Assembly (NCBI GenBank): GCA_913060575.1
Contig: CAJXRR010000004.1
Location: forward strand, 1 to 40,381
DNA: 40,381 nt
Direction of reading: 5' to 3'
Source of the DNA: an uncultured Flavobacterium sp.
GTDB taxonomy: Bacteria; Bacteroidota; Bacteroidia; Flavobacteriales; Flavobacteriaceae
The stretch's first letter is position 1. Each line of letters opens with the position of its first letter. The notes below the pieces were generated by a model. It was not told where the DNA came from, did no database searches, and saw nothing but the letters and a program-made list of their open reading frames with translations. This document shows positions 1 through 40,381 of this stretch, piece after piece. The position numbers and the translations under genes were made by a program.

Positions 1-47
1 GAGATCTAGTACGGTCTCGTGGGCTCGGAGATGTGTATAAGAGACAG
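1..47. other. Illumina Nextera adapter contamination: P7 tail (GAGAT, 1-5), 8-nt i7 index CTAGTACG (6-13), GTCTCGTGGGCTCGG plus 19-bp Tn5 mosaic end AGATGTGTATAAGAGACAG (29-47)
   Basis: Exact match, recalled, to GAGAT-[i7]-GTCTCGTGGGCTCGGAGATGTGTATAAGAGACAG; the genomic thyA reading frame resumes at about 48. Confidence 0.98.
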
Positions 48-698
48 TTGTTATGGTTTATAAAAGGAGATACGAATGTAAAATACTTACAAGAAAATGG
101 TGTGAGAATATGGAATGAATGGGCTGACGAAAATGGAGATTTAGGACCCGTTTATGGACATCAATGGAGAAATTGGAATAGTGATGATATCGATCAATTA
201 AAGGAAGTGATCACTACTTTAAAAAAGAATCCAAATAGTAGAAGGATGTTGATTTCAGCTTGGAATCCTAGTGTTTTGCCAGATACATCAGTTTCATTTT
301 CTGAAAATGTAGCCAATGGAAAAGCAGCGCTACCTCCTTGTCATGCTTTCTTTCAATTCTATGTTTCTGATGGTAAATTATCTTGTCAGTTGTATCAAAG
401 AAGTGCAGATATCTTTTTAGGTGTTCCATTTAACATCGCTTCTTATGCTTTGTTTACTATGATGATGGCACAAGTATGTGGTTATGAAGCAGGAGAGTTT
501 ATTCATACGTTTGGTGATGCACATATTTATAGCAACCATATAGAACAGTTAGAGTTACAACTTTCTAGAGACATCAGACCTTTACCAACGATGAAAATGA
601 ATCCAAATGTTAAAAGTATTTTTGATTTTACGTTTGAAGATTTTGAGTTAATAAATTACAATCCACACCCACATATTAAAGGAGCTGTAGCAATTTAA
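48..698 (+). CDS. thyA: thymidylate synthase, 5'-truncated at contig end
   Basis: [73 protein letters not shown]; first five residues of the listed ORF (MYKRQ) are adapter. Confidence 0.97.
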
Positions 699-707
699 AA
701 CAATTCT

Positions 708-1196
708 ATGATTACAATAATTGCAGCGATTGGAGCCAATAATGAGCTTGGAAAAAACAATGATTTAATTTGGTATTTACCTGCCGATTTAAAACGTTTC
801 AAAAAAATTACTACTGGTCATACCATAATCATGGGTAGAAATACATTTGAATCTATAGGGAAACCTTTACCTAACAGAAGATCCGTTATTATTACCAGAA
901 ACAAATCGTATCAACAAGAAGGTTGTGATGTTGTTCATAGTTTAGAGCAAGCTATCGCGTTAATAAAGGATGAAGAAGCTGCGTTCATTATAGGAGGTGC
1001 TCAGATTTATAAAGAAACCATAGAGAAGGATTTAGCAGATCAATTAGATATTACGCAAGTTCATCAAGAATTTGACGCAGATGTTTATTTTCCTACGATA
1101 GATAATAAAGTGTGGAAACAAGATACTAAAGAAGATTTTTCTCCTGACGAAAAAAACAAATACAAGTATAGCTTTCTAAAATTTGTCAAGCGTTAA
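708..1196 (+). CDS. folA: dihydrofolate reductase
   Basis: IAAIGANNELGKNNDLIWYLPADLKRFKKITTGHTIIMGRNTFESIGKPLPNR; adjacent to thyA. Confidence 0.97.
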   Translation: MITIIAAIGANNELGKNNDLIWYLPADLKRFKKITTGHTIIMGRNTFESIGKPLPNRRSVIITRNKSYQQEGCDVVHSLEQAIALIKDEEAAFIIGGAQIYKETIEKDLADQLDITQVHQEFDADVYFPTIDNKVWKQDTKEDFSPDEKNKYKYSFLKFVKR

Positions 1197-1630
1197 CGTA
1201 TCCTGACGAAAGTTCCTGCTTCATTATCTAATCTCATTTTGTATTTCTGTTGAGCAAACTGAAAGTAGTTGAATAGTTTGTAATTAACATCCATTCCATA
1301 GTCAATAGAACTGCTATAATCGATGATGTTTTGATAGATGTCTTGATTATATCTAGTTGGATTTTGAGCCCTAATATTCCAGTTGGTAACATAAATAACA
1401 TTCCAGTTTTCGAGATAATTTTGAGAGTAATAACCAATTGGTCTTGCTTGTGAAGCTAGATAATTATTAAAACCAATATCAAAGATAATTACCTCGTATT
1501 CTAAACTATCATTAGCAATAACAACGGGTTCTTCTTTTTTTGTTTGTGAATTTTTTAAAGATGATGAGCCACAAGCATACATCATAACACTCAAAACTAA
1601 TATTCCAATTATTTTAGGTAGATGTCTCAT
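1193..1630 (-). CDS. DUF6146-like lipoprotein
   Basis: Lipobox-like MMYACGSS; YEVIIFDIGFNNYLASQARPIGYYSQNYLENWN resembles the Bacteroidota DUF6146 family as recalled; ATG at 1630 preferred over TTG at 1636. Confidence 0.7.
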   Translation of the reverse strand: MRHLPKIIGILVLSVMMYACGSSSLKNSQTKKEEPVVIANDSLEYEVIIFDIGFNNYLASQARPIGYYSQNYLENWNVIYVTNWNIRAQNPTRYNQDIYQNIIDYSSSIDYGMDVNYKLFNYFQFAQQKYKMRLDNEAGTFVRIR

Positions 1631-1746
1631 AATCAAGTTTTTTATTCTTAGTTAAAGTTGCAATAATTATTCCACACAAGAATGTTTTTATGAAATTTTA
1701 ACTTTCTAGTTCTAACAAGTATCTTTATAGAAAATTAACCAACCTT

Positions 1747-3066
1747 ATGAGAGTATTATTTTTACTTCTTCTTTTCTTCTTTACACAAATTAATTTTGCT
1801 CAAATTTTATCAGAAAAAGATAGGGCAACTTTAAAAGATGAATTATTAGAAGATCGTTTTCAAAACTTACTGCCACAATTAATGGATGATGCAAATCTAG
1901 ACATGTGGTTATTAATTTCTAGAGAATACAACGAAGATCCAGTATTAAAAACCATGTTACCATCAACATGGTTAAATGCAAGAAGAAGAACCATCATTGT
2001 TTTCTACAGAAACAAAGAAAAGCAAACGATTGAGCGTTTGGCAGTTGCTAGATATGATATTGGCAAGAGTATAAAATCAGCATGGAATAAAGAAAAAGAA
2101 CCCAATCAGTGGAAAGCTTTATCCGATATTATAGCCGAACGAAATCCGAAAAAAATAGGAGTTAATTATTCGAAGCATTTCCCTTTAGCAGATGGTTTGG
2201 TGAAGACAGATTATGAAGAATTAACACAAAATTTACCAGATTCATTGACCTCTAAATTAGTTTCTGCAGAAAAATTAGCGGTAGCTTGGATTGAAACAAG
2301 AACCGAAAAAGAAATTCAACTTTTTGAAAAGCTAGTGAAAATCACCCATGATATTATTGATGAAGCATTTTCAAATAAAGTTATCACGCCTGGAGAAACA
2401 ACTACAGATGATGTTGTATGGTGGATGCGTCAAAAAGTAACCGATTTAGGTTTAGAAACATGGTTTCATCCTACGGTTGATATTCAACGAAATAAAGAAG
2501 CTTTAAAATCTCACATAGAATCTTTTTCTAAGTCTAAAGAAGATAAAGCGATTCAAAAAGGAGATTTGTTGCATTGCGATTTTGGAATTACCTATATTGG
2601 ATTAAATACAGATTGTCAGCAACACGCCTATGTATTAAAAGACGATGAAAGTAAAGTGCCTCAATATTTGGTAAATGCTTTTAAAAAGGGAAATCAATTA
2701 CAAGATATTTTGACAAAGAATATGAAAGAAGGTAGTACTGGAAATGAAATTCTGTTAAGCTCACTTACAGAAGCAAAACAAAACGGATTAAGACCTTCAA
2801 TTTACACACATCCACTCGGAAAATATGGACATAGTGCCGGAACTACCATAGGAATGTGGGATTCACAAGAAGGCGTTCCGGTTCGTGGCGATTATCCTTT
2901 ACACAAAAATACAGCATACGCAATTGAATTAAATGTAACTGTTAATATTCCAGAATGGCAAAAAGATATTCGAATTATGTTAGAAGAAGCGGGTTTATTT
3001 GGAGGCAATGTCTTTAGATATGTGAACGAAAGACAAACAGCAATCAAACCCATAAAAACCAATTAA
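1747..3066 (+). CDS. M24 family metallopeptidase (Xaa-Pro aminopeptidase-like), signal peptide
   Basis: LHCDFGITYIGLNTDCQQHAY, THPLGKYGHSAGTTIG, YAIELNV metal-ligand regions. Confidence 0.85.
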   Translation: MRVLFLLLLFFFTQINFAQILSEKDRATLKDELLEDRFQNLLPQLMDDANLDMWLLISREYNEDPVLKTMLPSTWLNARRRTIIVFYRNKEKQTIERLAVARYDIGKSIKSAWNKEKEPNQWKALSDIIAERNPKKIGVNYSKHFPLADGLVKTDYEELTQNLPDSLTSKLVSAEKLAVAWIETRTEKEIQLFEKLVKITHDIIDEAFSNKVITPGETTTDDVVWWMRQKVTDLGLETWFHPTVDIQRNKEALKSHIESFSKSKEDKAIQKGDLLHCDFGITYIGLNTDCQQHAYVLKDDESKVPQYLVNAFKKGNQLQDILTKNMKEGSTGNEILLSSLTEAKQNGLRPSIYTHPLGKYGHSAGTTIGMWDSQEGVPVRGDYPLHKNTAYAIELNVTVNIPEWQKDIRIMLEEAGLFGGNVFRYVNERQTAIKPIKTN

Positions 3067-3827
3067 TGTTTGGGATTCCTAAAACTGATTTTCTAAAGAT
3101 TCTAAGCGTTTTTGTCCGTAGAATAGGATTGTTGTTCCTATTTGTAATTGCTTTGTATTTTGATGGAACTCACTTCGCATCCATTTTTCCAGATGCACAA
3201 TTATTAACCAATGCTTTTATGTTTTTGGCGTTTGGAATTCTCTATTATCGTTCTGTAAAAAGAACCCGAGAATTGATGATCTACGGAGTTCTTATTGGTT
3301 TTGCAGGGGAGTATTTATTTTCTATAGTTTTGGATATGTACACCTATCGATTGGGAAATTTACCATGGTACATACCTTTTGGTCATGGTGCAGTATACGC
3401 AAGAACACACATGTTTGCTAAAGCTTCCATTACTAGAAAATATGCGAAGCAAATCAATACATTATTTTATATAATCATATCAATTTTCGCACTGATTTAT
3501 CTCATTGCTTTTCATGATATTTTTGGATTTATAATGACTTTAGGTGTCTTTGGAATGTTAGTGATAAGACCCAAAGATCGATTGTTTTTTCTAACTATGT
3601 ATGTTGTTGTGGCAGTTTTGGAGATAGGAGGAACGGCATACTCAACATGGTCTTGGCCAAGTACAGCTTTTGGGGTTTTTGACTTTCTGCCAAGTAACAA
3701 TCCGCCTAGTGGAATTAGCTTATTTTATTTCTTGCTAGATGTAAGTTGCTTTATGATTTATATTATCATCAACAGGAAAACTTGGAAGCGATTTAAAAGT
3801 ATCAAAAGACTACAAAAACCAAATTAA
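3066..3827 (+). CDS. multi-pass membrane protein of unknown function
   Basis: Intact ORF overlapping the preceding stop; several hydrophobic segments. Confidence 0.7.
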   Translation: MFGIPKTDFLKILSVFVRRIGLLFLFVIALYFDGTHFASIFPDAQLLTNAFMFLAFGILYYRSVKRTRELMIYGVLIGFAGEYLFSIVLDMYTYRLGNLPWYIPFGHGAVYARTHMFAKASITRKYAKQINTLFYIIISIFALIYLIAFHDIFGFIMTLGVFGMLVIRPKDRLFFLTMYVVVAVLEIGGTAYSTWSWPSTAFGVFDFLPSNNPPSGISLFYFLLDVSCFMIYIIINRKTWKRFKSIKRLQKPN

Positions 3828-3880
3828 CAATACATTTATAAATTTGTACATTTATCAACCAAAATCAAAATAACTTAAAG

Positions 3881-5908
3881 ATGAAATTAAAACAGCTAGT
3901 CTATCTATTTATAGTAAGCGGAATCTTACTTTCTTGTTCTGAGGAGAAAAAAGAAACTGAATTTAGTCATTTTGTAGAACAGTTTGCAGACGTAAAAGTA
4001 CTTCGCTATAAAATCCCTGGATTTGAAGAGTTAACATTGAAAGAAAAACAATTGGTCTTTTATTTAAACCAAGCAGGATTAGCAGGTAGAGATATCATGT
4101 GGGATCAAAATTACAAACACAATTTGGTCATTAGAGAAGCTTTAGAAAATATTAATCTTAATTATACTGGGGATAAAACTACCGATGATTATAAAGCTTT
4201 TAAAGTCTATTTAAAAAGAGTTTGGTTTTCAAACGGAATTCATCATCATTATTCAAACGATAAGTTAAAACCTGAATTTTCACGCTCTTATTTTGAAAAT
4301 GAATTATTAAAAAAATCAAATACAAGTTTATCACCTGAGGTTATTGAAGTATTATTTAATGATGCTGATAATAAAAAAGTAAACAAGAAAGAAGGAGTTG
4401 ATAATATACTTTCTTCAGCTATTAATTTCTATGGATCTGACATTACAGATAAAGAGGTTGCTGATTTTTATAAAACTGCCTATAAAGGACCAGAAGGAAT
4501 GCCAATTGAAGCAGGGCTAAACTCTAAATTAGTAAGAGAAAATGGCGTTTTAGTTGAAAAAGTATGGAAATCTGGCGGAATGTACGGAGCAGCAATTGAT
4601 CAAATTATTAGTTGGTTAGAAAAAGCACAGGGAGTTGCCGAAAATGAGAAACAAGCTAAGGCATTAGGTTTATTAATAGAATATTATAAAACAGGTAGCT
4701 TAGATGTTTGGGATCAATATTGTATTGCTTGGGCAACTTCTACCGAAGGAAATATTGATTGGATTAATGGTTTTATAGAAGTTTATAACGATCCAAAAGG
4801 ATATAGAGGTTCTTATGAAACTATTGTAGAGATTAAAGATTTTGACATGTCTCGTAAAATGACAGTTTTATCGGACAATGCACAATGGTTTGAAGACAAT
4901 TCGCCTTTAGATCCATCTCATAAAAAAGATACTGTAGTAGGTGTTTCATACAAAACAGTTAATGTTGCTGGTGAAGCAGGAGACGCATCGCCAAGTACAC
5001 CAATTGGAGTAAACTTACCAAACAATAACTGGATTCGTCAACAACACGGTTCAAAGTCTGTTTCTTTAGGAAATATTACAGGAGCCTATAACAATGCTGG
5101 CGGAACAGGAAGATTGGTTGAATTCGCTTTTAATGAAGAAGAAATTAGATTAGAAAAAAAATACGGTCAAATAGCTGATAAATTGCATACTGCTTTGCAT
5201 GAAGTAGTTGGACATGCTTCTGGTATTATCAACGAAGGAATTGGTCAGCCAAAAGAAACCTTACAAAACTATGCTTCTACCATGGAAGAAGGGAGAGCTG
5301 ATTTAGTTGGATTGTATTATTTAATGGATCCAAAATTACAAGAACTAGGATTGACTGATAATTGGGAAGAACTTGGAAAAGCTGCGTATGATGGTTATAT
5401 CAGAAACGGATTGGTTACTCAACTAATTAGAATAGAATTAGGGAATGACTTAGAAGAAGATCATATGGTAAATCGTCAATGGGTTTCTGCTTGGGCTTTT
5501 GAGCAAGGTAAAAAAGACAATGTGATAGAAAAAGTTTCAAAAGAGTATAAAACCTACTTTAAGATTAACGACTATATGAAGTTGCGTGAAATCTTTGGTC
5601 GCTTATTAAAAGAAGCGCAACGTATAAAGTCTGAAGGAGATTTTGAAGCTGCCAAAGCTTTGGTAGAAGGTTATGGTGTTAAGATTGATCAAGAGTTACA
5701 CAAAGAAGTTTTAGAACGTAATAAGCAGTTTACTTCTGCGCCTTATAGTGGTTTTGTTAATCCTGTACTTACTGAAGTTTTAGATGCTGATAAAAACGTG
5801 ATAGACATTAGCGTTAATCAACCTAAAGGTTTTGAAGAACAAATGTTGTTCTATTCTAAGAACTACGGTTTTTTAAGACCAAAAAACACAACTAATATTA
5901 AACTATAG
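3881..5908 (+). CDS. M49 family (dipeptidyl-peptidase III-like) zinc peptidase, lipoprotein
   Basis: HEVVGH (HExxGH, 5198-5215) and EEGRAD (5285-5302) zinc motifs; lipobox LLSCSEE. Confidence 0.88.
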   Translation: MKLKQLVYLFIVSGILLSCSEEKKETEFSHFVEQFADVKVLRYKIPGFEELTLKEKQLVFYLNQAGLAGRDIMWDQNYKHNLVIREALENINLNYTGDKTTDDYKAFKVYLKRVWFSNGIHHHYSNDKLKPEFSRSYFENELLKKSNTSLSPEVIEVLFNDADNKKVNKKEGVDNILSSAINFYGSDITDKEVADFYKTAYKGPEGMPIEAGLNSKLVRENGVLVEKVWKSGGMYGAAIDQIISWLEKAQGVAENEKQAKALGLLIEYYKTGSLDVWDQYCIAWATSTEGNIDWINGFIEVYNDPKGYRGSYETIVEIKDFDMSRKMTVLSDNAQWFEDNSPLDPSHKKDTVVGVSYKTVNVAGEAGDASPSTPIGVNLPNNNWIRQQHGSKSVSLGNITGAYNNAGGTGRLVEFAFNEEEIRLEKKYGQIADKLHTALHEVVGHASGIINEGIGQPKETLQNYASTMEEGRADLVGLYYLMDPKLQELGLTDNWEELGKAAYDGYIRNGLVTQLIRIELGNDLEEDHMVNRQWVSAWAFEQGKKDNVIEKVSKEYKTYFKINDYMKLREIFGRLLKEAQRIKSEGDFEAAKALVEGYGVKIDQELHKEVLERNKQFTSAPYSGFVNPVLTEVLDADKNVIDISVNQPKGFEEQMLFYSKNYGFLRPKNTTNIKL

Positions 5909-5926
5909 TTGTCAATAATAGTAGCT

Positions 5927-5960
5927 TAAAGAGGTTTTTGTGAAAACAGAAACCTCTTTA
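5927..5960 (+). terminator. rho-independent terminator
   Basis: 11-bp stem TAAAGAGGTTT/AAACCTCTTTA followed by TTTTC. Confidence 0.8.
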
Positions 5961-5988
5961 TTTTCATAGAATTTAAGTGTTAGTCCTA

Positions 5989-6921
5989 ATGATTAAAAAG
6001 GTAAAAGATCCAGGGTTTGGATATCAATCTTCAAAGAATGCCAAAAAAATCATCAATCAAGATGGTACTTCTAATGTAACTCATGTTAATCGAACAAGAA
6101 ATTGGAACGATCTTTATTCACATTTGATTGACATTTCATGGACACGATTTTTCTTTTTTGTAATTCTCGTGTATACCAGTATTAATATTCTTTTTGCTGT
6201 TATTTACAATCTCATCGGAATTGAGCAAATAACTCCCTCAACAGGAAATGTTTTAAGAGATTTATTAAATGGTTTTTTCTTTAGTGCTCAAACAATCACT
6301 ACGGTTGGTTATGGCGGTATCGCACCCCAAGGATTAATAGCCAATATTATTGCTTCTTTTCAGGCGATGATAGGGTTGTTAGGTTTTTCATTTATCACAG
6401 GTTTATTGTACGGAAGATTTTCTAAACCAAAGGCTGCGATAAAATTCAGTAAAAATATTATTGTAAGAGATTTTAAAGACAATCGAGCGTTGATGTTTCG
6501 TTTGATGAATAGTAGAAAAAACATGATGATAGAGCCTCAAATAACAGTCACTTTGTCAATCACAGAACCTAATAAAAAAGGTGATAATTTCAAAAGAAAT
6601 TTCTATCAACTAAAATTAGAGCGCGATAAAATTATGTATTTGCCAACTATGTGGACAGTTGTGCACCAATTGGATGAAAAAAGCCCTTTAACAAAGTATT
6701 CAAATAAAGAATTAAAAGAATTAGATGCAGAAATGTATATTCTATTGCAATATCATGATGAAGCTTTTTCGCAAAAACTCTTCAAAATATATTCATATCA
6801 ATTTGAGGAACTAGAAGTAGATGTTCAGTTTGAAAGTTCGTTTTCTTTTGATGAAGATGGCTATACCTTATTAGATCATAATAAATTAGATCTATTAAAA
6901 CCTATAGATTACAGCAAGTAA
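5989..6921 (+). CDS. inward-rectifier (KirBac-like) potassium channel
   Basis: Two TM segments around selectivity filter TTVGYGG (6301-6318) with C-terminal Kir-like cytoplasmic domain; ATG at 5989 preferred. Confidence 0.88.
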   Translation: MIKKVKDPGFGYQSSKNAKKIINQDGTSNVTHVNRTRNWNDLYSHLIDISWTRFFFFVILVYTSINILFAVIYNLIGIEQITPSTGNVLRDLLNGFFFSAQTITTVGYGGIAPQGLIANIIASFQAMIGLLGFSFITGLLYGRFSKPKAAIKFSKNIIVRDFKDNRALMFRLMNSRKNMMIEPQITVTLSITEPNKKGDNFKRNFYQLKLERDKIMYLPTMWTVVHQLDEKSPLTKYSNKELKELDAEMYILLQYHDEAFSQKLFKIYSYQFEELEVDVQFESSFSFDEDGYTLLDHNKLDLLKPIDYSK

Positions 6922-7106
6922 GCGGTCATAAAACGTAAAGCAACAAAAATAATAATTGCTAAAGTTCCATAAATGGCAACTTTTTTAGCCGCATTTTTAT
7001 AATATGCTTCGTGGTTTTTTGCATCTTTTTTATAAGAAATGACCATAAAAATTATAAAAGCGATGATAAAAATAACTGCAAAAATGATTCTTCCAGTAGT
7101 AAACAT
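6909..7106 (-). CDS. small two-TM membrane protein
   Basis: 65-aa ORF convergent with the channel; hydrophobic helices at both ends. Confidence 0.6.
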   Translation of the reverse strand: MFTTGRIIFAVIFIIAFIIFMVISYKKDAKNHEAYYKNAAKKVAIYGTLAIIIFVALRFMTAYLL

Positions 7107-7276
7107 AAAATTGTATTTTTAGCAAAATTACGAATTAAACAAACAATATATAATTAATAGCAGATGAAACTTCCATAACAATTAACCAATACCGAACTGA
7201 TAATTATATGGAAGCTATATTGCTGTGCTGAGCTTAGTCGAAGCATGACCAATTAAAAACAATAAGACATAAACAC

Positions 7277-7663
7277 ATGAAAAAATATACAGATGCTGTT
7301 CATCAATTTCATACAGCTTTTAAATTGGGAATTAAAAACGAACCAACTGCCAATATTGGAGAAAAAAGAAACTTACTACGTTTCAATTTAATGAAAGAAG
7401 AAAATGAAGAATATTTTGAAGCAGCAAATAATAATGATTTAGTAGAGGTGGCAGATGCCTTAGGTGATATGCTGTATATTTTGGCAGGAACTATTATTGA
7501 ACATGGAATGCAATATAAAATTGAAGAGGTTTTTGATGAAATTCAGCGAAGTAATATGAGTAAGTTAGGAGAAGACAATAAGCCTATTTACCGAGAAGAT
7601 GGTAAGGTTTTAAAAGGCCCCAATTATTTTAAACCAAATATTAAAGATATATTAGATCATTAA
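7277..7663 (+). CDS. nucleoside triphosphate / phosphoribosyl-ATP pyrophosphohydrolase-like (MazG-like) protein
   Basis: LMKEENEEYFEAANNNDLVEVADALGDMLYILAGTIIEHG (ExxE...ExxD all-alpha NTP pyrophosphatase signature). Confidence 0.85.
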   Translation: MKKYTDAVHQFHTAFKLGIKNEPTANIGEKRNLLRFNLMKEENEEYFEAANNNDLVEVADALGDMLYILAGTIIEHGMQYKIEEVFDEIQRSNMSKLGEDNKPIYREDGKVLKGPNYFKPNIKDILDH

Positions 7664-7673
7664 AATTGTTACA

Positions 7674-8120
7674 GTGAGTAAAAGTAGGCGTAAAAAATCA
7701 TCAAAAAGAAGTTCTCAGAGAAAACGCAAAGTTTTGTCTAAAGGTTTTGGTTGGACACGCTTTTTTTTGGTCCCTGTTTTTTTAGTGCTCATAGCTAATT
7801 TAATTTTATTTACAAATGAAGCTTTGGTAAGTTTTTTCTTGCTCTTTTTTGTAGCTACTTTATTCTATTTAATTGGTAGATATCGAAGAATGGAATTTGA
7901 TCATGACAACCTATATATCTTGTACGGTACCGATGAAAAAGTGATTCATTTTTCTTCTATTGTAAGTATTAAAAGAAGTAGAGCTGATAAGAAGAAACAT
8001 CATTGGAAAGTAACTTATCTAGATAAGTTTTCTTACAAGAATTCTTACAGATATAAGTCTCATACTAACACTGAATTTCAAAGAAGAGTAAAAAAAGTTA
8101 ATCCAGAAGTGTATTTTTAA
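7674..8120 (+). CDS. hypothetical two-TM protein, paralogue of next gene (GTG start)
   Basis: Shares DNLYI and HFSSIVSIKRS with 8123..8626. Confidence 0.65.
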   Translation: MSKSRRKKSSKRSSQRKRKVLSKGFGWTRFFLVPVFLVLIANLILFTNEALVSFFLLFFVATLFYLIGRYRRMEFDHDNLYILYGTDEKVIHFSSIVSIKRSRADKKKHHWKVTYLDKFSYKNSYRYKSHTNTEFQRRVKKVNPEVYF

Positions 8121-8122
8121 AG

Positions 8123-8626
8123 ATGAGTTTTAAAGCAACTAGAAAAGAAACAATTAAAAAAAAGAGAGAAGTTATTAAGTCCGGAAAAGCTTGGATGCGT
8201 TGGCTGATGATTCCTGTTATGTTCATTTCAGTTTTAGATATTATTGATAAACCTTATCGATGGACAGGACTCATTGTATTAGTAATTAGTGTTGGATTGT
8301 TTTATTTGCTAAAAAGAGCTAGAAGGTTAGAACATGATGATGATAATCTATATATCATTAGAGATAAGAAAGAAAAAATAGTTCCTTTTACATCTATTAT
8401 TAGTATTAAAAGAAGTGCTGCAAAAGTAAATGGAAGTCGTTATTGGATTCTAAAGTATAGAGATGAAGAACACCTAAAAACAAGAACAATCCGTTATTTT
8501 AGAACCTTCTACAATAAGGAGTTTCTGTCAGCTCTTCGAATTGCAAATCCAAAAGTTGTTGTTTGGACACATCCTCATTTTGCCCACGCAGAGGATAACA
8601 AACACAACCCTGATTATAAAGACTAA
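8123..8626 (+). CDS. hypothetical two-TM protein, tandem paralogue of 7674..8120
   Basis: DDDNLYI and FTSIISIKRS shared with upstream gene; same topology. Confidence 0.65.
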   Translation: MSFKATRKETIKKKREVIKSGKAWMRWLMIPVMFISVLDIIDKPYRWTGLIVLVISVGLFYLLKRARRLEHDDDNLYIIRDKKEKIVPFTSIISIKRSAAKVNGSRYWILKYRDEEHLKTRTIRYFRTFYNKEFLSALRIANPKVVVWTHPHFAHAEDNKHNPDYKD

Positions 8627-9301
8627 TTATTCTTCTGAAGAAGGTACAATGTGTGTTATTATATTACTTGATCTAAGTGAGTAATAAGCAGTAACTTTTT
8701 TGCCGTTTACTTTCATGGTTTCATCTTCAATATACAATTCAAACGTAGTTTCTTCACCGTTTGTATCCGTAATGGTAATTTCTCCTGGTAAATCTCCACT
8801 TAAGCTCGTTGCTCTGCTTAAAATTCCCGTAACTTGTTTCCAGTTGTCATCTTTTTCGGGAGCATATTCACCAAATAATGATTTTCCTTCAAAATGAAGA
8901 TCACTCAAATCATTTTCTAAATCACTGGTATAATAAATAGTAGCATATTTTCCTTTCAAGCCTTCTAGTGTTTCAGAATTTATATTAAATCCTTCAATGT
9001 TAACGGTAAAGCTTTGTTTCATGTTACGCTCTACGAAATCTACTGTCACAGAATAGAAAGGATAAGCACCATCTTCAACATCTACAATTATTCCATACTC
9101 ACGTAACTCATCGTCTGTAGGTTCATATTCTTTTGTTTCAGTATCGATAGTGTTATCTACTGATGTGTCTACTGAAGTGTCTATAATTGAATCTTTTTGA
9201 ACAATATCAGCTTCTTTTAATTCTTTTTTCTTGTTGTCTTTACAGCTAATTACTAAAACTGAGAATAGTATAATAAATAAAAGGCTGGTTACTTTTTTCA
9301 T
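8627..9301 (-). CDS. hypothetical lipoprotein
   Basis: Lipobox VISCKDN; intact ORF convergent with 8626. Confidence 0.65.
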   Translation of the reverse strand: MKKVTSLLFIILFSVLVISCKDNKKKELKEADIVQKDSIIDTSVDTSVDNTIDTETKEYEPTDDELREYGIIVDVEDGAYPFYSVTVDFVERNMKQSFTVNIEGFNINSETLEGLKGKYATIYYTSDLENDLSDLHFEGKSLFGEYAPEKDDNWKQVTGILSRATSLSGDLPGEITITDTNGEETTFELYIEDETMKVNGKKVTAYYSLRSSNIITHIVPSSEE

Positions 9302-9322
9302 GATGTAGTTTTTAAAGTTAAT

Positions 9323-9805
9323 TTACTTTAGTTCGAGTATAATCCATTTTTTTTCAAAATAAACGATTGTTTTTTCTCCATTTTCATTAGAAATGATTGT
9401 TTCAATAAAATCACCTTGCGTTTTTTGATATTTAATTTCTAAACCTTCAGAGTCAGTCATGTCGTAATAAGAACCTAATTCACATTTAAAAGGATTTCCG
9501 TCAATATCATTAGTAAAAATCGAAAATAGAATTAGTTTTTTTGAGGTGATATTTGGTTTTTGATAACCAAAAAAACGATGATCTTTTTTCATATCAGCTC
9601 TTATATCGAAGAGGCTGTCGTTAAAAATATATCCTTTGGTAATATTTTCTTTTGAATCAATGATACTTTTATTATTCTCAATATTGATGCTGTCTAAACC
9701 TGAAAGTACTGTCTCTTTACTTCCTTTAGTGTTTATATTAGAAGTGCAATTAATGAAAACTAGCATTAAAAGAAAGGTAAATGAAAATTTGAAAATTCGA
9801 TTCAT
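9323..9805 (-). CDS. hypothetical lipoprotein
   Basis: Lipobox FINCTSN; intact ORF. Confidence 0.6.
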   Translation of the reverse strand: MNRIFKFSFTFLLMLVFINCTSNINTKGSKETVLSGLDSINIENNKSIIDSKENITKGYIFNDSLFDIRADMKKDHRFFGYQKPNITSKKLILFSIFTNDIDGNPFKCELGSYYDMTDSEGLEIKYQKTQGDFIETIISNENGEKTIVYFEKKWIILELK

Positions 9806-9878
9806 ACAATTGTATAGTAACTAATTAGTTAGTAATCAAATATAACGAAAAACTAGTCGCTTAATAACAATAAAAAAA

Positions 9879-10823
9879 CTATAAAGGGTAATTTTGTCCT
9901 TGAGTGGCAAAGTTAAAACCTAATTTTTCTAACTCTTTACGCTCTTTAGAATTTGTTTGTAAAACTGGATTGGTGTGATTGAAATGAATAAAGATGACTT
10001 TATTTTTTGTTTCAATAGATTCATTTTTAAACAAAGTAATAGTCTCTTCAATAAAAGGATGAGGGACTTCACTCATGGGTCTATTGATTTCTCCACTCTT
10101 AAAGAAAGTAGCATCTATAAAAGCATAATCTACCTTTTTGACTTCTTCAATAATGTTTTTTTTCCAAAGGTTCCATTTGTTGATATCCGGAATAAATAAA
10201 GCAGATTTTTGTTTTCCTTCTATTTTATAACCTACAGTTTCTGAGTATTCATCTCTATGTGGTACTAAAAAAGGAGTTACTTTTAAAGAACTTGTAACTG
10301 CAACTGCACTATCTTTTTCTAAATCAGAAAGCACAATATTTTGAAGATTTATTAATTGACTCCAAGGACCATTATTTGTTAAGAACTTCTTCATTTTTGA
10401 CATCACAAAAACAGGAGTGTTTTTTTTACCTAAAGCTTCTCTTCCAAAATACATCAATCCTGTATAATGACCAATATGGGCATGTGTTATAAAAACACCA
10501 TCAATAATTGTGTTTGTTTTTAGGTGATTTCGTTCTAAATCATCTAACTGAGTAGAAATGTCTGGAGTAGCTTCAAATAAGAATTTTTGTTGAGCTTCTG
10601 TGTCAATTAAACCTAAAGAAACTACTTTTTGCTTTGGAAGAGTTCCATTATAGAAATCCTTGCAACATTCTTTTTGGCAACCAATATGAGGAAATCCTCC
10701 ATCTTGGGCAGTTCCTAAAATTGTAATGTATTGATTTGTTGGTAATGCTTTTTCTTCTTTTAAAACATTCTTATCACATCCCAAAAAGGAAACAATAATC
10801 GCTATAAAGAAAAGTTTTTTCAA
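9879..10823 (-). CDS. MBL-fold metallo-hydrolase, PqqB-like, lipoprotein (TTG start)
   Basis: ITILGTAQDGGFPHIGCQKECC, THAHIGHYTGL (HxHxGH); lipobox FLGCDKN. Confidence 0.85.
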   Translation of the reverse strand: MKKLFFIAIIVSFLGCDKNVLKEEKALPTNQYITILGTAQDGGFPHIGCQKECCKDFYNGTLPKQKVVSLGLIDTEAQQKFLFEATPDISTQLDDLERNHLKTNTIIDGVFITHAHIGHYTGLMYFGREALGKKNTPVFVMSKMKKFLTNNGPWSQLINLQNIVLSDLEKDSAVAVTSSLKVTPFLVPHRDEYSETVGYKIEGKQKSALFIPDINKWNLWKKNIIEEVKKVDYAFIDATFFKSGEINRPMSEVPHPFIEETITLFKNESIETKNKVIFIHFNHTNPVLQTNSKERKELEKLGFNFATQGQNYPL

Positions 10824-10826
10824 AAT

Positions 10827-11882
10827 TTAAGCATGTATTCTCCAACCGTATGGATCTTCAGATTTGTTTGTTTGAATATCAGTAATCTTCTTTTTCAAGA
10901 AAGCTGCAAATGTATCAGAAAGTTCAGGTAAATCATAATCGGTTCCTTGATATCCAAAACCAGCAATTGGTGAAATAACAGCGGCGGTTCCTGCGCCAAA
11001 CATTTCTTTTAAGTTTCCTTCTTTTGCTGCTTCAACAACTTCACTAACAGAAATTTTACGAACTTCTACGTCAATATTATTGTCTTTAGCAATCTGAATG
11101 ATACTTTTTCTTGTAATACCATCTAAGATTCGATCACTAGTTGGACTCGTAATTAAAGTATCTTTTATTCTAACAAAAATATTCATTGCACCAGCTTCTT
11201 CAATAAATTGGTGTGTATTGTCATCAGTCCAAATAACTTGATTATATCCTTTTTCGATAGCTAATTGTGTTGGGTAAAATTGTGCAGCATAGTTACCACC
11301 AGCTTTAGCAAATCCAACTCCACCATTAGCAGCTCGAGCATATTTTTCTTCAATTAAAACTTTTACTTTTCCAGAGAAATAAGCTCCAGAAGGTGCCGTT
11401 GCTATAATGAAAGTATAAGCATCTGCTGGCGATGCATGAAAACCTTCACCAGTAGCAAACATAAAAGGACGTATATATAAAGAACTTCCTTCTGTAGTTG
11501 GAATCCAGTCACTTTCTATTTCTAATAGTTTCTTTAAACCTTGCATAAATAATTCTTCAGGAATTTCTGGCATCATCAAACGACTCGCAGATTTGTTTAA
11601 ACGACCACAGTTATCAGTAGGTCTAAATAAAAACACACTTCCTTTGTCATCTTTATAAGCCTTCATCCCTTCAAATATAGATTGTCCATAATGAAAGATT
11701 TTAGCTGCAGGATTTAATTGAATAGGCTCATTAGGTTTAATAACCGGGTTTTGCCAGCTTCCGTTGATATAATCACACTGAAAAATATGATCAGAAAATA
11801 CTTGACCAAAAGGTAAATTACTAAAATCTACACTACTAATTTTAGAAGTTTCTACAGGTTGAATTTTAATGTCTACTGCCAT
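10827..11882 (-). CDS. ilvE: branched-chain amino acid aminotransferase
   Basis: IFHYGQSIFEGMKAYK, GNYAAQFYPTQLAIEKGYNQVIWTD, EEAGAMNIFV, LDGITRKSIIQIAKD; start revised to ATG at 11882 (MAVDIKIQ). Confidence 0.95.
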   Translation of the reverse strand: MAVDIKIQPVETSKISSVDFSNLPFGQVFSDHIFQCDYINGSWQNPVIKPNEPIQLNPAAKIFHYGQSIFEGMKAYKDDKGSVFLFRPTDNCGRLNKSASRLMMPEIPEELFMQGLKKLLEIESDWIPTTEGSSLYIRPFMFATGEGFHASPADAYTFIIATAPSGAYFSGKVKVLIEEKYARAANGGVGFAKAGGNYAAQFYPTQLAIEKGYNQVIWTDDNTHQFIEEAGAMNIFVRIKDTLITSPTSDRILDGITRKSIIQIAKDNNIDVEVRKISVSEVVEAAKEGNLKEMFGAGTAAVISPIAGFGYQGTDYDLPELSDTFAAFLKKKITDIQTNKSEDPYGWRIHA

Positions 11883-11905
11883 CTGAATTGAATCTAAATT
11901 TTTTG

Positions 11906-11940
11906 CAAAAGTACATAAATTAGTTTGTTTTTTTTGCAAA
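11906..11940 (-). promoter_or_regulatory. predicted Bacteroidota sigma-A promoter for ilvE
   Basis: Minus strand TTTG (11937-11940) - N23 - TACTTTTG (11906-11913), matching TTTG-N17/23-TAnnTTTG. Confidence 0.55.
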
Positions 11941-12003
11941 TCTAGACACAGTTTTTTATTCTAAACAACTATCTTTGTTTTGTATAATATTCAAATTTTA
12001 GAC

Positions 12004-12510
12004 ATGAAAAAATTACTAATTATAATGATCTTGTCTCTGTCAATTGTTGCTTGTAAAAACAATAAAGAAGAGAAAAAAGTTGAACAGAAAGAAACGTTAT
12101 CAATGGATTATAACTCTTTTGGGGATCAAATAACTGCAAAAGACTATCTATCATCTGCTGAAGCATTAAATAAATACGGTGCTTTAAAATCAGGAGATAC
12201 CATCAATTTAAAATTTGCTTCAAGTATACAAGAGGTATGTTCTAAGAAAGGATGTTGGATGAAATTACCAGCAGGTGAAGGCGAAGAAACTATCATGGTT
12301 CGTTTTAAAGATTACGGATTTTTTATGCCTTTAGATGCTAATGGAAAAGAAGTTATTGTAGAAGGGAAAGCATTTGTGACAGAAGTTTCTGTAGCAGATC
12401 TAAAACATTATGCAGAAGATGCAGGAAAATCTGCAGACGAAATTGCTAAAATTACAGAACCAAAAATGGAACTTGCTTTTGAGGCAAATGGCGTTTTGAT
12501 GAAAAAATAA
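12004..12510 (+). CDS. DUF4920-like lipoprotein
   Basis: SVQ-like EVCSKKGCWMKLPAGEGEETIMVRFKDYGFFMPLDANGKEVIVEGKAF; lipobox IVACKNN; ATG at 12004 preferred over 11980. Confidence 0.85.
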   Translation: MKKLLIIMILSLSIVACKNNKEEKKVEQKETLSMDYNSFGDQITAKDYLSSAEALNKYGALKSGDTINLKFASSIQEVCSKKGCWMKLPAGEGEETIMVRFKDYGFFMPLDANGKEVIVEGKAFVTEVSVADLKHYAEDAGKSADEIAKITEPKMELAFEANGVLMKK

Positions 12511-12516
12511 TTTCAG

Positions 12517-12540
12517 GTGATTGAGCGTAGTCGAAATCAC
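12517..12540. repeat. dispersed GAG-N-TCGA hairpin repeat
   Basis: GTGATT-GAGCGTAGTCGA-AATCAC, perfect 6-bp stem. Confidence 0.65.
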
Positions 12541-12563
12541 TAAATTTTTAATATCAGTGCATT

Positions 12564-13223
12564 TTGAAACGAGAAATAATTATTACTTCAGATGGTTCTA
12601 CAACCATTCAAATACCTGAATGGAATGAACAATATCATTCTATTCACGGAGCCATTCAAGAAGCCTATCATGTTTTTATAAAACAAGGATTAGAATCAAT
12701 TTCTAAAAAGAAAATTTCTATTTTAGAAATTGGTTTCGGCACTGGGTTAAACGCATTCATTACTTTTTTAGAAGCTCAAAAAAATAAGCTAGAAATCGAT
12801 TATGTTGGAGTAGAAGCTTATCCTGTTAGTTTAGAGGAAATTGAACAGTTAAATTATGTTTCAGAATTAGAAGCAACCTCTTTTATGGATGTTTTTTCAA
12901 AGTTTCATAAAAGTACTTGGGAAGAAGAGCATCTTATTCCTAATGATTTTTCATTACGAAAGCGAAAGCAATTTTTTCATGAAATTACAGATCAAAATCA
13001 TTTTGATTTAATTTATTTCGATGCTTTTGGTGCTCGTTTACAACCCGAATTGTGGACAGAAGAAATCTTTTCAAAAATGTTTGTAGCTTTAAAAGATAAA
13101 GGAACTTTGGTGACTTATTCTGCAAAAGGAAGTGTGCGAAGAGCGATGCAGGCTAAAGGTTTTACCGTAGAAAGGTTGCCTGGTCCTCCAGGAAAAAGAG
13201 AGATGTTAAGAGCTGTTAAATAA
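12564..13223 (+). CDS. mnmD: tRNA 5-aminomethyl-2-thiouridine methyltransferase domain protein (stand-alone MnmD)
   Basis: ILEIGFGTGLNAFITFLEA, FDLIYFDAFGARLQPELWTEEIFSKM, TYSAKGSVRRAMQAKGFTVERLPGPPGKREMLRA; TTG start. Confidence 0.9.
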   Translation: MKREIIITSDGSTTIQIPEWNEQYHSIHGAIQEAYHVFIKQGLESISKKKISILEIGFGTGLNAFITFLEAQKNKLEIDYVGVEAYPVSLEEIEQLNYVSELEATSFMDVFSKFHKSTWEEEHLIPNDFSLRKRKQFFHEITDQNHFDLIYFDAFGARLQPELWTEEIFSKMFVALKDKGTLVTYSAKGSVRRAMQAKGFTVERLPGPPGKREMLRAVK

Positions 13224-13228
13224 GAAAC

Positions 13229-13930
13229 TTAAAATTCAAATTGAGTTGCTCCTGTAATTTGTAGTTTTTTATTCTGAACATAACCAATCACCAATAAATC
13301 TTTTTTCACTTCAGAAGTTATAGTAGGAATTAAAATACTACCCTTATTGTTTTTAAGTTCAACAATCATTTCTTCTAAGACGATATTGGTATTCGCCAAT
13401 GTTTTTTTAGTTTTTAGAACAAATGCTAGCTTTAGATTTTTATCAAACGTTTCACCAGAAATTTCGTAATTCAATGCTAAATTCCCTCTTTTATTTTTAC
13501 TATAAGAAAGTTTAATTGTATTCTGAGATTCCTTTTTTAAATAGCTTTTAATCTTTTTCCTTAATCTATGTTCAATGGTTCCGTTAAAGTGGTCTTTACC
13601 ATTTAAAATAACTTGTGGCGTATAAACCCTTCGCTCTTTAAACTGTTTTGCATAGGCATATTGAAGCTCTGTAAAACTTTTTTTTCCAAAAGGATCTTTC
13701 CTTTCTCCTCGATCCCAATAATCAACATGATACGACAAAACATAGACTTTTTTCTCTTTGTATTCTTGATTGATTTTCGCTATTAATTCATCAGCCTCTG
13801 AGCAGTAAGGACAAAATTTTGAGGTGAATAATTGAACAACCACAAAGGAATTTTTTTCTGATGAATCTTCTTTAATTGAATTTGAAGGAATTAAAAGAAT
13901 AAAAGTTACAAGAATTAAAAAATACTTCAT
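13229..13930 (-). CDS. DUF1223-like thioredoxin-fold protein
   Basis: VVVQLFTSKFCPYCSEADELIAKI, YHVDYWDRGERKDPFG. Confidence 0.8.
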   Translation of the reverse strand: MKYFLILVTFILLIPSNSIKEDSSEKNSFVVVQLFTSKFCPYCSEADELIAKINQEYKEKKVYVLSYHVDYWDRGERKDPFGKKSFTELQYAYAKQFKERRVYTPQVILNGKDHFNGTIEHRLRKKIKSYLKKESQNTIKLSYSKNKRGNLALNYEISGETFDKNLKLAFVLKTKKTLANTNIVLEEMIVELKNNKGSILIPTITSEVKKDLLVIGYVQNKKLQITGATQFEF

Positions 13931-14040
13931 AAGAAATGTTGTTGCTCTTTATATTGTGTCGAAATGATTTTTACAAGTTAACAAAAACAAGTACTCATTA
14001 AACGTTAATTTTTTATCTTAGTACTTTCTAAAACAAACGT

Positions 14041-14175
14041 ATGAAATTTCAAAGAAAATTTGGCAATCGAAGAAAATCAAATCCCAAAAGAGGACTTTTC
14101 TTAATTGCTCTTTTAATATTGGTATTATTTCTTTGGTATCAAGCAGAAAATATTTTAGCGAGTATCTTTGATTAA
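14041..14175 (+). CDS. 44-aa basic single-TM small protein (not in supplied ORF track)
   Basis: ATG to TAA: MKFQRKFGNRRKSNPKRGLFLIALLILVLFLWYQAENILASIFD. Confidence 0.55.
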   Translation: MKFQRKFGNRRKSNPKRGLFLIALLILVLFLWYQAENILASIFD

Positions 14176-14176
14176 A

Positions 14177-15307
14177 TTATTTTTTAAAGTTCCTTCCTTT
14201 CCAATTGTATTTGCTTGTTATCGTTCTTAAAACGATATAAATGCTAAAAAAAGGATAGAATAAACTTCCCAATTCAAAGTATCGTATCTTTTTTGATGAA
14301 CCAAAATAATAGAGTGAAGTTTGTTTTATAAGGATAAAATCCAGTAAAATTTTAATTATTAAGCAGTACAAGAAACTCAAAGAATTCTCATGAGAGCTAA
14401 AAATTTCAATCATAGAAATTATAAACACAACGTTGGTCAATAAAACAATTATTCCTACAATTTTTCCGGTTTTTAAATTATAAGAACTCGATTTAGCTGC
14501 CCAACGCATTCGTTGTTGAATTAACTCACTCCACGTATTTACAGGCTTAGTTTTTACAATTGCAGCCTTAGATTTTAAAAAATGAACTTCTGTTGGATTT
14601 TTTTTGTAAAATTTCTCAAATAAGAATATATCGTCACCACTCGCAATTTCTTCGTTTCCGTGAAAACCTTTTAATGCGATAAAAGCATCTTTTTTATAAG
14701 CAAGATTTGCACCATTACATAAAAAAGGTTTTTTGATTCCGAATCCACCCAAAGTAGCTCCTTGTAAACTTAAAAAGTCTAACAATTGAAAACTTTCTAA
14801 AAAAGAAAAGTTAGTTGATTGATACATCACTGGACCAACTATCATTTTAGAGTTGTTTTGTTCTGAAAATTCATCGATTTGACACAACCAATATTGGGGC
14901 ACTATACAATCTGCATCCGTGGTAATAATCCAATCAAATTTAGCAATTGAAATAGCGGAATTAATAGCGTCTTTCTTTGGAGAATTTGACTTCCTTATAT
15001 TGGAAATAATAGAATAATGAATATTGGTTTTATCTAAATTTTGATGAATAATATTTACAGATTTATCAATAGAATCATCGTCTATGAAGATACACTCATA
15101 TTGACTTTTAGTATATTTTAGATTCTTTATAGAATCTAAAAGAGGTTGAAGATTTTTAGCTTCATTTCTAAAGGGAATCACTATAGAAAATGAATTTTTA
15201 TAAGATTTTTTTTGACTTTTAAATACACTTACTTTTTTAAACCCAACACTAAAAGATAAAATTAGTATGGCGTAGATGCCTGTTATTATGAATACAAATG
15301 TGATCAT
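14177..15307 (-). CDS. family 2 glycosyltransferase, membrane-associated
   Basis: FSIVIPFRNEAKNLQPLLDSI, CIFIDDDSIDKS, WIITTDADCIVPQYWL, QQRMRW (QxxRW). Confidence 0.88.
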   Translation of the reverse strand: MITFVFIITGIYAILILSFSVGFKKVSVFKSQKKSYKNSFSIVIPFRNEAKNLQPLLDSIKNLKYTKSQYECIFIDDDSIDKSVNIIHQNLDKTNIHYSIISNIRKSNSPKKDAINSAISIAKFDWIITTDADCIVPQYWLCQIDEFSEQNNSKMIVGPVMYQSTNFSFLESFQLLDFLSLQGATLGGFGIKKPFLCNGANLAYKKDAFIALKGFHGNEEIASGDDIFLFEKFYKKNPTEVHFLKSKAAIVKTKPVNTWSELIQQRMRWAAKSSSYNLKTGKIVGIIVLLTNVVFIISMIEIFSSHENSLSFLYCLIIKILLDFILIKQTSLYYFGSSKKIRYFELGSLFYPFFSIYIVLRTITSKYNWKGRNFKK

Positions 15308-16260
15308 TCTTCAACAGGTTTAAATTGTAATACAAAATAACTTCCTAGGGTAGCTGGAAATGCAAAATTGAAGATCCACATGATAGTGGTAATTGATAAA
15401 ACACTTAAAATATCCACATTAAAAAGACTAAAAACTAGTAATGCTACAGAGCCTTTAACTACAAAATCAAATAAAGAGATGATAGGAATACAAGAAGCAA
15501 TTAAATACATACTTACGATACCTGACATTGCATTTAAATAAGAAATATCAACATCATAAATCATCAATAAAAAATAGAATTGATGAGAAAAAACAAGATA
15601 TCTTAACAATGATAAAAATAAGATTGAGGTGTTGTTTTTGAATCTGATAGCTTCAATAATTTTCTTAATCCAACGATTTAAGAATTGGAATTTCTTTTGT
15701 AGAAAGAAAAGTACTGTAGAAAAAATAATAGCAACCAAAAGGATAAGAATACTTTTTTGAATAGTGATAAAAGAAAACGAGAAATAAGCAATGAGATATA
15801 CAACACCAATGATTCCTAAAAGAAGGGTTATTAATAATTGATAAAAATTACCCACAAAGTTTAATAAAAGAACTTGTTTTCTTTTTTCTTTTTTAAAATA
15901 CAAAGCTTTTGCTCCATATTCTCCAATTCTATTTGGGGTGATTAATGAAAAAGTTAAAGAAGATAAACTTTGTCTTGTAGCTTCAATCAAAGAAATTTCC
16001 ATTACTCTTTGTGCTAATATTTTCCATTTTTTGATTTCTAAAAACCAATTAATTAGTGTAAAAACCAACAATAAAACTATGTTTTTGATTGAAAAAACAT
16101 CAAAATCAATCATTTTTGAGTAAAAATCAATTAATTTCAAATCCTTGTTATTTGCAATCGTATCATAGATAAAATATCCACAGAGAATAACTGTGAGGAG
16201 TTTAAAGACAAGCCACAAGAATTGATTAGATTTGTAAGGAGATGTTCTATTCACAAACAC
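15304..16260 (-). CDS. LPG-synthase TM-region / UPF0104-like membrane protein
   Basis: Polytopic; SLSSLTFSLITPNRIGEYGAKALYF; ATGA overlap with downstream glycosyltransferase. Confidence 0.75.
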   Translation of the reverse strand: MFVNRTSPYKSNQFLWLVFKLLTVILCGYFIYDTIANNKDLKLIDFYSKMIDFDVFSIKNIVLLLVFTLINWFLEIKKWKILAQRVMEISLIEATRQSLSSLTFSLITPNRIGEYGAKALYFKKEKRKQVLLLNFVGNFYQLLITLLLGIIGVVYLIAYFSFSFITIQKSILILLVAIIFSTVLFFLQKKFQFLNRWIKKIIEAIRFKNNTSILFLSLLRYLVFSHQFYFLLMIYDVDISYLNAMSGIVSMYLIASCIPIISLFDFVVKGSVALLVFSLFNVDILSVLSITTIMWIFNFAFPATLGSYFVLQFKPVEE

Positions 16261-16274
16261 AAAGAACGTAAAAT

Positions 16275-16826
16275 TTGAACACGGAAAAAATCATTTTAGG
16301 AATTGATCCCGGAACCACCATTATGGGTTTTGGTCTCATTAAGATTGTTGGTAAGAAAATGGAGTTCATTCAAATGAATGAATTGATGTTGAAAAAGTAC
16401 GACGACCATTACTTAAAATTGAAACTAATTTTTGAAAGAACGGTAGAGTTGATCGATACTTATAATCCTGATGAAATAGCAATTGAAGCACCTTTTTTTG
16501 GTAAAAATGTACAATCGATGTTGAAGTTAGGGAGAGCGCAAGGTGTTGCCATGGCAGCTGGTTTGTCTAGAGAAATACCGATTACAGAATACCTGCCTAA
16601 AAAAATTAAAATGGCAATTACCGGAAATGGGAATGCCAGTAAAGAGCAAGTAGCTTTGATGTTAAAATCCTTATTAAATTTAAAGACACTTCCTAAAAAT
16701 CTAGATGCAACAGATGGTTTAGCTGCTGCAGTTTGTCACTTTTATAATTCTGGAAAAGTTGTTGGAGGTAAAAGCTATACGGGATGGGATGCTTTTGTGA
16801 AACAAAATCCAAAGAAAATCAAATAA
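16275..16826 (+). CDS. ruvC: Holliday junction resolvase RuvC (TTG start)
   Basis: [50 protein letters not shown]. Confidence 0.95.
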
Positions 16827-16847
16827 CAATATAGAAGTACAAAAAAT

Positions 16848-17978
16848 TTGAGCGGAATCTACATTCATATCCCTTTTTGCAAGCAAGCATGTTTTTATTG
16901 TGATTTTCACTTTTCTACTTCACTAAAAAAGAAAGATGAATTGGTTAACTCTCTGATTCATGAAATAGAATTAAGAAAAGACGAATTAAATAATGATGTC
17001 ATTAAGACCATTTATTTCGGAGGAGGAACGCCAAGTATGTTATCTCAAGCTGAAATTGATGCAATTATTGCCGCTGTTTATAAAAACCATACTGTAGTTA
17101 CTCATCCAGAGGTTACTTTAGAGGCCAATCCAGACGATTTAACAGAAGAAAAGATATTAGAGTTAGCAAAGAGTCGTATTAACCGATTAAGTATTGGAAT
17201 TCAGTCTTTCTTAGAAAGAGATTTGAAATTGATGAACCGAGCTCATAAAGCTGAAGAAGCAAAAAAATCTTTGTCATTAGCAACTCAACATTTTGAGAAC
17301 ATCTCAGTGGATTTAATTTATGGTATCCCGGGTTTGTCAAACAAGGAATGGAAAAAAAATATTGAAAACACTTTATCATTCGGAATTCCGCATATTTCTA
17401 GCTATGCTTTAACTGTAGAACCTAAAACAGCGTTAGCTTCATTTATTAAAAAAGGAATTATAGATGATGTAGATGATGAGCAAGCACAAGAACAGTTTCA
17501 TATATTACTAGATGAATTGACAAAACATAATTTTATTCATTATGAATTATCAAATTTTGGAAAAGAAGGATACTTCAGTAAAAATAACTCATCGTATTGG
17601 CAAGGAAAAAGTTATCTAGGAATTGGACCTTCTGCTCATTCTTTTGATGGAAAAAGACGCGGTTGGAATGTGAGAAACAATTCAAAATATATAGAGGCAA
17701 TCAAACAAGAGAAACTTCCCATAGAAAGAGAAATATTGACCATTACTGATCAATACAATGAGTATATAATGACAGGTTTGCGAACCATTTGGGGGATCTC
17801 TTTAGAAAAAGTGAAAAATGATTTTGGAACAAAATATTACGATTACTTATTATTACAATCTGAAAAATATAGAAAAGAAGATTTGTTGTATATTGAGGAT
17901 GAAAAATTAAAAACAACCAAAAAAGGAAAATTTTTATCAGACGGAATTTCAGCTGATTTATTTAAAATTAACCTATAA
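16848..17978 (+). CDS. hemW: radical SAM heme chaperone HemW (TTG start)
   Basis: IYIHIPFCKQACFYCDFHFS (CxxxCxxC), YFGGGTPSML, SIGIQSF, SVDLIYGIPG, GIGPSAHSF. Confidence 0.95.
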   Translation: MSGIYIHIPFCKQACFYCDFHFSTSLKKKDELVNSLIHEIELRKDELNNDVIKTIYFGGGTPSMLSQAEIDAIIAAVYKNHTVVTHPEVTLEANPDDLTEEKILELAKSRINRLSIGIQSFLERDLKLMNRAHKAEEAKKSLSLATQHFENISVDLIYGIPGLSNKEWKKNIENTLSFGIPHISSYALTVEPKTALASFIKKGIIDDVDDEQAQEQFHILLDELTKHNFIHYELSNFGKEGYFSKNNSSYWQGKSYLGIGPSAHSFDGKRRGWNVRNNSKYIEAIKQEKLPIEREILTITDQYNEYIMTGLRTIWGISLEKVKNDFGTKYYDYLLLQSEKYRKEDLLYIEDEKLKTTKKGKFLSDGISADLFKINL

Positions 17979-17991
17979 ATTATTAATTGTA

Positions 17992-18051
17992 TGTCATTTC
18001 GACTAGAAGGAGAAATCTCTTTAGGAATTAAAACAATTCTTTGAAATGACA
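17992..18051. repeat. intergenic palindromic repeat
   Basis: Outer stem TGTCATTTC (17992-18000) / GAAATGACA (18043-18051). Confidence 0.55.
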
Positions 18052-18068
18052 AAACTAGTTCAGTATAA

Positions 18069-18836
18069 ATGATAGCAGAAATAAAATACAACTCCAGAAA
18101 ATACAGTATCGATCTAACAAATCCAACAGACATTTCTATTCCACTTAGAGACGGAAAAGACAACGTAAATGCTTGGTATATAGATGCGCCAAAAATTTTT
18201 CCAGTTGCTTCTGATGATTGGGTCGGTTCTGTAAAAGAAGGTGCAGATGTTAATTTTAATAATATTCATTTTAACCCGCATTCTCATTGCACACATACAG
18301 AAACTGCAGGACATATTACAGAAACGGTTCACTCAATCAATAAACATTTAAATCAGTTTTTCTTTTTAGCCGAGGTGGTAACTATTCCGCCAGAAAATAT
18401 AGGAGAAGATTTTGTAATTACTAAAAGGCAGTTGCAATTTTCATTGGGAAATAAGAAAAGAGATGCGATTATTATTCGCACCCTTCCCAATTTATCGGAT
18501 AAAAAAAACATGCAATATTCTAATACAAATCCTACTTATTTATTAGAAGAAGCCGCTATATATTTAAAAGAAAAAGGAATCAAACATCTACTAGTTGATT
18601 TACCTTCGGTTGATAAAGAAAAAGATGAAGGTAAATTACTTTCTCACAATGCTTTTTGGAATACAGCTGGGAAACTTCGTTTAGATGCAACAATTACAGA
18701 ATTTATTTATGTTCCAAATTCAGTAAAAGACGGAACTTATTTTTTAAACCTAATGGTTGCAGCTATTGAAAATGATGCAAGTCCAAGTAAACCGGTTCTG
18801 TATCAAATACTTCCTAAAAATGAAGAAAAATTATAA
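18069..18836 (+). CDS. cyclase family protein (kynurenine formamidase-like)
   Basis: FNPHSHCTHTETAGHI (variant HxxxHxxxxxH cyclase motif), LLVDLPSVD. Confidence 0.8.
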   Translation: MIAEIKYNSRKYSIDLTNPTDISIPLRDGKDNVNAWYIDAPKIFPVASDDWVGSVKEGADVNFNNIHFNPHSHCTHTETAGHITETVHSINKHLNQFFFLAEVVTIPPENIGEDFVITKRQLQFSLGNKKRDAIIIRTLPNLSDKKNMQYSNTNPTYLLEEAAIYLKEKGIKHLLVDLPSVDKEKDEGKLLSHNAFWNTAGKLRLDATITEFIYVPNSVKDGTYFLNLMVAAIENDASPSKPVLYQILPKNEEKL

Positions 18837-19761
18837 AAAAAAGTGCTTTTTTTATGCAATATTAGTTCTCTTAATCTTATTAATAAACGGAGTTGTTTAT
18901 TCAGATATTTCTGTTGAAGAGTTAAAAGATCTATATGCAAATGAACACTCTAAATTTGTTGAAATTGACGGAATGCAAGTGCATTATAGAGATGAAGGAG
19001 CTGGGTTTCCAATCGTTTTAGTTCACGGTACTGCTTCCTCCTTGCATACTTGGGATGTTTGGACACAAGAGTTGATAAAAACAAATAGAGTGATAAGGAT
19101 GGATTTGCCTGCTTTTGGAATTACAGGCCCTAATAAGAATGCAGATTATTCTATTGAATCATATACCGTATTTTTAAACGCATTTCTTCAAAAATTAAAT
19201 CTTGAAAAATTTTACCTGGCTGGAAATTCATTAGGAGGAAATATTGCATGGAATTATACAGCAGAACATCCTACTAAAGTTGAAAAATTAATTTTAGTAG
19301 ATGCTAGTGGATTGCCAACGAATAAAGAGCAGCCGGCAGTTTTTAAAATGGCAAAAACACCCATTATAAGTTCACTTTTTTTATATGTTACACCTAAAAT
19401 GTTTATTAGAAAAAACATCAAAGAAGTGTATGCAGATGATACTAAGATTACAGATGAATTGATTACTCGATATCATAAAATGGCTTTACGAGTAGGAAAT
19501 AGACAAGCTTTTATTGATAGAGCAAGAATCGATTTTAAGTTAGGCTCTCAAGGGAATATAGACAAATTAAAAAGTATTCTAACACCCACACTATTAATTT
19601 GGGGAGCAAAAGACAATTGGATTCCTTTAGATAACGGAATTAGAATGGATAGCATGTTAATCAATTCTGAGTTACACATTATTGAAAATTCCGGACATGT
19701 CCCAATGGAAGAAAGCCCAGGAGAAAGCTTAGCAATTCTGAAGAAGTTTTTGTTTCAGTAA
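18820..19761 (+). CDS. alpha/beta hydrolase
   Basis: IVLVHGTASSLHTWD, LAGNSLGGNIAW (GxSxGG), GHVPMEESP; start revised to ATG 18820, overlapping the previous CDS by 17 bp. Confidence 0.9.
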   Translation: MKKNYKKKCFFYAILVLLILLINGVVYSDISVEELKDLYANEHSKFVEIDGMQVHYRDEGAGFPIVLVHGTASSLHTWDVWTQELIKTNRVIRMDLPAFGITGPNKNADYSIESYTVFLNAFLQKLNLEKFYLAGNSLGGNIAWNYTAEHPTKVEKLILVDASGLPTNKEQPAVFKMAKTPIISSLFLYVTPKMFIRKNIKEVYADDTKITDELITRYHKMALRVGNRQAFIDRARIDFKLGSQGNIDKLKSILTPTLLIWGAKDNWIPLDNGIRMDSMLINSELHIIENSGHVPMEESPGESLAILKKFLFQ

Positions 19762-19781
19762 TATGCTAGTTTAAAAGATTA

Positions 19782-20459
19782 TTACTGCTTAACTTTATAA
19801 AAATCAATTTTGTATTCTTGTTTTTTCCAAATTAGCTTAAGAATGATTGAATTTGGAGTCGAGGATACTATTTCATAATTATAAATATCTCCAGGTTTAC
19901 TCATCGCACTTTTATATTTATCATTACTGTCTTTAAATATTAAAGAAAACTTACAATCGTTAACCCAATTAATATCAAGCAAAGAATAGGATTTTCCACC
20001 ATTCATTCGCTCTAAATACATTTTATTTTTTATTGTTACGAATGTAGTATCAATAATATTTGTTTCTGGATTTGGTGATAAATAGTAAAAATCTCCATTT
20101 TTTAATTCAGAGCAATCAAGATCTTCATCAGAAATAAAATCTTCATCAAATTTATTTTCTACGTTGGTCAAATTTTCCATAGCATAATCACAATTCTTCA
20201 TCAGTTTAACACCAATATCGATTCCTAGCTTTTCAAAATCAAAATCGTCTAAAGATTTAATTTTATAAACTTTATATATTTCTTCTAAATTTGAAATAAG
20301 AATTTTTTCAAAACATTGTTCCATTTTTTCAGTGCTCTTAATTTTTTCTTTCTCTAAGCACGTACAGATTTTTTTTGATAATTTTTCAGACATATCTTGA
20401 CCATTAGTTAAATATGGTATGATAATTATTGCGAAAAATATTAATAACTTTTTTTTCAT
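19782..20459 (-). CDS. hypothetical secreted protein
   Basis: Intact ORF with N-terminal signal-like hydrophobic segment. Confidence 0.6.
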   Translation of the reverse strand: MKKKLLIFFAIIIIPYLTNGQDMSEKLSKKICTCLEKEKIKSTEKMEQCFEKILISNLEEIYKVYKIKSLDDFDFEKLGIDIGVKLMKNCDYAMENLTNVENKFDEDFISDEDLDCSELKNGDFYYLSPNPETNIIDTTFVTIKNKMYLERMNGGKSYSLLDINWVNDCKFSLIFKDSNDKYKSAMSKPGDIYNYEIVSSTPNSIILKLIWKKQEYKIDFYKVKQ

Positions 20460-20485
20460 AAGTAAATTTTTTAATAGTATGTGTT

Positions 20486-21259
20486 TTAAATAAATCCAGC
20501 TCCTAAAGCAATTGAGATTAAAATTAGCATAATTGCCACAGTTGCTTGTAAAAACTTTAGCGTTACTTTCTTTAGTAGTTTATTTCCAATATAAGCTCCA
20601 GAAATTGCTGCTAAAGTTGCACATAAAACTAGGGTAATATTATCTGTTAAACCTGCACTAGTAAATCGTGTTGCATACACGCCTAATCTTGTGAAATCTA
20701 CAAAAGTAGATACAACAACTGCGGTTCCAATAAAAGCTTCTTTAGATAAACCAGCCCTTATCAAAAAAGCACTACGTAAAGCTCCTTGGTTTCCAGAAAG
20801 TCCACCAAAGAATCCACTCAATGCACCGCCAATTGGTAGCTTATTTTTATCAAATTGTAACTTTTGAAAACGAGGAATTAAATCCAAGGTAGCAAAAATG
20901 ATTAATAGGATAGAGATGATGAATTTCACTGGAAAAACAGTCCATTCGTTTCCAAATAATTGATAGCTAAACAAAGGTTCTGTATCAGGAATTTTAAGTA
21001 AAAGCCACGCGCCAAAGAAAGCAAAAAGAACCGCAGTAATTCCAAAGCGAATTAAGACTTTTTTATTGGCATTTTTTCCAACTAAAATTATTTTATAGAT
21101 ATTGTTAAAAAAGTGAACCACACCCGTTAAAGCAATTGCTAATTCTACCGGGAAGAACAACATAAAAACTGGTGTTAAAATAGTTCCCAAACCAAAACCA
21201 GAAAAGAAGGTGAGAATAGCGGCTAAAAAAGCAACGACACAAATCAGCAATATTTCCAT
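20486..21259 (-). CDS. TSUP (TauE/SafE) family membrane transporter
   Basis: GIGLGTILTPVF-like GFGLGTILTPVFMLFFPVELAIALTGVVHF, GGALSGFFGGLSGNQGALRSAFLI. Confidence 0.88.
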   Translation of the reverse strand: MEILLICVVAFLAAILTFFSGFGLGTILTPVFMLFFPVELAIALTGVVHFFNNIYKIILVGKNANKKVLIRFGITAVLFAFFGAWLLLKIPDTEPLFSYQLFGNEWTVFPVKFIISILLIIFATLDLIPRFQKLQFDKNKLPIGGALSGFFGGLSGNQGALRSAFLIRAGLSKEAFIGTAVVVSTFVDFTRLGVYATRFTSAGLTDNITLVLCATLAAISGAYIGNKLLKKVTLKFLQATVAIMLILISIALGAGFI

Positions 21260-21268
21260 ATCGCAAAT

Positions 21269-21766
21269 TTAATTATTTAAATACTTTTTTGGAATCCCTT
21301 TTTTTCCATTTTTACTCATGGTCCAAATCATATTAGCAATCCACCAACGATTATCAGAAAATATCAATTGTTGACTTCCTACGCCCCAAGCTTTTACTCC
21401 ATCAGAGTCTTCTCCATAAAAACTCTGAATAGTATGCGCAATTCCGTTATATTCTTCTACAATATGACCTTGACTAGTTTCATAATAACCCTTAGAATAA
21501 TAATCGTCTGTTAACATTACTAAGAACTCATTTAGAGTCATGGTTTCGTGAGTTTTTTTTCCATTTTCTTCTCCAGCTACTGTAAACCTTGCTGATGGTA
21601 AAAACATTGTTCTAAAATATGCAGTGTCTATTTTTTCTCCTTTTTTTATAGAAATGATTTTTTGAGTCTCATTTACCAGAGTTTTAATGTTTTGATATAT
21701 TTTATTGTTTTGAGCACTTACTTGGTAAATCAAAAAAAGAAATAGTATTAAGATATATTTTTTCAT
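21269..21766 (-). CDS. SnoaL/NTF2-like secreted protein
   Basis: MKKYILILFLFLIYQVSAQ signal peptide; GIAHTIQSFYGEDSDGVKAWGVGSQQLIFSDNRWWIANMIWT; start revised to 21766. Confidence 0.75.
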   Translation of the reverse strand: MKKYILILFLFLIYQVSAQNNKIYQNIKTLVNETQKIISIKKGEKIDTAYFRTMFLPSARFTVAGEENGKKTHETMTLNEFLVMLTDDYYSKGYYETSQGHIVEEYNGIAHTIQSFYGEDSDGVKAWGVGSQQLIFSDNRWWIANMIWTMSKNGKKGIPKKYLNN

Positions 21767-21861
21767 TTTTATTTGTGTTGATTTTATAAATTTAGAAAAG
21801 ATTTTATGTCGACAACATATATCTTGTAACTTTAACATTACTTTTGATAAAATCAATTTCC

Positions 21862-23037
21862 ATGGCTCTTTTAGCTAATTTAAATACTTTCTTAACACTA
21901 GCCTTTGTTGTTATTTTTTCAATTGTAATTCTAGGAATGTTATTGAAAAAAATGAAGCAGCCTTATATTATTGGGTATATTTTAGTTGGAATTTTAGTGG
22001 GCGATTCAGGATTTGGATTGATACAAAATTCAGAGATTATTCAAGGGATAGGAGAGTTAGGCCTAATTTTACTACTCTTTTTTGTAGGAATGGAAATTAG
22101 TTTGCCAGAATTTAAACAACAGTGGAAAATTTCTATCATTGGTACTACATTTCAAGTGCTTTTTAGTGTCTTTGCAGTATATCTTTTAGGTTCTTATCTT
22201 GATTGGAATATTAGTAGAATAGTAGTCTTAGGCTTTGTGATTTCTTTGAGTAGCTCAGCAGTAATTATTAGAATAATACAAGAAAAAGGAATTATCGAAA
22301 GTAAATTAGGTAAAAATATTTTGAGTATTTTATTGACTCAAGATATCCTAATTGCACCAATGTTAGTGATCATTTCTATGTTGGGAGGTAAAGAACAATC
22401 TACTACAGACATCTCTTTGTTGTTGGTAGGTGCAGTAGTTTTTACTGCTATTTTAATTTATATCTATATTAAAAAGGAAGTCAAAATTCCATTTGCTAAA
22501 ACCATTGAAAAAGATCATGAGCTTCAAGTTTTTATTGCGTTGGTTTTTTGTTTTGGAGGTGCTTTATTGTCTTCTTTTTTTGGATTATCACCAGCATTAG
22601 GTTCTTTTATAGGAGGGATGATTATGCATGCTGGAAACTCAACAGAATGGATTCATGACACGCTTAACTCCTTTAGAATTCTCTTTGTATCAATCTTCTT
22701 TATTGGAGTAGGCCTACAAATAGATTTGGCATTTATTTTAAACAACAGCAACACTATTCTAGTTGCATTATTGGCCGTTTTTATCACCAATCATTTATTA
22801 AATACTATTATTTTGCGATTATTTTCATCCGATTGGAAGGACGCTATTTTAGGTGGAGCATATCTAGCACAAATCGGTGAATTAAGTTTTATGTTATGTC
22901 TTGCTGCTTATAATATGGATATTATCACTTCGTTTAGTTATTCGTTTACCATATCTTTAATAGCAATCACATTAATTATTAGTCCGTTTTGGATTGGGTT
23001 TACAGAAAAAATTATCAGGTATAAACAGAAATCATGA
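21862..23037 (+). CDS. CPA2-family cation:proton antiporter (membrane domain only)
   Basis: QPYIIGYILVGILVGDSGFGLIQ, GLILLLFFVGMEISLPEF, SLSSSAVIIRIIQEKG, LSPALGSFIGGMI. Confidence 0.9.
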   Translation: MALLANLNTFLTLAFVVIFSIVILGMLLKKMKQPYIIGYILVGILVGDSGFGLIQNSEIIQGIGELGLILLLFFVGMEISLPEFKQQWKISIIGTTFQVLFSVFAVYLLGSYLDWNISRIVVLGFVISLSSSAVIIRIIQEKGIIESKLGKNILSILLTQDILIAPMLVIISMLGGKEQSTTDISLLLVGAVVFTAILIYIYIKKEVKIPFAKTIEKDHELQVFIALVFCFGGALLSSFFGLSPALGSFIGGMIMHAGNSTEWIHDTLNSFRILFVSIFFIGVGLQIDLAFILNNSNTILVALLAVFITNHLLNTIILRLFSSDWKDAILGGAYLAQIGELSFMLCLAAYNMDIITSFSYSFTISLIAITLIISPFWIGFTEKIIRYKQKS

Positions 23038-23399
23038 ACATAGAACAACTCAGAGAACATTGTATTACAAAAAAAGGAGTGACCGAGCATTTCCCTTTTG
23101 ATGATGTTACCTTAGTTTTTAAAGTGAAAGGAAAGATGTTTGCGTTGGTAGGATTAGATCATTGGGAACAAGGTGAAACAAAAGTGAATCTAAAATGTGA
23201 CCCTGAAAGATCGGAAGAATTACGAAGCGAATATGACGGAATTAATCCTGGTTGGCATATGAATAAAACACATTGGAATACTGTTACATTAAACGATGAT
23301 GTAAATGATTCGTTAGCTTTTGAATTGATTGATCATTCCTATGATTTGGTTGCGAAAAGTTTGACAAAAAAACTAAAGGATGAGTTGAATAATTTATAG
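23034..23399 (+). CDS. MmcQ/YjbR family protein
   Basis: HCITKKGVTEHFPFDDVTLVFKVKGKMFAL, NPGWHMNKTHWNTV. Confidence 0.9.
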   Translation: MNIEQLREHCITKKGVTEHFPFDDVTLVFKVKGKMFALVGLDHWEQGETKVNLKCDPERSEELRSEYDGINPGWHMNKTHWNTVTLNDDVNDSLAFELIDHSYDLVAKSLTKKLKDELNNL

Positions 23400-23417
23400 T
23401 AAGCTGTTCTAGTTAAT

Positions 23418-23459
23418 AACAAAACGCATCAAGAATTAAACTTCCTGATGCGTTTTGTT
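23418..23459. terminator. bidirectional hairpin terminator between convergent genes
   Basis: 14-bp perfect stem AACAAAACGCATCA / TGATGCGTTTTGTT with A/T flanks. Confidence 0.85.
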
Positions 23460-23484
23460 TATTTATATTCGATAATATAGTTAC

Positions 23485-26400
23485 TTATTCATGACAACTA
23501 CAAGTTGGTTTTGTAAAGCTTCTAGTATCAAAGTTAAAAGGAACTCCTTGGTTGTATTTTCCGTTTTCCCAATAAAACTTGGTTCTTTTCTTATCGTAAT
23601 TTCCAATTTCATTCATTGTAGCAATATCAAATAAACGTCCGTTAACCATGGTATGAGTAACTGTGTTAGTATTTCTAATATTTTCTAATGGGTTTTTATC
23701 AAGAATAATTAAATCGGCTAATTTTCCTTTTACTAAAGAGCCTAATTCATCACCAACACCAATATATTCAGCGCCATTAATTGTTGCTGCTTTTAAAGCT
23801 TCTAGGTTAGACATCCCTCCTTGTTGTAGCATCCATAATTCCCAATGAGCACCTAAACCTTGTAGTTGTCCATGTGCTCCTAAATTTACTTTTACACCTA
23901 ATTTTGATAAATCTGTTACTGTTTTTGAAGTTAAAATATGTCCATTTTCATATTCTTTTTGTGGAATTTTAATTCGATGACGAGATCTTGTATCAACCAC
24001 ATATCTTGGGGTATATTTTAATAAAGTTTCGTTCTCCCAAACATTGCTTTCTTCATAGAAAAACATTTCTCCATTCATTCCTCCATAATTTACAATTAAG
24101 GTTGGTGTATAGCCAGTTTTACTATTTTTCCACAATGATAATACATCTTTATACACTGGATTTACAGGAATATTATGCTCAATTCCCGTATGACCGTCAA
24201 AAATCATACTCATATTAGAGTAGAAGTTTGAGCCTCCTTCTGGAACTACATTAACTCCTAATTCTTTAGCAGCTTGCATAATTTGCTGACGTTGTTCTCT
24301 TCTCGGTTGATTGTAACTTTTTACAGATTTCGCTCCAAAAGCTTTCGTTCTAGCTATAGCAAAACGGGCATCTTCTAAATTGTTTACAACGGCTTTAAAA
24401 TCTCCCTCAGCTCCATATAAAATAAATCCAGTAGAAAATAATCTTGGTCCGACTGTTTTTCCACTTTTCTGTAATTCTTCTAAGGTAAAAGCTGCTTGGG
24501 TATGAACCGACGGATCGTGAGAAGTAGTGACACCAAAAGCTAAGTTTGCATAAAATTGCCAATGTTTTTGAGTGCTTAATCCATTTCTAAAAGCACCAAC
24601 ATGTGCATGTACATCTACAATTCCAGGCATAATGGTTTTGCCTTTCATGTCATAAACTTTGGCATCTGCAGGAACCGTTACAGAACTCGATTTACCAATT
24701 CTCTCAATTTTATTTTGATATACGATAATGGTTCCGTTTTCGATAACTTTATCATTATCCATCGTAATTAATCTAGCATTGGTAAAAGCAACTCTTCCTT
24801 CTGGGATATCTGATTTTACTTCTAAATTAATTTTGATTCCTGTTGCTTCTGCTGTATCTAAATTTGTTTTTGCAAAAGGATCGGTTGTATTATTGATTAC
24901 ATTTTTCGTAAAATACTCATCACCCAAAGTCCAATGAACTTTTTTGTTTGAAGAAGACCAATGTAAATTAATTCCCGCTTCTTTAGATAAGCTTTCTACT
25001 TTGAAAGACTTAGTATTTGCATCAATATTAATCTCTTTTCCGTTGTGTACAAATGGCGCCACATATACTTTATGTAAATGAATAATAGCTACCCATTTAT
25101 TATCAGGACTTGGTGCAATTCTATTGGCAAGTTTAGAAGTAAAATGACTTTTTTCGTCTTTTCCATCTAAGTTTACACTTTTTAATTTTTTAGTTAAGTT
25201 TCCAAAGAAAGATCCTCCAGTTTGGAAGAATACACGTTGATTGTCATAAGAAAACATAGGAAATTCTCCAGATTCTGAGATTCTTTTTGGATACGTACCT
25301 GTATAACTCATGATGTAGATTCCAGTTTCTTTTGTGAAATCAAAACCTTGATCCCCATTACCGCTTTCTTTTCTGTAAGCAATTTTACTTCCAGATCTGT
25401 CATAAACTGGAGTTCTATAGATTCCTTTTTCGGAAGTTAGTTTCTTTAATCCTGTACCGTCTAAATTTATTGAATGAATGCTTCCTAGATTTTCATCATT
25501 CCAAGTAACAAATAAAATAGATTTTCCATCAGGAGAGAAGCTAGCATCCGCTTCAAAATCAGTTAAATTGGTTACTCTAGTTGGAGTTCCATCTGGCAAA
25601 CTTTTTTTGTAAATCTGACCTAATGATGTAAATACTAGTGTTTTTCCATCAGGAGAAGTTTTAGCGTCTTTTATCATTTTTGAAGTAAACGTTTCTGAAA
25701 ACACTTTTCTTTTTACATTGTGAGTTTCAGCAAGTTTAATTTTAGCATCAATCTCAAAAGGAATGTTTCTAACAATTTTTGAAGCTACATTTATGGTGTG
25801 AATTTTACCAGCACTCCAAAAAACGATATCTTCATTGTTAGGCATCCAACTAAAATAAGGATAGACACCAAAAACAGCCCAAGCCTCTTGCTGATCTTTA
25901 TCCAAATCAAAGTAAATTGGAGTTTCTTCACCAGTTTCTAAATTATGAATGTATAAAACCGTTTTTTCACGAATTCTTTTTACAAATGCTAATGATTTTC
26001 CATCTTTAGAAACTACAGGCCTCGCTGCACCTCCTGGTCCACCTGTAACTGTTATAGTTTTTCCAGTAGAAAAATCATATCGTTTAATGGCATATATCTG
26101 ACTATTTGGGTCTTTATTGTATTGAAAATATCCGCCAGGATACATGTCTTCTGAATAGTATAAATATTTTCCATCGGGTGATACAGAAGGATCATTTACA
26201 TCTTGCTGGTCATTTTTTCTTTTAGTTAATTGCAAACCAGCACTTCCAGAAAATGAATATTGCCACATCTCTCCTGCGCCAACAGAACGTTGAGAAGTGT
26301 AATGCTTTCTTGCAATGATCGACTTTCCATCTGGCGTCCAAACGGCATTGTTTAACAATCTGAATTTTTCTTTGGTAATTGATTTTGCATTTTTTCCATC

Positions 26401-26769
26401 AGCAGTCATTACCCAAATATTATTTCCGCCTTCTAAATCGCTAGTAAAAGAAATGTATTTTCCGTCGGGACTAAATCTAGGTTGAACTTCATAGGCTAAT
26501 CCAGTTCTTAAGGCAGTTGCTTTTCCTCCAGAAATAGGCATCGTATAAATATCTCCCAGCATATCAAAAACAATTGTTTTTCCATCAGGACTAACATCTA
26601 AGTTCATCCAAGTTCCTTCATCTGTTTTTAGGTTAAAGTTTTTGTATTTCCAATCCTTATGAGGATTATTTACGTCCCAAGTAGCTTTTTTAGTTTCCTC
26701 TTTTTTTTGAGAAAAGGCTATAATTGAAAAAGAAAAAATTAGTACGAATAGTAGAATTTTGCGTATCAT
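23485..26769 (-). CDS. amidohydrolase fused to N-terminal TolB/PD40 beta-propeller
   Basis: Repeated SPDGKxIxF propeller motifs; GVVDVHAHVGAFR-like PGIVDVHAHVGAFRNG; GKLADLIILDKNPLENI; start revised to 26769. Confidence 0.9.
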   Translation of the reverse strand: MIRKILLFVLIFSFSIIAFSQKKEETKKATWDVNNPHKDWKYKNFNLKTDEGTWMNLDVSPDGKTIVFDMLGDIYTMPISGGKATALRTGLAYEVQPRFSPDGKYISFTSDLEGGNNIWVMTADGKNAKSITKEKFRLLNNAVWTPDGKSIIARKHYTSQRSVGAGEMWQYSFSGSAGLQLTKRKNDQQDVNDPSVSPDGKYLYYSEDMYPGGYFQYNKDPNSQIYAIKRYDFSTGKTITVTGGPGGAARPVVSKDGKSLAFVKRIREKTVLYIHNLETGEETPIYFDLDKDQQEAWAVFGVYPYFSWMPNNEDIVFWSAGKIHTINVASKIVRNIPFEIDAKIKLAETHNVKRKVFSETFTSKMIKDAKTSPDGKTLVFTSLGQIYKKSLPDGTPTRVTNLTDFEADASFSPDGKSILFVTWNDENLGSIHSINLDGTGLKKLTSEKGIYRTPVYDRSGSKIAYRKESGNGDQGFDFTKETGIYIMSYTGTYPKRISESGEFPMFSYDNQRVFFQTGGSFFGNLTKKLKSVNLDGKDEKSHFTSKLANRIAPSPDNKWVAIIHLHKVYVAPFVHNGKEINIDANTKSFKVESLSKEAGINLHWSSSNKKVHWTLGDEYFTKNVINNTTDPFAKTNLDTAEATGIKINLEVKSDIPEGRVAFTNARLITMDNDKVIENGTIIVYQNKIERIGKSSSVTVPADAKVYDMKGKTIMPGIVDVHAHVGAFRNGLSTQKHWQFYANLAFGVTTSHDPSVHTQAAFTLEELQKSGKTVGPRLFSTGFILYGAEGDFKAVVNNLEDARFAIARTKAFGAKSVKSYNQPRREQRQQIMQAAKELGVNVVPEGGSNFYSNMSMIFDGHTGIEHNIPVNPVYKDVLSLWKNSKTGYTPTLIVNYGGMNGEMFFYEESNVWENETLLKYTPRYVVDTRSRHRIKIPQKEYENGHILTSKTVTDLSKLGVKVNLGAHGQLQGLGAHWELWMLQQGGMSNLEALKAATINGAEYIGVGDELGSLVKGKLADLIILDKNPLENIRNTNTVTHTMVNGRLFDIATMNEIGNYDKKRTKFYWENGKYNQGVPFNFDTRSFTKPTCSCHE

Positions 26770-26829
26770 TTGAAATTGATTTTTAATAAAGTGCTTAAAG
26801 ATAAGTAAGTTTCTTCTTAGTTTTGCCAT

Positions 26830-28452
26830 ATGATTATAAAAGGTAACATTGTCGATATTCTAAATAGAAAGGTTTTTAAAGGTGAAATTAAAATCTCTAA
26901 TGGTAAGATTATATCGATCCGAAAATCAAATCATTCTATAGAAAATTATATTTTACCAGGCTTTGTTGATGCGCATATTCACATTGAAAGCTCTATGTTG
27001 GTTCCGTCAGAATTTGCAAAAATTGCGGTTGTTCATGGAACTGTTGCTACAGTTTCTGATCCGCATGAGATTGCCAATGTTTTAGGAGTAAAAGGTGTTG
27101 ATTTTATGATTGAAAACGGAAGTAAAGTCCCCTTGAAATTTAATTTTGGCGCACCGTCTTGTGTTCCAGCAACCTCTTTTGAAAGTGCAGGTGCAATTAT
27201 CGATTCTGATGATATTCAAAAAATGATGGCAAATCCAGCGATTAAATATTTAGCTGAAATGATGAATTATCCTGGAGTTTTATTTGACGATGAAGAAGTG
27301 ATGAAAAAAATAGCTTGGGCCAAACATTATAATAAACCTGTAGATGGTCATGCTCCTGGTTTACAAGGCGAAGCTGTTACCAAATATATTTCTGCCGGAA
27401 TTTCAACAGATCACGAGTGCTTTACCTATGAAGAAGCTTCAGAAAAGTTGCAGAAAGGAATGAAAGTCATCATAAGAGAAGGAAGTGCCGCAAAGAATTT
27501 TGAAGCCTTAATTGATTTATTACCTGAGCATTTTGAAAACATGATGTTTTGTTCTGATGATAAACATCCAGATGATTTATTATTAGGCCATATGAATCAA
27601 TTATGTCAAAGAGCCGTTGCAAAAGGAATGGATGTTTTTAAAATCTTACAAGCGGCTTGTGTGAATCCTGTAAAACACTATAATTTAGATGTTGGGTTAT
27701 TGCAAGAAGGAGACGATGCTGATTTTATTGTGGTTGAAGATTTAGAAAACTTTAATGTGAAACAAACTTTTATCAATGGAAAATTGGTTGCCGAAAATGG
27801 CACTTCTTTTGTGAAACATATAGAGTTTGAAGTCTTAAATAATTTTAATGTTGATAAGAAAATTGTTGCAGATTTTAAATTCCTTTCCAATTCAAATAAG
27901 ATTCGCGTAATTGAAGTTTTAGATGGAGAATTGGTAACCAATGAAATTGTTTGTGATGCTTTGAAAGTAGATGGAAATTTAGTTTCTAATACAACAGATG
28001 ATATTTTAAAAATGACCGTGGTAAATCGTTATCAGAATTCTGAACCCTCTATTGCATTTATCAAAAATTTTGGATTAAAAACTGGAGCGATTGCTAGTTC
28101 TGTTGGGCACGATTCTCATAATATTATTGCAGTTGGAGCTTCGGATGAAATGATTTGTAAAGCGGTTAATGTATTAATTGAAAACAAAGGCGGAATTTGT
28201 ATTGTAAATGAATCTAGTGAAAAAGTAGTTGCTTTACCAGTAGCAGGAATTATGAGTGACCAGCCAGCAGAAATTATTGGAAAATCTTATGCAGTATTAG
28301 ATGCTTTAGCTAAAGAAATGGGTAGTACTTTAAAGGCACCGTTTATGTCATTATCTTTTATGGCTTTGCTAGTAATCCCATCTTTAAAGTTAAGTGATAA
28401 AGGTCTTTTTGATGGAAATACTTTTAAATTCACTTCTTTGGAAGTTAAATAA
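26830..28452 (+). CDS. ade: adenine deaminase
   Basis: [66 protein letters not shown]. Confidence 0.95.
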
Positions 28453-28480
28453 TAATACATTTACCAAACAAATTAATCGT

Positions 28481-29071
28481 ATGACATTATTAGAAGAATT
28501 ACAAAGTAGAAGTGGAAATCAATGCGAATTATGTACTTCACAAAATAATTTAGAAGTGTATGAGATTCCGCCAACTTCAACAGGTGGAGTAGATGGAAGT
28601 TTATTAGCTTGTGATGTTTGTATTGGTCAAATTGAAAATCCAGAAACTACCGATGCTAATCATTGGCGATGTTTAAATGATAGTATGTGGTCTGAGTTTA
28701 GGTCTGTAAAGATAATTGCTTGGCGAATGTTATCTCGTTTAAGAAAAGAAGGTTGGCCTCAAGATCTCTTAGATATGTTGTATTTAGAGGAAGAGGATTT
28801 ACGTTTTGCTAAAGAAACAGGAGAGCATTTAGATGAAAATGAAAAAATAATTCATAGAGATGCCAACGGAGCCATTTTGCAAGCAGGAGATTCTGTTGTT
28901 TTAATTAAAGATTTAAAAGTAAAAGGATCTAGCATGGTTGCTAAACAAGGCACAGCAGTAAGAAGAATTTCTTTAGATCATGAAAATGCCAATTATATAG
29001 AAGGCAAAGTAGGGCCTACCCAAATTGTAATTATTACCGATTATGTCAAAAAAATGTCTGAGAAGGAGTAA
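28481..29071 (+). CDS. PhnA/YjdM-like zinc-ribbon protein
   Basis: CELCTSQNNLEVYEIPP...LLACDVC; C-terminal GDSVVLIKDLKVKGSSMVAKQGTAVRRI; start revised to ATG 28481. Confidence 0.85.
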   Translation: MTLLEELQSRSGNQCELCTSQNNLEVYEIPPTSTGGVDGSLLACDVCIGQIENPETTDANHWRCLNDSMWSEFRSVKIIAWRMLSRLRKEGWPQDLLDMLYLEEEDLRFAKETGEHLDENEKIIHRDANGAILQAGDSVVLIKDLKVKGSSMVAKQGTAVRRISLDHENANYIEGKVGPTQIVIITDYVKKMSEKE

Positions 29072-29118
29072 TATCTTGTCATTTACTCACTTTATTCAGT
29101 GTAAATATATTTACCAGA

Positions 29119-29143
29119 GGTGACTTCGAGAGCCTCAGTCACC
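29119..29143. repeat. dispersed hairpin repeat, reverse orientation
   Basis: GGTGACT-TCGAGAGCCTC-AGTCACC, perfect 7-bp stem. Confidence 0.75.
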
Positions 29144-29163
29144 ATAATCTTGATCATTAAGTT

Positions 29164-29192
29164 AAGATGGTTGAGGTTCTCGAAACCATCTT
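29164..29192. repeat. dispersed hairpin repeat, forward orientation
   Basis: AAGATGGTT-GAGGTTCTCGA-AACCATCTT, perfect 9-bp stem. Confidence 0.75.
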
Positions 29193-29279
29193 TTATCAAT
29201 CATCTTTTTTAGATAGTAGATTACTTCTTTATTTGTTTTCAACTGCGCTCTAACTTAGATTCCTTATAATGACATTCAA

Positions 29280-30380
29280 TTACAATAATCCTTTCTGCTT
29301 TTTATAAAAAGCATCTGCCTGATCTTGCATTAATTCCTTAGCTTTTTGACGTTTGTAGGCATACACATCTTCATCTACTTGGATATCTTTATAAACTTTT
29401 TCATTAATTATAACATCAGCATTTAATAGCTGATTTCTTTGATGTTTTTGTTGTTCTACCCAAGTTTTTACAGCGGTTTCTTCATCTTCTAACTTGAAAT
29501 CATATTCGCCTTTTGGAGAAACTAATTTGGCAAATATAGGAGATGTTTCAATCGCTAAAAACAATAAAAAGATAAAGAAAGATGGAAGCCAAGGTAGTTT
29601 TCCTAAAGCATTAATTCTAGCCATAAAACCATCAAAATTAGTAATGATTGGTTGTGTTTTTAAGATTGCTTTTTTCTGATCAAGTTGTAATTGCGTAATG
29701 GCATTCTCACTATTTTTAATCTTTTGAGTATTGTCTTTTTTTAAGATAGAGAGTTCTTGTAAGGCAGCATCATGTTTGTCTCTTTTTTCTTTATAAACGG
29801 GTCCTTTTCCTAATAATAACGTTCCTTTTCTTCCTTCAGCTTCAGATATATAAGTTTCATACAAATCGTTTACACTTTCTTCTTTATCAGAAATTTCTTT
29901 TTTAAGATTAGCGATTCCATTGTTTAATACTATTATTTCAGGTTCAAATTGTTTAGCTAGTTGATCTTTATTCTCAAGTGTCATTTGATTCTTCTCAGTC
30001 AATAAAACTTGATTGATTTCTTTTTCAAATATTTTTAATTCTAATGGTTTTGAAATCACCATAGCAATGATGACAGCCAAGATAATTCTTGGAGTTGCTT
30101 GTAATAATTCTTTCCACTTTGAATCGTTTTTTTTAATCGTAGAAACGATAAATCGATCTAAATTAAAAATGAGTAAACCCCAAATTAACCCAAAGAAAAT
30201 GGATGTAAAAATATTGTCAAAGACAGTGAATAAGGCATAACTAGCAGCCAAAGTGGCCATTACCGCTGTAAAGAAAACAGTAGCGCCAATACCTACGTAT
30301 TTATTTTGTTCACCGTTAGAGCAATTATCAATGAGTTTTTGGTCTACACCAGAACAAAGCAAGAAGAATTTTTTTAGCAC
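29280..30380 (-). CDS. DUF4407-like membrane protein
   Basis: TM segments flanking a long coiled coil; FGLIWGLLIFNLDRFIVSTIKK typical of DUF4407 as recalled. Confidence 0.8.
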   Translation of the reverse strand: MLKKFFLLCSGVDQKLIDNCSNGEQNKYVGIGATVFFTAVMATLAASYALFTVFDNIFTSIFFGLIWGLLIFNLDRFIVSTIKKNDSKWKELLQATPRIILAVIIAMVISKPLELKIFEKEINQVLLTEKNQMTLENKDQLAKQFEPEIIVLNNGIANLKKEISDKEESVNDLYETYISEAEGRKGTLLLGKGPVYKEKRDKHDAALQELSILKKDNTQKIKNSENAITQLQLDQKKAILKTQPIITNFDGFMARINALGKLPWLPSFFIFLLFLAIETSPIFAKLVSPKGEYDFKLEDEETAVKTWVEQQKHQRNQLLNADVIINEKVYKDIQVDEDVYAYKRQKAKELMQDQADAFYKKQKGLL

Positions 30381-30450
30381 AGGGATTGTTTTAAAGATAG
30401 GTTATCTTATTACAACGTTCTAGAAGCTAATTTGTTTCTTAATAGAAAGT

Positions 30451-30480
30451 TAAAAGCCGATTCATTTGAATCGACTTTTA
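30451..30480 (-). terminator. predicted terminator of the M56 gene
   Basis: TAAAAG-c-CGATTC-atTT-GAATCG-a-CTTTTA hairpin with one internal mismatch. Confidence 0.6.
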
Positions 30481-30502
30481 GTAAAAATAGATGTCTTTAA
30501 TA

Positions 30503-32038
30503 TTATTTTGAAAAAATATAGATGTTACCTTTTCCTTTTTTCCCTTTGACAATGTTAATGTTTTTAATCTTCTTAGGAGATCCCATTAGTTTTTTAGCTT
30601 TTTTCTCTGATACTTTTTTCCCATTAATATAATAAGTAATAGTATCATATTCTTTCAACTCAACTTCCAAAAGCTCATTATTTTCTATTTCTTCTTCAAT
30701 TATTTCTCTTCTTTCATTTTTAAGAAGAGTAACATTTCCTATGAGGTCAACTACTTCAACTACTTCTTCAACTTCTGTTTCTTCTTCTATTTCCTTTTCT
30801 TCAAAATTAGGATCGCCTATCAGTTTTTCAACTTTTTCCCAATCTTTCTTTTTTTTCAAAGGAATTTCAACTTCCTTGATTTCTATAATATCAATTGCTT
30901 TTTTACTAACTTTTGGCGCTTTAGGTTTTTTTATTTCCTTCACCTCTTTTAGCTTTCTTGGAGGTGGAGGAGGAGGTAAAAATTCGTAAATGTTAGTAAC
31001 TGTCTTTTTTTGTGCCTTAGACATTTTTTTATACAAAACCCCAATTCTTTTAACATCCTTGAGTTTTAAGATTGAGTTTTTATCAACTCCTTTCATAAAA
31101 TCTTGATATTCTTTCATTTCAGCTTTTGTAATGCCTTTTTCTACTTGTTTTACTTCAATAACTTGAGGTTTTTTCTTTGTTGTTTGTGCTTCTATGCGAT
31201 TTGCAAATACAAATAGTAAACCAGTTAATAAAGGTAAGATGGCTAACTTCTTAAGTAAGATGTTAGTTCTAGAATTTGTTGTTGTCATCATTAATAATCT
31301 TTTTTTAGTAAGTGAATAATTCAAATTACTGGCCAAGTAATATTCGTTTTTCCAGGCAGCTTTATTTAATAAAAGATATTGGTACCTAGATATATTGTTA
31401 TGCGATGATATGACTTTATCATCAGCTAAAAATTCGTGATTTAATTGTACGGCTTTCTTCAACAAAAAGAAAAGAGGATTAAACCAAAATAGAATTTGTA
31501 GCATTTCTAAAATCAAAACATCAATGGTATGTTTTTGAGTTACATGAGCCAATTCATGGGTAAAAAGCTCTTTTTCTATTTTTTGATTAGAGTAATCTTC
31601 TTTATTTATGAAGATGTAATTCCAAAATGTATGAGGTAGAATTTTATCCGCTACAGTAACAAATTTTGCATGCTCATCTTTAATAATCTCATTGACTCTT
31701 ATTTTTTTAATAATGTGATATAAATTGGTAATGAAACGGATTAAAAAAACTAGAGAAACAATAAAATATAGCAAGTAAAGTCCATTTTCTAAGTTTATAT
31801 ATTCTTCAAACATTTTTGGTTGTATGTAGATCGAATCTTCAAGATAATTTATAGATGTTTTAATTGTTGCTTTTGTTTCAATGTAAATAATATAACTAGG
31901 AGCTAAGAATGAAAATAACACACTTCCTAATAAATAGAATCGATTGAATTGATGCATCTTTTCGCGTTCTAATACTAAATGATAGAATGCTAATAGAATA
32001 GCTAAACAAAGCCCAGATTTCACTAGATATAAAATCAT
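30503..32038 (-). CDS. M56 (BlaR1-type) membrane peptidase
   Basis: FTHELAHVTQKHTIDVLILEMLQILFWFNPLFFLLKKAVQLNHEFLADDKVI (HExxH); PPPPP and K/E-rich C-terminal region. Confidence 0.92.
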   Translation of the reverse strand: MILYLVKSGLCLAILLAFYHLVLEREKMHQFNRFYLLGSVLFSFLAPSYIIYIETKATIKTSINYLEDSIYIQPKMFEEYINLENGLYLLYFIVSLVFLIRFITNLYHIIKKIRVNEIIKDEHAKFVTVADKILPHTFWNYIFINKEDYSNQKIEKELFTHELAHVTQKHTIDVLILEMLQILFWFNPLFFLLKKAVQLNHEFLADDKVISSHNNISRYQYLLLNKAAWKNEYYLASNLNYSLTKKRLLMMTTTNSRTNILLKKLAILPLLTGLLFVFANRIEAQTTKKKPQVIEVKQVEKGITKAEMKEYQDFMKGVDKNSILKLKDVKRIGVLYKKMSKAQKKTVTNIYEFLPPPPPPRKLKEVKEIKKPKAPKVSKKAIDIIEIKEVEIPLKKKKDWEKVEKLIGDPNFEEKEIEEETEVEEVVEVVDLIGNVTLLKNERREIIEEEIENNELLEVELKEYDTITYYINGKKVSEKKAKKLMGSPKKIKNINIVKGKKGKGNIYIFSK

Positions 32039-32409
32039 TTTTTGTTCTCTTTAATTTGATTGTCTATAATCTTGCGTAATTCTTCTAATTCATCATTTGT
32101 TAAATCTGTTTCTTTTGTAAAAAAGGAAGCAAATTGACTCGCAGAGTCGTTAAAGAAATTCTTAATTAAGCTGTTTACATGCTTAGAAAAATAATCTGAT
32201 TTTTTTACCAATGGGAAATATTCTCTTGATTTTCCAATCGTCTTATAAGAAACAAATCCTTTATCAGCCATTCTTTTTAATAAAGTAGCAACCGTAGTTG
32301 TAGCAGGCTTAGGATTTGGGAAATCACCTAATAAATCTTTCATAAAAGCTTTATTTCGCTTCCATAAATATTGCATTAGTTGTTCTTCTGATTTTGATAA
32401 TTGGATCAT
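32035..32409 (-). CDS. BlaI/MecI/CopY family transcriptional repressor
   Basis: LSKSEEQLMQYLWKRNKAFMKDLL, TTVATLLKRMADKGFVSYKTIGKSREYFPLV; ATGA overlap with M56 gene. Confidence 0.93.
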   Translation of the reverse strand: MIQLSKSEEQLMQYLWKRNKAFMKDLLGDFPNPKPATTTVATLLKRMADKGFVSYKTIGKSREYFPLVKKSDYFSKHVNSLIKNFFNDSASQFASFFTKETDLTNDELEELRKIIDNQIKENKK

Positions 32410-32422
32410 ATTCTTATTTTAT

Positions 32423-32467
32423 GCTCTACAAATATAGAGCAAATTATTTTAATTCTACAAACGTAGA
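32423..32467 (-). promoter_or_regulatory. two BlaI-operator-like dyads with embedded promoter
   Basis: GCTCTACAAATATAGAGC (32423-32440) and TCTACAAACGTAGA (32454-32467); minus strand TTTG (32458-32461)-N21-TATATTTG (32429-32436). Confidence 0.75.
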
Positions 32468-32538
32468 GTTAAAAATTTGTTAAGTAATTATTTTTAATAT
32501 TATTTAGAGATAAATATTTTCTTCTTAAAGACAAAAAA

Positions 32539-32559
32539 AAAGCCGCTAGAAGCGGCTTT
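32539..32559 (-). terminator. rho-independent terminator of the M20 gene
   Basis: AAAGCCGCT-AGA-AGCGGCTTT stem; T-tract on minus strand. Confidence 0.85.
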
Positions 32560-32561
32560 CT

Positions 32562-33950
32562 TTATTTAGATAATTCTGTGAAGTATTTATAGAAATACGG
32601 AATGGTTTCTATTCCCTTTAAGTAGTTGAAAATTCCGAAATGTTCGTTTGGTGAGTGAATTGCATCACTATCTAAGCCAAACCCCATTAATATCGTTTTA
32701 CTTTTTAATTCGTCTTCAAATAAAGAAACTATAGGAATACTTCCTCCGCTTCTTTGCGGGATAGGTGTTTTTCCAAAGGTAGCCTCATAAGCTTTGCTTG
32801 CTGCTTGATAAGCGATGTTATCAATTGGAGTTACATATCCTTGACCTCCATGATGTGGAGTTACTTTTACAGTAACAGATTTTGGAGCTATACTTTCAAA
32901 ATGTTTTACAAACAAATCGGTGATTTCATGCCAATCTTGATTAGGAACCAAACGCATCGATATTTTTGCATAGGCTTTTGAAGCTATCACAGTTTTAGCA
33001 CCTTCACCAGTATAGCCACCCCAAATTCCGTTGACATCTAGTGTTGGCCTGATTGAATTTCTTTCATTGGTTGTGTAACCTTTTTCACCATGTTCTTCTT
33101 CAATATCAAGAGCTTTATTGTATGCTTCTTGAGAAAATGGAGCTTTACCCATTTCATCACGTTCTGTTCTTGATAATTCTTCAACTTTATCGTAAAAACC
33201 AGGAATGGTGATATGATTATTTTCATCATGTAAAGAAGCAATCATTTGTGTTAAAATATTAATTGGGTTGGCAACTGCGCCACCATACAATCCAGAATGT
33301 AAATCCCTGTTCGGACCTGTAACTTCCACTTCCACATAACTCAGACCACGCAATCCTGTAGTAATAGAAGGAATATCATTGGCAATCATTCCAGTATCAG
33401 AAATTAAGATGACATCATTTGCTAGTTTTTCTTGATTTTGTTTTACAAACCAACCTAAACTTTCTGATCCAACTTCTTCTTCACCTTCAATCATAAATTT
33501 TACATTACAAGGAAGATTTCCTGTAGCCGTCATATATTCCATTGCTTTTACATGCATGTACATCTGACCTTTATCATCACATGCACCACGTGCAAAAATA
33601 GCGCCTTCAGGATGAATGTCGGTTTTCTTGATGATCGGTTCAAAAGCTGGAGAGTCCCATAAATGTAAAGGATCAGCTGGTTGCACATCATAGTGACCAT
33701 ATACCAAAATGGTAGGTAAATTTTTAGCAATAATTTTTTCTGCATAAACTATTGGGTAACCAGGAGTTTCGCATATTTCTACAAAATCACACCCTGCTTT
33801 TTCTAGGCTTTCTTTAACGGCATCAGCCGTATTTAAAACATCCTGATTAAAGGCAGAATCTGCACTAACAGAAGGAATTTTTAAAAGTTCAATGAGTTCA
33901 TTGATGAAACGATCTTTGTGCGCTTCTATGTATTTTTTTACGTCTGACAT
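32562..33950 (-). CDS. M20 family dipeptidase
   Basis: PTILVYGHYDVQPADPLHLWDSPAFEP, FARGACDDKGQMYMHVKAMEY, FMIEGEEEVGSESL, RSGGSIPIV. Confidence 0.92.
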   Translation of the reverse strand: MSDVKKYIEAHKDRFINELIELLKIPSVSADSAFNQDVLNTADAVKESLEKAGCDFVEICETPGYPIVYAEKIIAKNLPTILVYGHYDVQPADPLHLWDSPAFEPIIKKTDIHPEGAIFARGACDDKGQMYMHVKAMEYMTATGNLPCNVKFMIEGEEEVGSESLGWFVKQNQEKLANDVILISDTGMIANDIPSITTGLRGLSYVEVEVTGPNRDLHSGLYGGAVANPINILTQMIASLHDENNHITIPGFYDKVEELSRTERDEMGKAPFSQEAYNKALDIEEEHGEKGYTTNERNSIRPTLDVNGIWGGYTGEGAKTVIASKAYAKISMRLVPNQDWHEITDLFVKHFESIAPKSVTVKVTPHHGGQGYVTPIDNIAYQAASKAYEATFGKTPIPQRSGGSIPIVSLFEDELKSKTILMGFGLDSDAIHSPNEHFGIFNYLKGIETIPYFYKYFTELSK

Positions 33951-33999
33951 GATTTGTTTTTACTAGAGATCAAAAATACTAAAATTCCTAAGAATTGGC

Positions 34000-34029
34000 T
34001 TTGCGATTTGAGACGAATGCTTATATTTG
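34000..34029 (+). promoter_or_regulatory. predicted promoter of tRNA-Leu
   Basis: TTTG (34000-34003)-N18-TATATTTG (34022-34029), matching Bacteroidota consensus. Confidence 0.65.
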
Positions 34030-34063
34030 CACTCCGAATGCTGAAAAATAGTTCAGTTTAGTT

Positions 34064-34145
34064 GCAGGCGTGGTGGAATTGGTAGACACGCTAGACTTAG
34101 GATCTAGTGCCGCGAGGTGTGAGAGTTCGAGTCTCTCCGCCTGTA
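34064..34145 (+). tRNA. tRNA-Leu (anticodon UAG), CCA not encoded
   Basis: Acceptor GCAGGCG/CGCCTGT (terminal G-U), anticodon arm CTAGA-CTTAGGA-TCTAG with TAG at 34098-34100, long variable arm, T-arm GAGAG-TTCGAGT-CTCTC. Confidence 0.95.
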
Positions 34146-34154
34146 CAATAAGAG

Positions 34155-34190
34155 AAAGCTCCTTGATGATTCAAGGAGTTTTTGCTTTTT
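34155..34190 (+). terminator. tRNA-Leu terminator
   Basis: CTCCTTGA-TGAT-TCAAGGAG then TTTTTGCTTTTT. Confidence 0.8.
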
Positions 34191-34289
34191 AGAAAAGTTA
34201 TTAAAAAAAAATAGAGACGAGAAGTTTACCCTGAGCGTTTGCAGTGAGCTAGTAGAACTGAAATCGAAGGGAGTCTCTGAGTTTATGCT

Positions 34290-34301
34290 GAGCATTGTCG
34301 A
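34290..34301. repeat. degenerate GAG-N5-TCGA loop of the dispersed repeat family
   Basis: GAGCATTGTCGA; stems poorly conserved. Confidence 0.4.
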
Positions 34302-34317
34302 AGTACCTGTACAAAAT

Positions 34318-34353
34318 AAAAAAGCTTCTTGATTTTTCAAGAAGCTTTTTTTA
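34318..34353 (+). terminator. second, related terminator
   Basis: AAAAAAGCTTCTTGA-TTTT-TCAAGAAGCTTTTTT. Confidence 0.75.
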
Positions 34354-34394
34354 TTCTAGATTTTGGATGTATTTTTAGAATCCAAATACTATTT

Positions 34395-35375
34395 ATGAAA
34401 GCCATTGTTTGTAACCAATTCGGATTGCCCTCTTCATTAACTTATCAAGAAGTAGAGAATCCTTCACCCAAAAAAGGAGAATTGTTAATCACTGTAAAAG
34501 CGTGTAGTGTCAATTTCCCAGATACATTAATCATACAAGGGAAGTATCAATTTAAACCTCCATTTCCATTTTCACCAGGAAGTGATGTTGCCGGAATTAT
34601 TGAAGCCGTTGGTGAAGAAGTAAAAGGTTTTCAAATTGGCGATGAAGTTGTTGGTTTTATTCCGTTTGGTGGTTTCGCAGAAAAAGCAATTATTCCTGCT
34701 AAAGATTGTTTCCCAAAACCCAGTGGAATGTCGATGGTGAATGCCTCCGCATTTTTATTAGCCTACGGAACATCGTTTCATGCATTAAAAGACAGAGCAA
34801 AATTACAAGAAGGAGAAACCGTTTTGGTATTGGGTGCATCAGGAGGAGTCGGAATTACAGCGGTAGAACTTTCAAAATTGATGGGAGCAAAGGTGATTGC
34901 AGCAGCTTCTACAGATGAAAAACTAGCTTTATGCAAAGAATTTGGTGCAGATGAAACTATAAATTATACAACAGAGAATTTAAAAGAGCGGGTGAAAGAA
35001 TTAACCAACGGAAAAGGAGTGGATGTGATTTACGATCCTGTTGGTGGAGATTTCTCTGAACAAGCATTTCGATCCATCGCCTGGAAAGGAAGACATTTGG
35101 TAATTGGTTTTGCTAACGGACAAATCCCTAAGATTCCTCTTAATTTACCGCTATTAAAAGGAGCTGATATTGTTGGTGTTTTTTGGGGTGTATTTGCACA
35201 AAAAGAACCACAGAAAAGTTTACAAAATATTCATCAATTATTGACTTGGTTTGCGAAAGGAGACATAAAACCTCATATAGATGCTACCTATTCTTTAGAC
35301 GATGCTCCGAAAGCATTAGAAGATATGATGGATAGAAAAGTAAAAGGTAAAATTGTAATTGATTTAGAGAAATAA
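34395..35375 (+). CDS. NADPH:quinone oxidoreductase-like zinc-type dehydrogenase (MDR family)
   Basis: PFSPGSDVAGIIEAVGEEVKGFQIGDEVVGF, VLVLGASGGVGITAVELSKLMGAKVIAAAS; start revised to ATG 34395. Confidence 0.92.
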   Translation: MKAIVCNQFGLPSSLTYQEVENPSPKKGELLITVKACSVNFPDTLIIQGKYQFKPPFPFSPGSDVAGIIEAVGEEVKGFQIGDEVVGFIPFGGFAEKAIIPAKDCFPKPSGMSMVNASAFLLAYGTSFHALKDRAKLQEGETVLVLGASGGVGITAVELSKLMGAKVIAAASTDEKLALCKEFGADETINYTTENLKERVKELTNGKGVDVIYDPVGGDFSEQAFRSIAWKGRHLVIGFANGQIPKIPLNLPLLKGADIVGVFWGVFAQKEPQKSLQNIHQLLTWFAKGDIKPHIDATYSLDDAPKALEDMMDRKVKGKIVIDLEK

Positions 35376-35377
35376 AA

Positions 35378-35824
35378 TTAGTTTCTCTTCGATTTAATCA
35401 ATTCAAAATCTTCGGTTTTATCCAATCCATCTAATAAAGTATCGTATTTTGAAGGTAATACAGCTAATTTTCTTTTCTCTAAATCAATCCAAGCGCCATA
35501 CACATCAATAATTGCTGCGACTTTTCCTGACTCGTTAAAGATTTCATGACGCATTTTCCATCTGCTTTTGTCATCATTTAGAGCCGATAATTTTGCATTG
35601 ACAATAATATTTTCTCCCGAATGAATTTCTTTTCTAAATGAAGTGTGTTCTGTAAATAAAATTGGACCAATATTGTCTTTAGAAATTTCATCTACTGGAA
35701 ATCCGGCATGTGTAAAATAGCGAATTCGAACTTCTGCCGCATAATCATTATAAGCTGTATGGCGCATATGTCGGTTTGGATCAAAGTCAGACCATTTGGT
35801 TGCAAATTCTACTTGGTAACTCAT
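35378..35824 (-). CDS. acyl-CoA thioesterase (4HBT hot-dog fold)
   Basis: WSDFDPNRHMRHTAYNDYAAEVRIRYFTHAGF. Confidence 0.85.
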   Translation of the reverse strand: MSYQVEFATKWSDFDPNRHMRHTAYNDYAAEVRIRYFTHAGFPVDEISKDNIGPILFTEHTSFRKEIHSGENIIVNAKLSALNDDKSRWKMRHEIFNESGKVAAIIDVYGAWIDLEKRKLAVLPSKYDTLLDGLDKTEDFELIKSKRN

Positions 35825-35892
35825 ATAAGAAATTAAGAAAACAAAAATAAGAACTTCAAGAAGATATTTAGGTAGTATCTTAAATAAATAAC

Positions 35893-36972
35893 CTAAGTTT
35901 TCACATCTAACGCATCACGTAAAGTATTTCCAATTAACATAAAAGCCATTACAAGACTCATTATTGCCAACCCTGGAATAACGGCTAAATAAGGTTTTCC
36001 TAAAATGATATAATTGTAATGATTTTTAATAATTGCGCCCCAAGAAGGAGTAGGAGGTTGTGCACCTATTCCTAAGAAACTTAATCCGCTTTCTATTAAA
36101 ATGGCAGCTGCAAAATTAGCTGCAGAAATTACAATGACGGGTGCCATAATATTGGGTAAGATATGTCTGAAAATAATTCTAAAATTAGAATAGCCTAAAG
36201 CTTTAGCAGCTTCTACATATTGTTGTTGTTTGGTAGTTAAAACCTGCCCTCGTACTACTCTGGCAACTTCTACCCACATGGTTAATCCAACGGCAATAAA
36301 AACTTGCCAATAACCTTTGCCCAAAGCTAATGTTATTGCAATGACTAATAATAAAGTAGGTATTGACCAAGTGATATTAATGATCCACATGATAAATGCA
36401 TCTACTTTTCCGCCAAAATATCCTGCAATTGCTCCTATAGAAATACCGATGAATAAGGAAATAAAAACCGCAATAAAACCGATGAAAAATGAAATTCGTG
36501 TCCCCACGATTAATCTACTCAGTAAATCTCTTCCGTATTTGTCGGTTCCAAAATAGAAGGTTTTCTTTTGAATGTATTTTGAAGTATTATTATGAATCAA
36601 ACTGAGAGGAATTGACTTTGTTAAGCCATCATCATAGTTGACATATTCTAATACATCACCTTTTAATTGATACGATCTAATAGGAATTTCTGTATTGGTG
36701 ATTTTTGTCCCCATAAAGAGTTTATTCATCCAAGATTGATTAGATGATTCTTTATTTGGAATTGTTAACATTTCAACTGAAAAACCGGGCTTTTTAGAGT
36801 GGATTTCGATATGCATTTGATTTGCATTCTCACTATTATCAGGTGCAACGAGATAACCAAATACGGCTATAAATCCACAGAAAACAACAAACCAAAAGCT
36901 GATCAATCCAATTTTATTTTGTTTAAATTTTCGGATTGCTAGTTGAGAAAGTGATGTTGATTTGTTTGACAT
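35893..36972 (-). CDS. ABC transporter permease, OppC/DppC-like
   Basis: FYFGTDKYGRDLLSRLIVGTRISFFIG, VEAAKALGYSNFRIIFRHILPNIMAPVIV, GLSFLGIGAQPPTPSWGAII. Confidence 0.92.
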   Translation of the reverse strand: MSNKSTSLSQLAIRKFKQNKIGLISFWFVVFCGFIAVFGYLVAPDNSENANQMHIEIHSKKPGFSVEMLTIPNKESSNQSWMNKLFMGTKITNTEIPIRSYQLKGDVLEYVNYDDGLTKSIPLSLIHNNTSKYIQKKTFYFGTDKYGRDLLSRLIVGTRISFFIGFIAVFISLFIGISIGAIAGYFGGKVDAFIMWIINITWSIPTLLLVIAITLALGKGYWQVFIAVGLTMWVEVARVVRGQVLTTKQQQYVEAAKALGYSNFRIIFRHILPNIMAPVIVISAANFAAAILIESGLSFLGIGAQPPTPSWGAIIKNHYNYIILGKPYLAVIPGLAIMSLVMAFMLIGNTLRDALDVKT

Positions 36973-36989
36973 TGCTACAAATGTAAAAA

Positions 36990-37018
36990 ACCTGATAGGT
37001 TACACAAACTTATCAGGT
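36990..37018 (-). terminator. terminator of the S41 peptidase gene
   Basis: ACCTGATA/TATCAGGT stem with T-tract on minus strand. Confidence 0.7.
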
Positions 37019-37043
37019 CTTTTAGCATATAAATTAACTGTTT

Positions 37044-39170
37044 TTAATTCTTTACGATCTCTTGTGGAATTCTTAATTTTAACTGACTTAAAACATTTAA
37101 CGCTTCAGAAATATACATGTCTTTAGCTAAATTCTTATGCCATGCATTTCTTTTTTCTTTTAAATCTTGATTCTCGTTAAAAAGAGGAATTTCATATTTA
37201 GGAGAATTAAAAGCCAATCCAGATTCATATTTAAAAACGGAAGAGAATTTTTCAGCAAATTTTTCTCTTTGCTTTAAATCTTCACTGTACTGATTGTAGT
37301 TTAAAGAATAGGTAGAATCGTCTTGTTCTTTTTTTAACCATTTCGCATATTCATCAATCAATTGAAATTTAGGGTCTTTATTAATTCTTTCTACACTCTT
37401 AGTAACAACATCGGAGAAGTTGCTGTAAGAATTTACTTGGTTATAGTTTGCTTTTGCAACTTTATCCCATTTTAAAGCACCTTCAATATCACGTTCTCCA
37501 TACTTCATATAGCTAAACCTTGTTGGCATTGCGATATCAGAATAAACACCTTCAACCTGGGTAGATCCACCATTAATTCTATAGAATTTTTGAATGGTCA
37601 TTTTTATGAAACCCAATTCTTTCTCGTAATTTGGATAAAACTGATTGATAGGTAATATATTTTGAACTGTTCCTTTACCATGTGTTTGATTTCCTCCTAA
37701 AATAACAGCTCGATTGTAATCTTGCATAGCAGCTGCAAAAATTTCAGAAGCAGAAGCAGATAATTCGTTGACTAAAACCACCAAAGAACCACTCCATTGA
37801 ATTTTAGTATCTACATCGTTTTTAATAACAGGCGCTTCTCCTCTATACCTTACTTGTACAATAGGACCTTGATCTACAAACAAACCAGCGATTTTTATAG
37901 CAGTTTCTAAAGAACCACCTCCATTGTTTCTTAAATCGATGATTAAACCTTCAACATTTTCTTCTTTAAGACGATCAATTTCTTGTTCCATGTCTTTAGC
38001 AGAATCTCTAAAATTTTGATCTCCAAAACTGATATAGAATTTTGGTAAATCTATAATGCCATATTTTTTACCATTTTTTTCTACTACAGATGATTTTACA
38101 AAGGTTTCATCTAATTGAACTAAATCTCTTGTGATTGTGATAACTCTGGTAGAGCCATCTAATTTCTTTTTAACTGTTAGAGCAACCTTGGTGTCTTTTG
38201 GGCCTTTAATAAACTTAATAGCATCATCTAAACGCATTCCAACAATATCTACAGGCTCTTCATTTTCTTGAGCAACTTTTAGAATAATATCTCCCTCTTC
38301 TAATTCTGCTTGTTTCCAAGCTGGCCCACCTGAGACAAGTTCTACAACTCGTGTATAAATTCCTTTCTTTTCTAGACGAGCGCCAATTCCTTCTAACTTA
38401 CCAGACATGTCTTGATCAAAACTTTCTTTGATGCTGGGTGCCATATAAGTGGTGTGAGGATCAAAAGCTCCAACTACACTATTTAAAAAAGTAGAAAACC
38501 AATCTCTGTGCTCTAATTCTTCGATACGAATGTATAAATCATCCATAGACTTCATTACTTCAGCTCTTGCTTCTTTTTCTATGGTTGTAAAAGATTTTCT
38601 CTTATAAGATTTATCTTTCTTATGTTTTTCTTCCTCTAAAGATTCTTGATCTTGAATTTTGGAAATAGTTTGTAATTTTAGTTGCTTTCTCCAGTAATCA
38701 ATTAATTGATTTTCAGAAGTAGCATATTCCATTTTCTTATAATCTAAATCAATGATTTCATCTTTCTTATAATTAAATGGTTTTTTTAGGATAGCGCCAT
38801 AATAATTTTTAGCAGTTTTAATCTTATCTAAAAAACGACCATAAACCAAGTTATAAAAAGTAATATCAGACTCTTTTAATTGATTATCGATTTGGTATTT
38901 ATATCTGGAAAATTCTTTGATATCTTTCTCGGTAAAGTATCTTTTTGACGGGTCTAATCCATCAATAAAACTTGTAAATACCGATGCGGAAAAATCATCA
39001 TTTAAATCTTTCTCAACATAATGTCCACGAGTAAGCATATAATTTAAGACAGAAATTAAAACTTTGTCTTTTTCTGGATCTGGACTTTTTTTATCTGTTG
39101 GATTTGCAAAACTGACATTGCTTAAAAGTAAACAAAGTGCTAAAAAGGGGATGAATAGTTTCGTCTTCAT
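37044..39170 (-). CDS. S41 carboxy-terminal-processing (tail-specific) peptidase
   Basis: PDZ domain GDIILKVAQENEEPVDIVGMRLDDAIKFIKGPKDTKVALTV; GLIIDLRNNGGGSLETAI; NELSASASEIFAAAMQDYNRAVILGGNQTHGKGTVQ. Confidence 0.95.
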   Translation of the reverse strand: MKTKLFIPFLALCLLLSNVSFANPTDKKSPDPEKDKVLISVLNYMLTRGHYVEKDLNDDFSASVFTSFIDGLDPSKRYFTEKDIKEFSRYKYQIDNQLKESDITFYNLVYGRFLDKIKTAKNYYGAILKKPFNYKKDEIIDLDYKKMEYATSENQLIDYWRKQLKLQTISKIQDQESLEEEKHKKDKSYKRKSFTTIEKEARAEVMKSMDDLYIRIEELEHRDWFSTFLNSVVGAFDPHTTYMAPSIKESFDQDMSGKLEGIGARLEKKGIYTRVVELVSGGPAWKQAELEEGDIILKVAQENEEPVDIVGMRLDDAIKFIKGPKDTKVALTVKKKLDGSTRVITITRDLVQLDETFVKSSVVEKNGKKYGIIDLPKFYISFGDQNFRDSAKDMEQEIDRLKEENVEGLIIDLRNNGGGSLETAIKIAGLFVDQGPIVQVRYRGEAPVIKNDVDTKIQWSGSLVVLVNELSASASEIFAAAMQDYNRAVILGGNQTHGKGTVQNILPINQFYPNYEKELGFIKMTIQKFYRINGGSTQVEGVYSDIAMPTRFSYMKYGERDIEGALKWDKVAKANYNQVNSYSNFSDVVTKSVERINKDPKFQLIDEYAKWLKKEQDDSTYSLNYNQYSEDLKQREKFAEKFSSVFKYESGLAFNSPKYEIPLFNENQDLKEKRNAWHKNLAKDMYISEALNVLSQLKLRIPQEIVKN

Positions 39171-39471
39171 AAATCTTCTGTAATTTTTTTGTTCTTAATT
39201 TTAATTTCAAAAATGATGATTAGCTAATGTACTAAAATGATGTCAAATAATTGAGATAGATAGTCTTGATTTTCTAGATGCTGTTTGTTCGTTTTTTTAT
39301 TGGTGAATTCTAAATTAACATCTAGTGAATCTTATTTTTATAATTCATTGGTAACTACTAAATGACACTAACACTACAATATTACTTAAAAAACTGTTGA
39401 GACCTTCTTTACAAAATGTTAAAAAAATGTTCGTATAAATTGCCTTACATTTGTGTGAAATCTTACAAAAA

Positions 39472-40245
39472 ATGGCAAAAAAGAGACCTTTAATTTTAGT
39501 AACAAATGATGATGGTATTACTGCTCCTGGTATTAGAGCATTAATTCAAATTATGAATAAAATAGGAGATGTTGTTGTAGTTGCTCCAGACAGACCACAA
39601 AGCGGAATGGGGCATGCAATTACCGTAGATAATGTGTTGCATTGTAACCCAATAACAATAGATGATGGACCGCAAATTGAATACAGTTGCTCTGGTACTC
39701 CTGCAGATTGTGTAAAGATGGCCATAAATGAAATTCTGAACCGCAAACCAGACTTATGCGTTTCTGGAATTAATCATGGAGCTAATTCATCTATTAATGT
39801 TATATACTCTGGAACCATGAGTGCCGCAGTTGAAGCAGGAATTGAAGGAGTTCCAGCCATTGGGTTTTCACTGCTAGATTTTAACTATCAAGCAGATTTT
39901 AAACAAGGAATAGAGTTTGTGAAGAGAATTACACTAAGTGCTCTAAAAAATGGTATTCCAGAAGCAACTGTCTTAAATGTAAATATTCCAAGATTAAAAA
40001 AGGAGCATATAAAAGGGATTAAAATTTGTAGACAAGCCAATGGCTATTGGCGAGAAGACTTTGATAAGCGCAAGAGTCCGTTTGGAAAAGAATATTATTG
40101 GTTATCTGGCGAGTTTGTTAATAAAGACAAAGGAGAAGATACAGATATTTGGGCACTAGAAAATGGTTTCGTTTCTATTGTACCGGTTCAATTTGATTTA
40201 ACAGCTCATCACATGATTCAAAAGCTAAATTCATGGGAATTATAA
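39472..40245 (+). CDS. surE: 5'-nucleotidase SurE
   Basis: ILVTNDDGITAPGIRAL, VVAPDRPQSGMGHAIT, CSGTPADCVKMAI, DLCVSGINHGANSSINVIYSGTMSAAVEAGIEG; start revised to ATG 39472. Confidence 0.96.
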   Translation: MAKKRPLILVTNDDGITAPGIRALIQIMNKIGDVVVVAPDRPQSGMGHAITVDNVLHCNPITIDDGPQIEYSCSGTPADCVKMAINEILNRKPDLCVSGINHGANSSINVIYSGTMSAAVEAGIEGVPAIGFSLLDFNYQADFKQGIEFVKRITLSALKNGIPEATVLNVNIPRLKKEHIKGIKICRQANGYWREDFDKRKSPFGKEYYWLSGEFVNKDKGEDTDIWALENGFVSIVPVQFDLTAHHMIQKLNSWEL

Positions 40246-40381
40246 AAAAAGAAATTTCTATTGGTTTTGTGATTTCTATTCTAGCAACTGCTTGCGGTGT
40301 TTTTTTATACTTACAATACTTTTCTAAATATGGTTTTGAAGAAACAATTCTAATGATACAAAAAGGTAATTTATATGCTCA
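40233..40381 (+). CDS. partial membrane protein of unknown function (runs off window)
   Basis: ATG overlaps surE by 13 bp: MGIIKKEISIGFVISILATACGVFLYLQYFSKYGFEETILMIQKGNLYA... Confidence 0.65.
   Translation, partial: MGIIKKEISIGFVISILATACGVFLYLQYFSKYGFEETILMIQKGNLYA

Follow-up and report, generated by a model that had tools for sequence, protein, structure and literature searches.

The window analysed here (the whole stretch of DNA, 40,381 nucleotides in length) carries, in the gap between two convergent genes, a pair of head-to-head hairpins with nearly the same loop on unlike stems. It raises the question of what kind of element these hairpins represent and how such an element is copied. 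The source genome is a Polaribacter-like MAG of 2.2 Mb in 180 contigs (77% complete).

Two hairpins in the phnA–DUF4407 gap

Both hairpins lie inside a gap of 208 bp between the gene for a PhnA/YjdM-domain protein and that for a DUF4407 protein, the closest relatives of which are found in Polaribacter and other Flavobacteriaceae. The features of the locus are as follows.

28394–29071, plus strand: gene for the PhnA/YjdM-domain protein (Pfam PF03831; start codon uncertain), ending 47 bp before hairpin 1
29119–29192: inverted pair with unlike stems (BIME-like), from the fold and pair counts
29119–29143, minus strand: hairpin 1, with the minus-strand reading GGTGACT-GAGGCTCTCGA-AGTCACC
29126–29127, minus strand: 2-nt GA bulge of hairpin 1, 3' of the tip, from the fold and variant pattern
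29128–29136, minus strand: tip of hairpin 1, with GAG (29136–29134), triloop GCT (29133–29131) and CTC (29130–29128), from the fold
29164–29192, plus strand: hairpin 2, composed of AAGATGGTT (29164–29172), GAGGTTCTCGA (29173–29183) and AACCATCTT (29184–29192)
29173–29181, plus strand: tip of hairpin 2, with GAG, triloop GTT and CTC, from the fold
29182–29183, plus strand: 2-nt GA bulge of hairpin 2, from the fold and variant pattern
29280–30380, minus strand: gene for the DUF4407 protein (Pfam PF14362), the convergent downstream neighbour

In plus-strand letters, hairpin 1 reads GGTGACT (29119–29125), TCGAGAGCCTC (29126–29136) and AGTCACC (29137–29143). Direct reading of the sequence confirms the preliminary description of this DNA in that both stems are perfect and the two loops, as reverse complements, are identical at 10 of 11 positions; the single difference (C/T) is located inside the 3-nt triloop. 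The DNA fold of hairpin 1 is at -6.5 kcal/mol (z -3.4) and that of hairpin 2 at -7.4 kcal/mol (z -4.6), and the R1 covariance model matches them with 41.8 bits (29117–29145, minus strand) and 36.6 bits, respectively. The region 29095–29235 folds at -40 kcal/mol (z -5.5), and in the single-strand fold of 29117–29194 the two tips are able to pair with each other, forming a longer hairpin. An imperfect inverted repeat (29152–29204; 21-nt arms, 76% complementary) extends hairpin 2. The exact sequence GAGGYTCTCGA is present at two sites only in the window, which are the two hairpins. Rfam covariance models applied at gathering score to the whole window yielded a tRNA only, and no family on the hairpins.

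The orthologous phnA/DUF4407 gaps of other Polaribacter contain unrelated repeats or none, and the hairpins of the window are absent from them, so that no empty site is available there. A different repeat, GCGTTAGCGATTG...GCGACCTGAAAGG, is located 3' of DUF4407 in this gap in Polaribacter/Tenacibaculum (L084, L085, L093, L096 and L097), and L097 additionally contains two GAGCGCAGTCGA hairpins, TGTCA-tagged and arranged as an inverted pair.

Copy number and covariation of the stems

A genome-wide pattern search recovers 24 exact copies of GAGGYTCTCGA in the 2.2-Mb genome, nearly all of them flanked by complementary arms. The pattern TGAGNNNNTCGAA occurs 55 times genome-wide as against 23 times for the reversed control pattern. 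In a sample of 432 kb, which is mildly biased since some contigs were picked for containing matches, a perfect stem of 4 bp or longer is present at 17 of the 43 GAGN4TCGA sites, whereas 20 dinucleotide shuffles of the same sample gave 12–28 sites with 0–1 such stems. The stems also covary. For 27 copies of the source genome, picked by their tip and required to have a visible stem, 86.8% of the cells are paired and covariation is 0.518, compared to 0.187 after shuffling and at most 0.218 after sliding. For 32 copies taken at about one per genome, again picked by tip and in which a perfect stem had to span 4 bp or more, 94.6% of the cells are paired and covariation is 0.482 (0.136 shuffled, at most 0.113 slid). 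The original observation thus survives both comparisons, with shuffled sequence and for stem covariation, by which it was to be refuted. Because the tip was used in the covariation sets, the model and the search patterns, its conservation is partly by construction; the covariation of the stems is less so.

The stems had earlier been called completely different. The AAGATGGTT arm of hairpin 2 is an outlier, and in the class with a GYT triloop 33 different 6-nt left arms are present among 111 copies. However, most arms match a common frame, GGTnnYT...ARnnACC, in which the two central pairs vary freely, and the statement is therefore too strong. A near-constant tip on stems that differ from copy to copy is as expected if something recognizes the tip, and the covariation in both copy sets fits the earlier suggestion that the loop is recognized, with the tip and not the stem as the putative target.

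The loop as a folded, bulged tip

The predicted fold gives a better picture of the 11-nt "loop" as a tip that is itself folded, in which a GAG-GYT-CTC mini-hairpin is followed by a 2-nt GA bulge on its 3' side. The last N of GAGN4TCGA is C at 110 of the 172 stemmed sites, G at 62 and A or T at none, whereas A or T accounts for 150 of the 224 unstemmed sites; this bias provides independent support for the folded tip. Variants within the C class (110 stemmed copies) alter the triloop only, which is GCT in 70 copies and GTT in 29, followed by GCA, GCC, GCG, GTA, ACG, CGT and ATT. Relatives of the tip are GAGCYTGTC-GA and GAGCGNAGTC-GA, of which the latter would have a GNA triloop at its apex, and a further, 12-nt CGGAG form was found by pattern search. 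Counted jointly, tip and basal stem come to about 10 bp in the fold, interrupted by the bulge and capped by a loop of 3 nt.

Read on the GAG strand, pairs 1–7 of 138 GYT-tip copies contain 37 G-U cells as against 8 C-A cells, an excess which could mean a constraint on one strand or on the left arm. In the cross-genome set, G-U cells are few inside the stem, as expected for DNA palindromes.

Distribution and genomic context

Matches to the R1 model number at least 32 in the source genome. Among 59 other genomes of the genus, one (G025) has 8 copies and the remaining 58 have 0–3 each, and matches are present in at least 29 of 301 genomes of the family and at least 30 of 396 genomes of the phylum Bacteroidota; these copy numbers are lower bounds, with 18–24 candidates per genome scored in the two largest searches. 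High-copy genomes are patchily spread across several Bacteroidota families, and those from other families, where read, carry either the GYT tip on different stems or a CTTG/CCTG tip. One strict pattern had no match in viral contigs.

The copies are dispersed and mainly intergenic, and close pairs are inverted in 39 of 56 cases (p = 0.005), usually with unlike stems; the comparison to REP/BIME elements made in the preliminary description is well founded in these respects. Two loci show composite inverted units that are repeated nearby: a CACACT/CAGTCT pair with a 28-bp gap is present three times at L174, and an ATGCCT/GTGGCT pair with a 51-bp gap twice at L438.

Copies within genes were found in other genera, in the genes for LeuRS, an alpha-2-macroglobulin-like protein, Mfd and LD-carboxypeptidase (names assigned by inspection, LeuRS excepted). 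Insertions are evident in the LD-carboxypeptidase and LeuRS genes, where the exact ends of the inserts were sought and not obtained, the relatives being too diverged. LeuRS genes of Flavobacteriaceae (L373, L402, L406, L407 and others) share two positions at which in-frame insertions, repeat-derived but differing from one another, are present.

Relation to known palindromic repeats

In the GTAG REP/RAYT system, an unpaired GTAG (or GTGG) is located 5' of the hairpin and the cognate RAYT gene is flanked by the same repeat. The present element shares inverted pairs with GTAG REP/BIME repeats, and its bulged hairpin is similar to a class described as 'long hairpin with bulge' (PMC6006769), but it has no flanking RAYT, and its tip is constant while the stem is variable. 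The GTAG tag is absent from the flanks of the window hairpins, and the commonest flanks of the 111 copies differ from it. Rickettsia palindromic elements are palindromes inserted in frame into protein genes. The likeness to them, drawn by description only, is in-frame insertion, which here is found in other Flavobacteriaceae.

The closest described kind of element is found among the REPs, chiefly in the superfamily with a CGTC tag (Di Nocera et al. 2013, PMC3733652, a survey which also mentions the Rickettsia elements). The members of this superfamily are short dispersed palindromes, reported from Bacteroidetes, which sit for the most part in intergenic regions flanked by convergent or co-directional genes, form mainly inverted dimers that are often heterodimers, lack flanking transposase genes and sometimes reside within genes or other palindromes (PMC3733652). 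The present element resembles them in its dispersed intergenic palindromes, inverted pairs with unlike stems, in-gene and nested copies, and lack of an associated transposase, as judged here from Y1_Tnp and DUF559. CGTC REPs have a terminal unpaired CGTC/TGTC, an 8–9 bp stem, a loop of 4–5 nt and a CCA-like tail (PMC3733652); the corresponding dimensions of the present element, tip and basal stem taken together, are the bulged 10 bp or so and the 3-nt loop of the fold. The two kinds differ in that the constant part of the present element is the tip with its GA bulge, neither stem nor tag. As the tag is missing from GYT-tip copies (GTCA on the left side in 0 of 111), these are not filed as members of the CGTC superfamily. 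A tag of this type is partly present in the relatives (18 of 80 copies with the CTTG tip and 9 of 37 with the CGNAG tip), and the TGTCA of these copies suggests kinship with CGTC REPs. Text searches of the literature turned up no account of the tip or of sequences related to it, although sequences given only in figures would escape such searches. The element is not a wholly new system; it is related to known REP/BIME repeats but is RAYT-less.

Nested copies, sister genomes and tandem arrays

Several copies in the source genome contain a second hairpin within the tip, of the type GAGG|TGTTATACTGAGCTTGTCGAAGTG|CTCTCGA. In one example, GGTGACT-GAGG[TGTTATACTGAGCTTGTCGAAGTG]CTCTC(A/G)A-AGTCAC, deletion of the bracketed part leaves the short tip. 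Orthologous loci can be compared between the sister genomes G345 and G134 (about 92% identity where compared). Four hairpin loci are conserved with stems identical or nearly so, and at four others the short tip in one genome corresponds to a different hairpin in the other. Both arms are retained at two of these four (L297/L316 and the pair at Y 238581), while one arm and the TC-GA side are retained at the other two (L195/L277 and L282/L303). Outright replacement has occurred at further loci (L289/L305 and L287/L311), and at L290/L300 and L292 copies are placed at the apex of a larger unrelated repeat. These comparisons revealed replacements only and no clean empty site with a target duplication, the trace by which a MITE with terminal inverted repeats would be recognized. 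At L305, L319 and L291, a perfect palindrome CCTGCCTGCCGGCAGGCAGG, whole or in part, is present where these hairpins would be or within their tip.

Close tips on the same strand form 12 groups, and inspection identifies eight of these as true tandem arrays (L072, L176, L194, L209, L212, L217, L363 and L425). All eight iterate the left arm and tip, with a full 3' arm on the last unit only (p = 0.008 versus no polarity). The array unit ends at TCG, TCGA or shortly beyond, which places the break near TCG|A.

Possible modes of spread

What is observed is a family with a conserved tip, covarying stems, patchy spread, inverted pairs, nesting, locus-level differences in the tip and no flanking RAYT. 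We consider it probable that the pair in the window represents two inverted units of a dispersed, REP-like DNA palindrome of Bacteroidota, which is copied in trans via an activity recognizing the tip. The unit would consist of a variable basal stem of about 6–9 bp and a constant 3-bp GAG/CTC stem, with a variable triloop (mostly GYT) and a 3' GA bulge. Such an element would be non-autonomous and might be copied as single-stranded DNA by a trans-supplied activity that recognizes the bulged tip, in which case any self-complementary stem would suffice. Both nested insertions and one-sided tandem arrays could then arise from an exchange of strands at the tip, on its TC-GA side, and an influence on the mRNA 3' ends of convergent genes would be secondary, if any.

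A bolder form of this proposal, which we put forward only tentatively, is that the hairpins represent a RAYT-independent class of bulged-tip palindromes (stem, GAG-NNN-CTC or related tip, GA bulge) served by a putative nuclease or recombinase that is specific to the tip and acts near TC|GA; the tip would be the site of insertion or exchange for other hairpins, relatives included.

The main rival to tip recognition is template switching during host replication, by which palindromes would be spread and repaired without a dedicated enzyme, quasi-palindrome correction matching the arms and slippage generating arrays and nesting. Tip differences with one arm kept, tandem arrays with a fixed breakpoint region and the rarity of half-corrected pairs are all consistent with it, and switching between existing copies could yield both nesting and arrays. 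However, template switching alone leaves unexplained why the same tip is found on other stems across families of the phylum, and why copy number ranges from 0 to at least 32 within one genus. Stems identical or nearly so at the four conserved sister loci imply that correction is not visibly fast, and the polarity shared by all eight arrays points to a sequence-specific event. We regard this explanation as possible but doubtful.

Mobilization by a RAYT (TnpA-REP), the link made in the preliminary description, is very improbable. The source genome does have a RAYT-like gene, its single Y1 transposase (185 aa, YIHQNP motif; L061 1396–1953, G000 contig C162), and atypical flanking structures have been reported for Bacteroidetes RAYTs (PMC6006769). 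However, this gene is bordered on both sides by GCGCGGATTTGTAATCCGTGC-type palindromes, which are a different repeat family, and no RAYT directly flanked by the present hairpins was found among 12 other copy-bearing genomes. Three of these 12 (G145, G297 and G319) have no Y1_Tnp match yet contain at least 13, 15 and 4 matches to the element, respectively, and the GTAG tag is missing. Association with a RAYT as a flanking gene was rejected on these grounds.

A role as a bidirectional transcription terminator, or as a 3'-end RNA element, under selection for control of the convergent genes appears very improbable, although the context of the copies is in its favour. The window hairpins occupy a convergent gap, and intergenic copies are located between convergent ORFs in 32 of 87 cases compared to 32 of 204 background gaps (p = 0.00016; crude ORF calls, background gaps drawn from the source genome only), while copies between divergent ORFs are rare. 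The stable fold and the excess of G-U over C-A cells also agree with an RNA element. Against this, a T tract, which in an intrinsic terminator comes after the G+C hairpin, is present behind only 10 of 110 copies and, on the opposite strand, behind 3 of 110, a terminator scan, limited to loops of 3–8, skips these hairpins, the orthologous gaps of other Polaribacter have other repeats or no hairpins, and copies in other species reside within genes. Termination as the main function is unsupported by the T-tract counts and the scan.

DUF559 (Vsr-like) endonucleases, examined because such domains lie in frame in LeuRS (G095 and G173) at the same position in two genera, where other genera have REP hairpins, can largely be dismissed as mobilizers, being absent from the source genome and G145 and directly bounded by these hairpins at none of 24 loci. 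A DUF559 domain also resides within a long RecG-like ORF (848–853 aa frame; RecG by inspection) at L417 (G191) and L418 (G065), which represent two genera.

The 2013 survey left open both the movement of CGTC repeats and the preference of inverted pairs for unlike stems (PMC3733652). RAYT-less palindromes remain an open problem, for which the bulged constant tip provides a concrete recognition element. If the bulged-tip class is real, recursive hairpin-in-hairpin elements and one-sided tandem arrays would be its result. The suspected breakpoint at TC|GA, together with the different states of the same loci in sister genomes, offers ready comparisons for the search for an enzyme.
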